Source: an uncultured bacterium (lineage in GTDB: Bacteria > Verrucomicrobiota > Kiritimatiellia > CAIKKV01 > CAIJXV01). From it: 64,000 nt of DNA. The position numbers and the translations under genes are program-made. This document shows, one piece after another, positions 1-64,000 of this stretch. Under the pieces are notes generated by a model. It was not told the origin of the DNA, did no database searches, and saw nothing but the letters and a program-made list of their open reading frames with translations. Positions within the stretch are counted from its first letter, which is position 1. Each line of letters begins with the position of its first letter. Location: contig CAIJXV010000062.1 of the NCBI GenBank assembly GCA_903824675.1, positions 1-64,000 of the forward strand, given 5' to 3'.

Positions 1-67
1 GGGGAAGCCCGACAATGATGGAAACGGCCTGCGTGGGTCACGACGAAACGGACCTTGAGGTGCAATT

Positions 68-337
68 ATGGACGGTAGACTTGAAGCGATTTTAGCTGGT
101 GGTGCGGGCCTTGGCGCGAGCCTGGCCGTGGCGGTACCGGACAGCAATACCGTCGAGGCGGTTGGGCGGTGGCCTTTGACTGTCGTGCTGGGAGCGGTCT
201 GCTGCTTCTGCGTCTGGATCATCTACAAGCAGGGCTGCAAATTCGGCGAACGGCTCGACAAGTTGTCGGACGCCATGAAAGACCTGACCAAGTACCTGAG
301 CGAACGGCCGTGCATCCGGCACAAGGAGAACGACTGA
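68..337 (+). CDS. small holin-like membrane protein (phage-derived, hypothetical)
   Basis: An 89-residue protein with a small-residue-rich N-terminus, one clear hydrophobic segment (about residues 37-54, containing VVLGAVCCFCVWIIY) and a charged C-terminal tail of about 30 residues. GAGGTG lies 8 bases before the ATG. The stop overlaps the next ATG (ATGA-type coupling). Size and topology resemble small phage holins or holin-associated proteins, but no diagnostic motif is visible, so this is inferred from form and position beside a tRNA gene. The bases before it (1-67) hold no complete gene. Confidence 0.5.
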   Translation: MDGRLEAILAGGAGLGASLAVAVPDSNTVEAVGRWPLTVVLGAVCCFCVWIIYKQGCKFGERLDKLSDAMKDLTKYLSERPCIRHKEND

Positions 338-765
338 TGAGTGGGCGATGTGGCATCCTGGGCCTCGGAAAAGGCCGTAGCACGGGCTTGGACCGAGATA
401 GGGAGCGCCGCCGGATCATTGAGTCCTTTGACGTCCTGAACGTGCCTACGGGCGTGCAGGCGCTCGTGCGTGCGGCGCTGGACTCTGACAAGTGGGATTG
501 GTTCCGGGACTGCGACGGTTGCACCGGCGTCTCGGAAATCTACTGGCCCACGATCTACTTCCCGCCCTGCCTGCGACATGACTTTGACTGCCAGACCGGG
601 CACAACGGATGGCAGACGAGCGTGCGCTTCTACCGGGTCCAGCGCGCCTACGGCGTGGATGCGATCCGCGCCGGCATCCGCGCGGTCGGCGTCACGCTGG
701 CCTGGTATGGGTGGATGAAATGGCGAACCTTCTTTCTTCGGAAAGTTTTGTTAAAAGTTTTGTAG
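337..765 (+). CDS. phage-like protein with a C-x2-HD-x2-C motif
   Basis: A 142-residue protein that begins at the ATG overlapping the preceding stop, so the two are translated together. The C-terminal half carries FPPCLRHDFDC (C78, H81, D82, C85). This spacing recalls the catalytic Cys/His-Asp helix of phospholipase-A2-like folds and similar HD pairs in small phage tail or lysis proteins. The first 60 residues are charged and not recognisable. Function is unassigned. With the holin-like neighbour and the tRNA just downstream it looks like the end of a prophage or integrated element; no integrase, capsid or terminase gene is visible here. Confidence 0.45.
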   Translation: MSGRCGILGLGKGRSTGLDRDRERRRIIESFDVLNVPTGVQALVRAALDSDKWDWFRDCDGCTGVSEIYWPTIYFPPCLRHDFDCQTGHNGWQTSVRFYRVQRAYGVDAIRAGIRAVGVTLAWYGWMKWRTFFLRKVLLKVL

Positions 766-879
766 TAGACCAACAAAACTCACCTTGTAGCAGATTGGTT
801 CAGAAAACTAGCCTTAATGGCTGAATGTCTATTTAGCCCTTTATTTACAGGCTTTTAATGCGTTCTGGATGTTTCAAAG

Positions 880-954
<75 letters not shown>

Positions 955-1116
955 AAAAGAAGTCTCTATTAAAACCGGTCAGTCTCACAATTTCAAGCCT
1001 TATATTTCATTGGCCTGCAAGAGATCCAAGCAACTGCCAGATATCAATAGCGACGGGCAAAATCAAGAATACGGCCGCAAAATAGGAGCGGCGCAAAAAG
1101 AGCGTGTCAAATGCGA

Positions 1117-1122
1117 TATAAT
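1117..1122 (+). promoter_or_regulatory. candidate -10 box for citrate synthase
   Basis: A perfect TATAAT lies 35 bases before the chosen gltA start, in the 202-base gap after the tRNA. No good -35 hexamer sits 17 bases upstream (CAAAAA), so this is a weak call from the -10 alone. Confidence 0.3.
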
Positions 1123-1156
1123 CCATTATATTCGGTCGATCTTGAAAGGACACATC

Positions 1157-2458
1157 ATGCCCTTGGAACCCATTGGCCAGGCTACCATCAAAATTGACGA
1201 GCACGAACTGGCGTGTCCCATTTTCCGTGGAAGCGAAGGCGAACGCGCCATCGATATCTCCAAACTCCGCAAGGAAACCGGCACGATCACCTATGATCCC
1301 GGTTTCATGAACACGGGTTCCTGTTCCAGTGCGATTACCTTTATCGATGGAGAAAAAGGAATTCTGCGGTATCGCGGATACGACGTCGCCGATCTGGCCG
1401 AAAATTGCGAGTTCATTGAAGTCGCCTATCTGCTGACCCGCGGATCTCTGCCCACGGCCGAGCAAAAATCCCGCTACAGCGGTTTACTGAATCAGCACTC
1501 GATGATTCACGAGGATATGCGCGAGTTTTTCAGCCATTACCCGGAACATTCACACCCCATGGCCATTCTTTCGGCCATGGTCGTGTCCCTCTCGTCCTTC
1601 TATCCCGAACTGGGGCAGAATCGGCACGAAGATCTGGACATGACCGTGACGCGATTGATCTCCAAGCTGCGCACGATTGCCGCCTTCTCCTATAAGAAAT
1701 CCATCGGCGAACCGGCCGTCTATCCGCGGCATGACTTCAAATACTGCGAAAATTTCCTCAACATGATGTTCAGTTCGCCTGTCCGCAAGGAGCCCTTTAC
1801 CCCGGTCATGGTGGAAGCCACTAATAAATTGCTGATTCTGCATGCCGATCATGAACAAAATTGTTCCGCCTCCGTGGTGCGGGCGGTCGGGAGTTCGGGC
1901 GCCAATCTCTATGCTTCGATTTCCGCCGGCATTTGTGCGCTGTGGGGACCGCTCCATGGCGGAGCCAACGAGCATGTCATCCGGATGCTGGTGGATATCC
2001 ATGCGCGCGGCACCAAGGTGAAAGAAGTCATCGCCCGGGCCAAGGATCCCCGCCATCCATTCCGATTGATGGGTTTTGGCCATCGGGTTTACAAGTCCTA
2101 TGACCCCCGGGCCCGGATTGCCAAGGAATTATGCCAGAAGGTGATCGCGGCGAACAACACCCATGACCCCCTGCTCGACATCGCCCAGGAGTTGGAGGCG
2201 GAAGCCTTGGCCGACCCCTATTTCCAGGACCGGAATCTATACCCGAATGTCGACTTCTATACCGGCTTGACCTACCGGGAAATGGGCATCCCCACGAATA
2301 TGTTCACCGTCATGTTCGCCATCGGACGGCTCCCGGGTTGGATCGCACAGTGGCTCGAGTTAAAAAACGACACCGAAACCCGGATCGCCCGGCCCCGCCA
2401 GGTTTATACCGGACCGAATGTGCGCACGGTCGACCCCATCGAAAACCGGGAAGATTAA
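1157..2458 (+). CDS. gltA: citrate synthase (type II)
   Basis: Condenses acetyl-CoA and oxaloacetate to citrate, entry to the TCA cycle. The 433-residue protein has the catalytic triad in context: H267 in GPLHGGANE, H309 in GFGHRVYK and D366 in PNVDFYTG, plus the ADHEQNCSAS segment near residues 230-240. The start is the ATG at 1157 because GAAAGGA precedes it; 433 residues fits the hexameric bacterial form. A longer in-frame reading from 1010 adds 49 residues unlike the family. A beta-propeller gene follows 9 bases after the stop and is probably co-transcribed. Confidence 0.96.
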   Translation: MPLEPIGQATIKIDEHELACPIFRGSEGERAIDISKLRKETGTITYDPGFMNTGSCSSAITFIDGEKGILRYRGYDVADLAENCEFIEVAYLLTRGSLPTAEQKSRYSGLLNQHSMIHEDMREFFSHYPEHSHPMAILSAMVVSLSSFYPELGQNRHEDLDMTVTRLISKLRTIAAFSYKKSIGEPAVYPRHDFKYCENFLNMMFSSPVRKEPFTPVMVEATNKLLILHADHEQNCSASVVRAVGSSGANLYASISAGICALWGPLHGGANEHVIRMLVDIHARGTKVKEVIARAKDPRHPFRLMGFGHRVYKSYDPRARIAKELCQKVIAANNTHDPLLDIAQELEAEALADPYFQDRNLYPNVDFYTGLTYREMGIPTNMFTVMFAIGRLPGWIAQWLELKNDTETRIARPRQVYTGPNVRTVDPIENRED

Positions 2459-2467
2459 CAGGTCACC

Positions 2468-4414
2468 ATGCAAAAGATAGGTGACTTCAAAGATCTCGGC
2501 ATTCCCGTTCGTTCCGTCGTCGGCGGAGGCCCCTGGGCGGGAAAAGATCGTAGCGGCCAACCCTGCCTCTATGCCGTGATGGGCTACGAGTCGAATCGGG
2601 GCGATCTGATTATCCTTCAAATTGATATCGAATCCGGAAAATGCCGGCAATTCGATGCGCCGGCCGGCATTTCCGCCGGACGCCCGTGCTACTGGAGTGA
2701 ACGCCATCAGAAATTATTCATCGGCACGTCCGGCATGGAGCATGGTTCTCAAAAGTCCTCGGGCTGGCTCATTTATTTTGACCCCCAAACAGACCGGATT
2801 GAAATAGCCGGAGGCAGCTACCTCTGCACCGGCAAAAAGGAATTCCCCGTCAGCCTCGCTGAATCTCCGGACGGCACGGTCTACATCGGATGCTACCCCA
2901 ACAGCTCCCTGTACTCCTACGACCCGGCCTCCAACCAGATCCGGCCGTGCGGCTCAATGGATCCGGTCGACGTCTATTGCTATGTCGCCTGCGGCAAGGA
3001 CGGCACGGTAGCCAGTTTGATCAAAACCACACGGCCCCATGTTGTCGCCTTCAACCCAGCCACGGGTGAACACGCCACTGTCGGCCCCGTCGCCGATACC
3101 GATGCCCGCCGGGGACATGTCAACCTTTTCACCGGATTGGACGGACTGCTTTATCTCGACACCCATGAAGGCCCTTTCCGGTTGCAGGGCCTGAATGCGG
3201 TTCCCCTCCCCGCCCTTCCCGCCGCCCTGCCCGCTCCCACCCTCCCCGACGGATCCCGATTCCGATTCCTCGATGGACATGCGGAAAAAGGCCATGCCTG
3301 GCGGACCCTCGAAATCCGCAAACCCAACGGCGCGCAAAAAGTATTCCGCCTGGATTACGAATCGGCCGGGACCGGCATCTATATCGTCCGCTCAGGACCG
3401 GACAAAAAACTCTATGGTTCCAGCATCCTGCCGATGCATTTTTTTACCGCCGACCCCAAAACCGGACAATTGATCGATTACGGCGCCTGTAGTACGGCGT
3501 CCGGCGAAGCCTACTCCATGGATTGGTTAAACGGCAAACTCTACCTGGCCGTCTACACCCATGCCCTCCTCTGCGAATATGACCCCCAACGCCCCTATTC
3601 TTTCTCCAATTTGCGCCAGGAACCCAACGGCGAGTGGACCCTCCTGGCCGGCGAATGGGATCCGTCCGGAAATCTCGGCTTTCAATTTGGGCCGAATGAT
3701 AATCCCCGACAATTGGGCCGCATGGATGATGTCGCCTTCAGGTCCCGCGACATGGTGGCAGGGCCAGCCGGCAAAGTCTGGGTGGTTTCCATTCCCGATT
3801 ACGGGATGTGGGGCGGCACGCTTTCCTGGTACGACCCCAAAACCAAGCGCTTTGGCGGCGCCCACCGGCATCTCTATCCCGACTGCAGTCCAATCAGCAT
3901 TACCCACATGCCGGAAGAGGACTTGTTATTCATGGGTTTTTCCATCTATGGCGGCAGCGGAACGACCCCCCGGGTCAAAACGGTGGGCTTCATGGCGTGG
4001 GACCCCAACCGCGATTGCGAAGTCTGGCGGGGCGATCTGGGTTTGAACGCCATCGGCAGTATGGATGTTCACTCCATCGGGAACGGACAGGTCTATGCCA
4101 TTGTGCACCCCTATCCGGACTCGGTCCTGCATGCCGACCTGGTCCTGATGGAACCGCTCAAAGGGCGTATTATTTCAAAAACCCGCCTGGATACGGTCGC
4201 CGGATGGCCGATGGAAGTAGCCTTTGCCAACGACGACCGGTATCTCTATGGACTCACCCGTGAAAGCGTCTACCGCGTTCCGCTGGGAACCACCGACATT
4301 GAAGTTCTCTGGCGGACCGATGCGGAAAACGGCCCGACCGGTGCAGGCGCGCTGATCGACGGGATCTACTATTTCGGCGCGATGGCCCACCTGCAGGGTG
4401 TCAGGGTTTCCTAA
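2468..4414 (+). CDS. NHL/SMP-30-like beta-propeller protein of unknown function
   Basis: 648 residues with no signal peptide or membrane segment. Repeated blade-like units of the type YDP-x2-N/K-x-I/R with aromatic strands recur: SYDPASNQIRP, AFNPATGEHA, TADPKTGQLIDYG, EYDPQRPYS, WYDPKTKRFGG and WDPNRDCEVW. Such ligand-binding or lactonase-like propellers are common in PVC-group genomes as uncharacterised proteins. It starts 9 bases after gltA with AGGTCACC before the ATG, so it likely shares its message. No catalytic residue can be assigned. An extracytoplasmic role is unlikely without a signal. Confidence 0.7.
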   Translation: MQKIGDFKDLGIPVRSVVGGGPWAGKDRSGQPCLYAVMGYESNRGDLIILQIDIESGKCRQFDAPAGISAGRPCYWSERHQKLFIGTSGMEHGSQKSSGWLIYFDPQTDRIEIAGGSYLCTGKKEFPVSLAESPDGTVYIGCYPNSSLYSYDPASNQIRPCGSMDPVDVYCYVACGKDGTVASLIKTTRPHVVAFNPATGEHATVGPVADTDARRGHVNLFTGLDGLLYLDTHEGPFRLQGLNAVPLPALPAALPAPTLPDGSRFRFLDGHAEKGHAWRTLEIRKPNGAQKVFRLDYESAGTGIYIVRSGPDKKLYGSSILPMHFFTADPKTGQLIDYGACSTASGEAYSMDWLNGKLYLAVYTHALLCEYDPQRPYSFSNLRQEPNGEWTLLAGEWDPSGNLGFQFGPNDNPRQLGRMDDVAFRSRDMVAGPAGKVWVVSIPDYGMWGGTLSWYDPKTKRFGGAHRHLYPDCSPISITHMPEEDLLFMGFSIYGGSGTTPRVKTVGFMAWDPNRDCEVWRGDLGLNAIGSMDVHSIGNGQVYAIVHPYPDSVLHADLVLMEPLKGRIISKTRLDTVAGWPMEVAFANDDRYLYGLTRESVYRVPLGTTDIEVLWRTDAENGPTGAGALIDGIYYFGAMAHLQGVRVS

Positions 4415-4429
4415 GCCGGAACGATTCAG
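4415..4429 (+). repeat. 15-bp direct repeat, copy 1 (GCCGGAACGATTCAG)
   Basis: GCCGGAACGATTCAG immediately follows the stop codon of the propeller gene and recurs exactly at 20270-20284, also just after a gene end. The bases CTA one position upstream and GG one position downstream also match between the copies. Function unknown. Confidence 0.5.
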
Positions 4430-4546
4430 TGGCTGACTTTTCACCTGAACACCCGATGGGTGGAGATGCCGGAGTTAAAAGCGGCACGGTCTATGGGGAA
4501 ACATCAGGGAAAACACGTCCTGCGAATTTTCAACCCAGTCGTCCCG

Positions 4547-4948
4547 TCATTTCGGCAGGTATATTCCCAAACGGTGCAAGGTTTCGACCAACTTCCCCTT
4601 GTCGATCGGCTTCACCAAATAGGCTTCGCATTGATGCGTAAAGGCATTCATGATGGTCAACGGATCTTGCACAACCGTCGTCATGATGATTTTGACACCA
4701 TTCCCACGAACAATCCCCTCAGCCTCTTCCAGATGGCGAATCTCCTGTAATACCGCCTGCCCGTCCAGGTCGGGGATCACGATATCGAGACAGATCAATT
4801 GATAGGGAGCACTCTCTTCCCGGGCCATCCGAAACGCCGCCATGGCCTCGCGGCCGTTAATCGCAATATGCACCTCGCCATAGGGTGCAAGGAGCTTTTG
4901 AAGCAACAGGCGGCTTGTGAAATCATCTTCAACAACTAATATCTTCAT
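4547..4948 (-). CDS. single-domain response regulator (CheY-like receiver)
   Basis: A 133-residue stand-alone receiver. The acidic pocket is E7-D8-D9, the phosphoacceptor is D55 in LICLDIVIPDLDG, then T90/T91 in IIMTTVV and K113 in LVKPIDKG. There is no output domain, so it acts through protein contact or as a phosphorelay partner. The ATG at 4948 is chosen because it overlaps the stop of the HPt gene (TGATG) and AAGGAGA lies at the right distance upstream. It is coupled to the HPt gene, suggesting the two proteins are adjacent relay partners. Confidence 0.88.
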   Translation of the reverse strand: MKILVVEDDFTSRLLLQKLLAPYGEVHIAINGREAMAAFRMAREESAPYQLICLDIVIPDLDGQAVLQEIRHLEEAEGIVRGNGVKIIMTTVVQDPLTIMNAFTHQCEAYLVKPIDKGKLVETLHRLGIYLPK

Positions 4949-5325
4949 CAGGTACTCTCCTTGAGGGGGAGTAACCACCCTCGGTTTCTAAGGACTTCCC
5001 GGTAACGTTCCACTCCAGCAACCAACGCCATAACCCGCTCAGTTATCGCCGTCCAATCACCCTGGTCCGCTCCAGCCTCGATCATCCGGGCCGCTGCCAC
5101 CAAGGCATCCGCACTGACATTGGCCGCCGCCCCTTTGACCGTGTGAGCAATGCGGCGAATCGCCAGCAGATCCCGGTCCTTTATCGCGCGATCCATTCGG
5201 TCTAAATGGTTTCCAATGTCGCCCGCAAAAGCCATCAACACATCTTGCACCAATTCCCGGTCGTCAGCCAACCGGCGCAAAATGTCAAATTCATCAAAAA
5301 TAACCGGTTCGGATCGATCTGACAT
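4948..5325 (-). CDS. HPt histidine phosphotransfer protein
   Basis: A 125-residue all-helical protein whose core IRRIAHTVKGAAANV carries the phosphorylatable H61 of the Hpt family. It shuttles phosphate between receiver domains of hybrid kinases and downstream regulators. Its stop overlaps the start of the CheY-like gene, so both are made together. No hybrid kinase is encoded next to them; the kinase at 29008-30108 lacks a receiver domain. The upstream donor must therefore lie elsewhere in the genome (inference). Confidence 0.87.
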   Translation of the reverse strand: MSDRSEPVIFDEFDILRRLADDRELVQDVLMAFAGDIGNHLDRMDRAIKDRDLLAIRRIAHTVKGAAANVSADALVAAARMIEAGADQGDWTAITERVMALVAGVERYREVLRNRGWLLPLKEST

Positions 5326-5418
5326 AAAAATCCAAGATAAATCAGATTGATAAACGTCAAGTATTTTACCGACAGGGTGCCACGCCTGTCAATCCCCGAC
5401 TCAGGGGTCCTTGGGCAT

Positions 5419-5654
5419 GGGCGCATCTGCGATTCGGTGCACAGAAACCGCCTAAAGGGCGGTTACACCAACAGTTTTTAACCATGTCGGCCTGCCCTCT
5501 GTGGCGGGCGTTTGGAGATGGAGCGGGCTGGATCCGCGGACGCCGGGCGCAGAGGCCCGGCCCACAACAACGGGGAATCGGGTTGTGGGCGAAGCCCCAT
5601 CTGGGGCGGTTGATCAGGAAATTGGCGAATTTACACCGAATCGCAGATGCGCCC
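5419..5654 (+). mobile_element. MITE-like element, copy A (236 bp)
   Basis: Begins GGGCGCATCTGCGATTCGG and ends with the exact inverted complement; the terminal inverted repeat is 21 bp without mismatch (5419-5439 and 5634-5654). Internally it has two strong palindromes, CCGGGC/GCCCGG near 5543-5560 and CCCACAAC/GTTGTGGG. It is flanked by CTTGGGCAT and CTCTGGCAT, 7 of 9 matching, the likely remnant of a 9-bp target duplication. It encodes no transposase, so it would need one in trans. The right end overlaps the 3' end of the minus-strand gene 5631-7862 and provides its stop codon. Copies B and C share most of the interior. Confidence 0.87.
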
Positions 5655-7862
5655 CTCTGGCATCACATCCAACCCGTACCGGGGATGGCCGGACCATTCC
5701 ACACCGGACGAGGTGACTTCGACCGTTTGTCCGAATCCATCCACCACGCGGCCCCCGCTAAAGGGAAGGCAGCGCCGCTTCGGCTCCCCCGGAGTATAAA
5801 ACAAGGCATCCATCTGACCTGTCGGATTTCGAAACCAATAGACTCGTGCGCCATCATCCAAGATGGAGCGCGCCTGATAGACACTCCGCCCGAAAAAGCG
5901 CAAAAATTCACGCAATTGGAGATAAGCGGGACGCACCCGCCACTCGCCCCCGTCAGCCCGGTCATCGACCAGACCGAATCCATGCGCAATCAGACGCCAC
6001 CAATACACCCGATCCACCATGCCGGAGGCCAGGGCAATGACCCCATAGCGGATCATGAAATCACCGTAGTCCGCTTCACTCACACTCGGATCGACCCGGC
6101 GGGGCCCGGGCATGACGTAGGGAGAGCCCACCGGCGAGTAAACTCCGGTTCCGCGTAACGGCCAGTTGGTTTCCGAGACAATAAAACACGGGTCGCAGGC
6201 CGGAGAGGATTCGGCAATCGCGCGCCCCATAATAAATTTGCGCTCAGCATCAAACCGGCCTTGAAAGTTCTCGGGCGCTCCCCGGCGATCCACATATAAA
6301 TGGTGGGAAAGAGCCTGGAAATGAAAGTTGTCGGGAAGGGACCGAAGAGCAGCGATCAGGTAATGATATTCAAAATCGATCACCGCAGGCCCCATGAATT
6401 TCACCCCGGGATGCGCTTTTGCGGCCGCGGCGATGGGTTCCAACAGACGGCGAACCTCACGGAAAGTCCACAGCCCCCATTTCACCCGGTTGATGGCGTG
6501 TCCCGCCTCCACCCATTCCACCTGCTCCGCCAAATCACCCACCACCCGCTCCACAAATCGATCCCATCGCGCCGGGACCAAAGCCGCCTGTCGGTCCTGG
6601 ACCAGGGCAATGCTAACCGGATACCCCATCCCCCGTAATTCCCGAACCGCCGCCGCCGAATGCGACCATTCCCGATCGGTTTCGTGATGATAAAATCGAA
6701 CCATGAGTGGCAGGCGGGATTCCAATCCTTCCAGCAGGGCTCGCTCGCGAGCCCAAGTGCCCTCCCGGGGTTCAACCGCCAGCGCGATACGCCCGGTGAA
6801 TTCAACCGGTTCTTGAAAGGCCCTGCGGCTTAATCGCCGGGCAGCCCGCCAGATGGCCGGCCAGGCGGCCAGATTACTCCATCCAATCCGCACCGCATTC
6901 AGGGGCGGATAAAGCCGATTCCGGTCGCGGACCAGTAAGGTACTGATCGCCTGACCCGAACGATCATCCCAAATCCAAACATCTTTTACCGCCGGGTAGC
7001 GCGGTTCGGAATGTTCCGTTTTCGCCACCGGTCGTTCCCGCAGGGGATGGCGCCAGCGACGGGTCAGGGTATGCACGGCAAACAAGAACCGATACATATT
7101 CTCCCAGCGTTGGAAGGCTTTCGGCGGACGGCGTTCGCCGAATACCATGGCCTTAAAAACACGCAGGAGATCCGAAGGCAGGGTGATCCGCGAAATATCG
7201 CGGGCTTGCAGACGCAGGGAGATTTCCGGATAAAATCGGGCGCGATTCAGATCCACAAACTGGACCTCGCTCCAGGCGGCTGATCCCACCCGGCGCAGGA
7301 GAATATTCTGGTTGCCGAGATCGCAATGCACCACCCCCGCACGGTGCAGGGAGGCAACCGCATCGGCCACGGTTTGCAGGAGCGCCATCAAATCTGAACA
7401 TTTCGGTGCGGTATGATAGATACGGATTAATTCATCGCGAAAACTGGTGAGGTCGGGTACAAATTCAGTTACAAAGTACCCCCGCCCGATCCGTCCCCTT
7501 GTCCGCTCCTCAAAAAAAGCCACGGGCTTCGGCGTCCCGATGCCAGCCGCTCCCAGCACCCGGGCCACGGTCCATGCCCGCCGGGCCTTCGACCCGGCCC
7601 ACCCATCCCAGTAACCCTTCAACCCGCCGGGAGATCCGTACGCTTTCACGGTCAGTGCAACGGTTCTGCCCCCGATCGTCGGTTCGATCGTGACGACCCG
7701 ATTTCGGCCTCGTGCATGAATTCGATCCGACCGGTCCATCCATTGGTCCAGGCAACCCCACACCTCGCAAAACGCGGAATTCTCATACCCTTCAGCCACC
7801 GCCCCTGTCCAGTTGCCGAAGGCGACGGGAATTCCGGCCGTTTCGCGCGCTCGACATCTCAC
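5631..7862 (-). CDS. WaaP/Kdo-kinase-like domain fused to a glycoside-hydrolase-like domain
   Basis: 743 residues. The N-terminal part (about 50-270) is a WaaP/RIO-type kinase fold: K73 in VKAYG, the HxD-x4-N catalytic loop at H179-D181-N186 ([10 protein letters not shown]) and a metal-binding D204 in FVDLNRARF. Relatives phosphorylate Kdo or heptose of lipid A-core. The C-terminal part (about 355-720) looks like a clan-A TIM-barrel glycosidase, with E452 ([10 protein letters not shown]) and E564 (VSETNWP) as candidate acid/base and nucleophile. The GTG start overlaps the cysNC stop (GTGA). The last residues GRICDSV and the TAA come from MITE copy A. It lies in the sulfation/LPS operon; the fusion is unusual and its substrate unknown. 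Confidence 0.75.
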
Positions 7863-9778
7863 AGGCCATTCTCCGTAACGGGAGCCCGGGGCAGGATGAC
7901 CCCTTGTGACCGCAGGTGGTCGATAATGGCCTCGACCGCCTGTTTCACTTCCATCTGATGGGTCGGCAAATGGATTTCCGGCTTCTCCGGCGGCTCGTAA
8001 GCCATGGTCACTCCCGTGAAGTTGGCAATCTCGCCCGCCCGAGCCTTGCGGTAAAAGCCCTTGGGATCCCGTTGTTCACATACCGCCAGGGGCGCATCAA
8101 CAAAAACCTCGATAAACCGGTCCGCGCCGATCGCCTGACGCGCCAATTCCCGATGCGCCCGGAACGGCGAGATCAGCGAGGTGATCACCAATAAACCGGC
8201 CTCATTGAACAGGTGGGCGACCTCCGCCACCCGGCGTATATTTTCCTGGCGATCATCCGCCGTAAAGCCCAGATTGCGGTTCAAGCCATGCCGGAGATTA
8301 TCCCCATCCAACACATAGGCGGCATAGCCGTCAGCCAACAAGCGCTGTTCGAGCTGATAGGCGATGGTGGACTTGCCGGAGCCACTGAGCCCGGTCAGCC
8401 ACAGGGTCACGGGCCGCTGTCCGAAAAAGCTAACGCGGTCTTCCGGGGTCACCAGGCTATGTTCACGTCTCAAATGAGCCGGAGACGGAGCCGTGGCTCG
8501 ATGACGGGCCCGCTCAATGATCATGCCGGCCGCGACCGTGGCGTTGGTCAACAGATCAATCAGAATAAAACTGCCGGTCGTCCGGTTGCGGGTATATTCG
8601 TCGCAAATCAACGGGGCCGCCAGGTCCAGGGTCACCCGCCCGATCTCATTGGGGGCCAGGGACTGCGCCTCCTCCCGATGCAGGGTGTTGGGATCAACGC
8701 GATAATGCAAGGTGGAGACCGCCCCCCGGACACGGTTGGTGGTATGCTTGACCAGGTAAGCCTTGCCCGGCTGGAGCGGTTCATCGTCCATCCAGACCAG
8801 CATGGCTTCGATTTCCTGATCCATCCGGGGCAGGTTATTGGGATGCACCAGCATCCCGCCCCGCGATAAATCGATGTGATCTTCCAGGCAAATGGTCACG
8901 GATTGCGGAGGAAAGGCGTATTCCAGTTCCCCGTCATACGTGACAATTTTCTTGACCTTGGAAACCCGGCCGGAGGGCAGGGCCATGACTTCGTGACCCA
9001 CCCGAACCACGCCACCCGCCAGTTGTCCGGCATAGCCGCGGAAGTTCAGGTCAGGCCGAATCACGGTTTGGACCGGCAACCGGAAATCGATCAGGTTCCG
9101 ATCGCTTTCAATGTAAACCGTCTCCAAATGATTCAAGACGGTGGGGCCGACATACCAGGGCATCGATTCGGATGCTTCGACCACATTATCGCCCTTCAGC
9201 GCACTGATGGGGATGAACACCAGATCCTTGAAGTTTAACTTGGCGGCGAAGGCACCATAATCTTCCCGGATTTGGTTAAAAACCGCCTGGTCATAGTTCA
9301 CCAGATCCATTTTATTGACCGCTACAACCAAATGGGGAATGCCCAGCAGGGAGGCGATGAAGGTATGTCGTTTGGTCTGGGTCAGCACCCCCAGCCTCGC
9401 ATCGATCAGGATGATGGCCAGGCTCGCGGTTGAGGCGCCGGTGATCATATTGCGGGTGTATTGCTCATGACCGGGCGCATCGGCAATGATAAACCGGCGA
9501 TTGGGCGTCGAAAAATAGCGATACGCCACATCGATCGTGATGCCCTGCTCCCGCTCGGCTTTCAAACCGTCGGTGAGGAGCGAATAATCGACTTCGCCGC
9601 CTCCGATATTTTTGGTGGCCTTGCGCGCGGCGGCCAACTGATCCTCATAGATCCCTTTGGCATCGTGCAACAGCCGCCCGATCAGGGTGGATTTTCCATC
9701 ATCCACGCTGCCGATGGAAATGAATCGCAGCAGGGTGGCTTCGGTGGTTTTTTTCAGGAGTTCATCGACGCTGTTCAT
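7859..9778 (-). CDS. cysNC: bifunctional sulfate adenylyltransferase large subunit / APS kinase
   Basis: 639 residues joining a GTPase (CysN) and an APS kinase (CysC). G1 is GSVDDGKST (residues 23-31), G3 is DAPGHEQY and G4 is NKMD. The C-terminal kinase P-loop is GLSGSGKST with K469, followed by [14 protein letters not shown] and [12 protein letters not shown] typical of APS kinase. With CysD it turns sulfate and ATP into APS and then PAPS. The ATG at 9778 is chosen because it sits one base after the cysD stop with GAAGGG upstream; the longer reading adds 15 unrelated residues. It overlaps the downstream kinase/glycosidase gene, so sulfate activation is coupled to envelope modification. Confidence 0.95.
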
Positions 9779-9779
9779 G

Positions 9780-10688
9780 CTAGAAATACCCTTCGCGTTT
9801 TTTCTGCTCCATCGAACCGTCACAATCGTGATCGATCACACGGGTGACGCGTTCGGACTGGCGGGCCACCATCATTTCCTGGATGATCTCTTCCACCGTA
9901 CGCGCCTCGGAACGCACCGCACCGGTGCAGGGATAACAACCCAGGGTCCGGAACCGACACTTCATCCGAACCGATTTCTCGCCGGGCTTAAGCCGCGTCA
10001 TGGCCCCGATGGGAATCAACTGGCCGTCGCGCTCGACCACCTCGTGTTCCCGCGCGAAATAAAGCGGCACAATGGGAATCTGTTCGAGGTGAATGTATTG
10101 CCAGACATCCAGCTCCGTCCAGTTGGACAGGGGAAACGCCCGCATGCTCTCCCCCTTGTCCACCTGGCAGTTATAGAGGCTCCATAATTCGGGGCGTTGC
10201 CGGCGCGGATCCCACTGTCCGGCCCGACCCCGGAAAGAAAAAATGCGCTCCTTGGCCCGGGACCGCTCCTCTTCGCGTCGGGCACCGCCCAAGGCCACAT
10301 CATAGCCGCCTTCCGTCAGAGCCCGTAACAGTCCCTGGGTCTTCATCAGCGAACAACATTTGACCGTACCCAGGTCCCATGGATTAGCCTGCGCATCGAC
10401 CCCTTCCCGGTTAATATAAACCCGCATCTCCACCCCGGTCTCCCGTTGCATCCGATCCCGGAATTCATACATCTCGGGGAATTTCATCGTGGTATCGACA
10501 TGCAACAGGGGAAAGGGAATCTTGCCCGGATAAAAGGCTTTCTGCGCCAGGCGCATCATCACCGAGGAATCTTTCCCGGCGGAATAAAGCATCACCGGCC
10601 GCTCGAATTCCGCTGCGGTTTCGCGAATGATCTGGAGGCTTTCGGCTTCCAGCATCTTGAGGTTGCTGATCCGATAGGTTTCTTGCAT
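9780..10688 (-). CDS. cysD: sulfate adenylyltransferase small subunit
   Basis: 302 residues, the same length as well-known CysD proteins when started at the ATG at 10688. The PP-loop pyrophosphatase motif is [12 protein letters not shown] (S36-G38-K39-D40-S41). It also has [36 protein letters not shown] and the C-terminal [14 protein letters not shown]. It catalyses adenylation of sulfate to APS, driven by the CysN GTPase. It is followed one base later by cysNC and preceded by a glycosyltransferase gene 31 bases upstream. No CysH or CysIJ is present in the window, so assimilation to cysteine is not evident. Confidence 0.95.
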
Positions 10689-10719
10689 CCGTTCACCATT
10701 CTGCCGGACTCGCCGGCGG

Positions 10720-11904
10720 TTAAGCGCGCCCTTTCGGGAAACGCCGACGGTCTTCGGCCACAGCCTGAAGAACCGCTTCAATCGACCCTAATTTACCGGT
10801 CAAATCGTTGGCCCTCGCCGACTCCCGGGCCGCCTGCCGCCACGCCTCGCGTTGATCCGGCGCAATCGCCCGCTCCAACGCCGAAGCCATCTCCCCGATC
10901 GCACCGGCCGTGGGGGCCACCCACCCATTCACGCCCGACTCAATCACCTCACACCCCCCGTTCAGGCGCGTCGTGATCACCGGCACCCCAAACGACAGGG
11001 CCTCCAGGGTGACATTGGCAAAAGGATCGTAAAGCGTGGGAAACAACAAGGCGTCCGCCGCCCCGAAACAGATGTCAGCCGGAAACACGGATCCGGCAAA
11101 GGCCACCGCCGACGCGACCCCCAACTGACGCGCCAAAGTCCGGAACGCGGCCGGACGATCGCGGCCCACCACCAAGAGTTGCCAACCCGATTGCGGACGG
11201 CGACGCCGGGCTTCGGCAATGACCTGAATCGCCTGGCGCAAACCCTTCCGACGAAAATCATGCCCGACGAAAAGCGCGGTCGGCGCGGCCGGATCGAGCC
11301 CGAAGCGAGTCAAAAAAGCCGGACGTTCCGCCCGCAACCGTTCCCCCGACGCCACCGGGGCGAGCGTAATCCCCTCATGAATAACGTCAATCTGATCCTG
11401 CAGGAAAGGATAATGCAACAGCAACTGTCGTCGAATCAGATCGGAATTGACGATCACCCGGCGTAACCGCGGGTCGCGCATCCCTCTTTGCTCCGCATCG
11501 ACGTCCAGGGCGTGCTTGAGCGACATATGACGGGTCGCTTCCGGCCAATTCAGGGTGGGATGCCGGTAACAGACATGAGCTTTCCAATACTCGTCCTCCA
11601 CCCCCCCCGCCGGCCGCAGGACATCGCAACCCCACATCTTCTGTTCCCCATAAATCACGTCGGCATCGGCTTCCCCGGCCACCGCCGCCGCCAGTCGACG
11701 CGCCGTCATCCAATCGCGCATCGGCCGCAACATCCCGAATGGCAGGGAAATCCGGACCAAATCCACCCCCGGCATCGGATCGCCGTCAAACGCGATAACC
11801 CGAACCCGGTGCCCGCGTTTCACCAGAAACCGGGCCAGATTAAGGGTGAATTTTTCCATCCCGCCCACCGGGCGGAAATACCGGACTGCCAGAACAATTT
11901 TCAC
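10720..11904 (-). CDS. GT4-family glycosyltransferase, WaaG/RfaG-like
   Basis: 394 residues with a GT-B fold: an N-terminal Rossmann half starting [19 protein letters not shown] with the glycine-rich acceptor loop, and a C-terminal donor half with [11 protein letters not shown] and the E-x7-E-type segment [20 protein letters not shown]. These are marks of retaining glycosyltransferases that build LPS core (WaaG-like) or capsular glycan at the cytoplasmic face of the inner membrane. It heads the minus-strand run with cysD, cysNC and the WaaP-like fusion. The sugar donor cannot be read from sequence. Confidence 0.85.
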
Positions 11905-12007
11905 GATCCCCCAGCCTGCCGTTTTTAACCTTGATTGGGTCGAAAAGCGGTGTACGATTTGTAATTCACGGTTGCCATGAACTTTCAGGATAACCCGGGG
12001 GGAGAAG

Positions 12008-12805
12008 ATGAGTCAACTTCAAAAATATGACCTGGTCTTTGTCTTGGGCCACTCCCATTGTGGATCCACCCTTTTGGGACGCATGCTGAATCGGCACCCC
12101 GACCTGCTCTGTCCCGGCGAATTCCTGTGGATTGACGATGCCCTCGACAAAAATCTCCCTTGCTCCTGCGGCCTCGCCATGAATACCTGTCCGTTCTGGG
12201 CCGAGCACCTCCCCCGGTTGCCTCCCAAAATCCTAAAAGATTACACCCAAACCCGGGCCGCCGATCTTCACACCCTGCGCCTGGCCGCCAACCGGAAAGT
12301 CCTGCTGGATCTCTCCAAAAGCCGATTTTACCGGGTCCCCCGCCTCGCCCGGACCGAACGGATGGGCCTGATCTTCCTCGCCCGTGATCCCCGTGCCCTG
12401 CTCGCCTCGCGCCTGCGAGAAGGCGGCGAATTACCCCATGAAATTCGAAAACTGCGCAAATGGACGGGGCGATTCCTGGATTTGATCGACGATCACCAGC
12501 CCGATTCCATGACCCTCTTCTATGAGGATTTTGTCGCCCAGCCGGAAAAGACCATCCGGTCCATTTGCACCTTCATCGGCCTGGAATTCCGTCCGGAACT
12601 CCTCCAGCCCGGCGATCAGGAACACCACTTCTGCCACAGCAGTGTGTCGCCTTATCTCAAGGGTAAAAACGAGATTCGAATCGATGATCGCTGGCGCCGG
12701 GAATTGTCCCCCGACCAGATCGCCCTGATCAATCGAAAAGTCCGGAAGATTCCACTGTATGCCGATCGCTACGATCTCAACGATTCGACAATGCCTGCCG
12801 GATGA
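12008..12805 (+). CDS. PAPS-dependent sulfotransferase
   Basis: 265 residues. The 5'-phosphosulfate loop is LGHSHCGSTLLGRML (G19-S20-T21) and the 3'-phosphate site is LARDPRALLASR, with R126 and S134 eight residues apart as in cytosolic and carbohydrate sulfotransferases. It transfers sulfate from PAPS to a hydroxyl, here probably a glycan or lipid carrier given the neighbours. A strong GGGGGGAGAAG precedes the ATG. It is transcribed divergently from the glycosyltransferase/PAPS operon across a 103-base gap and runs into the SGNH gene (29-base convergent overlap). Confidence 0.88.
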   Translation: MSQLQKYDLVFVLGHSHCGSTLLGRMLNRHPDLLCPGEFLWIDDALDKNLPCSCGLAMNTCPFWAEHLPRLPPKILKDYTQTRAADLHTLRLAANRKVLLDLSKSRFYRVPRLARTERMGLIFLARDPRALLASRLREGGELPHEIRKLRKWTGRFLDLIDDHQPDSMTLFYEDFVAQPEKTIRSICTFIGLEFRPELLQPGDQEHHFCHSSVSPYLKGKNEIRIDDRWRRELSPDQIALINRKVRKIPLYADRYDLNDSTMPAG

Positions 12806-13958
12806 AGGGGACCACGGTCTCCGCCATTTTTTCCGCATACAACCGTTGAATGATCGCATTAGGGTGCTTGTCACCCGGATAGACAATCAAATCCATCTCG
12901 GTATACGCCCGTAAATCCAGGGTATAGGTATCAAGAACCGACATGGAAAAGTCCGCCGCCCGCAACTTGAGATAGTCGCGGTAGGCCTGCCGGTCGTTCA
13001 TTTGGGACAGGTTGGAAATCGGGCGTAAGAGGTAAAGCATCACCGGGATCGGTCCGGCGGTTTCATGGATGATTTTCAAGCTGGTTTCGAGGTTATTTTT
13101 CTGCCCCTCTTCAACGGAACGGGCTTTGGATTCCGTCGGCGCCCGCAAGGCCTGACCCATCCGGTTAATATCACCCGACCGGAATTGCTCCAGGAGAACA
13201 ACAAAGAAAAACCGCTCGCTGAGAAAAGAATAGTGTTTATCCATCACCTTTCGCCAGAAGGGCACGTCAACCGCATGAACCTTGCGAGGCTTGATGTCCA
13301 ACGTCTTCGCCGGAATCAAGGTTTGATTGGCACAAAACAGAATCAAATCCGGCTGATAGCTCATACCGACGTTTTGTAGACAATCCAGCATTTCGCCGGC
13401 CCGACTCCCGCCGATGGAGAGATTCACGACTTCAACCCGAGTGGGCAACCCGGTGGAATTCAGCATTTGTTCCAGCACGTCGGTCACCACCTCGGTATCC
13501 CCCAGCCCGGACCCCTGGGTGGCCGAAGCCCCCAGCAGGATCACCCGGTAAACCCCCTCGGGTTTCGGCCGGGTATACGTCTTCCCCCGGAATCCATCGG
13601 CATTGACACTAAAACGGCGCCCTTTGAACCACATGACGGTATTCGGCTTGAGTCCGGTGTACGTGGCCTCGGAAAACTGCATGGCGGACCAGGGATGTCC
13701 GTAACTCGCCGGGCGACACCGATCAAAAGAAAGCCCGTTTAACCCGAAATAGCGGACCCGCAGAAACACCTCGCCGCCGATGAAAAAGAGGAGGCAGGCC
13801 ACCAGGAAAAGCAAAATATACGACCGGTAGGCGCGGTTAAGCCAACAAGCCAAGCCCACTAAAACCCCTTCCAAAAGGATCAGCAGGGGCCAGTGCATCT
13901 GATCCAGCAACAACAAGGGGACGCTGGCCAGGACCAGGCAAGAGACCACAAAGACCAC
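12777..13958 (-). CDS. membrane-anchored SGNH/GDSL hydrolase-like protein
   Basis: 393 residues with three hydrophobic segments in the first 70 residues and a periplasmic SGNH domain. Block I is LLGASATQGSG (the nucleophile position is S in GASAT), block II is NLSIGGSRAG, a block III-like FCANQT follows, and the last block D-x2-H is GDKHPN. Such proteins work with MBOAT acyltransferases in O-acetylating exopolysaccharides. The start drawn is the GTG at 13958; the frame stays open upstream into the MBOAT gene end, so the true start may be a few codons earlier. The stop lies inside the sulfotransferase 3' end. Confidence 0.8.
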   Translation of the reverse strand: MVFVVSCLVLASVPLLLLDQMHWPLLILLEGVLVGLACWLNRAYRSYILLFLVACLLFFIGGEVFLRVRYFGLNGLSFDRCRPASYGHPWSAMQFSEATYTGLKPNTVMWFKGRRFSVNADGFRGKTYTRPKPEGVYRVILLGASATQGSGLGDTEVVTDVLEQMLNSTGLPTRVEVVNLSIGGSRAGEMLDCLQNVGMSYQPDLILFCANQTLIPAKTLDIKPRKVHAVDVPFWRKVMDKHYSFLSERFFFVVLLEQFRSGDINRMGQALRAPTESKARSVEEGQKNNLETSLKIIHETAGPIPVMLYLLRPISNLSQMNDRQAYRDYLKLRAADFSMSVLDTYTLDLRAYTEMDLIVYPGDKHPNAIIQRLYAEKMAETVVPFIRQALSNR

Positions 13959-13998
13959 CTGCGCGCGAGTGATCAGACCTTTGTAAACCTGAATTTGA

Positions 13999-15441
13999 TT
14001 AAAATTGAAAATAAATAAACTCCTCTCCGCCTCGGATATCGGCAGTGAAAAGATAAATATAAAAGATCACTGACAGACAGGCCAAAACCCCTGCAAAGCG
14101 CGCCCAATTCGGCCATTTCATAAAGATCAGCAGATCGTTTGACCGGTACTGTGAAACCTGTAAGACCCACATGGGCAGGCAGATAAAAATCAATTTCAGG
14201 GACATTTGGATGAAGTCCGACGAGAATTCAAATCGCCCACTGAAAAGCCCCGAGAACATTTCACCAATCTGGGCCAAATTCCGGGATCTGAAAAAGATAC
14301 CGCCGATTACGCACATGTGATACGTCAGCACCATACTGCCGATCAAAACGAATATCCGTTGAAATTCGTTGCGAACGGGAACCCAGCGGCCCAGGGTAGG
14401 CTGGATGAGAATATGCAGGGCTTGCATAGCGCCGAAATACAACCCCCAGAGAATGAAGGTCCAAGCCGCGCCATGCCATAAGCCGATAACGAACATGGTC
14501 AGCAACAGATTGAAATGGGTTCGAAAATTCCCATGCTTATTGGCACCCAGCGACACGAACAGGTAATCCCGCACCCAAGTCGTCAGCGAAATATGCCACC
14601 GTCCCCAGAAATCGGAGGGCCGAACGGCGAAATAGGGCAGGCGGAAGTTGACCATCAATTCCACCCCCATCAGTTTGGATACGCCCCGGGCGATATCCGA
14701 ATACCCGCTGAAATCTCCATAAATCTGCATGCTAAAAGCATAGAGGGCCAACAGCACTTCGCCGGTGTTCAGGCTTCCCGATTGGGCATACAGCGAATTG
14801 ACAATTTTTGCCGAATGATCGGCGATGATGACCTTCTTGAACAGACCCCAGGCGATCAGGAAAATCCCTTCCTTGATCTGATAGAGATTCAAGGTCCGGG
14901 ATTTCTCCAATTGGGGCAGCAGGTTGCGCGCCCGCTCGATCGGGCCGGCGACCAGCTGGGGAAAATAGGAAACGAACAGCGAAAAGTTCACCCAGTCATA
15001 GGTCGGCTTCAATTTGCCCCGATAAATATCGATGGTGTAACTCATCGTCTGGAACGTATAAAAAGAAATTCCCACCGGCAGAATGATGCGCAAGGTGGAC
15101 GGGTGCACCTCAAAGCCCATCCAGGAAAGAAACGCCGCGCCGGACTCAACAAAAAAGTTGTAATACTTGAAGAAACACAGCATGCCCAGGTTGCCGGTCA
15201 TACTGAGGGCCAGCCAGGCGCGTTTCCGCCCAGGAGTCGGGGCCTCATGGATCCTAATCCCGCAGATGTAGTCCAAAACGATCGAAGCAATCAGGAGCGA
15301 TAGGAAACGGACATCCCAGGAGCCGTAAAACCACAGGCTCGCGACCAGTAGCATCCGGTTCTGCCAGCGATGTTCCAACACCAGGTAAAGGCCGTATACC
15401 AGGATGAAGAACCACAAAAAGATCAACGAATTGAATAACAA
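13999..15441 (-). CDS. MBOAT-family O-acyltransferase (AlgI-like)
   Basis: 480 residues with about ten membrane segments. It starts LFNSLIFLWFFILVYGLYLVLEHR and carries the AlgI/DltB hallmarks: FVSYFPQLVAGPIERARNLLPQL, SDFWGRWHISLTTWVRDYLF and the catalytic His in FVIGLWHGAAWTFILWG. It moves acyl groups across the inner membrane for polysaccharide O-acetylation. It is followed 40 bases later by the SGNH gene, the usual partner. The window shows no alginate-synthesis gene, so the acceptor is probably the sulfated or LPS-type glycan made nearby (inference). Confidence 0.92.
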   Translation of the reverse strand: MLFNSLIFLWFFILVYGLYLVLEHRWQNRMLLVASLWFYGSWDVRFLSLLIASIVLDYICGIRIHEAPTPGRKRAWLALSMTGNLGMLCFFKYYNFFVESGAAFLSWMGFEVHPSTLRIILPVGISFYTFQTMSYTIDIYRGKLKPTYDWVNFSLFVSYFPQLVAGPIERARNLLPQLEKSRTLNLYQIKEGIFLIAWGLFKKVIIADHSAKIVNSLYAQSGSLNTGEVLLALYAFSMQIYGDFSGYSDIARGVSKLMGVELMVNFRLPYFAVRPSDFWGRWHISLTTWVRDYLFVSLGANKHGNFRTHFNLLLTMFVIGLWHGAAWTFILWGLYFGAMQALHILIQPTLGRWVPVRNEFQRIFVLIGSMVLTYHMCVIGGIFFRSRNLAQIGEMFSGLFSGRFEFSSDFIQMSLKLIFICLPMWVLQVSQYRSNDLLIFMKWPNWARFAGVLACLSVIFYIYLFTADIRGGEEFIYFQF

Positions 15442-15507
15442 ACCGAACTCCCGTTAAATGAAACCAAATACGAGTTCGCGGAGAATATCTAAAAATAACG
15501 CAGTCTG

Positions 15508-17178
15508 TCAATAAAGGGGTTCGCCGGCCGGCAGACCGAATCGTGCAACATAAGCATGGTTAAAGGCAAAGGCATACTTGCCGTTGCCGGCATCGATGGT
15601 CACCACTTCAATGCCCATCGCCCGGTACGGCGGCATCCCCATAATCGTTTGCAAATGCCGGATTTCAGGACATCGTCCGAGCAACATCACCGGTTCCGCC
15701 CCGGAAAAGGCCGTGATCGATTCCCAGGGATCGATTTCGGTCACCGGGGCGCGGACTTCGGTCAACACGGAACTGGGAACCGGTCCGTGGGTCAACAACT
15801 TGACTCCCGGCCGGATATAGGGTTTCGCCAACCGCCCAAAATCGCGACGGGTTTTCCATAAATTGGGCAGATCCGGCAATGACAGTTGAGCCCCCTGATA
15901 CACCACCAAAGTGATCAGGGCCGTTCCGATAACCCCCCGAAGAGAACGCCACCGCAACGAAAAAAGAGGCAAAACGGTCAGGATCAGCAATATCACCCCG
16001 CAGGTGGACAAAAGAATGGCGCCCTTCAACAACCCCAGCCGGGCCAATCCAACCACCCCCATCGCCACTCCCGCCAGAACAATCACCCCCCACCCGAGCG
16101 CTTGACGCTCCGGAATCGGGGACTTCCGATTCACGGTGTGCGCCACAAACAACGCCAGACCGGGAATCAACGGCAGGGAATATTGGATCATTTTGGCCGA
16201 CCCCAGACTCAAAAACAAGGCCCCCCCCATCCCCCAACAAAGCAAAAATGAATCCCAGGGATGCGCGATTGCCCAAGCCCTGAATCCAGCCGCTCGGAGG
16301 TCTCTGATCACCTGCCCTATTCCCACTAAAAACAATCCGGTCCAGGGGATGATCACCAGGGGTACGACGCCCACATAATAAAAGAGGCCCCGCGCCCGGC
16401 TCTCGCCACCGCCCAGAAAACGCCCCATCAATTCATTTCCCAGGAAATAATTGGAGGCTTCATGTCCCTGCCGCCAGATCACCGCGACAAACCAGGGAAT
16501 GGAAAGAAGGACCACGACCAGGAACCACCGAATCCACGGGGCAGCCCGCCAAAGGGTCCCTGCCTCGCCCCGCCAGGCGGCATACAGCCAAAACCCGACC
16601 AGGGGAATCGCCAGGGCGATCGGTCCCTTGAAATTAAATCCCAGCGCCATCGCCAGCCCCGCCAGCCAAAATAAAACCCGTCGCTCCCGCTGGCGCTCCC
16701 ATCCGTACAGCAGGAGAAGCGCCAGCGCCACACACCATGCCATCCATAAGTCCACCATGGCCATCCGCGCCATCATCCAAAACAAAATCATCGTCCCCTG
16801 GATGGCAATCAAACCCGCAACGGCGGATAAGGACGGCAATACCCGACGCCCCGCCCATCCCAAAGTCAACAGCATCAATAGCCCGGCCAAGACAGAGGGC
16901 ACCCGGGAGGCCGCGTCAAATGAATTGAAAAGCCTTTGCGATCCGGCCACGAGCCACTGGAAGAGCGCCGGCTTCTTGATCCGGGGTTCATAATTCAGTT
17001 GGGGAATCAAAAACTGGCCGGTTTCATTCATTTCCCGGCTGACTTCCGCATAGCGAGCCTCATCCGGCTCGTACAGGGGGAGAGCCCCTAAACGGAACCA
17101 TAAACTGGTAACGATCAACGCCCCTAATGCGATGGCGATCCATCCCCAGGCTCGGTTTGAAACCATTTCAGTGCTCAT
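15508..17178 (-). CDS. ArnT/PMT-family membrane glycosyltransferase (GT83-like)
   Basis: 556 residues with about 12 hydrophobic helices. The first periplasmic loop has LPLYEPDEARYAEVSREM, the acidic DE motif of ArnT/PMT enzymes, followed by PQLNYEPRIKKPALFQWL. Such enzymes use polyprenyl-phosphate sugars to modify lipid A or other envelope acceptors on the outer face of the inner membrane. It is the first gene of the ArnT-MBOAT-SGNH run, 66 bases before MBOAT. The sugar may be aminoarabinose or another; this cannot be told from sequence. Confidence 0.88.
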   Translation of the reverse strand: MSTEMVSNRAWGWIAIALGALIVTSLWFRLGALPLYEPDEARYAEVSREMNETGQFLIPQLNYEPRIKKPALFQWLVAGSQRLFNSFDAASRVPSVLAGLLMLLTLGWAGRRVLPSLSAVAGLIAIQGTMILFWMMARMAMVDLWMAWCVALALLLLYGWERQRERRVLFWLAGLAMALGFNFKGPIALAIPLVGFWLYAAWRGEAGTLWRAAPWIRWFLVVVLLSIPWFVAVIWRQGHEASNYFLGNELMGRFLGGGESRARGLFYYVGVVPLVIIPWTGLFLVGIGQVIRDLRAAGFRAWAIAHPWDSFLLCWGMGGALFLSLGSAKMIQYSLPLIPGLALFVAHTVNRKSPIPERQALGWGVIVLAGVAMGVVGLARLGLLKGAILLSTCGVILLILTVLPLFSLRWRSLRGVIGTALITLVVYQGAQLSLPDLPNLWKTRRDFGRLAKPYIRPGVKLLTHGPVPSSVLTEVRAPVTEIDPWESITAFSGAEPVMLLGRCPEIRHLQTIMGMPPYRAMGIEVVTIDAGNGKYAFAFNHAYVARFGLPAGEPLY

Positions 17179-17269
17179 AGATCATATCTTTCATAAATCA
17201 GACAGGCCGAGATTAGCAAAACCACCGGCGCAAAAGCAACCGGAAGACCAGACCCGCCGGTAACGATCA

Positions 17270-18148
17270 TTACGGCAGATCAGGACAGATGGCACGTACA
17301 TCATTCGCCGCCCCCGCCCCCAGCCGGGAGAACCGTTCCGCTTTCTGAAATGACACGTCGCGGGTGCCGCGATACCGGCGCAGGGCTTCCCGAGGCGGCA
17401 GGCCATGAACGGCCTTGAACGCCGCGGAAAAGTGCGATACCTGCTCAAAACCGAGCTGGACCGCAATTTCCTTGATCGACAACCGGCTTCCTGCAATACA
17501 CTCCATCGCCTCCGTCAGGCGACGCCGAATGCGGTATTGCTTGGGTGTAATACCAAACTCCGTGAAAAACAAAATCCGAAGATGATCAGGCGAATAGCCG
17601 CACTCCTCACCTAACTCATTGATCGATCGCTCCCCCGTCGCATCGGCATCAATCAGGGCCTTCAGGCGTTCGGCCGGAGAAATTCGGGCAGAAGGAAGCG
17701 CCTCATCGATCAGACACCGGAAAAGATTGAATACGCCCATCTCGGCACGCAGTCGATTTCGGGCGGTCGGCAACAGAAAAACGGTCCGGATTCGCTCCAA
17801 TTCCACCCGCCAGCTTTCCAGACGCCCCTTATCCACCGGCATGAACAGGGGAATCGTCAACCATTCGCCGGAGTGGCGAATCTCTGCCCGACCCGGCTGT
17901 GAACTCAACCGGAGGTCCTCACTATCACAAAGAATGGCATAGTTTTCCCGCCGCTCGTTATACCGGAAATGAATCGGCAGACCCCGGGGCTGAAGAAAGA
18001 TACCGGTGGAATGGACCGGGATCCGAAATTGCGGCGAATCCGAAAATTCGAGTCCTGAAAAAATAAAACCGACCGTCGGACAGGGCACCGTGTAAGCGGT
18101 CTCCTGCGCGAAACGACAAACCACAACATGCCGGACATGGAGTTTCAT
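17270..18148 (-). CDS. AraC-family transcriptional regulator
   Basis: 292 residues: an N-terminal cupin-like effector domain (with GIFLQPRGLPIHFRYNERREN) and a C-terminal double helix-turn-helix (SINELGEECGYSPDHLRILFFTEFG and SIKEIAVQLGFEQVSHFSAAFK, ending HGLPPREALRRYR). The ATG at 18148 is preferred to an in-frame TTG two codons upstream. It is divergent from the Gfo/Idh gene across 139 bases, a classic regulator-target arrangement for sugar catabolism genes. Confidence 0.92.
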   Translation of the reverse strand: MKLHVRHVVVCRFAQETAYTVPCPTVGFIFSGLEFSDSPQFRIPVHSTGIFLQPRGLPIHFRYNERRENYAILCDSEDLRLSSQPGRAEIRHSGEWLTIPLFMPVDKGRLESWRVELERIRTVFLLPTARNRLRAEMGVFNLFRCLIDEALPSARISPAERLKALIDADATGERSINELGEECGYSPDHLRILFFTEFGITPKQYRIRRRLTEAMECIAGSRLSIKEIAVQLGFEQVSHFSAAFKAVHGLPPREALRRYRGTRDVSFQKAERFSRLGAGAANDVRAICPDLP

Positions 18149-18246
18149 GGACAATCACGGGTTTCAATAAGAAATCTCGCCTTTCCATTAATCATATCGT
18201 TTGCCAATGGGCCGATCAAGGCATACCTTAACGAGCAACAACAACA

Positions 18247-18265
18247 CCTGTTGATGGTTAACAGG
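18247..18265 (+). promoter_or_regulatory. candidate operator, CCTGTT-N7-AACAGG
   Basis: A perfect 6-bp inverted repeat with a 7-base spacer, 22 bases before the Gfo/Idh start and inside the divergent AraC intergenic region. AraC proteins more often bind direct repeats, so the assignment is tentative. Confidence 0.3.
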
Positions 18266-18287
18266 ATTTCAACAAAGGAATCATCTC

Positions 18288-20243
18288 ATGGCCAAGACAA
18301 AAGCAATTCCACGGGTTTTCGACACCGATAAACGGATCCGGCTTGGAATCTGGGGCCTCGGGCGTGGAATGAATTTTTTCAACACCTGCAAATTTCTCAA
18401 TATCGATGTGGTTGCAGGCTGTGACTTCAACGCGCACATGCGCGAAAATTTTCTCCGGAGTTGTCCGGGCGCGGTGGTGACCGACAATGAGGAAGAGTTC
18501 CTCAAGCAGGATTTCGATGCCGTTCTACTGGCAACCTTCTGCCCCGCCCACGGCCCCCATGCCATTAAGTGCCTGCAGGCGGGCAAGCATGTGCTGTCGG
18601 AAGTGACCTCGTTTTTCTCGATGGCCGAGGGCGTCAAGCTGGTGGAGGAAGTGGAAAAACGCAAACTGGTTTATAATCTCGCCGAAAATTATCCGTTTAC
18701 AGCCGCGAATATGTGGCTGGCCAACCGCTGGCGCGAGGGTCTTTTCGGCGACCTCATGTATGCCGAGTACGAGTATGTCCATGAATGCCGGATGCTGGCC
18801 TACACGTATATCGACAGCCTTCCGGTTCAGCCCGGCCACACGGTCCACAACTGGCGGAGTTGGTTCAGTTTTCACTACTATTGCACCCATTCCCTTGGCC
18901 CCGTCATGGTGATCACCGATACCCGCCCCATCATGGTGGAAACCTTCCCGTCCAAGCCGCATATTGCCGGATATCTGCGGGGACACGGCGCGGAAAACGG
19001 CACCATGACCCCCTCGCTGATCCAGATGAACAATGGCGGGGTGGTGCGGAACCTGATGGGCGCGGCCACGAACGACAGTCATAGCCAGAGGATCTGGGGC
19101 ACCCGGGGTGCCTCTGAAATCGGACATGACGGCATGCGACTCCGCCTCGGAGGCGCGGGCCAGTCACCCCGGCTCAACGTGAATCCCCGCTGGGAAGGGC
19201 TGGGCGAAATCGCAGCACAAACCGGCCACGGCGGGGGCGATTTCTGGACGCTCTATTATTTTGCCCGTGAAATTCTCACCGGCGTGAAGGGGCCGTTTGA
19301 CATCTATGGCGGTTGCGATGTCACCCTCCCCGGTATCCAGGCCTTGCGGAGTTCCCGGGAGGGCGGAAAGCCGATGGAAGTGCCCGACTTCCGTAAAAAG
19401 GCCGATCGCGACCGGTATCGCAATGACGATTGGCAACAGGAGCGTTATGACACGAAGCGCGGCGTGTTCGGCGGCGCGGAGTTGAATGAAAAGGCCGCCC
19501 GCTTCAGTTCCATCATGAAGGATATGACCCTCTATGCTCCGGCCTACCGCGCCTATGTCGACTGGAAAAAGGTGCAGACCGCCCTGGTCAGTCAGGAACA
19601 GTTCCTGCCCATTGCACAAAACCTGTTGGACCTCTACGATAAGCTGGTCGTCACCTTCCGGAATGCCCGCGCCATCGTGAAGGACTACCCGTCCTCCGAT
19701 GGAGCCCAAGTGCTCCGTGAGATGTTGGAGGTGGGCGAAGCGGACAAGGCCCTGTCTCCGGGATTCCTTCCGGCGCTCAAAAAAGACGTGTCGTCGCTCA
19801 AACGAAAATTCGGATCGAGCACGATCGATTTGACCCGTTTCGAAGCCACCCGACTGCTACCGGAACGAACCCTGATTCCGGACGTGAATTATCCCGCCAC
19901 TTCGCTGAAATACAAAGTCATCCCCTACCAAGCCGATTTTAAATACAACGATATCCGGGAATTATACGAGGGATTAAAAGATCAAAATGGTCTGGTCTTT
20001 GCCCGGGCCAACTATGGGTCGAAGAAAGCGGAAGCCGGCAAACTTAAGGTGGCGGCGGATGGACCTTTTAAAGTGTTTGTGAACCGGAAGGAAGTCGGCT
20101 GCAACCGAGGAGCGACAAACCCCATCCCGGACCAAGCCATCACCCTGAAAACGGCCTGGAAAAAGGGCCGGAACGAGATCCTGATCGCCCTGCGGACCAA
20201 CGGGGGCATGGCGTGGGGCTTCTCGGCCTGTGTGGTGAAGTAA
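18288..20243 (+). CDS. Gfo/Idh/MocA-family NAD(P)-dependent oxidoreductase
   Basis: 651 residues, much longer than the usual 330-450. The N-terminal Rossmann domain has GIWGLGRGMNFFNTC (dinucleotide loop), CDFNAHMRENF and HVLSEVTSFFSMAEGVKLVEEVEKRKL, which matches the family's EKP-type strand but with EVT in place of EKP. The C-terminal extension (about 450-651) includes a sugar-binding-like FKVFVNRKEVGCNRG and GRNEILIALRTNGG, similar to a beta-sandwich domain. It probably oxidises or epimerises a sugar. AAAGGAATCATCTC precedes the ATG. It is likely controlled by the divergent AraC protein. Confidence 0.88.
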   Translation: MAKTKAIPRVFDTDKRIRLGIWGLGRGMNFFNTCKFLNIDVVAGCDFNAHMRENFLRSCPGAVVTDNEEEFLKQDFDAVLLATFCPAHGPHAIKCLQAGKHVLSEVTSFFSMAEGVKLVEEVEKRKLVYNLAENYPFTAANMWLANRWREGLFGDLMYAEYEYVHECRMLAYTYIDSLPVQPGHTVHNWRSWFSFHYYCTHSLGPVMVITDTRPIMVETFPSKPHIAGYLRGHGAENGTMTPSLIQMNNGGVVRNLMGAATNDSHSQRIWGTRGASEIGHDGMRLRLGGAGQSPRLNVNPRWEGLGEIAAQTGHGGGDFWTLYYFAREILTGVKGPFDIYGGCDVTLPGIQALRSSREGGKPMEVPDFRKKADRDRYRNDDWQQERYDTKRGVFGGAELNEKAARFSSIMKDMTLYAPAYRAYVDWKKVQTALVSQEQFLPIAQNLLDLYDKLVVTFRNARAIVKDYPSSDGAQVLREMLEVGEADKALSPGFLPALKKDVSSLKRKFGSSTIDLTRFEATRLLPERTLIPDVNYPATSLKYKVIPYQADFKYNDIRELYEGLKDQNGLVFARANYGSKKAEAGKLKVAADGPFKVFVNRKEVGCNRGATNPIPDQAITLKTAWKKGRNEILIALRTNGGMAWGFSACVVK

Positions 20244-20269
20244 TTCTCAACCGGTCGAACTTTGGCTAC

Positions 20270-20284
20270 GCCGGAACGATTCAG
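20270..20284 (+). repeat. 15-bp direct repeat, copy 2 (GCCGGAACGATTCAG)
   Basis: Identical to 4415-4429 and again just downstream of a coding region (26 bases after the Gfo/Idh stop). Role unknown. Confidence 0.5.
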
Positions 20285-20400
20285 CGGGTGTGCGGTTCCG
20301 AATCAATAAGTAACCCCTATGCAATCCTCCGCTCGGCCTCTGGCTGAAGAGCGGAGCGACGATAGCCAGCCGGCCATAGTTCAGCAACACCGATTGCGCT

Positions 20401-20721
20401 TTACCACGTCTGCGTTGCAGACTCGATTGTAACGGCCACGGTCGCACGTAGCCAATTGAACTTCTCTTTCATGAAATCAAAATCAGGGCCGGACGTCACG
20501 AACGTCGCCTTTCCCTTAATCAGGAAACCGGCACCTGCCCCATGCAGGCCCTTCACCTGACTGCTCCCCAGAGTAATCAAGACATTGGGATTGTGGGCAA
20601 TGTTGGCCTCGGTGGTGTGCATATACCCGTTATCATCCCGAGCCTTCATCCTCAAGGCAGGCGAAATCAAGGATTTCATGGGATTGTACAATTTCTGGCC
20701 GCCTGTCGTGCGGCATTTCAC
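20401..20721 (-). pseudogene. pyridoxamine 5'-phosphate oxidase-like fragment
   Basis: 106 residues resembling the C-terminal two-thirds of a PNPOx/flavin-reductase split-barrel: HTTEANIAHNPNVLITLGSS, then KGLHGAGAGFLIKGKATFV and DFDFMKEKFNWLRATVAVTIE. The N-terminal strand that normally begins these proteins is missing. The frame runs back only to a TAG near 20775 with no good start; the apparent start is a GTG at 20721 without a Shine-Dalgarno sequence. Most likely a 5'-truncated remnant, less likely a short functional protein. Confidence 0.5.
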
Positions 20722-20823
20722 ATTACAATTCTCAAATGCGATGCCTTGGCGTGAAATATCTGACCTAACAGTCTACAGCCTAAACCCCTACAGCCTAGCG
20801 ATAAGCCCCCGGCTCGCCCGTGT

Positions 20824-21870
20824 TCACGAATAATGAGTGGAATATTTCTCCATCGCATCCATCAAGGCTTTCGCGTTAGCGAGCGGAATGCCCGGATACA
20901 TCCCGTAGATCATCATCAGTCCGCCTTCGTGACTACCGAGGGTTTCGACCTCGGTGCGAATCAACTCATCCACTTGGGCCGGAGTCCCGAAGCGCGTCAC
21001 CTTTTGGCGGTCGATATCGAGATCGATGCAAACTTTGCCTTTGAATCGCCGCTGGATCCACTCGATGCCATTCACTAGATCCTGGAGATTGACAACCTGT
21101 ACCCCACTATCCACCAGATCGTCTACCAGGTCGCGGATGTCGCCATCCGAATGCATGTGAATGATACACCCCGCATCGCCGGCCGGCTTCATGAGCCGTT
21201 GATAACTGGGCTTGATGTATTTTCGCAAATGTTCCGGCGAGAGCATGGGCCCGATCTGCATTCCCAGGTCCTCGGGATAGCTCATCCATTCCGCACCCCG
21301 GCGGAGGGCACAGCGGACCATTGCCGCATTATGGGCTTCGACCCTTTCGATCAGGCGCCAGAGTTCGGGAGTCTCGTCCGCCATGTCACAAATCAGATTC
21401 TCGTATCCCCGCAAATCGCATAACAGCAAAAACGTGTGACCATGCGGCAAACCACCCGTCACAAGTTTGCCGGAGGCCACGGCATTCCGTCGGTTTTCCG
21501 CCGCCAGATCCGGTCGTTTTTTCTCTTCCTCCTTCAGATCCGGCAAAGGTGGGGGCACATAGTGCTCGAACACACTCCAGTCCGATAAGGGATGCTGAAC
21601 CGCAACCTCCATAATCCCCTCTTCGGGACTGGCCATGGTAACACCCCAGGCATTGAGATAGGAGCGTTGCACGGGCGGCTGAGGATCAGGCGGCGGCGCG
21701 GTTGAACGCCGGAAGCCGGGAAACAGATAGGGATGACTCTCCTGCAGGTCTTCCAGCGCGGAACGCGGGTAATGATTGCGACAGGCGGCGTTGATCACGA
21801 ACACCATGGGAATGCGTTCCGGTCGCTCAAAACGGACCGACCGGAAAATATTTTCACGTCGATTCATCAT
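20824..21870 (-). CDS. uroporphyrinogen decarboxylase-like (URO-D/MtaA family) protein
   Basis: 348 residues starting MMNRRENIFRSVRFERPERIP, the typical opening of URO-D-like corrinoid methyltransferases (RRERVL-x6-PDRIP). It also has MSYPEDLGMQIGPMLSPEHLRKYIKPSYQRLM, IIHMHSDGDIRDLVDDLVDSGVQVVN and IDLDIDRQKVTRFG. These proteins usually move methyl groups between cobalamin proteins and thiols rather than act in haem synthesis; no other haem gene is near. AAAAGG precedes the ATG pair. Large families of such genes are frequent in Lentisphaerota and Kiritimatiellota. Confidence 0.85.
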   Translation of the reverse strand: MMNRRENIFRSVRFERPERIPMVFVINAACRNHYPRSALEDLQESHPYLFPGFRRSTAPPPDPQPPVQRSYLNAWGVTMASPEEGIMEVAVQHPLSDWSVFEHYVPPPLPDLKEEEKKRPDLAAENRRNAVASGKLVTGGLPHGHTFLLLCDLRGYENLICDMADETPELWRLIERVEAHNAAMVRCALRRGAEWMSYPEDLGMQIGPMLSPEHLRKYIKPSYQRLMKPAGDAGCIIHMHSDGDIRDLVDDLVDSGVQVVNLQDLVNGIEWIQRRFKGKVCIDLDIDRQKVTRFGTPAQVDELIRTEVETLGSHEGGLMMIYGMYPGIPLANAKALMDAMEKYSTHYS

Positions 21871-22070
21871 CCTTTTGCGCCTCCGTTCAGGAGCGTAATC
21901 GCCATACCTGGGGAATGCAAGAGAGGATTGCCTGCACGGAATCCCAGGACAGGCACCATCCCGGCGTGCTCTGCCTTGCTTTTAATGGGGGTTTCCCTTA
22001 CTATTAAATCTGACATTTGTAAGGTGCAATTTTCAGCCGACCCAAAAATACGGGATACTGAGGATTCTTT

Positions 22071-25000
22071 ATGAAAACAAGGGTATTCATTTTGTTTTTT
22101 GGGGGGTTGCTAGTATTCGCAACCGGCGCCCTGGCGGATTTAAAAAGTTGGATCGGCTCGACCGATCCCAACTGGAATACGGACACCAACTGGAATCCAA
22201 CCGGTGTCCCGACCAATGGCGATGCCGTCCTCATCAGTTCCGCCGCTTCGGCGACCAATCCTTTATTGAGTGGGCCAACACCCTGGTTTGGGTCTTTGGA
22301 GATTACCAATCGATATTTGGTGTTCACGAACTGGGAAACCGCACTGTATGCCACGAATGTGATCATCCGCACCGGCGGGGTGTTTACTGTGGCCTCCACC
22401 TTCACCAACTCGCAACCCACGAGCCGGGTCTGGGTGGTTTGCTCCAATCTGATCGTGCATCCCGGCGGACGGATCGATGTGAACGGACGGGGATTCGACG
22501 GCGGACTCCGTACCGGCAACGGACCCGGTTATGGTCTTTACCAGGCGAATCGCGGAACCGGGGCCGGGTATGGTGGAGCCGGGGGCGACTCGACCTACAG
22601 CACCGCAATGGAAGTCGGCGGCACGAACTACGGCACAGCCAGCGCGCCTCTCCTACCGGGCAGCGGGGGTGGGTCTTGGGGTAGCTCTTATAAGGGTGGC
22701 GCCGGAGGCGGGGCCATTCGCATTCAGGCCGACCAGGTGATACTGAACGGAACGATAACCGCCGACGGCGGCAAAGCCCTCTATAACTCCGGCGGCGGAT
22801 CCGGTGGCGGGATCTGGATCACCTGCGCCTCGTTCGCCGCGACCGGTGGCGTGTTCTCTGCCCGAGGCGGCGACGCCTATGGCGTCGGCGATGGCGGCGG
22901 CGCGGGTGGCGGCGGCCGAATCGCAGTGGAATACGACACGCTGATCGGTCCGCCCGGAGTCGTTTTTCGCACCACGCCAGGCATTAACGGCCCGTGGTCC
23001 GGTTGGTACCGGCGCTCAACCCCACCTCTCCTCGATCCGGCGATAATGGGGACGCTCTACCTTTCACGAACGAACGGTTGGCTGTCCGAAACGATGACCA
23101 ATATTCTGCAGGATGTTCAACTCGTAGTGCCATCGTTCACAACCTGGTCGCCCAGTTCCCTGATGATGACCAATTGCCGGGTCCGCTTTGAACCGGGCTT
23201 CACCTTGCGAGTGGCCAACGACCTCCTGCTCGGAGCCACGAGCGCCATCGCCATCTACACCAACGGGGCGGTGACCTGCGGCCGCGATCTGACCCTCAGC
23301 AATGGGGAATTAATATTGGCCTATCCGACGCAATTGGTGTGCGGACAGAATCTATCCCTGACGAATTCGGGCAAGTTGTGGCTGCAAAGCGCCCCGACCA
23401 ATAGTTCGGGACCGCGATACGGGATGGAAGTGGTGGTCTCCGGTGCCATCGCGATTGCGACCAATAGCTGGATTTTCCCATATTCATCCCCGAGTAATGG
23501 CGGATCCGTAATTTTCAAGGCCGACAGTGTCCGCATTGCCAACGGAGGTGGAATCAACGCGGACTCTCGGGGGTTTGGCGTGCCGCGTTTTGGATTGACC
23601 AACGGCTATGGTCCCGGCGCGGGTCTCTATCACGTTAATCGCGGAAGCGGAGCCGGCTATGGTGGGCGGGGCAATTGGAACTATTATACCGCGGCGTGGA
23701 GAACTGCCGGCGGCGGGCCCTACGGTTCTTCCAATGCACCCGTACAGGCCGGCAGTGGAGGAGGCGCCAGTACCGGGGGAACACGCATCGGCGGATACGG
23801 AGGGGGACTCGTATGGCTCGATGTCACCAATGCCGTCACACTCAATGGGTTGATCTCCGCCAATGGCGGCAATGCCGGCTCTGATGGCGGGGCCGGATCC
23901 GGCGGTGGAATTTTCATTGCCTGCGCCGCATTCGATGGCGCATCGAGCGGCAGTCTCATGGCCACCGGCGGACTCTATAGTTCGGGGGGGGGCGGCAGCG
24001 GGGGGGGCGGACGTATCTCCGTCGCGGTCGGCTTCTCAGCCGCCGATCGTGCGAAGTTGGTCAATGGGGATACGATTGCCGGACTGACGACTTACTATGT
24101 TCATGGGTCCTTCCTCGGCACCCTTTCAGTCACCAACGGATACGGACCGACCGGCGATGGCGACACGAGCAAGTATTCGCTTCCCGGCACGTGTCTATTC
24201 CTCACCACCGCCTACAACTTCACCATTCTCGGCGATCCCGCGCAATACGGCAGCCCCTCCCCCGACGGCTACGGCACGGTAACCTCCTACGCCCGCGATG
24301 CCGTGATCACCAATAGTGTCACCAGCCCGGCAAATTCGGCGGGCGGTATTCGACGCGCCTGTATCCAATGGATTTTACGTGGGGCGGACGGCTCGGTTTC
24401 AAATTCGGGAAGCGGAACCCAGGCGATCTTCGCCCTCTCCACTAATCTCGTGCTCACCTGGTACTGGACCAACGAGTACCAACTCTCTGTCGCTGCCGCT
24501 GCCGGCGGCACGGCGTCCGTCGAGCGCAGCGGTTGGTACACCAATGGCCTCGTCGTCGACGTGAGCGCTACTCCGACCGGAAATTACAGCTTCACCGAGT
24601 GGACCGGCGATGTGCCGGCCGGCCAGGCGACCAGCAACCCGCTATCCCTGCTCATGGATCGGCCCCGCGCGGTATCTGCCCAGTTCGCCTCGATGGTTGC
24701 CCAAACCCGCGTATGGTCGGGCGTGAATCCGTGGGAGACCACGACGAACTGGACGCCGGAAGGCATGCCGAGTTCGAATGATACGGCGATCATCAGCGGA
24801 GGAACCACCCTCCTCGCCAATGCCCGCTCGGTGGCCAACCTCATCGTCACCAATGGCGGAGTCGTGTTGTTTACGAACTGGAGCACGGTCCTCAGCGTGA
24901 CGGGACAAGTGACGGTCCTCAGCAATGGCGCACTGCGCGCCGCCGGTCCGTTTACCGATACGCAGATGTCGAACCGGATTGTACTCGTGTGCAGCGATCT

Positions 25001-26756
25001 GGTGGTCGCCACCGGGGGAGTCATCACCGCCGATGGGGTTGGCTATGCCGGATCGACGAACAACGGATTTGGACTGGGTCGGGGATTGTACGCTAGTCGT
25101 TCCAGCGGCGCTGGCCACGGGGGACTGGGCGGCGATGCAATCGACAATGGATCCCTCCGCCTCAGCGGGGGAACAACCAACGACGCCCCGGACTGGCCGA
25201 CCCTCCCCGGCAGTAGCGGCGGCGGTTATGACGTGACGCGCCTGGGCGGACATGGTGGGGGCGCCATCGTCATCAATGCCACGAATGCGACGGTCCAGGG
25301 AACGATTTCGGCCAATGGCCTGTCGGGTGGAAGCTATTGCGGAGGCGGCGCCGGCGGATCGATTCGCCTGAGCTGCACCACTTTAAGCGGCAAGGGCCTC
25401 ATCGCGGCCCATGGGGGCAGCGGTAATGCCAACAGCGGGGGCGGAGGCGGGGGCCGAATCGCCTTGATTTACACCACCTTGAACGGCCCCCTGCCCCGGT
25501 GCGAGGCATCTGCCGGCAACGGACCCGCAAACGGGTGGCTCCGCAGTCCTCTGCCGCCATTTGTGACTCCGGCCGGGGCAGGTTCGCTCTATATTTCGCG
25601 CACCAATGACTGGCTTGGCGCGGGGTTACCGTCCCTGACCAATGTACAACTCATCGTCCCCGGTTTTTCGAGTTGGACCCTCCCCAGCCTCTCGCTGAGC
25701 AATACGATTATCCGGTTTGAACCGGGTTTCAATCTCACGATCGCCGGAGAGCTAAAAATCACCTCGTCCAATGCGGGACTGATTTTCACGGGTGATCCCG
25801 GGTTGAATTGCGGCGCGCTGTCCCTGGACGGAGGACAACTCGTCACGATCGGGTCAACCCAATTGGTCTGTAACGGAGACCTGCGCCTGACCAACGGCGG
25901 CATTTTAGCCGTACAAAGCGCCTTGACCAGTGGCGTGGGAACGGCCTACGGCACCTATGTCACCGTGGCCGGTGACGTGCTGATTGCCACCAATTCATGG
26001 ATCCTGCCGGTGAGCGCCTGGACGAATGGCGGATCGGTTCTTTTTAGCCTGAAAAATCTTCAGATTAATTCCGGCGGCGGTGTCGATGCCGACTCCCGCG
26101 GCTTCGATGGAGGATACATGGTCAATGGATTCGGCCCTGGAGGCGGTCTCTATCATGGCAATCGCGGAAGCGGTGCGGGGCATGGCGGCATCGGCGGATG
26201 GAGCTATTGGACCGCTTGGTGTGTGGCCGGAGGGACCAATTACGGCATGACGAATGGCCCCAGTCAACCGGGTAGCGGCGGGGGCGGCGTGGCCTCACGC
26301 TCCGGCGGCGGCTCCGGCGGTGGACTGGTCCGGGTGGAAGCGTCCAGCGATATCCGGCTCGACGGCATTATCCGGGCCAATGGCGGCGATGGAGGCGGGG
26401 ATTGCGGCGGCGGGTCGGGCGGCGGCATTACCCTGATTTGCGGGGGCCAATTTATCGGCGGATCGACCGGGCGGTTGTTGGCGAATGGCGGCAACGGTAA
26501 TGGCGCGCAAGGGGGTGGAGGCGGGGGCGGACGGATCGCCGTGTGGCATGATACGTCTCCCGCACAAGCCGTCAATGCTCTGGCGGCGGGAAGAACGACC
26601 TTCATCGCTGAAACCAATTACAACAAGTTTGCCGGAATTTACTCGGTCTCCAATGGAACGGGGCCGGGCATGCCGCCGGATGTCCACGCCGCCTATCCGG
26701 GAACTTGTTATTTCCTGACACTGCCCAAGGGCGGGTCGATCTTCACCTTTTACTGA
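22071..26756 (+). CDS. giant secreted glycine-rich repeat protein with an InlB-type repeat
   Basis: 1561 residues with a clear signal peptide (MKTRVFILFFGGLLVFATGALA) and GAGG before the ATG. It is an internal tandem duplication. Unit 1 (about 24-880) has a W-x-G ... TNW-x-P-x-G-x-P module near 27-50, two glycine-rich stretches (about 136-290 and 500-650) and an InlB-B-like repeat (about 803-873: VAAAAGGTASVERSGWYTNG ... YSFTEWTGDVP). Unit 2 (about 881-1561) repeats the W module and two glycine-rich stretches (about 983-1133 and 1340-1493), then stops at YPGTCYFLT, the point matching YSLPGTCLFLT near 704 in unit 1. It has no beta-barrel, PEP-CTERM or sortase motif. Probably a surface adhesin or autotransporter-like passenger, or a truncated one. 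Confidence 0.8.
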   Translation: MKTRVFILFFGGLLVFATGALADLKSWIGSTDPNWNTDTNWNPTGVPTNGDAVLISSAASATNPLLSGPTPWFGSLEITNRYLVFTNWETALYATNVIIRTGGVFTVASTFTNSQPTSRVWVVCSNLIVHPGGRIDVNGRGFDGGLRTGNGPGYGLYQANRGTGAGYGGAGGDSTYSTAMEVGGTNYGTASAPLLPGSGGGSWGSSYKGGAGGGAIRIQADQVILNGTITADGGKALYNSGGGSGGGIWITCASFAATGGVFSARGGDAYGVGDGGGAGGGGRIAVEYDTLIGPPGVVFRTTPGINGPWSGWYRRSTPPLLDPAIMGTLYLSRTNGWLSETMTNILQDVQLVVPSFTTWSPSSLMMTNCRVRFEPGFTLRVANDLLLGATSAIAIYTNGAVTCGRDLTLSNGELILAYPTQLVCGQNLSLTNSGKLWLQSAPTNSSGPRYGMEVVVSGAIAIATNSWIFPYSSPSNGGSVIFKADSVRIANGGGINADSRGFGVPRFGLTNGYGPGAGLYHVNRGSGAGYGGRGNWNYYTAAWRTAGGGPYGSSNAPVQAGSGGGASTGGTRIGGYGGGLVWLDVTNAVTLNGLISANGGNAGSDGGAGSGGGIFIACAAFDGASSGSLMATGGLYSSGGGGSGGGGRISVAVGFSAADRAKLVNGDTIAGLTTYYVHGSFLGTLSVTNGYGPTGDGDTSKYSLPGTCLFLTTAYNFTILGDPAQYGSPSPDGYGTVTSYARDAVITNSVTSPANSAGGIRRACIQWILRGADGSVSNSGSGTQAIFALSTNLVLTWYWTNEYQLSVAAAAGGTASVERSGWYTNGLVVDVSATPTGNYSFTEWTGDVPAGQATSNPLSLLMDRPRAVSAQFASMVAQTRVWSGVNPWETTTNWTPEGMPSSNDTAIISGGTTLLANARSVANLIVTNGGVVLFTNWSTVLSVTGQVTVLSNGALRAAGPFTDTQMSNRIVLVCSDLVVATGGVITADGVGYAGSTNNGFGLGRGLYASRSSGAGHGGLGGDAIDNGSLRLSGGTTNDAPDWPTLPGSSGGGYDVTRLGGHGGGAIVINATNATVQGTISANGLSGGSYCGGGAGGSIRLSCTTLSGKGLIAAHGGSGNANSGGGGGGRIALIYTTLNGPLPRCEASAGNGPANGWLRSPLPPFVTPAGAGSLYISRTNDWLGAGLPSLTNVQLIVPGFSSWTLPSLSLSNTIIRFEPGFNLTIAGELKITSSNAGLIFTGDPGLNCGALSLDGGQLVTIGSTQLVCNGDLRLTNGGILAVQSALTSGVGTAYGTYVTVAGDVLIATNSWILPVSAWTNGGSVLFSLKNLQINSGGGVDADSRGFDGGYMVNGFGPGGGLYHGNRGSGAGHGGIGGWSYWTAWCVAGGTNYGMTNGPSQPGSGGGGVASRSGGGSGGGLVRVEASSDIRLDGIIRANGGDGGGDCGGGSGGGITLICGGQFIGGSTGRLLANGGNGNGAQGGGGGGGRIAVWHDTSPAQAVNALAAGRTTFIAETNYNKFAGIYSVSNGTGPGMPPDVHAAYPGTCYFLTLPKGGSIFTFY

Positions 26757-26775
26757 AAATCGAGAATACCCGGAT

Positions 26776-28710
26776 TTACTTAACCACGGCGCCGCTGGGC
26801 AGGTCCCCATCCACCGTCACCAGGCGCAACTGCCCCCCGCTGGAGGCCGCCAGCAACATCCCCTGTGAGTCCACTCCCCGGATCTTTGCCGGCTTGAGAT
26901 TGGCAACCAATATCACGGTTTTGCCCGTCACTTGCTCAGGCGTATAACTCTGGGCAATTCCGGCGACGATCTGACGCGTCTCGGTCCCGACCTCGATCTG
27001 AAGCCGGAGCAATTTATCGGCTTTTTCAATCCGCTCCGCACTCAAAACTTTGGCGGAACGCAATTGAACCTTTTGAAAATCAGCGTATTCAATCAGGGCC
27101 AATCCTTCCGGACCCGCCACCGGCGGGGTGGCCAATGCGGTCGGGGCGACCTTGACGGGAACGTCCGCCGACGCTTCGGGTTTCTCGATCCGGGGAAACA
27201 GGATTTGCATGGGGCCCACCTCGGTTCCGGCAATCGTTTTACCCCATACGGTCAAATCAGAAATTCCCGGGTCCCCTTCAGGCAATCCCAGCGTCCGGCG
27301 CAAACTCGCCATTTTTTCGGGCATCACGGGATACAGCAAACCGCTGATAATGCGCAGGGCTTCGGCGGCATGATAGAGAACGGTCGACAGGGCCGGCAGA
27401 TCCTTGTTTTTCGCCAGGGTCCAGGGTTGCCGTTTTTCCAAATACCGATTGGCCTCCCGCACCGCTTGGGCCACGTTGGCCAAACCCAAATCCAGACGCA
27501 TTCCGGAAATGGCACCCGGCATCGCCTGGGCCGCCGATAACACCGCCGCACGCAACACCGGCTCGTCCACGCCATCCGGACCCGACGCCGGAATCCGGTT
27601 GCCGGTATTCGCGGAAATCATTTTCAAGGTCCGGCTGAGGAAATTGCCCAAATCGTTGGCCAGGTCGGCATTATAACGGCGAATAAACGCATCCTCGGTA
27701 AAACTGGCATCCTGCCCCAATACCATTTCCGCCATCAGAAAATACCGGAACGCATCCACGCCAAAGCGATCGACCATGTCCATGGGATTGACCACATTGC
27801 CGGCGGACTTGCTCATCTTGCTGTCCCCCACCAGCCACCACCCGTGGGCAAACACCGTCTCCGGCTGGGGCAACCCCATGGCCTGGAGCATAGTCGGCCA
27901 ATAGACTGTGTGCGTGGTCAGGATATCCTTGCCGATCAAATGATAACTGGCCGGCCACCATTTATTGAAGAGCGTCTCATTCGAACGATAGCCCACGGCA
28001 CTGATATAATTCACCAGGGCGTCGAACCAGACATAGGTGACATAGGCGGAATCGAACGGCAGTTCAATCCCCCAGGCCATGCGGCTTTTGGGGCGCGAAA
28101 TACAGAGATCATTGAGTTTATTGCGCAAAAAACCCAGCGTCTCATTCCGGCGGGAATCCGGCTGAATGAATTGCGGATGATCCTGGATATATTGAATCAA
28201 CCAGTCCTGGTGCCGACTCATCCGGAAAAAATAATTCGCTTCGCGGATCTTATCGACCGGTCGCCGGCATTCGGGACATGTCCCGTCCGCCAGATCCTTG
28301 TCGGTAAAAAACCGTTCGCAGGTCAGACAATACCAACCATCGTATTCGGCGCTGTAAATTTCGCCGCGATCGTACAGGTCCTGGAGAATCGCCTGGACCA
28401 CTCGGGTATGCCGGACTTCGGTCGTCCGGATAAAATCATCATGGGTGATATTGAGTTTGCGCCAGAGTTCCTGGAATCGAACCACGGTCTGATCCGCCTG
28501 CTCCTGCGGCGTAATATGGGCTTTCTGCGCCGCCTGCTGGACCTTCTGCCCATGCTCGTCGGTGCCGGTCAGAAAAAAAGTGGGATCGCCCAGCAGACGA
28601 TGATATCGGGCCAAAACATCCGCCAGTACGGTGGTGTAAGAATGGCCGATATGCGGCCGGTCATTCACATAGTAGATCGGGGTCGTGACGTAGAACTTTT
28701 GCGTTTTCAT
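26776..28710 (-). CDS. metG: methionyl-tRNA synthetase
   Basis: 644 residues. HIGH is PHIGHSY (H20-H23). The zinc knuckle is CLTCERFFTDKDLADGTCPEC, and KMSKS is K298-M-S-K-S302 in DSKMSKSAGN. A C-terminal tRNA-binding (EMAP/Trbp111) domain follows (YADFQKVQLRSAKVLSAERI ... KPAKIRGVDSQGM), giving the long dimeric form. The start is the ATG at 28710 with GAGGAAATC before it. The frame stays open for 73 further codons into MITE copy B, but those residues are repeat-derived and should not be annotated. Convergent with the giant protein gene, with 19 bases between stops. Confidence 0.96.
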   Translation of the reverse strand: MKTQKFYVTTPIYYVNDRPHIGHSYTTVLADVLARYHRLLGDPTFFLTGTDEHGQKVQQAAQKAHITPQEQADQTVVRFQELWRKLNITHDDFIRTTEVRHTRVVQAILQDLYDRGEIYSAEYDGWYCLTCERFFTDKDLADGTCPECRRPVDKIREANYFFRMSRHQDWLIQYIQDHPQFIQPDSRRNETLGFLRNKLNDLCISRPKSRMAWGIELPFDSAYVTYVWFDALVNYISAVGYRSNETLFNKWWPASYHLIGKDILTTHTVYWPTMLQAMGLPQPETVFAHGWWLVGDSKMSKSAGNVVNPMDMVDRFGVDAFRYFLMAEMVLGQDASFTEDAFIRRYNADLANDLGNFLSRTLKMISANTGNRIPASGPDGVDEPVLRAAVLSAAQAMPGAISGMRLDLGLANVAQAVREANRYLEKRQPWTLAKNKDLPALSTVLYHAAEALRIISGLLYPVMPEKMASLRRTLGLPEGDPGISDLTVWGKTIAGTEVGPMQILFPRIEKPEASADVPVKVAPTALATPPVAGPEGLALIEYADFQKVQLRSAKVLSAERIEKADKLLRLQIEVGTETRQIVAGIAQSYTPEQVTGKTVILVANLKPAKIRGVDSQGMLLAASSGGQLRLVTVDGDLPSGAVVK

Positions 28711-28765
28711 GATTTCCTCATCGGGCAGGACTATAAGACGCTTTACCCCAAGTGGAAAGCGCAAA

Positions 28766-28774
28766 GTCAACCCG
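28766..28774 (+). repeat. 9-bp target-site duplication, left (GTCAACCCG)
   Basis: GTCAACCCG directly precedes MITE copy B and recurs directly after it at 29007-29015. A perfect 9-bp duplication shows that copy B moved by transposition and is fairly recent. Confidence 0.9.
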
Positions 28775-29006
28775 GGGCGCATCTGCGATTCGGCGCAAAT
28801 TCGCCTTTTTCCTTGATAAACCGACCCAGGTGGGGCTTCATCCACAACCCGATTCCCCGTTGTTGTGGGCCGGGCCTCTGCGCCCGGCGTCCGCGGTTCC
28901 AGCCCCCTCCCTCTCCCGACGCCTGCCACAGGGCCGACATCGATTGGAAACGGTTGGGGTAAACGACCTTTAGGCGGTTTCTGTGCACCGAATCGCAGAT
29001 GCGCCC
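28775..29006 (-). mobile_element. MITE-like element, copy B (232 bp)
   Basis: Reads as the reverse complement of copies A and C, starting GGGCGCATCTGCGATTCGG and ending CCGAATCGCAGATGCGCCC, with 20 of 21 terminal bases paired. It shares the internal palindromes with copy A. GTCAACCCG flanks both sides, giving a clear 9-bp target duplication. The insertion lies between the histidine kinase stop and the metG start; the kinase stop TGA lies within the right-hand duplication, so no coding sequence was lost. No transposase is encoded. Confidence 0.93.
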
Positions 29007-29015
29007 GTCAACCCG
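29007..29015 (+). repeat. 9-bp target-site duplication, right (GTCAACCCG)
   Basis: The matching half of the duplication. Its complement contains the TGA that ends the histidine kinase gene. Confidence 0.9.
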
Positions 29016-30108
29016 ACAAAGTAAAATAAAAGGTTGCGCCCTGATCCACGGCGGTTTCAGCCCAGACTTTACCCACATGGCACTGAACGATCCGCTGGAC
29101 GAACGCCAGGCCGATGCCGATCCCGGGGAAATCAGCCGGCCGATGCATGCGTTGAAACACCCCGAAGAGTTTTTGCGCGTACGCCATTTCAAACCCCGCA
29201 CCGTTATCCCGCACAAAGAATACTAACCGACCGTCCGCCTCGGTCGCTCCAAACTCAATCCGCGCATCCGTGCGCCGGCCGGTGAACTTCACGGCGTTGT
29301 TCAACAGGTTGTCCAATGCGATCTCCAGCAGGTGGGCGTCGCCTTGCACGCTCAGTCCGGGCTGGATGACGAATTCCAAGTGGCGATCCGGGTTCTCGAC
29401 CTTCAACTGACTCGCGAGGGTTCCGGCAAGATGCGAGAGATCCACCCGCGAGGGAGTGAACTCCGCCCGTCCGAGGCGGGATAACTGAAGCAGGGCATCA
29501 ATCATACGCCCCATGCGTTGGGATTCGGCGCGCAACCGTTCAAGATATTGCCGCCCCTCCGCATTCAGCACATCGTGATAGTCTTCTGAAAGAGCCATGC
29601 TCCAACCGTCAATACCCCGCAACGGTGCACGCAGATCATGGGAAATCGAATACGAAAAACTGTCCATTTCCTGGGTGGCGACGGCCAGGTCTTCCGTCCG
29701 CTTCTTCACCTGCGCCTCCAAGTGGGCGGCCTTTTCTTTGAGTTCGAGGTGGGCGTATCCCAGTTCTGCGAGGGTGCGGGCCAGGTGGGCCAAAAAAGTC
29801 GCCGTATTTCCGGCGGTCTCCTCTGAAACAACCCGAGACGCGTTAGGCCGCTCCGCCAGGGTCGCCAGATGGGCTATCGGTTGCCCTTTAATGAGGATCG
29901 GCGTAACACACTCCATCGACCCGGGCGTATCCGCCACGCAGCCCGTCCCATTTACGGCAAACAAAAGATTGCGCCCCGAAGGGTCCAACAAAGCAAGGGT
30001 CAATCCCCCGCTGGCCCGACTGAACTCCTCCAGAAGGCACCGCAGCCGTTCCAAGTCAATCAGATCCCCGATCGCATATTTCCCATCCACCAGGTGCGGT
30101 TTGTCCAT
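29008..30108 (-). CDS. histidine kinase with PocR-like sensor domain
   Basis: 366 residues, soluble. A PocR-like domain (about 10-120: DLIDLERLRCLLEEFSRASG, ALLDPSG, VTPILIKGQPIAHLAT) appears shortened and lacks the usual central Cys/His-rich segment. A coiled coil (about 118-148) leads to HisKA with H157 in SYSISHDLRAPLRGID. The HATPase has DNLLNNAVKFT (N box), DNGAGF (G1) and GIGIGLAFVQRIVQ (G2). There is no receiver domain or paired regulator. The ATG follows GGAGGGGC. The gene is bracketed by two inverted MITE copies (B just after the stop, C upstream). Confidence 0.87.
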   Translation of the reverse strand: MDKPHLVDGKYAIGDLIDLERLRCLLEEFSRASGGLTLALLDPSGRNLLFAVNGTGCVADTPGSMECVTPILIKGQPIAHLATLAERPNASRVVSEETAGNTATFLAHLARTLAELGYAHLELKEKAAHLEAQVKKRTEDLAVATQEMDSFSYSISHDLRAPLRGIDGWSMALSEDYHDVLNAEGRQYLERLRAESQRMGRMIDALLQLSRLGRAEFTPSRVDLSHLAGTLASQLKVENPDRHLEFVIQPGLSVQGDAHLLEIALDNLLNNAVKFTGRRTDARIEFGATEADGRLVFFVRDNGAGFEMAYAQKLFGVFQRMHRPADFPGIGIGLAFVQRIVQCHVGKVWAETAVDQGATFYFTLSG

Positions 30109-30646
30109 AGCCCCTCCGAGTTTTCAAGGGATGACGGCATTAATATAAATCCATGGCCCATTTTTTGCGACAAATGATTTGGCTCTTAAAGGGAGGGGGC
30201 TGCATCAGCGATTCGGTGCGCAGAAACCGCCTGAAGGGCGGTTACACCAACCGTTTTCAATCGATGTCGGTCCTCCCTGTGTGGCGGGCGACTGGAGGTG
30301 GAGCAGGCTGGATCCGCGGACGCCGGGCGCAGAGGCCCGGCCTACAACAACGGGGAATCGGGTTGTGGGCGAGGCCCCACCTGGGGTAGTTTATCAAGGA
30401 AACAGGCGAAGTTGCACCGAATCGCAGATGTGCCCCGGGTTCTGCAGGCCGGGGAGTTTCTCTCATAGTCCCACAAGGTTCAGACGATGGTTCGCAGAGT
30501 GCGGGACGGGAGATTGGGTGCCACCCCGACCGTGTCTGTTTTCACACCTTACGCGGGTTCGACTCGGTTCACACCAGATCAGACCGGTCGCGGCTGTTTC
30601 TGGCCTTTGTTCTTTACGAACCCGCGGCGCTGTGAAACAGTGGATC
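30109..30646 (+). other. 538-base intergenic region holding MITE copy C
   Basis: Lies between the divergently oriented kinase and the tolC start. 30197-30435 is the MITE. The remaining 211 bases before tolC show no convincing sigma-70 promoter and no further gene. Confidence 0.6.
30197..30435 (+). mobile_element. MITE-like element, copy C (239 bp, degenerate ends)
   Basis: Closely matches copy A across its length in the same orientation, including the shared core GGATCCGCGGACGCCGGGCG. The ends have drifted: the left end reads GGGCTGCATCAGCGATTCGG (one inserted base and one change) and the right end complement GGGCACATCTGCGATTCGG. No target duplication is recognisable (AAAGGGAGG against CGGGTTCTG), consistent with an older insertion. 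It sits between the kinase start and the tolC operon. In-frame read-through from it into tolC gives a false 156-residue extension. Confidence 0.85.
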
Positions 30647-32020
30647 ATGCAAATGAACAGGTTCAATCCCGTGATGGCCCTAATCTTGATCCTGGCCCCC
30701 AGCCTGCTCCTGCTGCCGTCTGGATGCGCCTCGGTTCGCCGCGCCCGACTTGCCCAAAATGAGTCCCAGGCGCCTGCCGGGGAACGTACCGTCCAGGCGG
30801 CCGAGGTCGGCCTGGAGGGTCCCGCCATCCTTTCGCTGGACCGCGCGGTCGAAATCGCCATCGCCGATCACCCCGCGATTATCCAGGCCGGACTCAATCG
30901 CGCCATCGCCTCCAATCAACTCGCCCAAGCCCAAGCCGCCAACCTCCCTTCGGCTTCCGCCGGCGTGGGGTATCGCCGCGCCACCGCCAATTCAGCCGGA
31001 ACCCCGGCTTCGCATGACTCCCAATATGCCTATTCCGCCGCGCTCGACGCCGATTGGTTGCTTTACGATTTCGGTAAAACGCCGGCAGGCATCCGCCAGG
31101 CCCGGGGGCGTCAAATCCTGGCGAACGCCCAATACCGCTCCGCCGTCAACACCACCGTCCTCAACGTTCGCAGCGCCTTTTTCCAGCGATTAAAAGCCGA
31201 GGAACTCCTCCGGGTCGCAACGGAAGCCGTGCATCAGGCCGAAATCTATCTAAAGCAAGTGCGGGCGTTTGCCGAAGTCGGCCGCCGGACCCGGTATGAC
31301 GTGACCCAGGCGGAGGTCAATCTGGGCAACAATCAATTGGCTGAAGTCGACGCGCACCAGGTTCTCCATCTCGCCAGTGCCATCCTCAACAATGCGCTGG
31401 GTCTCAACGAGGAAACCACTTACCAACTGGCGGCCATCACTAATTCCCCTTTTGAAAATCAAAAAAACATCAATCCCACCGCCCCCCTCCCCCAGCACCC
31501 CGACCTCCTTGCCTTGCGGGCGCAGGAGAGCATCGCCTCCAACGCCGTTGATGCCGCCATTGCCAATCTCTATCCCTCTCTGGGGTTGAGCGCCTCTTAC
31601 GGCTGGGCGGGCCGCAATTTCCCCCTCATTTGGAACTGGTCCACCGCCCTCCAGTCGTCCCTGTCCTTATTCGATGGTGGCGCCAAGCGGGCCCAGATCG
31701 ACGAAGCCGCCAACCGCCTGCGCATCGCCCGAACCCAAAAGGCCGAGGGGGAACAGCAACTCGGTCTCCAACTCCGGCAAGCGCTCAGCCGCCGTGACAC
31801 CGCCCGGCGCCAATGGGAACTCAGCGATCTCCTCCTCCGCCAGGCCCGCGAGAGCTTCGATTTGATCCAGGAACGCTATCATCAGGGACGCGCCACTTCC
31901 CTGGAGGTAACCGATGCTCAACTGGTCCATACCCGCGCGGCGGCTGACCAGATCAGCGCCCGATTTAATTATCTGATCGCACTGGCTGAAATTCAACAGA
32001 CCTTGGGGATGGATCCATGA
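30647..32020 (+). CDS. TolC-family outer-membrane efflux lipoprotein
   Basis: 457 residues with a lipoprotein signal: ALILILAPSLLLLPSGCAS, lipobox LPSGC. The rest is the long alpha-helical TolC/OprM pattern: two repeats with ADWLLYDFGKTPAGIRQA and SLSLFDGGAKRAQIDEAANR, and QARESFDLIQERYHQGRAT near the end. It forms the outer-membrane duct of a tripartite pump with the MacA-like and MacB-like proteins. Start: ATG 30647, or the ATG two codons later; no strong Shine-Dalgarno. Its stop overlaps the macA start. Confidence 0.9.
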   Translation: MQMNRFNPVMALILILAPSLLLLPSGCASVRRARLAQNESQAPAGERTVQAAEVGLEGPAILSLDRAVEIAIADHPAIIQAGLNRAIASNQLAQAQAANLPSASAGVGYRRATANSAGTPASHDSQYAYSAALDADWLLYDFGKTPAGIRQARGRQILANAQYRSAVNTTVLNVRSAFFQRLKAEELLRVATEAVHQAEIYLKQVRAFAEVGRRTRYDVTQAEVNLGNNQLAEVDAHQVLHLASAILNNALGLNEETTYQLAAITNSPFENQKNINPTAPLPQHPDLLALRAQESIASNAVDAAIANLYPSLGLSASYGWAGRNFPLIWNWSTALQSSLSLFDGGAKRAQIDEAANRLRIARTQKAEGEQQLGLQLRQALSRRDTARRQWELSDLLLRQARESFDLIQERYHQGRATSLEVTDAQLVHTRAAADQISARFNYLIALAEIQQTLGMDP

Positions 32021-33252
32021 TGAAAAAAGTCTTCCTGATCGGCTTTCTTGTGCTCCTGGTTGCCGGTGCCGCCGGCGGCGCCATCTGGTTTTTTTACTTC
32101 CGGGCAAAAGCGGAAGCCCAACCGGCGTTTCGCACCGCCGCCATTGAACGCGGCGACATCGTCCAACTCGTCCGCTCCACCGGCATTGTTCAGCCCATCC
32201 AACTGGTTCAGGTGGGCACCCAGGTCAACGGCCCCGTCACCAAGCTCTATGTCGATTTCAATGACCGCGTCCAGGCGGGCGATCTGGTCGCCCAGATCGA
32301 TCCGCGGGTCTACGAGGCCAATCTCGCCCGGGATGAGGCCAATCTCCAGCAAAGCCTCGCCAATGTGGAACAAACCCAGGCCCGCCTCGTTCAAGCCGAA
32401 CGCGAATTGACCCGTTCCCAGGAGTTGGCCCGAAGAGACATGCTCTCCGCTTCGGAACTCGATACCGCCCTGGCCGCCCGCGATGTCCTCCTCGCGCAAC
32501 TCAAACTCAACCGCGCCGCTGTCGATCAGGCCCGCGCGTCCTTGAGTCTCTCCCGCGCAAATCTCGACTACACCCGGATCCGGTCCCCCGTCAACGGCGT
32601 CATCATCGACCGCAATGTCAGCGAAGGTCAAACGGTCGTTGCCAGCATGTCCGCCCAAACCCTTTTCCAAATCGCCACCGACCTCTCTCAAGTCCAGGTC
32701 GAAGCCAATATCCCCGAGGCGGATATCGGCAAAGTCATCCTCGGGCAACCGGTCAAATTCACCGTGGATGCCTACGAGCAGGAATTCACCGGTTCCGTCA
32801 CCCAGATCCGCCTCTCGGCGGTGACGGTTCAAAGCGTGGTCACCTATCCGGTCATCATCCATGCCGCCAACCCGGAGGGTAAACTCTTTCCGGGGATGAC
32901 CGCCAATCTCGCCTGCGAAGTCGCCCGCCGCGTCGGCGTTCTCAAAGTCCCCAATGCCGCCCTGCGATTCAATCCTCCGGACAAATCCCCCCCTCCCGCC
33001 GTCGTCCGCCCCCGCCGGGGCGACGCCCAACCCGGCCCCAAGCTCTGGGTTCAAGCCGATCCCAAGGCCCAACCCATTGCCCACTCCGTCCGAACCGGGA
33101 TTGGCGATGGCGCCATGACCGAATTGGTGGAGGCGAAAGATCTCGCCGAAGGACAGGACGTGCTCATCGGCCTGCGTGGCAATGACAAGAATAACTCAAA
33201 AACGGTCAATCCGTTCACTCCGCAAGCGCCCGGTGGACGCCGCCCCCGTTAA
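32017..33252 (+). CDS. macA: MacA-like periplasmic membrane-fusion protein
   Basis: 411 residues. An N-terminal membrane anchor (residues 4-28) precedes the HlyD/MacA order: barrel-sandwich lipoyl halves (VGTQVNGPVTKLYVDFNDRV and YTRIRSPVNGVIIDRNVSEG), a coiled-coil hairpin (about 100-180) and a beta-barrel (VEANIPEADIGKVILGQPVK). It links the MacB pump to the TolC-like channel. ATG overlaps the tolC stop (ATGA). A proline-rich insertion near 325-345 (DKSPPPAVVRPRRG) is unusual. macB ATPase begins 8 bases after its stop. Confidence 0.92.
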   Translation: MMKKVFLIGFLVLLVAGAAGGAIWFFYFRAKAEAQPAFRTAAIERGDIVQLVRSTGIVQPIQLVQVGTQVNGPVTKLYVDFNDRVQAGDLVAQIDPRVYEANLARDEANLQQSLANVEQTQARLVQAERELTRSQELARRDMLSASELDTALAARDVLLAQLKLNRAAVDQARASLSLSRANLDYTRIRSPVNGVIIDRNVSEGQTVVASMSAQTLFQIATDLSQVQVEANIPEADIGKVILGQPVKFTVDAYEQEFTGSVTQIRLSAVTVQSVVTYPVIIHAANPEGKLFPGMTANLACEVARRVGVLKVPNAALRFNPPDKSPPPAVVRPRRGDAQPGPKLWVQADPKAQPIAHSVRTGIGDGAMTELVEAKDLAEGQDVLIGLRGNDKNNSKTVNPFTPQAPGGRRPR

Positions 33253-33260
33253 GGTTCCCC

Positions 33261-33926
33261 ATGCTGATCCGTCTTGAAAACATCTCAAAATACTACCTGA
33301 TGGGGGACCAAAAAATCCCGGCGCTCAATGGCATCCATCTTGAGATCGCCCAGGGTGATTTTGTGGCGATCATGGGGGCGTCTGGTTCTGGCAAAAGTAC
33401 GTTGCTCAATCTCCTCGGGTGCCTCGATCGACCCAGTGAAGGCTGCTACCGGCTGGACGAGCAGGAAGTCAGTCAACTCAATGCCGATGCCTTGGCGGCC
33501 CTCCGCAATCGTAAAATTGGATTCGTCTTCCAGAATTTCAACCTCCTGGCCCGGACTTCCGCCTTGGAAAATGTCGAGTTACCCCTCTATTACACTCCGG
33601 GATTTACAGCGGCTGAACGCCGCCGCCGCGCCATTGAATTACTGACCCGACTCGGACTCAAGGACCGTTTTCACCATTATCCCAATCAACTCTCCGGCGG
33701 CCAGCAACAGCGTGTCGCCATCGCCCGAGCCCTCGTCAACCGCCCTCCCTTGATCCTCGCCGATGAGCCCACCGGGAACCTGGATAGCCGGGCGGGCACC
33801 GAAATCATGACTCTCTTCCGCGAATTGAACGCCGAGGGAATCACGCTCGTAATGGTGACCCATGAACCCGATATCGCCGCTTATGCCCGGCGGACCATCC
33901 ATATGCGGGATGGAGTGATTCAATGA
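33261..33926 (+). CDS. macB: MacB/LolD-type ABC transporter ATPase
   Basis: 221 residues with Walker [10 protein letters not shown] (about residues 38-46), Q-loop VFQNFNLL, signature [16 protein letters not shown], Walker [10 protein letters not shown] and H-loop VMVTHEP. This is the ATPase part of a MacB pump, here split from its permease, as in many bacteria. It powers mechanotransmission to the periplasm for export of lipoproteins, toxins or antibiotics. The last codons overlap the permease ATG. Confidence 0.95.
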
Positions 33927-35146
33927 ACTTCTGGCTGATTTTACGGCTGGCCATCCGATCCCTCTCCCGAAACCCCGGTCGGTCCCTTTTGACCGCACTG
34001 GGCATCATCATCGGCATCGCCGCCGTCATCGCGGTCATCGCCGTCGGGCAAGGCGCATCCTCTGCCTTGCGCAATCAAATCAGCAGCATGGGGAGCAATC
34101 TGCTGGTCATTTTCCCCGGCAGTTCCCAGGCTGGCGGGTTTCGGGGAGGGGCCGGAACCCAACAAAACCTCACCCAGGAGGATTCCGAAGCCATCCAGAG
34201 GGAAACCCATCACCTCGTCGCCCTGTCGCCGGTGGTCCGCGGCGGGGCCCAATCCATTTTCCGTGAAAACAACTGGGCCACCTCCCTTCAAGGCGTCAAT
34301 CCCGATTATCTCCGGGTGCGTAACTGGGACCTGCAGGAAGGCGACAATTTCACCGAAGCCGACATTCGTTCCGGCACGCGCGTCTGCCTCCTCGGCAATA
34401 CGGTTGCCGAACAACTCTCGCCGGGCGAAAGCCTGGTCGGCAAAAGCATCCGCATTCGAAACATGCCGTTTTGGGTTCTGGGGGTCCTCGCCCCCAAAGG
34501 GAGCACCGCCTGGGGCCAGGATCAGGACGATGTTATTGTCCTGCCCTGGACCACCTTGCGACGAACACTCCAAAATTCGCGCTTTAATAATTTCAGCCAA
34601 ATCATCATCAGCCTCGATTCCCTGGACAATCTCGACGCTGTCCGAGCCGAAATCTCCGCCCTCTTGCGCCAACGCCATCGCATCGCCACCGGTGCGGACG
34701 ATGACTTCACCATTACCGACATGACTGAAATCACTCAAACCATCACCCAGGTATCAACCTTGATGACCCTGCTACTGACGGTCATCGCCTCGATCTCGCT
34801 CGTCGTCGGAGGAATCGGCATCATGAATATCATGCTGGTTTCGGTAACCGAACGGACCCGCGAAATCGGCCTGCGCCTGGCGGTTGGCGCCCGCCGGCGC
34901 GATCTGCTCCTGCAATTTCTGGTCGAATCCATGGTGCTATCGGGAATCGGGGGATTAATCGGCATGGGAGTCGGCGTCGGAGCGGCCCTGGTCGTGGCCC
35001 GGACCAATAACTGGCCGGTCTTGATCTCGACCCACTCGATCCTGATTGCCTTCATCTTTTCAGCCGGGGTCGGAATCTTTTTCGGCTTTTATCCGGCCTG
35101 GCGTGCGGCCCGTCTCGATCCCATCGAAAGTTTGCGCCGCGAGTAA
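33923..35146 (+). CDS. MacB/FtsX-type ABC transporter permease
   Basis: 407 residues. An N-terminal TM (about 15-40: RSLLTALGIIIGIAAVIAVIAVGQG), a large periplasmic MacB domain (about 45-275), then three C-terminal TM segments of the FtsX domain with GGIGIMNIMLVSVTERTREIGLRLAVGARRR split by loops. It partners the preceding ATPase (4-base overlap). Together with TolC- and MacA-like proteins it completes a tripartite exporter. 130 bases then lead to the Fur-family gene. Confidence 0.94.
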   Translation: MNFWLILRLAIRSLSRNPGRSLLTALGIIIGIAAVIAVIAVGQGASSALRNQISSMGSNLLVIFPGSSQAGGFRGGAGTQQNLTQEDSEAIQRETHHLVALSPVVRGGAQSIFRENNWATSLQGVNPDYLRVRNWDLQEGDNFTEADIRSGTRVCLLGNTVAEQLSPGESLVGKSIRIRNMPFWVLGVLAPKGSTAWGQDQDDVIVLPWTTLRRTLQNSRFNNFSQIIISLDSLDNLDAVRAEISALLRQRHRIATGADDDFTITDMTEITQTITQVSTLMTLLLTVIASISLVVGGIGIMNIMLVSVTERTREIGLRLAVGARRRDLLLQFLVESMVLSGIGGLIGMGVGVGAALVVARTNNWPVLISTHSILIAFIFSAGVGIFFGFYPAWRAARLDPIESLRRE

Positions 35147-35215
35147 TGGGATCGCTCGTTAAAGGCGCCCTCTGATATTTGTTTTGTTCCCTGTAAAAGA
35201 TTCCTCAAAAAACGC

Positions 35216-35243
35216 TTGCCTCTTTTTAATTAATAGGTATGAT
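35216..35243 (+). promoter_or_regulatory. promoter of the Fur/PerR-like gene
   Basis: TTGCCT at 35216-35221 and TATGAT at 35238-35243 with a 16-base spacer. The -10 box lies inside the inverted repeat TAGG-N7-CCTA (35234-35248), so a repressor bound there would block it. Confidence 0.5.
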
Positions 35244-35267
35244 TCCTAAACAGTAACTATTCCTATT
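35232..35267 (+). promoter_or_regulatory. candidate Fur/PerR-type operator (nested inverted repeats)
   Basis: AATAGG at 35232-35237 pairs with CCTATT at 35262-35267, and an inner pair TAGG/CCTA occupies 35234-35248, covering the -10 box. Fur-family regulators often repress their own gene through AT-rich palindromes; this site would fit, but the sequence does not match a standard Fur or PerR box closely. Confidence 0.4.
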
Positions 35268-35276
35268 GGAGACAGT

Positions 35277-35738
35277 ATGCCGATTTCAGAGCGGAATATT
35301 CAATTGCGGATGGACCAGTTCACCGGACACTGCCGTGAACGGCGGCTGACGGCGACCCCCCAACGGGTTGCGATTTTCCAGGAATTAGCGGGGTCCTGTG
35401 AACACCCCTCGGCCGAATTCATTTACCAACGGGTGCGCACCCGTCTTCCTTCGATCTCACTCGACACGGTCTACCGGACTTTGCGTTTTTTCGAGGATCA
35501 AGGCCTCATCGAACGGGTCGGATCGGACGGGGAACGAGCGCGTTTCGATGCCGACACCTCCCGTCATGCGCATTTCGTTTGCACGGTATGCGGCTGGGTT
35601 GGCGATATCCCCAACCCCTCGGATTATTCGGTTCCCTCCCCCCAGCCGCAAGCCCCCTACGGGGTCATTCATTCGGTTCACTTGGAATTCCGCGGCGTGT
35701 GCCGGAAATGTAACGAATCTGTTCAAGCAGCCGGTTGA
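35277..35738 (+). CDS. Fur-family regulator, PerR-like
   Basis: 153 residues: a winged-helix (LTATPQRVAIFQELAG, ISLDTVYRTLRFFEDQGLIERV) and a dimerisation domain with the structural zinc cysteines C102-x2-C105 and C142-x2-C145. Metal-sensing histidines are H97 and H99 in DADTSRHAHF. The two CxxC pairs and the next genes (rubrerythrin and a rubredoxin oxidoreductase) favour a PerR-type peroxide sensor over iron-only Fur. GGAG precedes the ATG. Its promoter carries a palindrome, suggesting self-regulation. Confidence 0.88.
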   Translation: MPISERNIQLRMDQFTGHCRERRLTATPQRVAIFQELAGSCEHPSAEFIYQRVRTRLPSISLDTVYRTLRFFEDQGLIERVGSDGERARFDADTSRHAHFVCTVCGWVGDIPNPSDYSVPSPQPQAPYGVIHSVHLEFRGVCRKCNESVQAAG

Positions 35739-35812
35739 CGGGTGTCCATCGGCCTGTAAAAAAACAAACGGGATCCCGATTAAGGTCCCAATCAGCAAGG
35801 AGAAGATGAAAT

Positions 35813-36313
35813 ATGGCGACAGTTGATAATCTGAAGGCGGCGTTTGCGGGCGAGAGTCAGGCGAATCGTAAGTATCTGGCTTTTGCCAAGAAAGCCGATG
35901 CCGATGGGAAACCCCAGATCGCCAAGTTGTTTCGCGCGGCGGCCGAGGCCGAAACGGTTCACGCCCATGCGCATTTACGCGTGTTGAATGGCGTCGGATC
36001 CACCGTCGAAAACGTCCAGGCGGCCATCGAAGGCGAAGGGTATGAGTTCACCAAGATGTACCCGGAATTCGTCGCGACCGCCAAGCAGGAAAACAATGCG
36101 GGCGCCCTGAAGTCATTCGAATACGCGCTGGTCGTCGAGAAGGTGCATCACACCCTCTACAGTCAGGCCGCGGATGCCCTCAAGGCCGGAAAAGATCTGG
36201 CGACCGCTAAGATTTATGTCTGCCCGGTCTGTGGCAACACGGTATTGAACGCCGCTCCGGATAAATGTCCGGTCTGCAGCGCCGCCGGCTCCAAATTCAC
36301 AGAAATTCAATGA
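35813..36313 (+). CDS. rubrerythrin
   Basis: 166 residues. A ferritin-like diiron bundle (about 1-125) has E14, E47 and H50 in AAAEAETVH and E109-x2-H112 (VVEKVHH). A C-terminal rubredoxin-like iron site has C137-x2-C140 and C152-x2-C155 (YVCPVCG, KCPVCS). It reduces hydrogen peroxide in anaerobes using electrons from rubredoxin. AAGGAGA precedes the ATG; an earlier out-of-frame ATG is not used. It lies between the PerR-like regulator and the rubredoxin oxidoreductase and is followed by a strong terminator. Confidence 0.96.
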   Translation: MATVDNLKAAFAGESQANRKYLAFAKKADADGKPQIAKLFRAAAEAETVHAHAHLRVLNGVGSTVENVQAAIEGEGYEFTKMYPEFVATAKQENNAGALKSFEYALVVEKVHHTLYSQAADALKAGKDLATAKIYVCPVCGNTVLNAAPDKCPVCSAAGSKFTEIQ

Positions 36314-36320
36314 TGCTTCC

Positions 36321-36354
36321 TTCTCCCCCGCCCCGATTCCGGGGCGGGGGAGAA
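36321..36354 (+). terminator. strong hairpin terminator after rubrerythrin
   Basis: A perfect 15-bp stem (TTCTCCCCCGCCCCG with its complement) closes on the 4-base loop ATTC, starting 8 bases after the rubrerythrin stop. The trailing U-tract is short (AAAACTTG follows), so part of the signal may be bidirectional. Confidence 0.8.
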
Positions 36355-36502
36355 AACTTGACCCGCTCTCGTATGCCCGCGAAAGGCACTCTTGCACACC
36401 CACGCTAAACGTCGTATCGTTTGCCTTGGGTTTGATGGTCGGCCGTAGCACCGCCTAAGGCGTGCATGTTCTGACCAGGGTCTTTAATGACAGGAAGTCC
36501 GC

Positions 36503-38005
36503 ATGAGTGAAAAGCCCCGCGCCTGGCGATGTACCGTTTGTGGCTATATCCATGCCCAAATCGAGGCGCCCGACTGCTGCCCGGTGTGCGGTGCTGACCA
36601 AGCGGATTTCGAGCCCTATTCGCCGCCCGCCCCAACCCCACCGGCTCCGTTTCGCGCACAACGCTGGCAGTGCGTGATTTGCGATTATTTCCATGAAGGA
36701 CCGGAACCCCCGGAAACCTGTCCCCTCTGCGGCGTCAACCGCGACCAATTTCAACCCCTGCCCGAAGTGGATCCCGTGGGTACCGATAGCGGAACTCCCG
36801 CCCAAATTCTTATCGTGGGATGCGGAATTGCCGGGGTCTCAGCCGCTGAAACCATCCGCCGGGTCTCGCCCCAGTCCTCCATCACCCTGGTTGGAACCGA
36901 AGGAGAACTGCCCTATTACCGGCTCAACCTCACCCGTTATCTCGCCGGCGAAATTCCGCGCGAGGCCCTCCCCATCCATCCGGCCGCCTGGTTTGAGGAT
37001 CAACACATCGGACTGATCCGTAATGTCAATGTGGACCGAATCAATGCCGAGGCCCATTCAGTCACCCTCTCAAATGGACTTGAACTCCCCTATGACCGGT
37101 TAATCCTTGCCGCCGGATCGCATGCCTACATCCCCTCGCTCGAGGGCGTTCATCTCGAAGGCGTATTCACGCTTCGGACGACCGTCGATGCGGACCATCT
37201 CATCCATCGCGCCCAGGCCGGCACCCGGTGCGTCTGTATCGGCGGAGGCATTCTGGGCATTGAGATCGCCGGCGCGCTGGCCCGCCAGAAGGTCGCGGTC
37301 ACCCTGCTTGAAAGTCATGCCTGGCTGATGCCCCGCCAGTTAAATCTTCGCGCGGCCGGTGTACTGGAGCGCCACCTGCTCTCCCTCGGCATCCAGGTCG
37401 TCAAAAAAGCCCAGACCCGCGCCTTGATCGGCGAGACCCGCGTTTCCGGAGTGGCCCTCCAGGACGGCCCCATCCTGCCCGCCGATGTGGTGGTCCTCGC
37501 CACCGGAGTCCGACCCAATACCGCCCTGGCACGCAAAGCCGGGCTTGAAGTCAATAATGGCGTCGTGGTGGATAATCATTTGCGCACTTCCCTTCCGGAT
37601 ATTTTTGCGGCCGGCGACGCCGCCGAACATAACGGGCAGGTGTACGGAGCCTGGTCCGCCTCCCAATACCAAGGGACGATCGCCGCCCTTAATGCCGTGG
37701 GCATCCCGACCGCCTTCGGCGGTCTGCCGCGGGCCAATACCGTCAAAGCCCTGGGACTCGATCTCACCAGTATCGGAAAGTTCCAACCCGAAGATGGAAG
37801 TTATACCGTTCTCGAGCAGGAAGGAACGGCTGATTATATCACCTTTATTTTTCATGACAGTCGACTAGCCGGTGCCATTCTCATCGGGCATGCCGACCTC
37901 GCCGCCACCGTCAAGAAGGCCATCGAATCCAAAACGGATTTCTCCGCCCTTCTCCAAAAAAATCCCGCCATTCCGGAGATCCTGGCGGCCCTCCGCCCGG
38001 CTTGA
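36503..38005 (+). CDS. tandem rubredoxin-like domains fused to NADH:rubredoxin oxidoreductase
   Basis: 500 residues. Two N-terminal rubredoxin-like iron sites come first: C10-x2-C13 with C26-x2-C29 (CTVCG, CPVCG) and C57-x2-C60 with C73-x2-C76 (CVICD, CPLCG). They are followed by a full FAD/NAD(P) oxidoreductase: FAD loop VGCGIAGVSAAE (G106-G111), NAD loop CIGGGILGIEIAG and FAD site DIFAAGDAAEH. It should move electrons from NADH through the fused rubredoxins to rubrerythrin. The tandem of two N-terminal domains is unusual; NROR and rubredoxin are normally separate proteins. Confidence 0.9.
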   Translation: MSEKPRAWRCTVCGYIHAQIEAPDCCPVCGADQADFEPYSPPAPTPPAPFRAQRWQCVICDYFHEGPEPPETCPLCGVNRDQFQPLPEVDPVGTDSGTPAQILIVGCGIAGVSAAETIRRVSPQSSITLVGTEGELPYYRLNLTRYLAGEIPREALPIHPAAWFEDQHIGLIRNVNVDRINAEAHSVTLSNGLELPYDRLILAAGSHAYIPSLEGVHLEGVFTLRTTVDADHLIHRAQAGTRCVCIGGGILGIEIAGALARQKVAVTLLESHAWLMPRQLNLRAAGVLERHLLSLGIQVVKKAQTRALIGETRVSGVALQDGPILPADVVVLATGVRPNTALARKAGLEVNNGVVVDNHLRTSLPDIFAAGDAAEHNGQVYGAWSASQYQGTIAALNAVGIPTAFGGLPRANTVKALGLDLTSIGKFQPEDGSYTVLEQEGTADYITFIFHDSRLAGAILIGHADLAATVKKAIESKTDFSALLQKNPAIPEILAALRPA

Positions 38006-38040
38006 CCTGAATGCCAGGGCGTCCTAGGCCCTTGAGATAG

Positions 38041-38886
38041 TCAAGGAGGCCCCTCATGCCCATCCGTCTTCTCGCACAACTCCCGCGCCAACTTGGCCAT
38101 CAAGGGCTCGGTTTGTGCCCACACCGATTCGATCTTGGAAAAATCAATCGTCGCGACATTATCCAGATCCGGCCTAAAATAAACGGTGGGCGAGGAGGTC
38201 GCCAATTTGCGGGCCATGACGGTGCTAATCAGGATGTCGTACATTCCCAAAATGGATTCCACCAGGGTCGGAATCTGATGATTACCGGGATGGCGCCGGG
38301 GTGTCACATCAATTGCAATCGTATAATCGCAGCTTTCCATCAGCCGATCGAAAGGCACATTATTCACCATGCCCCCATCGATCAGAATCCGGTGGGCAAA
38401 CGATACCGGTGCAAAAATTCCAGGAATCGCCATACTCGCCTCAAGGGCCGGCAAAAGTGGCCCCGAATCAAAAATCACTTCCTCGCCGGTCCAGAAATCG
38501 GTTGTCACCACCTGGAGAGGAATCTTCAAATCTTCAAAAGTACTCTCCTGGATTTCATCCAGCAAAAAATTTAAAATCCCGTCGCCCCTTAATAATCCGC
38601 CCCGGCCGGAGCCGAATTTCATTATTTTCAACCACTTCAGCACTTGGGAAGATTTAGCCGCAAAGCTCTTTCGCTTTTGTCCGTCCAGCCCGGCATGATA
38701 TCGGATTTTTTTACGAATCGCTTCTCCGGTCAGCCCGGAAGCATACAGGGCACCCAAAATGGCCCCCATGCTGGTGCCGGCAATCGCAGAAATCTTCAAC
38801 CCCTGACGGTCAATGGTCTCCAAAACCGGAATGTGGGCCATCGCCCGAACCCCACCGCCACCTAATGCTAGTCCGATTTTTTTCAT
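38041..38886 (-). CDS. patatin-like phospholipase
   Basis: 281 residues. The oxyanion loop is ALGGGGVRAMAHIPV, the nucleophile Ser is in GTSMG and the catalytic Asp is in IDGGMVNNVPF, the Ser-Asp dyad of bacterial patatins (RssA/YchK type). It hydrolyses acyl lipids, probably at the cytoplasmic face. The ATG at 38886, two bases after the holB stop, replaces an in-frame TTG. It is the last gene of the aspS-ispF-cysS-tmk-holB run and converges on the NROR gene. Confidence 0.92.
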   Translation of the reverse strand: MKKIGLALGGGGVRAMAHIPVLETIDRQGLKISAIAGTSMGAILGALYASGLTGEAIRKKIRYHAGLDGQKRKSFAAKSSQVLKWLKIMKFGSGRGGLLRGDGILNFLLDEIQESTFEDLKIPLQVVTTDFWTGEEVIFDSGPLLPALEASMAIPGIFAPVSFAHRILIDGGMVNNVPFDRLMESCDYTIAIDVTPRRHPGNHQIPTLVESILGMYDILISTVMARKLATSSPTVYFRPDLDNVATIDFSKIESVWAQTEPLMAKLARELCEKTDGHEGPP

Positions 38887-38888
38887 AC

Positions 38889-39875
38889 TCAAGGAGACAG
38901 GCGCGCAAACCCCATCGTAAAAACCACATCTTCCTTGATATTCCGGGTAAACTGGCGCTGCATGTTCTCAATGGCCTCGATGTTGTCCATGGCCTGCCGG
39001 AAAGTCATCCCCTGCGCCAATCCCCGTATCCGGTCCACATGCCCCGCGAACAGGAGATCGGTCTCGATTCCCAGATGAACCACTAAGAGGTCCCGATACC
39101 AGGCCTCCATTACCCGCAACATCTCCATCCGCTCCTCGCGCACCCGAATTTCAACCCGGGCCGCGACCAAAGACTCACGCTCTTCCCGATCCAGTTCGCT
39201 GGCCTTGATCAGCTCGCTTTCCTCTTCCTCCACCTGGGTCCGCCGCTCTTCCAGCAGGGACTGGATCCGACCTGATCGGATCAACCCATTGAGGATCGCG
39301 CCGGTTTCCGTCGGCAGGATTAACAGTTGTTCCAGGGATTTAAACCACACGGCCTCGCGGTCGATCCGTTGAGATGACAAGGTGATGCGCTGGCAACGCG
39401 AAATGATGGTGGACAAGACGTTGTCCGGAGAATCGGTCAGCATCAAAAACAGGGTCTTTTCCGGCGGCTCTTCCAACACCTTTAGAATCGCGTTGCCGGC
39501 TTCCGCCTTACCTTGGGTCCCCAACCGGTCGGCCCCGACAATCACCGCCACCTTCCACCCTCCCGCATAGGAGGTCTTCATCAGATCCGCAATGAGCTCC
39601 CGCACATGGTCAATGGAGATGATGCGGGATTTCATCTGGGGTTCCATCCAGAACACGTCCGGATGCGTCCGATCGGCGACTTTTTTACAGTTGGCACAAG
39701 TACCGCAGGCCTGAGGCGTGTTCACGCAATACAGGGATTGCAGGACTTGCCGGGCCATCGGAATCCCGTGGGAGCGCAAGGGACCCACCAAGAGATAGGA
39801 CTGCGCCATCCGGTGGTTGTCCAGCCCTTCCCGTATCCGGGCCAGCGCGGTATCGAATAAATTACCGGCAGACAT
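38889..39875 (-). CDS. holB: DNA polymerase III delta' subunit
   Basis: 328 residues with a degenerate nucleotide loop (LLVGPLRSHGIPMA), as is normal for delta', a zinc motif CGTCANC with an upstream Cys, and DNAEAG-like AEAGNAILKVLEEPPEKTLFLML ending in a sensor-type ISRCQRI. It is a clamp-loader subunit that loads the beta clamp. It overlaps tmk by 14 bases, a very common pairing in bacteria. The C-terminal half is highly charged (EEERRTQVEEEESEL-like), longer than in E. coli. Confidence 0.92.
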   Translation of the reverse strand: MSAGNLFDTALARIREGLDNHRMAQSYLLVGPLRSHGIPMARQVLQSLYCVNTPQACGTCANCKKVADRTHPDVFWMEPQMKSRIISIDHVRELIADLMKTSYAGGWKVAVIVGADRLGTQGKAEAGNAILKVLEEPPEKTLFLMLTDSPDNVLSTIISRCQRITLSSQRIDREAVWFKSLEQLLILPTETGAILNGLIRSGRIQSLLEERRTQVEEEESELIKASELDREERESLVAARVEIRVREERMEMLRVMEAWYRDLLVVHLGIETDLLFAGHVDRIRGLAQGMTFRQAMDNIEAIENMQRQFTRNIKEDVVFTMGFARLSP

Positions 39876-40512
39876 CCGCTACCGCCTTCCCGATCTGCGC
39901 CTCGATGAGCGCGGAATCCTGGTCGGCCGCGATCACCCGGAAACGGCCGGGATCTTCGGCGGCGAGCGCCAGGTATCCCCTGCGGACCCGTTGATGAAAG
40001 TCGACCTTTTCGCACTCGATCCGATCCAGCCCTTGTTCGGATCCGATGGCACGCCGGTGAATCCGTTCCAGCCCCACCAGCACATCCAGATCGAGCAAAA
40101 GAGTCAAATCCGGCTTCAAGCCGCCGGTGGCCAAGTCCTGCAGGGTCTTCAATGTTCCCCGATCAAATCCCCGTCCAAACCCCTGATAGGCCGTGGTTGA
40201 ATCAAAAAAACGATCGCAGAGCACCCAGTCACCCCGATCCAGAGCCGGCCGGATCATCCGCTCAACCAGTTGGGCGCGGCTCGCCGCAAATAACAATAAT
40301 TCCGCGGAAGGCGCAATCGGTTCGCCGCCAGGTCCCTGTTGCAAGATCTTTCGAATGGCATCGCCGGTCACCGTCCCTCCCGGCTCGCGCAAACACAAAA
40401 CGGTACGTCCTTGAGTTTCCAACCGCCGGGCCAGCAATTGGATTTGAGTCGATTTCCCCCCGCCCTCGGGTCCCTCAAAAGTGATGAAATAACCACGGGG
40501 CTTCATCGTCAT
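39862..40512 (-). CDS. tmk: thymidylate kinase
   Basis: 216 residues with P-loop EGPEGGGKST (G14-T22), the DR(Y/F) motif in VLCDRFFDSTTAYQGFGRG and the LID-like RRAIGSEQGLDRIE. It phosphorylates dTMP to dTDP for DNA synthesis. It starts with ATG overlapping the cysS stop (ATGA) and runs 14 bases into holB, so the three are translated together. Confidence 0.95.
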   Translation of the reverse strand: MTMKPRGYFITFEGPEGGGKSTQIQLLARRLETQGRTVLCLREPGGTVTGDAIRKILQQGPGGEPIAPSAELLLFAASRAQLVERMIRPALDRGDWVLCDRFFDSTTAYQGFGRGFDRGTLKTLQDLATGGLKPDLTLLLDLDVLVGLERIHRRAIGSEQGLDRIECEKVDFHQRVRRGYLALAAEDPGRFRVIAADQDSALIEAQIGKAVADVCR

Positions 40513-41921
40513 CCTGGCCGCCGTTTCAATTTTGGACCCGCCGGAGTATCCTGGATCACCCAGCCCAAACGGTCCAGCTCGTCCCGGATCCGATCAGATT
40601 CTGCCCATTGTTTGGTCTTCCGGGCCGTTTGACGCTGTTCCATCAACGCCTGGACGGCTGCGTCGGGGCGAACCTCGTCCGTTTGCAGGAGGGCCAATAC
40701 TCCATCGATGTCTGCCAGCACCCCTTGCACGGCGACCGCCTGGGCGGGACTCAGCTCTTTATGATCCAGCGCGCGGTTCCCGTCATGGATGATCCGGAAC
40801 AACGCGGCCAGGGCCTCTGCCATATTCAGGTCATTTTCCACAGCCGCACGAAAGGCGGCCCCGGCCTCGGTCGCCCAGCCGGGCAATGGCGCCGGTTGGC
40901 CGGGCGGTATCGCACCGGCTTGGGTCGCCAGCCGTTCGGTAAACTCATCTGCCCGGGCCAGGGAACTGCGGGCCGCCTGCAAGGCATCAAAGGTAAAATT
41001 AAGCGACTGCCGGTAATTGGCCGAGGCCAACAGATACCGGATTTCACGACCGGTATAGCCCTTCTCCACCAGATCCCGCAAGGTGTAGAAATTGCCCAGG
41101 GACTTGGACATTTTGCGCCCATCCACCACCAGGTGGGCGCAATGCATCCAGTATTTTACAAACTGCTGGCCATTGGCCGCCTCGCTCTGGGCAATTTCAT
41201 CCTCATGATGCGGGAACAGATTATCGATCCCGCCCGTGTGCAGATCGAAAGTCGGCCCCAGATATTTCATGCTCATGGCTGAACATTCGAGATGCCAGCC
41301 CGGCCGGCCCGGACCCCAGGGTGACTCCCAGCGCACATTGCCATCGGCCGCATCCCAGGCCTTCCACAGCGCAAAATCAGCCGCATCGTCCTTGGCATAT
41401 TCGTCCTGGGCGACTCGGGCGCCCGGCCGTAATCCCTCCCGGTCCAGGCGGGCCAATCGCCCGTAATTCGGAAAGCTGGCGATGCGAAAATAAACCGACC
41501 CGTCGTCTGCCCGATACGCATGGCCCTTGGCCAGCAAGGTCTCCACCAACGTGATCATCTCGGGAATATGGTCGGTCGCTGCCGGATAAAATTCTGCCGG
41601 CTCGATTCGCAAGGTCTTCAGATCGGCAAAAAAGGCATTCTTAAAAGTCTGGGTGAAGGCGGTCAGGTCCACCCCTTGCGCAATGGCACCGCGAATCGTC
41701 TTGTCGTCCACATCGGTCAGGTTCATCACCTGGATGACTTTGAATCCGCAATATTTCAGAACCCGCCGGAGCAGGTCTTCAAAAATATAAGCCCGGAAAT
41801 TACCGATATGGGCAAAGTTGTAAACGGTTGGGCCGCACGTATAGAAGCGGACCTGCCCGGGTTCAATCGGCTCCAAGACCTCCAACCGTTGGCTCAGGCT
41901 GTTAAAAATCTGCAAGGCCAT
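40509..41921 (-). CDS. cysS: cysteinyl-tRNA synthetase
   Basis: 470 residues. HIGH is NFAHIGNFR, following zinc-binding Cys in RFYTCGPTVYN; further zinc ligands are in HLECSAMS and FPHHEDEIAQSEA. KMSKS is GRKMSKSLGNFYTLRDL. Length and motif order are standard. It lies between ispF (13 bases upstream) and tmk (4-base overlap) in the aspS operon. Confidence 0.97.
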   Translation of the reverse strand: MALQIFNSLSQRLEVLEPIEPGQVRFYTCGPTVYNFAHIGNFRAYIFEDLLRRVLKYCGFKVIQVMNLTDVDDKTIRGAIAQGVDLTAFTQTFKNAFFADLKTLRIEPAEFYPAATDHIPEMITLVETLLAKGHAYRADDGSVYFRIASFPNYGRLARLDREGLRPGARVAQDEYAKDDAADFALWKAWDAADGNVRWESPWGPGRPGWHLECSAMSMKYLGPTFDLHTGGIDNLFPHHEDEIAQSEAANGQQFVKYWMHCAHLVVDGRKMSKSLGNFYTLRDLVEKGYTGREIRYLLASANYRQSLNFTFDALQAARSSLARADEFTERLATQAGAIPPGQPAPLPGWATEAGAAFRAAVENDLNMAEALAALFRIIHDGNRALDHKELSPAQAVAVQGVLADIDGVLALLQTDEVRPDAAVQALMEQRQTARKTKQWAESDRIRDELDRLGWVIQDTPAGPKLKRRPG

Positions 41922-41934
41922 CCGCTCATCCCCC

Positions 41935-42414
41935 TCAACTTTCCTGATTCACCGTCGCCACCGCCATCACGGCAATCCCCTCTTCCCGCCCGATCGACCC
42001 CATTTTCTCGAGCGTCGTCGCCTTGATCGAAACGGCATCCGGCTCTATTCCGATGGCCCGGGCCAGCCGTTCGCGCATGAGCGCCAGATGGGGTGCAATG
42101 CGGGGCCGCTCGGCCATCACCGTCGCATCGACGTTGTGGATGCAGGCTCCACGGGCGCGGACCAACTCCGCCGATTGGGCCAAAATCACCAGGCTGTCCG
42201 CATCCTTCCAACGCGCATCGGTGTCGGGAAAATGATGGCCAATATCGCCCAGGGCCATCGCCCCGAGCAGGGCATCGGCCAGGGCATGGGACAGAACATC
42301 GGCGTCTGAATGGCCCAGTAATCCCCGGGGATGTTGAATTTCAACCCCGCCGAGCACCAAACGCCGTCCCTCGGCGAACCGATGGGCATCAAATCCTATT
42401 CCGGTCCGAATCAT
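41935..42414 (-). CDS. ispF: 2-C-methyl-D-erythritol 2,4-cyclodiphosphate synthase
   Basis: 159 residues. The metal-binding residues are D9 and H11 in GIGFDAHRF and H43 in GHSDADVLSHALADAL. It also has GDIGHHFPDTD, NVDATVMAERPRI and SIKATTLEKMGSIGREEGIA. It makes the cyclic intermediate of the MEP isoprenoid pathway. The ATG at 42414 has GGAGG nine bases upstream, while a GTG at 42423 sits directly on the Shine-Dalgarno sequence; 159 residues is typical. It starts 5 bases after the aspS stop. Confidence 0.96.
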   Translation of the reverse strand: MIRTGIGFDAHRFAEGRRLVLGGVEIQHPRGLLGHSDADVLSHALADALLGAMALGDIGHHFPDTDARWKDADSLVILAQSAELVRARGACIHNVDATVMAERPRIAPHLALMRERLARAIGIEPDAVSIKATTLEKMGSIGREEGIAVMAVATVNQES

Positions 42415-42419
42415 GCGGA

Positions 42420-44246
42420 TCACCCTCCGGCTGGCGCGGGAGTCGTTCCCGGCTCGACCGCCCGGGCCGGGGGCAGTTTGATCGCGATGTGCAGTTCCCG
42501 AAGCTGTTTCTCGGTCACCGTCGCCGGCGCATTCATCATCAAATCCTGCGCCTTCTGGTTCATCGGGAAAGCGATCACTTCGCGGATATTGGTTTCATTG
42601 GCCAGCAACATCACCATCCGGTCAACCCCCGGAGCCAGTCCGCCATGGGGCGGAGCGCCGAGTTTGAAGGCGTTGATCATGGCGCCGAACCGTCGGTCCA
42701 CTTCATCCTGCCCATAGCCGGCCATCTCGAAGGCCTTGTACATGATCTCCGGGCTGTGATTCCGGATCGCCCCGCTCGACAATTCGCACCCGTTGCAGAC
42801 GATGTCGTATTGATAGGCCAGGATGTCCAAAGGATCCTTCTCCAACAAGGCCTGCATCCCGCCCTGCGGCATCGAGAAGGGATTATGCGAGAAGATGATC
42901 GCCTGGCTTTCCTCGTCGAACTCGAACATGGGAAAATCGACGATCCAGCAAAACCGGTAGACCTCTTTTGCGATCAAATCCAGATCACGCCCCAGCTTCG
43001 AGCGTAAATCGCCGCCAATCCGGTTGGCCGATTTCGCGGCGTCGGCGACAAAAAAGATCACATCGCCCTCACCCACCCCGCACATCGTCGCCAGCCGGGC
43101 CAGTTCGTCGGGAGCCATGAACTTGGCGATCGGGCCCTTGACCGCGCCTTCGCTCCAAACCAGGTAGGCCAGTCCTTTCGAACCGATCGACTGGGCGTAT
43201 TCCACCAGTTTATCGAAGAAACTGCGCGGCTTGTCGGAGATGGCCTTGACCGGAATGGCGCGCACCACACCGCCCTTTTCGACCACGGACCGGAAGGCAT
43301 TGAACTTGGATTCCTTGAACAGCGCCGAGACATCGCGCATTTCGATCGGGATGCGCAGGTCGGGTTTATCGGACCCGTATTTTTCCATCGCCTCGCGATA
43401 CGGAATGCGGACGAAGGGCGCAGGATCGAGCTTCCAATTCGAAAATTCCTTAAACACCCCGTAAATAACCTGTTCCACCACATTGAAAATATCGTCCTGG
43501 GTAACATAAGACATTTCGATATCGAGCTGATAGAATTCGCCCGGAGAGCGATCGGCCCGCGCATCCTCGTCCCGGAAACAGGGCGCGATCTGAAAATATC
43601 GATCAAACCCGGCGATCATCAACAACTGCTTGAACTGCTGGGGCGCCTGGGGCAGGGCGTAGAATTTCCCGGGATGGACCCGGCTGGGGACCAGGTAATC
43701 CCGCGCGCCTTCGGGCGAACTGCTGGTGAGAATCGGGGTCTGGAACTCGCGAAAATTCTGCTCCAGCATCCGTCGGCGCAGACTGGCAATGATGTCACTG
43801 CGCAGAATGAGATTGCGGTGAAGCCGTTCGCGGCGCAAATCGAGGAATCGGTATTTCAGGCGGATATCTTCCGGCCCTTCGTCTTCACCCGCCAGATGCA
43901 ACGGCAGGGGATCGGCCAGGCTGATCACCTCATAGGCGTCCACGACCAGTTCAACCGCACCGGTCGGCAGATCCGGATTCACCGTCTCGAGCGAGCGGGC
44001 AGCCACCTGGCCAGTGACGGTGATGACACTCTCCAGCCGGATTTTCTGAACTTCATCGAAAAATGGACGGTCAGGATGAAAGACCACCTGGGTCACCCCG
44101 TAGTGATCGCGCAAGTCGATAAAGATCAACTGGCCGTGGTCGCGTTTGCGAAAAACCCAGCCGGACAATCGCACGGTCTGGTCCTTCTGTTCCGGACGCA
44201 AGTCGCCGCACGTATGGGTTCGATACGGATGCATGTTTCGTTCCAT
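42420..44246 (-). CDS. aspS: aspartyl-tRNA synthetase, probably non-discriminating
   Basis: 608 residues in class IIb order: OB-fold ([22 protein letters not shown]), motif 2 with [22 protein letters not shown], the bacterial GAD insert (about 300-420) and motif 3 [13 protein letters not shown]. His37 in KRDHG takes the place where discriminating enzymes such as E. coli AspRS have leucine (RRDLG); His there is linked to charging of tRNA-Asn as well as tRNA-Asp. The alternative start M5 (44234) is possible. It is first in the operon with ispF, cysS, tmk, holB and the patatin gene. Confidence 0.95.
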
Positions 44247-44282
44247 GGTTATCAGGATTTCACTCAGGGTTAAAGGTTCGTC

Positions 44283-44311
44283 ATAATACTGTGCGCCGGT
44301 CTATTTCGCAA
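44283..44311 (-). promoter_or_regulatory. candidate aspS operon promoter
   Basis: On the minus strand, TTGCGA (44311-44306) and TATTAT (44288-44283) are separated by 17 bases, ending 37 bases before the aspS ATG. Hexamer match is moderate but spacing is ideal. Confidence 0.45.
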
Positions 44312-44497
44312 TCAAATTGACAAGCGGGGTGACCTCGCGGGCCTTAGACATATTTCGGTGAAACAACGTTGAACCCGCGTACGCGTACAGGTGTAAAAAC
44401 AAAAGGCGGTCGGGGTGGCACCCGCCCCTCCCCAATCCGGATCAACAGGCCTGTTGGGGGACATCCCACTTTGTCCCATCAGGCAACCAGCGGGCTC

Positions 44498-44822
44498 TTA
44501 ATCCGATTCGTCGACATGGAAGCGGTGAAGGATCCGGTGAATGAGCGGGGTAAAGAGCAGCCCTGCGACGCTGATGAAAACCAGGCCACTGAAGAGGGCA
44601 TACGCCGAGGCAAATAGCTTGGCCGACCGGCCCCATGCCGGCCAGGATCATAGAGGCGTTCAGCAAGGCATCCATCGGACTGAACCCCGCGATCCAGTGG
44701 TAACCAGCGACCCCAAGGCCCAAGGCAAAAAGGATCAGGAGTCCGGCAACCCCGGAAAAAGCCGCGACCCGCCAGGCAAACTGCCGGGTGGTCAATAATC
44801 GTTCGTGTTGTTTTTCCAGCAT
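44498..44822 (-). pseudogene. frameshifted two-TM membrane protein
   Basis: The frame starting at 44822 gives LEKQHERLLTTRQFAWRVAAF..., a TM segment and NASMILAGMGPVG, then loses family character. Another frame continues from near 44622 as KLFASAYALFSGLVFISVAG, LLFTPLIHRILHRFHVDESD and a TAA at 44498. Together they restore a known small two-TM family (GGMGPV...GKLFAS-YALFSG...HRFLHKFH). Only about 4 bases separate GPV from KLFAS where relatives have about eight residues, so a deletion of about 20 bases broke the frame. Follows the Orn-like gene by 3 bases. Confidence 0.75.
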
Positions 44823-44825
44823 GGT

Positions 44826-45455
44826 TCACCTGGCGCCTGTTACCCGGTTTCGTTTCAACCGTTTCAAATAAAAATTCAACTCGGCGATCGAGGCCTGGGC
44901 ATCGTAATGGGCATCATGTTGATGCCGATCCCCCAAAACCGCTCGAAAGGGCAAATGGGCCCGTACGGCTTCCGGATTTTCTTTATCGAACATCGGCCCT
45001 TTAAACCAATTCCGCCAAACCAGCTTGAAGGCGGTTACATCCATCTGCCGATAATGCAGGCGGGCGGTGACCCCGGGGCAAATCCGACGCAACAGGGCGG
45101 CATCCGCGTGGATTGAATTCCCGGCTAAAACCGGCCGTATTTGCTCAGGATGCGCATAGCGTGCGGTCGCTTTCCCGATCAACTCCAACAATCGACGTTC
45201 CACCACTTTGGGAGAAACCGCCTCCCGCGACTGACAGCGAGCACAGAGCTCGGGCAGATTATCCCGGACCCAGGCACTCACCTTCAGCGGACGATGCCGC
45301 ACCACCAAATTCACATCGTCCTGCTCCGGATGCAATCGCCGCAGGCGTCCGTCGGTCGCCAGTGCGGATACCTGCAACAAAACGGCGCGATCGGCGTTCA
45401 GTTCAGAATATTCCGTGTCCAACCAAAGATAGACCAGCGGCTCAAGTCGGCTCAT
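44826..45455 (-). CDS. oligoribonuclease-like DEDDh exonuclease
   Basis: 209 residues. Exo I D13-T-E15 in LWLDTEYSEL, Exo II D118 in GNSIHADAALLR, and Exo III H180-x4-D185 in HQHDAHYDAQASI, the DEDDh pattern of Orn and RNase T. It would degrade short RNAs or nanoRNA. Its ATG overlaps the stop of the CDF transporter gene. It is longer than E. coli Orn and has an extra arginine-rich loop near 40-75, so a different substrate is possible. Confidence 0.82.
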   Translation of the reverse strand: MSRLEPLVYLWLDTEYSELNADRAVLLQVSALATDGRLRRLHPEQDDVNLVVRHRPLKVSAWVRDNLPELCARCQSREAVSPKVVERRLLELIGKATARYAHPEQIRPVLAGNSIHADAALLRRICPGVTARLHYRQMDVTAFKLVWRNWFKGPMFDKENPEAVRAHLPFRAVLGDRHQHDAHYDAQASIAELNFYLKRLKRNRVTGAR

Positions 45456-46348
45456 AGGTGACCTGCCGGTTCGGAGGGATGAAGATGGACATATACCCGT
45501 TTAATGAATCGATCGTGCTGATAGAGGCGGGATTCGACCCGGCAGGATAAGGCTTCGCCTTCCCGTACCGATAATCCAGCATCCACACCCAACGTCAGGT
45601 TGATCACATAATACGGGCCAAAACGATGCGCATGGATTTCATCCACGGAAACGATTCCAGACACATTGGACAGGTTATTTCGGATGTGTTCATCCATCTC
45701 GGCCCCGGGAATGGCATCCATTAGATCATCGGACGATTCCCGCAGAATCTTGACTCCCGTATAGAGAATCACCAAGGCCACCAGAGCGCCGGCCAGAGGA
45801 TCCACCCAGTAGTAACCGGCCCGGCCGAGGATAATACCGATCGTCGCGGCGGTCGCCGTAAAAATATCGTTGCGGTGATCGAAGGCCAGGGCGCGAATCG
45901 CCAGATTGCCGGTGGCCCGTCCCACGAGGGTCGTATACCGGGTCAACAGGACCTTAATCAGCACCGTCAGCACGGCCATGTAGAGGGCCGGCATGCTAGC
46001 GCCTTCTCCCCCCGTTTGCCCCACGAGGATATCATACACCACATTGATGGACCCCCAAAAAATGGCCACGGCCGTGGTGATGACAAAAGCACCCACCACC
46101 AGAGCCGCAATCGACTCCAATTGGCGATGTCCATAAGGATGCTTCTCATCGGCCGGCTTACCGGCCATTTTCATAAAAACCCGGATCACAATGTAATAGG
46201 CCACATCGGACGTCGAATTCACCCCATCGGCCAGAAGAGCCGGACTGTGCCCCAACACCCCGATCAGGGTCTTGAAGATGGCCAGAAAGGCATTGGCCCC
46301 CAGCCCTAGATTAATCGCCCATTCACTTTGATATTGTCGGTCGTCCAT
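45452..46348 (-). CDS. cation diffusion facilitator transporter (Mn-type residues)
   Basis: 298 residues with six TM segments and a C-terminal ferredoxin-like cytosolic domain ending in VYVHLHPSE. The TM2 metal site is N44-x3-D48 in DGVNSTSD and the TM5 site is D157-x3-D161 in FDHRND. The N-x3-D / D-x3-D combination is associated with manganese-exporting CDF proteins, whereas zinc-type members have H-x3-D. Mn export fits a peroxide-stressed anaerobe but is inference. Coupled to the exonuclease downstream (4-base overlap). Confidence 0.9.
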   Translation of the reverse strand: MDDRQYQSEWAINLGLGANAFLAIFKTLIGVLGHSPALLADGVNSTSDVAYYIVIRVFMKMAGKPADEKHPYGHRQLESIAALVVGAFVITTAVAIFWGSINVVYDILVGQTGGEGASMPALYMAVLTVLIKVLLTRYTTLVGRATGNLAIRALAFDHRNDIFTATAATIGIILGRAGYYWVDPLAGALVALVILYTGVKILRESSDDLMDAIPGAEMDEHIRNNLSNVSGIVSVDEIHAHRFGPYYVINLTLGVDAGLSVREGEALSCRVESRLYQHDRFIKRVYVHLHPSEPAGHL

Positions 46349-46452
46349 TGTGTACTGCTAAAAAACACACCGCCTGCGGTGCTACTGCAAACTGATGAAA
46401 AAATGTTTGTAGTCGGCGCCTTGTCGCGCCGTTCAAAAGCGTCCCCCTTTCA

Positions 46453-47853
46453 TTATGCCGGCTTTACCCGATGATCCAAAGTTCTAACCAATACCGCACG
46501 CACGGCGTCCACATCCGCCGGCAGGTTCTCTTTGCGGGTCGGTAAGTTTCTCAACGCATCCAGGATCGGATGATGGGCTATATCGCGACCCAGGGCGCGC
46601 ACAATCGCCTCGCTGAATTTGGCTGGATGAGCGGTCGCCAGGCAGATCATCGGTTCATCGGGGTGCAAATGCGCCTCCCCGACCTGCACGCCCACCGCCG
46701 TATGCGGATCCAGCAGGTATCCCTCCTTCTCCTGATACCGCCGGATCACCGCAAGGGTCTCTTCCGTGGTTCCCCGCCCTCCGACAATCAGGCCATCCAC
46801 CCCCGCCCCGCCCTCGAGGGGGACCGTGAGGGAACCTTGCGCGGAAAACTGGTCCATCCAGGTGTTGACTTGCCTCGCCGATTCCCCACCCCGGTAATAA
46901 AGATATCGTTCAAAATTACTGGCCACTTGGATATCCATCGAAGGGCTCAAGGTCAAACGGACGGGCCCTTTCCGGTATTCGCCGGTCGCGAAAAACCGGG
47001 AGAGAATATCGTTTTCATTCGTCGCTAAAACCAGCCGCCCAATCGGCAGGCCCATCCGTGCGGCCAGGTAACCGGCAAAAATATCCCCGAAATTACCGGT
47101 CGGCACCGCGAAGCGAACCCGGGCCGCGCCTGTCGCATCCTGGACTCGAAAAGTCGCATAAAAATAGTAAACCATTTGCGCCAAAATCCGCGCCCAATTG
47201 ATCGAATTCACACTGCCCAACGCATACCGATCACGGAATTCAAGATCGTTGAACAACATTTTGACAATCGCCTGGCAATCATCAAAACTCCCCGTCAGGG
47301 CCAGGTTGTGGACATTCGCATCCAACACCGTCGTCATCTGCCGTTCCTGCAGGGGACTGACCCGCCCGGCGGGATGCAAGACGAAGATTTGCATGTGATC
47401 CCGACCCCGCACCCCGTGAATCGCGGCGCTTCCGGTATCTCCACTGGTCGCCGCCAGGATGTTCAACTCCCCCCCCGTCCGGCGCAGAACGTGCTCAAAC
47501 AGGTTCCCCAATAATTGAAGCGCCACATCCTTGAAAGCCAGCGTCGGCCCATGAAACAACTCTAAAATATGCACCGGGCCCACCCGAACCACCGGCGTCA
47601 CCTCGGGCGAAGCGAACGAGACATAACTCCGGCGAACCAGTGGGTCCAGTTCAGCCCGCTCCAGATCGGCAAAGAGCGCCATGATTTCGACGGCCAGTTC
47701 CACATATGTCAGGCGCCGCCATTGATCCAACCGGTCCGTCACCCGGGGAATGCTTTGGGGGATCAGCAAGCCGCCATCCCGTGCCAGGCCGGTCATCACG
47801 GCCTCTTGAAAGCCAACGGGATCAATCCGGCCCCGGGTACTGATATATTTCAT
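46453..47853 (-). CDS. thrC: threonine synthase
   Basis: 466 residues starting MKYISTRGRIDPVGF. The PLP lysine is K108 in LFHGPTLAFKDVALQ, and AATSGDTGSAAIHG and SINWARILAQMVYYF are typical. It converts O-phosphohomoserine to threonine. The ATG at 47853 has GGAG close upstream; the longer reading adds 26 residues unlike ThrC. It is transcribed divergently from pcnB. Confidence 0.95.
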   Translation of the reverse strand: MKYISTRGRIDPVGFQEAVMTGLARDGGLLIPQSIPRVTDRLDQWRRLTYVELAVEIMALFADLERAELDPLVRRSYVSFASPEVTPVVRVGPVHILELFHGPTLAFKDVALQLLGNLFEHVLRRTGGELNILAATSGDTGSAAIHGVRGRDHMQIFVLHPAGRVSPLQERQMTTVLDANVHNLALTGSFDDCQAIVKMLFNDLEFRDRYALGSVNSINWARILAQMVYYFYATFRVQDATGAARVRFAVPTGNFGDIFAGYLAARMGLPIGRLVLATNENDILSRFFATGEYRKGPVRLTLSPSMDIQVASNFERYLYYRGGESARQVNTWMDQFSAQGSLTVPLEGGAGVDGLIVGGRGTTEETLAVIRRYQEKEGYLLDPHTAVGVQVGEAHLHPDEPMICLATAHPAKFSEAIVRALGRDIAHHPILDALRNLPTRKENLPADVDAVRAVLVRTLDHRVKPA

Positions 47854-47970
47854 GAACTCCATAGTCGCCGAGCATACCGGCCCTGTTGCATTTTGCAAGT
47901 TGAAACCGCGTCCCGAATGGGGTAATATCACAGGATTGGTTTTGGGAAACGGGATTTTGACTGGATTTTC

Positions 47971-49221
47971 ATGAATTTACGGGTTGTACCGCGGTCGGAG
48001 CATTGTCTCAGCCGCAAAGATATTTCGCAAGAAGCCCTGCATGTGCTGTACCGTCTGAACGAGTGCGGTCATTTGGCCTATATTGCCGGCGGCGGTGTCC
48101 GCGACCTGCTCCTGCACCGGAAGCCCAAGGATTTCGACATTGTCACGGATGCCCCCCCACCCCGCGTCCGCGCGCTCTTCCGCAATTGCCGCTTGATCGG
48201 CCGTCGATTCCGGCTAGCCCATGTGATCTTCAATAATACGGTGGTCGAAGTCGCAACTTTTCGCGCGGCCGAAGGGCATACCGAATCCGAGGGCCCCATT
48301 CCCAAGGGCGCCTCCGCGGTCAAGACGCCCGAGGGGCTCATCGTTCGCGATAATGTCTTCGGCTCGCCTGAAGAAGACGCCATTCGCCGCGATTTCACCA
48401 TTAATGCCCTCTTTTACAATATCGCGGATTATGCGGTCCTCGATTATGTGAATGGTCTGGGTGATCTGCAGGATGGCCTGCTGCGTTCCATCGGCGACCC
48501 GCGCGTCCGCTTTGTCGAAGATCCGGCCCGGATGATCCGCGCCCTGCGTTTCGCCGCGGCCATCGGATTCCGGATTGAAGACCAGACCTGGTCTGCCATG
48601 AGTGAATTTTCACCCCATATCACCATGGTCGCCAAATCCCGCCTTTACGAAGAACTGTTAAAGCTCTTCCTCTGCGGGCAAGTCGGGCGCGTTCTGAAGG
48701 ATTTGACCGACTGCGGCCTGATGAATGTGCTCTTCCCGGAATTCGGACCCTGGCTCGAACAATCCGACCCCGACCAAGGCCGGCGGAAAGTGACCTCCAT
48801 GATGGATCGGGTCGACGGCTGGATCCGTAAAGGCCAGGCGCTGACCCCTTCGTTACTGCTGGCCCTGCTGCTCGGACCCTATCATGAAGCCCTGGCCGCC
48901 CCGGCGATCGCCGAAGGCCAACCGGCCCCCGAAGCGCTCCGGGAAGCCGCCCTGGGCCACTTGGGTCGCCTGACCAACAACTTCCAAATTCCGAGGGCCG
49001 TGGCCTTGGAAACCGCTGACATTATCGCAATCCAACCTCGACTCAAGGAACGGCGGCGACGCGACATCAATCGCCTGCCCTCCCGGACCGGTTTCAGCGA
49101 AGCCGTAGTCTATCTCGATGCCTCTCTCCAAGCCGCCAACCAAAGTCGAGAGTTGGTCCGGTGGTGGCTTGACCAAGTCCGATCCGCTCCCGCCCCTGAT
49201 AGCGAACCGATTACGGAGTGA
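47971..49221 (+). CDS. pcnB: poly(A) polymerase / CCA-adding family nucleotidyltransferase
   Basis: 416 residues with the class II head: YIAGGGVRDLLLHRKPKDFDI (G40-G41, catalytic D54 and D56), then RRDFTINALFYN and DPARMIRALRFAAAIGF. The opening SRKDISQEALHVLYRL and NCRLIGRRFRLAHV mark the PcnB group that adds poly(A) tails, and the encoded CCA end of the tRNA in this window agrees with a PcnB assignment. The C-terminal third (about 250-416) is arginine-rich as in PcnB. Confidence 0.92.
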   Translation: MNLRVVPRSEHCLSRKDISQEALHVLYRLNECGHLAYIAGGGVRDLLLHRKPKDFDIVTDAPPPRVRALFRNCRLIGRRFRLAHVIFNNTVVEVATFRAAEGHTESEGPIPKGASAVKTPEGLIVRDNVFGSPEEDAIRRDFTINALFYNIADYAVLDYVNGLGDLQDGLLRSIGDPRVRFVEDPARMIRALRFAAAIGFRIEDQTWSAMSEFSPHITMVAKSRLYEELLKLFLCGQVGRVLKDLTDCGLMNVLFPEFGPWLEQSDPDQGRRKVTSMMDRVDGWIRKGQALTPSLLLALLLGPYHEALAAPAIAEGQPAPEALREAALGHLGRLTNNFQIPRAVALETADIIAIQPRLKERRRRDINRLPSRTGFSEAVVYLDASLQAANQSRELVRWWLDQVRSAPAPDSEPITE

Positions 49222-49267
49222 AGAGGGATTGAAACCGGTTTACGGTTATCACCGAAGGCGATTGGCA

Positions 49268-49296
49268 TTGACTTGCACTGTCCCTGATTCCATAAT
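49268..49296 (+). promoter_or_regulatory. sigma-70 promoter of the CNNM-hpt-hflX operon
   Basis: TTGACT (49268-49273) and CATAAT (49291-49296) with the optimal 17-base spacer, in the 146-base gap after pcnB and 71 bases before the first start of the coupled gene run. Confidence 0.6.
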
Positions 49297-49367
49297 CACT
49301 CCTATTATGAATGTGTCGGTCCCCATTATTCGGCAATGGCCGCTGTGTTTTTTTACCTGATTCCGTC

Positions 49368-50639
49368 ATGATCTCCCTTATTGTCTTCGAAATTACAGCT
49401 CTCCTTGTGCTTCTGGCTCTTTCGGCGTTCTTTTCTAGCGCCGAAACGGCCTTTTTCTCTCTGAATCCAGTTCATATCCATCGAATTCGCCGTTCCAAAC
49501 CCGGAATCGCTCGCGCCATCGAAACGCTCCTTGCCACCCCCACCCATCTCCTCTCCACCCTTTTGATCGGCAACACCTTGGTCAATGTCGTCGTTGCCAG
49601 CGTGGCCTTTGTCATTGCAGACCAGATTTGGCCCGGCTATGGCGCCCCCATTGCCATCCCCTCCATGACCCTCCTTCTCATCGTCTTTGGTGAAGTCCTC
49701 CCCAAGCGCCTTGCGGTACGTCATCCCGAACCCATCGCCTCCTATTATTTGCGCCCCATCGGTTTTTTTATCACCCTCCTCACGCCCCTGCGTCGCCTCT
49801 TGGAATGGATTACCCAGTCCCTCGAAATCTCGTTTAAACCCCGACGGCGAGCCTTGTCCGGCGAGGATCTGATGACGGTTGTCGATGTCAGTCATACCGA
49901 AGGCGTGCTCAACCCCGAGGAACGCGCCATGGTCGACGGAATCCTCCGCCTCGAAAACATCCAGGCCCGCGATGTGATGACCCCCCGCGTCGACCTCATC
50001 GGGATCGATATCAACGGCAACCCCGATGAATACGTGGCGCTGGTCCGCAAATACCATTTCCATTACCTGCCGGTCTTTCGCGATTCCCTGGACCACATTG
50101 AAGGTTTTCTCGACGTCCCTAAATTCCTCCTGGCCCCCCTACCCGATCTCCAGGCCGCCATGCTCCCCCATTTCTATGTTCCCGATACCGCGACGCTCGA
50201 TGCGCTGCTGACCACCTTCCATCAGCAAAACCGGCGACTGGCCATCGTGATTGACGAATACGGCGGCACCGCCGGCATGATCACCCGCGGCGACATTCTC
50301 GATGAAATTGCCGAATCCGTCAGCAATGAGTTTGGCGGCTCCAATCCCGACATTCAACCCCAGGGGGTCAATCGCTGGATCGTCAATGGCAACACCAGTA
50401 TCGAAGAAGTGAATTACGAATTAGACCTGCATCTCGAAGCCGAGGGAGTTGATCGAATCGCCGGATGGTTCACCTACCACACCGAGCATGTGCCCCGCCT
50501 CAACGAAGTCCTCGAAATCCAATCCTGCCGAGCAACGGCCAAAGAGGTCAAAAAGCACCGGATCACTTACCTGTTGATCGAGCGACTCGAACCCAGTGAT
50601 TCTCCCGCCGTCGATGAGGAACCGGGGGCCGAACTATGA
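49368..50639 (+). CDS. CNNM/CorC-type CBS-domain membrane protein (hemolysin C-like), paralog 1
   Basis: 423 residues: a DUF21 membrane domain (about 1-150, with FFSSAETAFFSLN and TLLIGNTLVNVVVASVAF), a CBS pair (about 205-330, ARDVMTPRVDLIGID and VIDEYGGTAGMITRGDILDEI) and a CorC/HlyC domain (about 350-410). It is implicated in magnesium or cobalt efflux. Start at ATG 49368; an in-frame GTG at 49311 would add a poorly formed leader. The stop overlaps the ATG of a shorter paralog. Confidence 0.92.
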   Translation: MISLIVFEITALLVLLALSAFFSSAETAFFSLNPVHIHRIRRSKPGIARAIETLLATPTHLLSTLLIGNTLVNVVVASVAFVIADQIWPGYGAPIAIPSMTLLLIVFGEVLPKRLAVRHPEPIASYYLRPIGFFITLLTPLRRLLEWITQSLEISFKPRRRALSGEDLMTVVDVSHTEGVLNPEERAMVDGILRLENIQARDVMTPRVDLIGIDINGNPDEYVALVRKYHFHYLPVFRDSLDHIEGFLDVPKFLLAPLPDLQAAMLPHFYVPDTATLDALLTTFHQQNRRLAIVIDEYGGTAGMITRGDILDEIAESVSNEFGGSNPDIQPQGVNRWIVNGNTSIEEVNYELDLHLEAEGVDRIAGWFTYHTEHVPRLNEVLEIQSCRATAKEVKKHRITYLLIERLEPSDSPAVDEEPGAEL

Positions 50640-51607
50640 CCCTCCTCATCATCCTTCTCTTCGCCACGTGTTTCATCGGCACCGCCTTCTTCGCCGGTAT
50701 CGAAACCGGCGTCATCTCCTGCCATCGCATCCGTCTTCGGGCACTGGCGGAAAAAGGCGTGCAACACCTGGCCATCCTGGAGTTTTTCCTGACCAACCCG
50801 GACCGCCTCCTGGGAACCACTCTGATCGGAACCAATATCTGTACCGTCACCCTTTCCGTACTCGCGGCCCGGTTCTGTTCCGATCTACTGGGAACCTGGG
50901 GCGAAGCGGTGTCCGACGTCGTGATGACCATTCTCATCCTGGTCTTTTGCGAATACATACCCAAGGCCTGGTTCCAAAGCGACCCCATCGAAAGATCCCG
51001 TCCCTTCGCGACAACCCTCTGGCTCACCGCCCTTATCCTGCGCCCCTTCGCCTATTTGATCACGAAAATCACCAACCTTTTTCTCCCCTCTGCTCTCGAT
51101 CAACCCAGCACCTCCCGGCCCCTCATTTCCCGCGATGAAATAGATCTCCTCGCCAAGGAAAGCGCCGATCGCGGAATCCTTTCGCCCCGGCAGCGCATCA
51201 TGATTCACCGCGTAGTTGAACTCACCGGCAAAATGGCCGCCCAGGTGATGATTCCCCGCGACCGCATAGTCGTCGTCCAACACTCCAGCCCGATTCGCGA
51301 TTTTCTCGATCTCACCCAACAGTCCCACTTTACCCGCCTTCCCGTTTGGGACGAGTCCACCCGGAAATTCGTCGGTATTGCCAATCTCTTTGATGTCCTG
51401 GCCCTCGATCCGACCCTGCATGACCGGCCGATCGCCGATTTCATGCGCCCCCCCCAGTTCATCAATGCGTCGACCCCGCTGACTGAAATCTTCCCCCGCA
51501 TGCGTTCTTCGCGCCAGCCCATGGGCCTCGTCATCAATCCCCAAGCCGAGGTCGTCGGCGTTTTAACCACTGAAGACATCCTCAACCACATCGTAGGGAC
51601 CGCTTAA
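50636..51607 (+). CDS. CNNM/CorC-type CBS-domain membrane protein, paralog 2 (no CorC domain)
   Basis: 323 residues. The DUF21 membrane part has FFAGIETGVISCHRIRLRALAEKG and TTLIGTNICTVTLSV, followed by a CBS pair (about 200-320: AAQVMIPRDRIVVVQ and INPQAEVVGVLTTEDIL). It lacks the C-terminal CorC/HlyC domain of paralog 1. ATGA overlap with the preceding gene and TAATG overlap with the next make a coupled run; two adjacent unequal paralogs may form a heterodimer. Confidence 0.9.
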   Translation: MTLLIILLFATCFIGTAFFAGIETGVISCHRIRLRALAEKGVQHLAILEFFLTNPDRLLGTTLIGTNICTVTLSVLAARFCSDLLGTWGEAVSDVVMTILILVFCEYIPKAWFQSDPIERSRPFATTLWLTALILRPFAYLITKITNLFLPSALDQPSTSRPLISRDEIDLLAKESADRGILSPRQRIMIHRVVELTGKMAAQVMIPRDRIVVVQHSSPIRDFLDLTQQSHFTRLPVWDESTRKFVGIANLFDVLALDPTLHDRPIADFMRPPQFINASTPLTEIFPRMRSSRQPMGLVINPQAEVVGVLTTEDILNHIVGTA

Positions 51608-52131
51608 TGCCGTTCTTTACCCCTGTCGTCAATGCCCGCCCCTCTCCTTTTCATCGCAAAACAACACCTGGGCTGTGCTGGGTCTGCAACCGCCACATCG
51701 GCCCGGATCTCTCCTGCCCTTTTTGCGAGGCTCCCCAGCCCTTTCGCTCCACGCAAATCGTATTCCGCCTCATCGCTCTCACCAGCGCCCTCGCCGGCAT
51801 CGCGGTGCTCCTCACCACCGCCCGTCTCAGTCCCTGCCCTTCCCGAACTCCTATCGCCCGGCTCAATCCCCAGGTGCCTTTCAACGGTGTTCGCATCGAA
51901 GGGCAGCTCGTCCGTAAAACCTCATCGTTCATCACCCGCTTGCAGGATGAATCCGGAATCATTCGCATCTTTCTGGACCGCGCGGTCGGGCCCTATCCCG
52001 GCGCACATCCCAATGATCTCCAGGCCGGCCAGCCGCTGGCTCTTCTCGGCTCCGCCGCTCTCGATTCCCAGGGGCGGACCGTTTTTTATGGTTTAAAGTG
52101 GTCAATCCCGATTTCCGGCAATCGCCCATGA
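51607..52131 (+). CDS. zinc-ribbon, single-TM, OB-fold-like protein (unknown)
   Basis: 174 residues in three parts: a CWVC-x8-CPFC zinc ribbon (about 24-39), a TM helix (about 53-72: LIALTSALAGIAVLLTTA) and an OB-fold-like domain (about 90-165: GVRIEGQLVRKTSSFITRLQ, GIIRIFLDRAV, GQPLALLGSAALD). OB domains of this kind bind nucleic acid or DNA-linked lipids. Start overlaps the previous stop (TAATG) and its stop overlaps hpt. No known function. Confidence 0.65.
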   Translation: MPFFTPVVNARPSPFHRKTTPGLCWVCNRHIGPDLSCPFCEAPQPFRSTQIVFRLIALTSALAGIAVLLTTARLSPCPSRTPIARLNPQVPFNGVRIEGQLVRKTSSFITRLQDESGIIRIFLDRAVGPYPGAHPNDLQAGQPLALLGSAALDSQGRTVFYGLKWSIPISGNRP

Positions 52132-52679
52132 AAGCATCCAGCCATCCCCGTTTTTCCGAACTGATCACCGCCCGCCAAATCCAACGGCGGATTCCACAAC
52201 TTGCCCGACTGATTCACCCGGCCTTCGCGCGGGATCCCGACTGGGCCATCGTCGCCCTCCTCAATGGAAGCTATGTCTTTGTTGCCGATCTCGGTCGCGC
52301 GCTCCATAAACTGGGACTCACTCCCCCGATCGACTTCCTCGCCTTGTCCAGCTACGGGGCCGGCACCCGTTCTTCGGGCAAGGTCAAAGTCGAGCGACAT
52401 TGTAAAATCGATGTCCGTAACCGGAACATCCTGGTCGTCGACGATATTCTGGATTCCGGCCGAACGCTGGCCCACGCGCGCCGCCTCCTCGAAACCCGGG
52501 GCGCTCGCTCGATCCGATTCTGTGTCCTCCTGGATAAACAGGTTCCCCGCGCAATTCCGTTCCAAGCCGATTGGGTCGGGTTTTCCATCCCCGATCGTTT
52601 CGTCGCCGGCTATGGGCTCGACCTCGATCACCGGCTTCGAAATCTGCCCCACATCGTCGCCCTGGATACCCAACCATGA
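52128..52679 (+). CDS. hpt: hypoxanthine phosphoribosyltransferase
   Basis: 183 residues. The PRPP motif is ILVVDDILDSGRT (residues 101-113, catalytic D109). It also has ALLNGSYVFVADLGRAL, the flexible-loop SSYGAGTRSSGKVKV and WVGFSIPDRFVAGYGLD, a base-binding segment typical of Hpt. It salvages hypoxanthine and guanine. The ATG at 52128 overlaps the preceding stop (ATGA), and its stop overlaps the hflX ATG. Confidence 0.95.
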   Translation: MKASSHPRFSELITARQIQRRIPQLARLIHPAFARDPDWAIVALLNGSYVFVADLGRALHKLGLTPPIDFLALSSYGAGTRSSGKVKVERHCKIDVRNRNILVVDDILDSGRTLAHARRLLETRGARSIRFCVLLDKQVPRAIPFQADWVGFSIPDRFVAGYGLDLDHRLRNLPHIVALDTQP

Positions 52680-53824
52680 AAACCATCACCCCTCCCAAAA
52701 CGGCCGGCGAGAAAGCCATCCTGGTCCAGTTGATTTGGGGTGAGGCGACACGGGAACAGGCCGCCGATTCACTGGCGGAACTGGAAAACCTCGCCGATAC
52801 CGCCGGCATTAAGGTTGCCGGATCCATCACCCAGCATCGCGACCGACCGACGGGCCAGTTCTTTATCGGCGAAGGCAAGGTTCAGGAAGTCGGAATGGCC
52901 TGTGAAAAGTCCGGCGCTAATCTCATCCTTTTTGACAACGAACTCTCCCCGATCCAGGTCAATAATCTCGATCTCACCCTCGGGGTCAAAGTTCTTGACC
53001 GCACCGAATTGATCCTCCAGATTTTTGCCCGGCGCGCGCGTTCCGCCGAAGCCCGTATCCAGGTCGAATTGGCCCAACTCCAGTACCTCGTGTCCCGCTT
53101 GCCGACATCGATTAAACAGGCACGCTTCGGCGGTGGCATCGGCATGCGCGGTCCCGGGGAAAGCCCTCTCCAGCTTCGCAATGCCCCCATGCGTCGACGG
53201 ATCAGCGAACTCAAGGCCAAACTCCGTCTCATTCAAAAACGGCGGGTCGACCAACGCCAACGAACCTGGCCACAGATCAGTCTGGTCGGCTACACCAATG
53301 TCGGCAAATCCACCCTGCTCAACGCCCTGACCTCGGCTGAAGCCTATGTCGATGACCGGCTCTTCGCTACGCTGGACACCAAAAGCCGCCTCCTTTACCT
53401 GCCATCCGGGCGACAAGCCATGCTCACCGACACCGTCGGCTTCATTCGCAATCTACCCCATGGTCTGGTCGCCTCCTTTCGATCCACCCTCGAGGAAGCC
53501 GCCCAGGCGGACCTCCTCCTGCATGTTGCCGATGCCGGCCATCCCTTTGTCACTGAGCACTGCACGGTCGTCTTCGATACGCTGAGGGAAATCCACGCCG
53601 ATCGAGTTCCCACGCTCCTGGTCCTGAATAAGTGCGATCAACCCGCCGCCCATTTGGCGCTTCCACACCTGCGCACGCTCTTTCCCGATGCCCTGACCAT
53701 TTCTGCCGCCGCGCGCGACGGACTGACGGAATTAAAACAACGCATCGCCGAACGGATAGGGCCTGCCCAAACCCCCTCCGCCCCCGAGGCGTCCACCCCC
53801 GATCCCCAAAATGACCCTGCCTGA
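52676..53824 (+). CDS. hflX: ribosome-associated GTPase HflX
   Basis: 382 residues. The N-terminal HflX domain has FFIGEGKVQEVG, LILFDNELSPIQVNNLD, RTELILQIFARRARSAEARIQ and the glycine-rich FGGGIGMRGPGES. G1 is GYTNVGKST (205-213), G3 DTVGFIRNLPHGLVASFRSTLEEA and G4 NKCD. It splits stalled 70S ribosomes under stress. ATG overlaps the hpt stop; the 3' end overlaps the kinase gene by 14 bases. Confidence 0.96.
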   Translation: MKTITPPKTAGEKAILVQLIWGEATREQAADSLAELENLADTAGIKVAGSITQHRDRPTGQFFIGEGKVQEVGMACEKSGANLILFDNELSPIQVNNLDLTLGVKVLDRTELILQIFARRARSAEARIQVELAQLQYLVSRLPTSIKQARFGGGIGMRGPGESPLQLRNAPMRRRISELKAKLRLIQKRRVDQRQRTWPQISLVGYTNVGKSTLLNALTSAEAYVDDRLFATLDTKSRLLYLPSGRQAMLTDTVGFIRNLPHGLVASFRSTLEEAAQADLLLHVADAGHPFVTEHCTVVFDTLREIHADRVPTLLVLNKCDQPAAHLALPHLRTLFPDALTISAAARDGLTELKQRIAERIGPAQTPSAPEASTPDPQNDPA

Positions 53825-55223
53825 CCTTTTTCCCGAAAGACCGATTCTCGCCCTGGATTGCGGCTCCACCAATTTCAAAGCAGCCCTTTTCACTCGTGAT
53901 CTCCACCGGATCGCCGAAGCGTCTGCTCCGCTTCCTTATCTCGCCGAAGAACCCGATCGCACCGAACTCGATCCCCACGCTGTTTGGGAATGCGCCCGGT
54001 CGGTTCTCGCCGAAACCCTCCGCCAGGGGGGACTCCTCCCCCGGCATCGCCCCCTCCTCGCCCTGACCAGCCAGGCCCAGACATTTGCCCTGTTCGATGG
54101 CGAGTCCCTGGCGAACCTCTCGCCCTTTATCAGTTGGCGGGATGGCCGGGCCCGCGCCGAAACCGAAGAAATTCAAAAACTGATGGGCGACCGTTTCGCG
54201 GCTGAAACCGGATTCCCCGATTGCATCCCCTACCTGCTCGCCCCCAAGTTGCTGGCCGTTCTGCGCCAACTCACCCCGCGGCACCGCTCCACCGCGAGCA
54301 TCATGTCCCTGCCGGGTTTTATCGCCTGGAAATGGGCGGGTCTCAACGCCATCGATCCCAATCTCGCCGCCATGAGTGGACTCTTCTCCATCCCTGCCCA
54401 CGCCTGGAACCCGAAGCTGCTCCGCCTTCTGGATCTCCGCCCCGCTCAACTTCCCAAACTCGTCCCCCTGGGCCAACCCCAGGCGGGCCCCCTCGCATCC
54501 GCCGAAAGCGGACCCGATCCCGAAATCGTTTTTTCCGGCAATGATCAAACCGCAGGGGCCTTCGGCAACGACTGCGACAGTGATCATCCCCTGATCACGC
54601 TCGGTACCGCCCTCGTCGCCTATCGCCTCGCCAGCGGCCAACCGGGACCGTATCCCGGAAAAGGCATCTGGGGACCCTATCCTGGACAGCGTTATTACGA
54701 ACTGGTCAGCTCCAATTACGGTTGTGCGGCACTCGATTGGGCTTGCCGTCAACTGTCCCCGGATAACCCCAAAGCCATCCTCTACACCGCCGAATCCTGG
54801 CTCGCGGCCCATCCCCATCCGGAATCCCAATACCCCTTCTTTTTCCCCCATCTCTCGGGCTCACCCCGCGCCTGGAATGTTTCTTTGAATCCGATTGCGG
54901 ACTTGTGTGCGGTGACGGAAGGCATTGCCTTTGAATTAAAACGCCTGATGGAACTCCATTTCCCGCCCCTCTTGTCAACCGCGCATCTCCGGATCTGTGG
55001 TGGAGGCAGCCGGTCCGATGCGTGGCTTCAATTGATCGCATCCCTTTTCAATCGACCGGTGATTCGCGCTTCCGGTGACGCCTTGCTCGGCGCCGCCCGC
55101 ATGACATCCCTGGTCCCCCTCCCGCCCCCCCCCACAAATCCCCTATTTCTTCCGGACCCCATCAGCCACTCGATCTATACCGATCGTTATATGAAATGGA
55201 CCTCGTTCCGATCAGAAACCTAG
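53811..55223 (+). CDS. FGGY-family carbohydrate kinase
   Basis: 470 residues. The phosphate-1 loop is ALDCGSTNFKAALF, then ALTSQAQTFALFDGESLANLSPFISWRDGRA (typical gluconate/xylulose-kinase region), the ATP site GGGSRSDAWLQLIASLFNRPV and an adenosine motif GNDQTAGAFGND. It phosphorylates an unknown sugar. It starts 14 bases inside hflX, so translation is coupled, which is an unusual pairing. It converges on the Hyf-like cluster (49 bases between stops). Confidence 0.88.
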   Translation: MTLPDLFPERPILALDCGSTNFKAALFTRDLHRIAEASAPLPYLAEEPDRTELDPHAVWECARSVLAETLRQGGLLPRHRPLLALTSQAQTFALFDGESLANLSPFISWRDGRARAETEEIQKLMGDRFAAETGFPDCIPYLLAPKLLAVLRQLTPRHRSTASIMSLPGFIAWKWAGLNAIDPNLAAMSGLFSIPAHAWNPKLLRLLDLRPAQLPKLVPLGQPQAGPLASAESGPDPEIVFSGNDQTAGAFGNDCDSDHPLITLGTALVAYRLASGQPGPYPGKGIWGPYPGQRYYELVSSNYGCAALDWACRQLSPDNPKAILYTAESWLAAHPHPESQYPFFFPHLSGSPRAWNVSLNPIADLCAVTEGIAFELKRLMELHFPPLLSTAHLRICGGGSRSDAWLQLIASLFNRPVIRASGDALLGAARMTSLVPLPPPPTNPLFLPDPISHSIYTDRYMKWTSFRSET

Positions 55224-55272
55224 ATCCTGCCGGCAGAAATTCGCAAACCGGCATGAAAGGTCTCCGGCCAGC

Positions 55273-56028
55273 CTATAACCGGCCGAGTGCGCGAAGCAAA
55301 CCATCTAGAATCGTAATGGGATGCGGCGGACAGCCGGGAATATATACATCGACCGGCACCACACTTGAGGCCCCATTCCGGACTTCGGCTTGATCCACAT
55401 AGGGCCCCCCCGAAATGGCACAGGCACCCACGGCAATGACCAGCTTCGGGTCGGGTACGGCGGCGTAAGTTTTTTGAAGCGCCAATTCCATGTTCCGGGT
55501 CACCGGCCCGGTGATGAGCAATCCGTCGGCATGCCGTGGCGCGGCAACAAATTGAATGCCAAACCGGCCTAAATCAAACACCACGGTCGTCAACACGTTG
55601 CAATCCGCTTCGCAGGCATTACATCCCCCCGCGCTGACTTCTCTCAACTTCAATGACCGGCCGAATAACTTTTGCATCTTCGCATCCAGGGCCGCCTTCA
55701 AAACCGTCTCGCCGCGGCCGAGCACCAGGGCCTGACGATCCCGGGCGGCCAACTGGTGATCCTTGGAGAACGTAATTGCGCCCTGGGGCAGGGCTTGTTC
55801 GCATTCCCCGCAAAAGAGACAGCGCCCGAGATCAAGCGTTACCTGGCCCGATTGATAGGCCAAGGCCGACACGGGACAGCAGGAGACGCGAGTTTCACAG
55901 GAGGGATCCACACAGGCCTGATTGATCACGGGGAGCCCGCGAAACCGTTTAGGCAGAACCGGCGGTTTTTTAGGAAAACCGATCGTTCGATACCCTTGCT
56001 GTATTCTGGCGGTAATAATGCCTAACAT
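55273..56028 (-). CDS. Hyf/Ehr small subunit: ferredoxin fused to NuoB-like subunit
   Basis: 251 residues starting MLGIITARIQQGYRTIGFP, with GAGGT just upstream. The N-terminal ferredoxin-like part has C39, C44, C50, C51 and C70-x2-C73-x2-C76, but the expected last Cys of the second motif is L80. The NuoB/HyfI part has the proximal cluster ligands C136, C139 (GGCNACEADC), C203 (GACAIS) and C233 (PGCPPHP). It carries electrons to or from the large subunit. It is last in the minus-strand operon, 7 bases after the large-subunit gene. Confidence 0.9.
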   Translation of the reverse strand: MLGIITARIQQGYRTIGFPKKPPVLPKRFRGLPVINQACVDPSCETRVSCCPVSALAYQSGQVTLDLGRCLFCGECEQALPQGAITFSKDHQLAARDRQALVLGRGETVLKAALDAKMQKLFGRSLKLREVSAGGCNACEADCNVLTTVVFDLGRFGIQFVAAPRHADGLLITGPVTRNMELALQKTYAAVPDPKLVIAVGACAISGGPYVDQAEVRNGASSVVPVDVYIPGCPPHPITILDGLLRALGRL

Positions 56029-56035
56029 CTGAACC

Positions 56036-57568
56036 TCACAAATCGTGGCCACAGTAAGAAAGCCCGAAACTCTTGTTGCACAGCGGAAAATCAGAAATCT
56101 GTTGATTCCGCATCGACATCGACAACCCCATCCAATTATGGAAGGAGGGATCCACCACCTTGTAGGTCGCAAACCGGCCGGCCGCATCGGTCATCCCCAC
56201 ATGGCAGATCTCACCCCGCCAGCCTTCCACCAGCGACACCACAAAGGAATTGGGGGCGGCGGGTTCAGGCACGTTTCGGATCGCCCCACCCGTCAGCATT
56301 TTCAATTGTTCCCGCACAAATTCGCCGGATCGTTGTATTTCCAACCAGCGGACATAGGCGCGCTCAAACACATCGCCCGTCTGGCCGGTCGAGACCGGAA
56401 TCTGGGAAAACCGGTAAATGCCATAAGGAAAATCATGTCGGATATCGCATTCCATCCCAGAGGCGCGGGCCGCCGGACCCACCAGCCCGATTTCCATCGC
56501 CGTCTCCTTCGTCACCCGGCCGGTATCCTCAAAACGGCTCATGACCGAGGGCGAATCCCACAATAGATTTACGGCATTGGTCACATCGCGCAGGGTATTG
56601 TCCATGCGTTGCAACAGGTCTGCAAGATCCGCCGCATCGACATCATACGCGACCCCTCCGGGGCGCACCAAACCGCGACCAAACCGATTTCCACACAAAA
56701 TGGCCGTCATATTAAGAAAATCACCGCGCAGGCGACCGCAATAGGCCGAGGTCGGCAAAAATCCAATATCCCCTGCCAGCGCCCCCAAGTCACCCGTGTG
56801 GTTGGCCAGGCGTTCCAGTTCCTGCGCCACTCCGCGCAAGCCCTGGGCTTGCGAGGGCACCTTGCAGGCCGACAACCCTTCCAGAACCCGGCAATACGCC
56901 ACCGTGTGGCCGATCGTGGTATCGCCCGCCAGGGTCTCGATCACGTGAAGGGTCCGTTTGTCCGGCCCTCCCCGCAACATCCGCTCGACCCCGCGATGTT
57001 GATAGCCCAACGAAATCTCCAGATGAAAGACTTGTTCGCCATGACATTGAAAGCGGAAATGGCCCGGCTCGATGATCCCGGCATGAACCGGACCCACGGC
57101 CACTTCATGGACCTCTTCGCCTTCTACGCGATAAAAATCAGTCACCCCGATTTGGGGCGGTTCGTTCTCCGCCCGACCCCAGGCATCGTGCCCCGGCCGC
57201 AGGGATTTCACAAACCGGACCGGCTTAAGCCAGGGATGTCCTTCCGGACGCAGTCCAAATTGCTCGGCAATTTCCCGCTCAAAAAGATGAACCTGGGGGC
57301 AGGCGGACGTCAGGGATGGAAAGCTTTCCCCGGTGATCCGGGTGCGTGCGACACGAAAGTTGCCATCATCGCGACAGGCCACTACCGCCACCAGTTCCAC
57401 CCCGTCCCCCGCATCCGAAAGTCGGCCGAAAAAGGCTGACACATGGGCTTCATCCGCCACCGCGTCGATCAGAGAACTCCGAAACACCTCCCCATCGAGG
57501 CAGGGAATCTCCGCCTGCGGATAACGCACTCCATTATGAATCGGCAACCATTTTAAAATGGAGATCAT
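56036..57568 (-). CDS. Hyf/Ehr large subunit (NuoC-NuoD fusion) lacking [NiFe] cysteines
   Basis: 510 residues fusing NuoC-like (about 1-130, HLFEREIAEQFGLRPEGHPW) and NuoD/HyfG-like (about 150-510) parts. At the first metal motif, where [NiFe] hydrogenases have CGxCxxxH, it reads A214-G-D-T217-T-I-G-H221: both cysteines replaced, histidine kept. At the C-terminus DPCxxC is replaced by DFPLCNKSFGLSYCGHDL, where C497 and C506 are nine apart. Without the four ligands no NiFe centre can form, as in Ehr complexes. The first codon overlaps the preceding gene (4 bases). Confidence 0.93.
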   Translation of the reverse strand: MISILKWLPIHNGVRYPQAEIPCLDGEVFRSSLIDAVADEAHVSAFFGRLSDAGDGVELVAVVACRDDGNFRVARTRITGESFPSLTSACPQVHLFEREIAEQFGLRPEGHPWLKPVRFVKSLRPGHDAWGRAENEPPQIGVTDFYRVEGEEVHEVAVGPVHAGIIEPGHFRFQCHGEQVFHLEISLGYQHRGVERMLRGGPDKRTLHVIETLAGDTTIGHTVAYCRVLEGLSACKVPSQAQGLRGVAQELERLANHTGDLGALAGDIGFLPTSAYCGRLRGDFLNMTAILCGNRFGRGLVRPGGVAYDVDAADLADLLQRMDNTLRDVTNAVNLLWDSPSVMSRFEDTGRVTKETAMEIGLVGPAARASGMECDIRHDFPYGIYRFSQIPVSTGQTGDVFERAYVRWLEIQRSGEFVREQLKMLTGGAIRNVPEPAAPNSFVVSLVEGWRGEICHVGMTDAAGRFATYKVVDPSFHNWMGLSMSMRNQQISDFPLCNKSFGLSYCGHDL

Positions 57569-59001
57569 GGATGTCCTCCCTCAAGATAGGCCACGGCCTG
57601 ATGGAGTTGGGTTTCCAGCGGAGACGGAATCATCACCCCCAACGACAAGGCCAACACAAAAAAGAGAATGATGGGAATCACCAACTGGGGCCGATCCCGA
57701 TAGGGCGTCGCCAGGGCTTTGGCCGAGGGGGTGCCCTGCACCACCCGCAACACCGTTGCGCCCATCCCGATGAACACAATGGCCAGCAAGCTCAGAAACA
57801 ATCCGGCGATCCAATATTTACCGGCATGAATCGTGCCGATCAGGATGGTGAATTCACTGATAAACGGCCCACCGGGAGGAGATCCGGTCACCATCAAAAA
57901 TCCAGCCAGGAAAAGCGGACCGGAAATCGGCAACCGTCGAATCGCACCGCTCACCTCATCGGTGTTTTTTCGCTCATAGGCCCGGTGGATATTTCCCGCG
58001 GATAAAAACAACACGCCTTTCGTCAAGCCGTTGGTGATCATATGCAGCAGGGCGCCAAAAGTGGCCAACCCGCCAATCCCGATGCCCAGCACGAGAATGC
58101 CCATATGCTCGACACTCGAATAGGCCAGCATCCGTTTAAAATCCCGTTGCCGGATCACAAATACAGCCGCGACCGCCATGGACAGGAGCCCCATGAAAAT
58201 CAGGATTTCCCGGGCAAATGCGGCCTCCGGCGCATTGTGACAAATTTGAAAAAAACGGAGAATGGCCAGAAACGCGCAACTCGTCACCCCCGTGGCCAGC
58301 AAGGCCCCCACTAATCCCGGGGCTTCGCCATAGGCATCCGGTTTCCAGGTATGCATCGGAGCCAACCCCATCTTGGTCCCATACCCCACCAGCAACAACA
58401 CAAATGCGGCATGCAACCACGGTGCGGAAAGGCGGGGCGCCAGATGGACCAGATCATCCAACAGCAGGGTGGGCTCCAGCCCCTCGCGAATGGATGAATA
58501 CGCCAGAAAGAAGGTGCCCAGCAAGGCCAGGGCAATCCCGACGGATCCAATCAGAAGATATTTCCAGGTTGCCTCCAGCGACCGGGAGTTATGGTTGAAA
58601 AACAACAGGGGGGCGCTCGTCAAGGTGGTGGCCTCAATGGCCACCCACATCAATCCGAGATGATGGGACAGAATCACCAGAGACATCATGCCTAACATGC
58701 CCATCAAACAGGCGCAAAACACCCGATTCGATCGATCCGGGCGGAGCGCCAGGTAGGCGGGGGCATATAATGAACAGATCCAAAACATCAGGCTCACAAA
58801 CCCCAAAACCAAAGTGCTGAGCGGATCCAGAACCAGCCATCCCCCCAAGGCCGACACCGGCTCGCCGATCAACGCAACCGCCGTCAAACCCAGGTGCGTC
58901 AGTCCCCCGATCGGAACCAGCCAGGGGCGCCAGCGATTGGACGGTACGACCAGCGTCACGGCCGCAAACAGCAACGGGACGAGAAACAATAACCACGCCA
59001 T
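57565..59001 (-). CDS. Hyf/Ehr NuoN/HyfF-like proton-pumping subunit
   Basis: 478 residues, about 13 TM segments, antiporter-like fold. Marks are YLLIGSVGIALALLGTFFLAY, KMGLAPMHTWKPDAYGEAPGLVGALLATGVT (the conserved Lys in the broken TM7 region), MLAYSSVEHMGILVLG and TNGLTKGVLFLSAGNIHRAY. It would move protons or sodium ions across the inner membrane. Its stop overlaps the large-subunit start; HyfE lies 3 bases upstream. Confidence 0.93.
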   Translation of the reverse strand: MAWLLFLVPLLFAAVTLVVPSNRWRPWLVPIGGLTHLGLTAVALIGEPVSALGGWLVLDPLSTLVLGFVSLMFWICSLYAPAYLALRPDRSNRVFCACLMGMLGMMSLVILSHHLGLMWVAIEATTLTSAPLLFFNHNSRSLEATWKYLLIGSVGIALALLGTFFLAYSSIREGLEPTLLLDDLVHLAPRLSAPWLHAAFVLLLVGYGTKMGLAPMHTWKPDAYGEAPGLVGALLATGVTSCAFLAILRFFQICHNAPEAAFAREILIFMGLLSMAVAAVFVIRQRDFKRMLAYSSVEHMGILVLGIGIGGLATFGALLHMITNGLTKGVLFLSAGNIHRAYERKNTDEVSGAIRRLPISGPLFLAGFLMVTGSPPGGPFISEFTILIGTIHAGKYWIAGLFLSLLAIVFIGMGATVLRVVQGTPSAKALATPYRDRPQLVIPIILFFVLALSLGVMIPSPLETQLHQAVAYLEGGHP

Positions 59002-59004
59002 GTA

Positions 59005-59646
59005 TTACTCCTTTAATTCGGACAGCATCCGGGTACTCACGGAAGAGAATTCCCGGCTGATTTTATGAATGATGATGCCCATGACAAAGATCGCGACAAA
59101 CAAGTCCAACAACACCCCCAATTCAACCAGGAACGGGATCGCCTCCATCAGGAGCATGCCGAAAATAAACACCCCATTTTCCAAAATCAGATAACCGACG
59201 ACCTGCGTGATCGCCTTGGTGCGGGTGGTCAGCATGAGAAACCCGGTCAATACCGTGGACAACGCGGCCGGCACGATCAAGGATCCCATGTCCGACCGGG
59301 CAATCGGCAGGGTTTGCGAGAAAAGCAGCGCCAACCCGGTTCCCACCGCCCCCAGAAAGAGCGAGGCGATAAACCCGACAAGGGGTTCCACTTCACGCCG
59401 GATCACCACGTCACGGATCGCATCAAAAAGCATACGGGGGATCACGACGCCTTTCAGCAGAATGGTGACCAGCGCCATCAGGGCCACCCAAACCATCAAG
59501 GATCCATGCGCCAGGGCGATCAGAATACCCAGCAATATCCCCTGCAACGCCACGGCTTGAATCAAGGTGCGCATCCGGCTCGCACCCAACACCACAAAGT
59601 TCAGCAGAAGAACCAGAACCAGAATTGGATCGATAAATTTATTCAT
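59005..59646 (-). CDS. Hyf/Ehr NuoK/HyfE-like subunit
   Basis: 213 residues with about six to seven TM segments. NuoK-like features include ASRMRTLIQAVALQGILLGIL and TTRTKAITQVVGYLILENGVFIFG, where the buried Glu of LILEN matches the NuoK/HyfE charge. Three bases separate it from both neighbours. It links the antiporter subunits to the membrane arm. Confidence 0.9.
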   Translation of the reverse strand: MNKFIDPILVLVLLLNFVVLGASRMRTLIQAVALQGILLGILIALAHGSLMVWVALMALVTILLKGVVIPRMLFDAIRDVVIRREVEPLVGFIASLFLGAVGTGLALLFSQTLPIARSDMGSLIVPAALSTVLTGFLMLTTRTKAITQVVGYLILENGVFIFGMLLMEAIPFLVELGVLLDLFVAIFVMGIIIHKISREFSSVSTRMLSELKE

Positions 59647-59649
59647 GTA

Positions 59650-60558
59650 TTACCTCAACAATAGGATCACCCCAAAAGCCGACAGCAAACAGGCCGCCAC
59701 CAGAAAGGTCGGCACAAAAACCATTCGGAACCGCGCCATCGCAGACTCCACCACCCCAATGACCACCGCCAAAGCCAGCATTCCCAAGATAAACAATCCC
59801 CAATCCGCCCAGGCCGAGGGGGCCGCAAACGGAGCCACCACGCGCAACAAAACCGACCCCATGACAAACAGTTTCATCGCCGCGCCGTACTGGATCAGTC
59901 CGAGGGCTGGCCCACTGTGATCCAAGACCATCACCTCGTGAATCATGGTCAATTCCAGATGCGTGTTCGGATCGTCAAAAGGAATCCGGGAATTTTCAAC
60001 CAGCAGAATCACAAACAGGCTGGCCGCCACCAAAACCAATGCCGGAGCCTCCACGCCTGTCCCCAGGGGACAGGTCCCACTCAGCATGGTCGTCAAGGAC
60101 AGGGACGCCGACAGCTTGGCCAGGACCAGAAAACAGAAAAACAGAGCCGGTTCCGCCAGGCAGGAAAAGGTCACTTCCCGCGCCGCTCCCATTCCTTCAA
60201 ATGCCGACCCGGTGTCCAACGCCGCCGAGGCCGTAAAAAACCGGCCCAATGCGAATAAATAGGCAAACAGAATCATGTCGCCGGCAAACGAGACCGGCGC
60301 GCCATGCCCGCCAAACGGAATCAACATGCCGGCCAGCAACGTCGTGGCCAACCCCACCACCGGCCCGGCTCGAAAAACCCAGGTGGTCGTCGTACTGAAT
60401 ACGGTTCCCTTTTGAAAGAGCCGGATCAGGTCGTAATAGGGCTGCAACAGGGGCGGCCCCTTCCGTCCGCCGAAAAGAGCTTTGGTCTTGCCAATCACCC
60501 CCAGCAAAAGGGGAGGCACCAGCAACAGGATGAAAATGTGCATGAAAACTTGACTCAT
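59650..60558 (-). CDS. Hyf/Ehr NuoH/HyfC-like subunit
   Basis: 302 residues, about eight TM helices. Diagnostic segments are GRKGPPLLQPYYDLIRLFQKG, ARE-containing GMGAAREVTFSCLAEPAL and ENSRIPFDDPNTHLELTMIHEVMVLDHSGP, the acid-rich loop facing the NuoD-like subunit in NuoH/HycD proteins. It joins the soluble and membrane arms. 15 bases downstream of the HyfB-like gene. Confidence 0.94.
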   Translation of the reverse strand: MSQVFMHIFILLLVPPLLLGVIGKTKALFGGRKGPPLLQPYYDLIRLFQKGTVFSTTTTWVFRAGPVVGLATTLLAGMLIPFGGHGAPVSFAGDMILFAYLFALGRFFTASAALDTGSAFEGMGAAREVTFSCLAEPALFFCFLVLAKLSASLSLTTMLSGTCPLGTGVEAPALVLVAASLFVILLVENSRIPFDDPNTHLELTMIHEVMVLDHSGPALGLIQYGAAMKLFVMGSVLLRVVAPFAAPSAWADWGLFILGMLALAVVIGVVESAMARFRMVFVPTFLVAACLLSAFGVILLLR

Positions 60559-60573
60559 AACGCCTTCCTTAAC

Positions 60574-62520
60574 CTACTTCCACAGCAACAATAGAATCAG
60601 AAAAATCACGATGTACGCCAGGTACGCGTGAATGTTCCCCCCTTGAAAATACCGGAACGCGGTGGTGATGCGGACCCCGACCTGATAAAGCGGCCTTAAG
60701 ATCTCATCCAACACCACATCCATGACGTGACTGCGAAAATGGGCCGGGCCCGGGAAGACCGTCTGCTTGCCCGAGGCATGGACCTGAGGCCGCAAAACCC
60801 ACACGAAGAAAACGCCCAACATTTGCGCAAAGGACGAGGCCGTGTACTGCATGTGAGGCGACGGTGCTGCATAACCGCAATCCCACGTGCCCGCCGCCCC
60901 AACCCGGCTCCGGCGCAATCGAAGCCCCCATAGGGCTCCGATCGCCAGCAATAGCCCGACCAGGGTAAGCCCGACCACACTGATCCAGCCCATGGGGGCC
61001 ATCATTGCCAGGGAGGGCAATTGACCGTCGTACGAAGGAATCCAAACGGCAACCCCTTGTTGCAACAGGGGACAGACCAGTCGGGGAAACAGACCGATGA
61101 CGAGACAACAGAGGGCCAAGGCGAACATCGGGCCGGTTATGGCTCGCCCGGACTCATGAGCCTCACGGGCGGAGTCCGACCGGGCGGACCCCAGAAAGAT
61201 CGCCCCGAACGCCTTGACAAAACAGGCGACGGCCAAGGCCCCAATCATGGCCAACAGGGCGGCGGAGAAGGCTGCCACCCCCCACGAGGGTTCCGTGCCC
61301 AACCCCAGCGTCCGGAACAGCCCCAGATAGATCAGGAGTTCACTCACAAACCCATTCAGGGGGGGCAATCCGCAAATGGCCACCGCCCCGATGGCAAAAA
61401 ACAAAGCGGTTAAAGGCATCGCCGCCGCCAGCCCCCCCAATTTATCGATGGACCGGGTATGCGTCGAATGAACGACCGACCCTGCGCTCAGAAACAATAG
61501 CGACTTGAATAATCCATGATTCCAAACGTGCAATAAGGCCCCCGCCAATCCCAACACGATCCACGTCGACACCTGCAACGACCGACCCACCATCGCCAGC
61601 CCCAGCCCCATGACGATGATGCCGATATTCTCAATGCTGTGGTAGGCCAACAGCCGCTTCAGATCATGCTGCCCCAAAGCAAACACCACCCCCAGGATCC
61701 CGGATACCGTGCCCAGCACCAACAGCAAGCCCCCCCACCAGACCGGCGGATCGGGCAACCATGACACCATGCGCGCCAGTCCATAAATACCGATTTTAAT
61801 CAGCACCCCGGACATCAGCGCCGACACATGACTCGGAGCAGCGGCATGGGCGCCCGGCAACCAGACATGAAACGGCATCAAGCCTGCCTTGATCCCAAAC
61901 GCCACGAGCAGCAGGATAAATATGACCGTGGCCATCGTGGGCGTCACCGCCCCTGGGGGCAAAGGGCCCAGCGCAAACGTACCGGTCACCAGATGCCAGA
62001 TTGCAAACAAGGCAAAAAGACAGAGGGTTGAAAAATGAGTCGAGACAAGATAGAGAATCCCCGCATCCCGCACCTCCCGTTCATGGTCCTCGGTGGTAAC
62101 CAGGAAAAACGCCCCGAGCGCCATGACTTCCCAGAAAAAAAGGAACAGTATCGAATTCGCGGACACCGCTATCCCGGCCAATCCGGCGGTAACCAAACCA
62201 TAGAACAAACGCAATTTCCGACCATTCTCCGGATACTTCATCTGGGGCCAATATTCCAACCCGTAAATAGAGCCGAGGGCTGATACCCAGAAGATGGGGA
62301 TCAGGAAAATGGCCGCCAGCGCATCCAGCCGGATAAACGCTATCGACTGGGTCGGCGCCCAGAATGCGGCGAGGGCGACTGCCATGCCGAGCGCAGACCC
62401 CAGCACGGAAAGGCCCAACGCCAGTCGCTGTCCTCCCGCCGTATCGCGTCGCATAAACAGCCCCGGCACACCACTGAAGGCATGACACGCGATTCCCGCT
62501 ATGACCAGCCATTCATTCAT
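60574..62520 (-). CDS. Hyf/Ehr NuoL/HyfB-like antiporter subunit 2
   Basis: 648 residues, about 15 TM segments. Antiporter marks: LFFWEVMALGAFFLVTTEDHE (Glu of TM5), GIKAGLMPFHVWLPGAHAAAPSHVSALMSGVLIKIGIYG split by loops (TM7-TM8 Lys), RLLAYHSIENIGIIVMGLG and WNHGLFKSLLFLSAGSVVHSTHTR. Started at the ATG at 62520, which lies 8 bases inside the 3' end of its paralog; the longer frame adds 37 Cys-rich residues not in the family. Confidence 0.93.
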   Translation of the reverse strand: MNEWLVIAGIACHAFSGVPGLFMRRDTAGGQRLALGLSVLGSALGMAVALAAFWAPTQSIAFIRLDALAAIFLIPIFWVSALGSIYGLEYWPQMKYPENGRKLRLFYGLVTAGLAGIAVSANSILFLFFWEVMALGAFFLVTTEDHEREVRDAGILYLVSTHFSTLCLFALFAIWHLVTGTFALGPLPPGAVTPTMATVIFILLLVAFGIKAGLMPFHVWLPGAHAAAPSHVSALMSGVLIKIGIYGLARMVSWLPDPPVWWGGLLLVLGTVSGILGVVFALGQHDLKRLLAYHSIENIGIIVMGLGLAMVGRSLQVSTWIVLGLAGALLHVWNHGLFKSLLFLSAGSVVHSTHTRSIDKLGGLAAAMPLTALFFAIGAVAICGLPPLNGFVSELLIYLGLFRTLGLGTEPSWGVAAFSAALLAMIGALAVACFVKAFGAIFLGSARSDSAREAHESGRAITGPMFALALCCLVIGLFPRLVCPLLQQGVAVWIPSYDGQLPSLAMMAPMGWISVVGLTLVGLLLAIGALWGLRLRRSRVGAAGTWDCGYAAPSPHMQYTASSFAQMLGVFFVWVLRPQVHASGKQTVFPGPAHFRSHVMDVVLDEILRPLYQVGVRITTAFRYFQGGNIHAYLAYIVIFLILLLLWK

Positions 62521-64000
62521 AATGTAACCAGTGTCGAACCACCTGCCAGGCAAAAGCAAACAACAACACAACGACAAAATACAGCATATAAAACTGAATC
62601 TTCCCCTGCTGTAACCAGCGCATCCTCGCAAAATGGCCGGCGAGCCAGGTAAACATCGGTTGATATACCACGCGACTCACCGTATCGGGATAACTGGTGG
62701 TCATTTTGCCCGCCACCGGAAATACCGCTTGCGTTGCCACGACGCGCATTTTCGGGCGAAAGGATCTTAAGAACAACCGCGAGACCATCATTTCGGAAAA
62801 AGACTGGCCGGTATATTGCATGCTCGACAACGGCGCCAGGTAGCCGCAACTCCAGGTGGAATCCTCCGCCACTCCCCCACGGCGTCGGGCCCGGATAGAA
62901 AAGAGGGCCACCAATCCCAGCAACGCCCAAATCACGGCATTCACCCCGCTCAGCACCGTCAAAGCGGAAGAATCCGTCATCGCCTGTTGAAGGGGTTCCA
63001 GGGAAAATCCAAAAACCTCATTAATCACACCCGCGAAAGACGTGACGAGCACACCCGGAAAAAGTGCCGTCAGGACACAGAGTCCGGCCAACACCGCCAG
63101 AGGGAGGGTCATCCAGCGCGAGGACTCATGTGCGTGGCGGGCTTCCTCACTGCGCGGCTCGCCCAAAAGCACGATGCCAACCCATCGCACGAAACACAAC
63201 AACGCCATGGCACCCACCAGCGCCAATACGCCCACGCCCAACAGCATCACGACACTCCCCCCGCCGGAAAACTCCAACCCCCCGTATAATAGCGCCATGT
63301 AAATCAACCATTCACTGACAAATCCATTCAAGGGGGGCAGGGCCGAAATGGCCACCGCGCCCAGCACGATCGCTCCGCCCGTGTGTGGCATGCGTTTCAT
63401 CAATCCGCCCAACCGCTCCATATCCCGTCCGCCGGCCCCATGCATCACCGACCCTGCCCCGAGAAACATCAGGCTTTTCATCAGGGAATGATTCCAAATA
63501 TGCAAAAAGGCTCCGGAAAAGCCCAATGCCGCAACGATCGGATGGTGCCCGGTCAAACCCCATATTCCAAGCCCGAGCGCCAGCACAATCAGCCCCATAT
63601 TTTCAATACTGGAGTAGGCCAGCGCTCGTTTCAGATCGCGTTGGCATAAGGCAAAGGAGATGCCCAGCACCGCGCCGGAAAACCCGATGACCACCAGCAT
63701 CGGGCCCCACCAGGCCGCGGGGGGCCCCAGAAATATCAGGACCCGAAGCAACCCATACAGTCCCAGCTTGATCATCACCCCGGACATCAGCGCCGACACA
63801 TGACTGGGAGCCGCCGGATGCGCCTCCGGCAACCAGACATGCAAAGGCACCAAGCCGGCCTTGGTCCCAAAACCGATCAGCGCCAGCAGAAAAATAACGG
63901 CACCGGCGATTGAGCCGGGGACTGGAAACGTATCGAAATCGAGGGAACCCGAGGCGCGGCCTAAAAGGAGAAACATCGCCAGCAAAAAGGCGGCGCCCAG
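62513..64000 (-). CDS. Hyf/Ehr NuoL/HyfB-like antiporter subunit 1 (5' end outside window)
   Basis: At least 495 codons, open to the window edge, so the N-terminus is missing. Paralog of the next gene: GFGTKAGLVPLHVWLPEAHPAAPSHVSALMSGVMIKLG, ALAYSSIENMGLIVLALGLG, WNHSLMKSLMFLGAGSVMHGAGGRDMERLGG and the same FVSEWLIY motif. Two HyfB-like subunits in one operon agree with a Hyf/Ehr arrangement with several antiporter modules. Confidence 0.9.
   Translation of the reverse strand: MGAAFLLAMFLLLGRASGSLDFDTFPVPGSIAGAVIFLLALIGFGTKAGLVPLHVWLPEAHPAAPSHVSALMSGVMIKLGLYGLLRVLIFLGPPAAWWGPMLVVIGFSGAVLGISFALCQRDLKRALAYSSIENMGLIVLALGLGIWGLTGHHPIVAALGFSGAFLHIWNHSLMKSLMFLGAGSVMHGAGGRDMERLGGLMKRMPHTGGAIVLGAVAISALPPLNGFVSEWLIYMALLYGGLEFSGGGSVVMLLGVGVLALVGAMALLCFVRWVGIVLLGEPRSEEARHAHESSRWMTLPLAVLAGLCVLTALFPGVLVTSFAGVINEVFGFSLEPLQQAMTDSSALTVLSGVNAVIWALLGLVALFSIRARRRGGVAEDSTWSCGYLAPLSSMQYTGQSFSEMMVSRLFLRSFRPKMRVVATQAVFPVAGKMTTSYPDTVSRVVYQPMFTWLAGHFARMRWLQQGKIQFYMLYFVVVLLFAFAWQVVRHWLHYE

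Follow-up and report, generated by a model that had tools for sequence, protein, structure and literature searches.

The window analysed here is the whole stretch of 64,000 nucleotides and corresponds to bases 1 to 64000 of contig C62 in a 4.24 Mb draft genome; the reading was extended to the contig end at 71327. On the minus strand, positions 55273-64000 hold seven open genes with Hyf-like homologies, tightly packed, the spacing between neighbours being about -8 to +16 bases. Pfam and NCBIfam searches gave concordant subunit assignments, and the features are as follows.

Contig 64530-65216, beyond the window: HTH_17-PTS_EIIA_2 regulator gene, 16 bases upstream of EhrA-1 (Pfam).
Contig 62513-64513 (window part 62513..64000), minus strand: EhrA-1, HyfB-like antiporter subunit (HyfB1), 666 aa (profile matches, proton-path residues).
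60574..62520, minus strand: EhrA-2, second HyfB-like antiporter subunit (HyfB2), 648 aa (Pfam/NCBIfam).
59650..60558, minus strand: EhrB, HyfC/NuoH-like membrane anchor, 302 aa (Pfam NADHdh PF00146; HyfC match).
59005..59646, minus strand: EhrC, HyfE-like membrane subunit, 213 aa (NCBIfam PRK11492; HyfE match).
57565..59001, minus strand: EhrD, HyfF-like antiporter subunit, 478 aa (Pfam/NCBIfam).
56036..57568, minus strand: EhrL, HyfG/NuoCD-like large subunit with replaced [NiFe] ligands, 510 aa (profiles, alignments, tree).
56036..56092, minus strand: C-terminal signature of EhrL, DFPLCNKSFGLSYCGHDL and stop, with Cys497 and Cys506, at the site of DPCxxC (alignment).
55273..56028, minus strand: EhrS, HyfH-HyfI fusion, 251 aa (NCBIfam; NuoI/HyfH match of the N-terminal domain).

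An earlier note on this DNA had described a tight operon of HyfI-, HyfG-, HyfF-, HyfE- and HyfC-like genes with two HyfB-like genes. The genes and their packing were recovered as described, and the HyfI-like gene was found to be a HyfH-HyfI fusion, comprising an N-terminal ferredoxin domain (NuoI/HyfH-like) followed by a NuoB-like domain with a CxxC proximal cluster; for this gene a start at 56028 was preferred over 56187. Reading upstream of position 64000, as had been proposed, placed the start of EhrA-1 at 64513 and the HTH-PTS EIIA regulator gene at the head of the operon, with unrelated genes beyond it on the contig. EhrA-1 and EhrA-2 share 39% identity. Scans for promoters and terminators yielded matches near chance level. 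Elsewhere in the window, positions 49311-51607 contain two adjoining CNNM/CBS (CorC/TlyC-type)-like transport genes, recognised by sequence alone.

The operon is predicted to encode an Ehr (Ech-hydrogenase-related) complex with seven subunits, of the type known from Geobacter, because its gene set equals that of the Ehr of Geobacter sulfurreducens (GSU0739-0745; EhrA-1, A-2, B, C, D, L and S) and its EhrL shares a clade with Geobacter and Geomonas (support 100/99), which bears out the earlier assignment to the Ehr type. The tree and the identity values used Geobacter/Geomonas sequences other than that of G. sulfurreducens; identity to Geobacter argillaceus EhrL is 60%. The large subunits of Ehr-like complexes all group together in the tree (100/99), and that of the window falls within a Geobacter-type subgroup (100/99). 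Both the Geobacter and the window complex have two HyfB/NuoL-like subunits and lack the [NiFe] motifs, and the outer ferredoxin cluster ligands of EhrS, lost in the window, are also lost in some Geobacter; EhrA-2, in contrast, lies inside the operon in the window and apart or divergent in several Geobacter loci (L080, L122). Compared with Hydrogenase-4/formate hydrogenlyase of E. coli (Hyf, Hyc), the operon has homologues of HyfB/C/E/F/G/H/I, but HyfA, HyfD, HyfJ and HyfR are missing, HyfH is fused to HyfI and there is no [NiFe]; HyfA, HyfD and a formate dehydrogenase partner, which would mark a Hyf/formate hydrogenlyase-2, were not found in the locus.

The founding papers on Ehr are reportedly Coppi 2005 and Marreiros 2013. 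Published accounts describe Ehr as lacking [NiFe] and as having an unknown function (PMC4378227, PMC6349859, PMC10284858, PMC12342949, PMC7304191), in agreement with the statement of the earlier note that related complexes are known and their reaction is not. The definition in PMC4378227 specifies a large subunit without RxCGxCxxxH and DPCxxCxxH/R, and EhrL of the window has AGDTTIGH and GLSYCGHDL instead.

Close homologues occur in 24 of the 57 other genomes of the host's class, and among named genomes at least 80 Ehr loci were detected, those listed covering Planctomycetota, Verrucomicrobiota, Geobacter/Geomonas, Acidobacteriota, Omnitrophota, Elusimicrobiota, Spirochaetota, Fibrobacterota and more; operon order is conserved across the loci compared, and a search of viral contigs found no Ehr. 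The Rhizobium/Methylocalor-type Ehr resembles the window in its ending of the NKS(F/V)NxSYSGHDL kind, its absent [NiFe] ligands and its HyfB-C-E-F-G-I set, and differs in having a single HyfB, an EhrS without the ferredoxin domain and Ser at the Cys506 position. Side-by-side pairs of different Ehr-type operons were seen in three unrelated lineages (L036, a Variovorax plasmid; L127; L042). In L042, a second, Hyf-like operon of genome G012 directly follows an Ehr operon. With the tree rooted at its midpoint, this second operon (L042 10705-18310, G012:C85) branches off first within the Ehr group as a whole, and its CGVC and CYSC/CYSCTDR motifs are intact. A first branch with all four nickel cysteines is consistent with descent of Ehr from a [NiFe] enzyme; the evidence is suggestive, and the operon may represent the ancestor type.

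In EhrL, the nickel-ligand positions are occupied by A214, T217, S504 and G507, the last two assigned by alignment to E. coli HycE. Ala214 and Thr217 in place of the first nickel cysteine pair, the retained H221 and the missing DPCxxC all stand as the earlier note had given them; the protein ends in NKSFGLSYCGHDL, and its last stretch follows DFPLCNKSFxLSYCGHDL. Among 100 relatives, a set that was picked by its ending and includes two duplicates, position 214 is A in 93, S in 6 and C in 1, and position 217 is T in 89, S in 8, A in 2 and V in 1. Since the replacements recur in these relatives, they are not the sequencing error whose possibility had been raised. The EhrL of L079 is intermediate in that its residue 214 is still Cys (CGDTTIGH).

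Strong conservation extends to the pocket residues G215, D216, H221, R451, D493, C497, S504, Y505, C506, G507 and D509, with Gly215, Asp216 and Arg451 invariant in the 100 relatives. Cys497 is present in 97 of these and replaced by Asn in three, its counts among named loci being skewed by the motif ISDFP[LI]CN with which these were sought. The 100/100 occurrence of Cys506 in the relative set is circular because the set was picked by its ending; a less biased count comes from alignment A1, in which 21 of the 22 class members have Cys506, and one relative in the class has Gly (G056). The two C-terminal cysteines, previously regarded as an added oddity, are instead hallmarks of the Geobacter-type subgroup. 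Other Ehr have Ser (Rhizobium, Methylocalor, the Variovorax second operon) or Ala (Allomeiothermus) at position 506, so Cys506 may not be catalytic. AlphaFold modelling of EhrL alone produced a confident core, with the pocket loops 141-190 and 486-510 below pLDDT 50, and no claim is therefore made on pocket geometry; with this model, Foldseek returned HycE of the E. coli formate hydrogenlyase as the nearest fold (7z0s, TM 0.82).

The conclusion that the complex cannot be a hydrogenase agrees with the replacement of all four ligands and passed an independent test based on maturation. HypD, on which assembly of the Fe(CN)2CO centre depends, is absent in 8 of the 25 Ehr-bearing genomes of the class (the host's own counted among the 25), including that of the nearest relative, whose EhrL is 83% identical, so Ehr would be independent of [NiFe] maturation and no hydrogenase. 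HypD of the host is accounted for by a separate Ech-type group 4 [NiFe] hydrogenase at L005 9734-14515 (G000:C31), with CGIC and DPCISCTER intact; the same motifs ruled out this locus as a complex I. Absence of a C-terminal extension from EhrL was dropped as evidence against nickel maturation and is not diagnostic, because the intact Ech of the host also ends without one. Ehr thus lacks the four Cys ligands of group 4 [NiFe] hydrogenases, is not accompanied by Hyp maturation in every genome, and must therefore use another donor or acceptor, as the earlier note had argued.

The clusters of EhrS provide information on the electron-carrier side. Here, only the inner [4Fe-4S] site is left in the ferredoxin domain, and the proximal [4Fe-4S] cluster looks fully ligated. 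Most EhrS (n=94) keep two ferredoxin clusters; in 14 of 94, window included, the first motif has lost its outer-cluster Cys, and the partner Cys in the second motif tends to go too (Fisher p=2.5e-6, uncorrected for common descent), in several lineages. The inner-cluster ligands are kept in 94/94, three apparent gaps being alignment shifts, and because they persist while the outer ligands get lost, the inner cluster would be the needed one. A small carrier that docks directly would account for this pattern more readily than a fixed dehydrogenase module. The host encodes PFOR, RnfC and three [FeFe]-hydrogenase-family genes, and from this gene content reduced ferredoxin is predicted to be made and used. 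Within the class, [FeFe] hydrogenase occurs in 21/25 Ehr versus 16/33 non-Ehr genomes (p=0.006; by family p=0.047) and RnfC in 9/25 versus 23/33 (p=0.016; by family p=0.16); at the family level these associations are weak, with [FeFe] barely holding and Rnf not. The ferredoxin link of Ehr is circumstantial. In the membrane arm, the proton-path positions TM5 Glu, TM7 Lys and TM12 Glu are retained in EhrA-1, EhrA-2 and EhrD alike, and three antiporter subunits are not unusual, because E. coli Hyf also has three (B, D, F).

The best reading is that Ehr acts as a ferredoxin-linked ion pump whose second substrate, not H2 and probably not quinone, reacts at the conserved altered pocket, a view that we hold at roughly an even chance. 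Its pump and non-hydrogenase parts are well supported by the gene and residue comparisons; the substrate part we infer.

The HTH-EIIA gene accompanies 67 of the 83 Ehr loci that show the gene or have at least 2 kb upstream, and the PH motif, with its phosphorylatable His, is kept in 56 of 59 well-scoring copies. Among PTS parts, HPr is encoded in 58/58 genomes of the class and EI in the host. When about 100 Ehr loci were screened for conserved partners, none emerged besides the EIIA gene, and otherwise only generic histidine kinases recurred. In E. coli, unphosphorylated PtsN inhibits a K+/H+ antiporter (PMC11808508), a precedent for EIIA action on ion transporters; papers linking EIIA with Ehr were not found in the partial literature searched. 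A second, divergent EIIA-like gene lies between the EhrA gene(s) and EhrB in L053, L111, L126, L127, L135, L136 and L140, from several Verrucomicrobiota and one Kapaibacterium.

Among the alternatives, a short complex I-like pump that would act as a ferredoxin (or other donor):quinone oxidoreductase is doubtful. Fold and subunits are common to Ehr and complex I (homologous NuoB/CD/H/K/L/M/N/I parts), and a menaquinone marker is present in 8/25 Ehr genomes of the class. However, the proximal motif of Ehr is CxxC as in hydrogenases rather than the adjacent CC of complex I, an NADH module (NuoE/F/G) is absent beside the operon, and the quinone residues of complex I are missing: Tyr87 of Thermus Nqo4 aligns with the invariant Gly215 of EhrL and His38 with Ile166, these positions being Gly and Ile throughout the relatives aligned. 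Complex I was not detectable in the host draft genome, since all four antiporter-family (Proton_antipo_M) genes belong to Ehr (three) or Ech (one) and only two 49-kDa-type genes exist. Neither MqnA/D nor MenD, marking both known menaquinone routes, rose above cut-off in the host, and both markers are absent in 17 of the 25 Ehr genomes (the host and 16 of 24 others), a manual count from two markers in draft genomes that is blind to an unfamiliar route or scavenging. Quinone is thus an unlikely partner in the window host. Geobacter has menaquinone, so Ehr could conceivably have a quinone role there.

Somewhat less probable is a reaction like that of MBS, the sulfane sulfur reductase of Pyrococcus furiosus: electrons from ferredoxin would reduce either polysulfide or some organic disulfide, and the site would be Cys497/Cys506 or the proximal cluster. 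MBS itself is an established case of a complex I-like pump that has no [NiFe] and carries two homologous pump subunits, and Ehr has two conserved cysteines close to the former nickel site. Nevertheless, the MBS motif that frees one proximal-cluster Fe is three residues shorter, a three-Cys form absent from the window EhrS, which has the hydrogenase-type CxxC spacing (GGCNACE); the Mrp-type distal module is absent from the Ehr operon, as are the leftover cysteines of MBS, the two of which are dispensable in MBS itself; and Cys497 is Asn in three relatives. Equally hard to favour is a redox-gated ion or pH regulator, whose membrane arm would work as an antiporter while its clusters served purely as sensors of the cellular redox state and turned over no net substrate. 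The EIIA regulator recalls the PtsN control of K+/H+ antiport (PMC11808508), and a pH role has been suggested for Methylacidiphilum (PMC6688271); the near-invariance of the pocket over many phyla, however, suggests a chemical substrate, and a bare sensor would have no obvious need of such a pocket.

A formate dehydrogenase-Ehr complex, proposed for Riflemargulisbacteria (PMC6349859) and hinted at for Geobacter (PMC7894505), is quite improbable. Ehr proteins do rise on formate in G. sulfurreducens, but no homologue of FdhF or NuoE/F/G was found in any of the roughly 100 Ehr loci, the majority of which include several kb of flanking sequence, and the EIIA gene is the only conserved neighbour. 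A non-functional remnant, as which Ehr of G. sulfurreducens has been classed for lack of [NiFe] (PMC13194489), is very improbable: hydrogenase activity is impossible and long-term electrode strains were mutated in two ehr genes, yet dN/dS of 0.04-0.11 for all eight genes against the nearest relative, an operon intact in many phyla and dozens of invariant residues argue against a dead complex, and Ehr proteins are made at levels that shift with growth condition. An unusual [NiFe] hydrogenase with replaced ligands deserves almost no credence, since the HycE fold match and the four cysteines of the earliest branch (G012, second operon) are set against replacement of every ligand position in the Ehr clade and 8/25 Ehr genomes without HypD.

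Ehr complexes were known already; added here are the evidence against candidate reactions, the pattern of the inner cluster and the link to the regulator. Under the preferred reading of a ferredoxin-linked pump, a low-potential one-electron carrier, most likely ferredoxin, would exchange electrons at the inner cluster of EhrS, and these would pass via the proximal cluster to the altered EhrL pocket, where a small substrate, not H2 and probably not quinone, would be reduced or, in reverse, oxidised. Through the phosphorylation state of the PTS, and hence the PEP/pyruvate balance, the HTH-EIIA protein could control expression of the operon or the activity of the complex. More tentatively, the pocket of Asp216, His221, Arg451 and Cys497/Cys506 might constitute a new kind of active site for a small non-H2, non-quinone substrate, fed by ferredoxin through the inner cluster and controlled by the PTS phosphorelay, which we consider possible though not probable.

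Ehr complexes are spread over many bacterial phyla. The host carries Ehr seemingly without complex I or a known quinone route, and relatives carry it without nickel-centre maturation; these absences remove one usual candidate and make a second unlikely. The question is thereby made testable: which redox step, not of H2 and probably not of quinone, drives the Ehr pump. The conserved EIIA link offers a handle on when cells use it.
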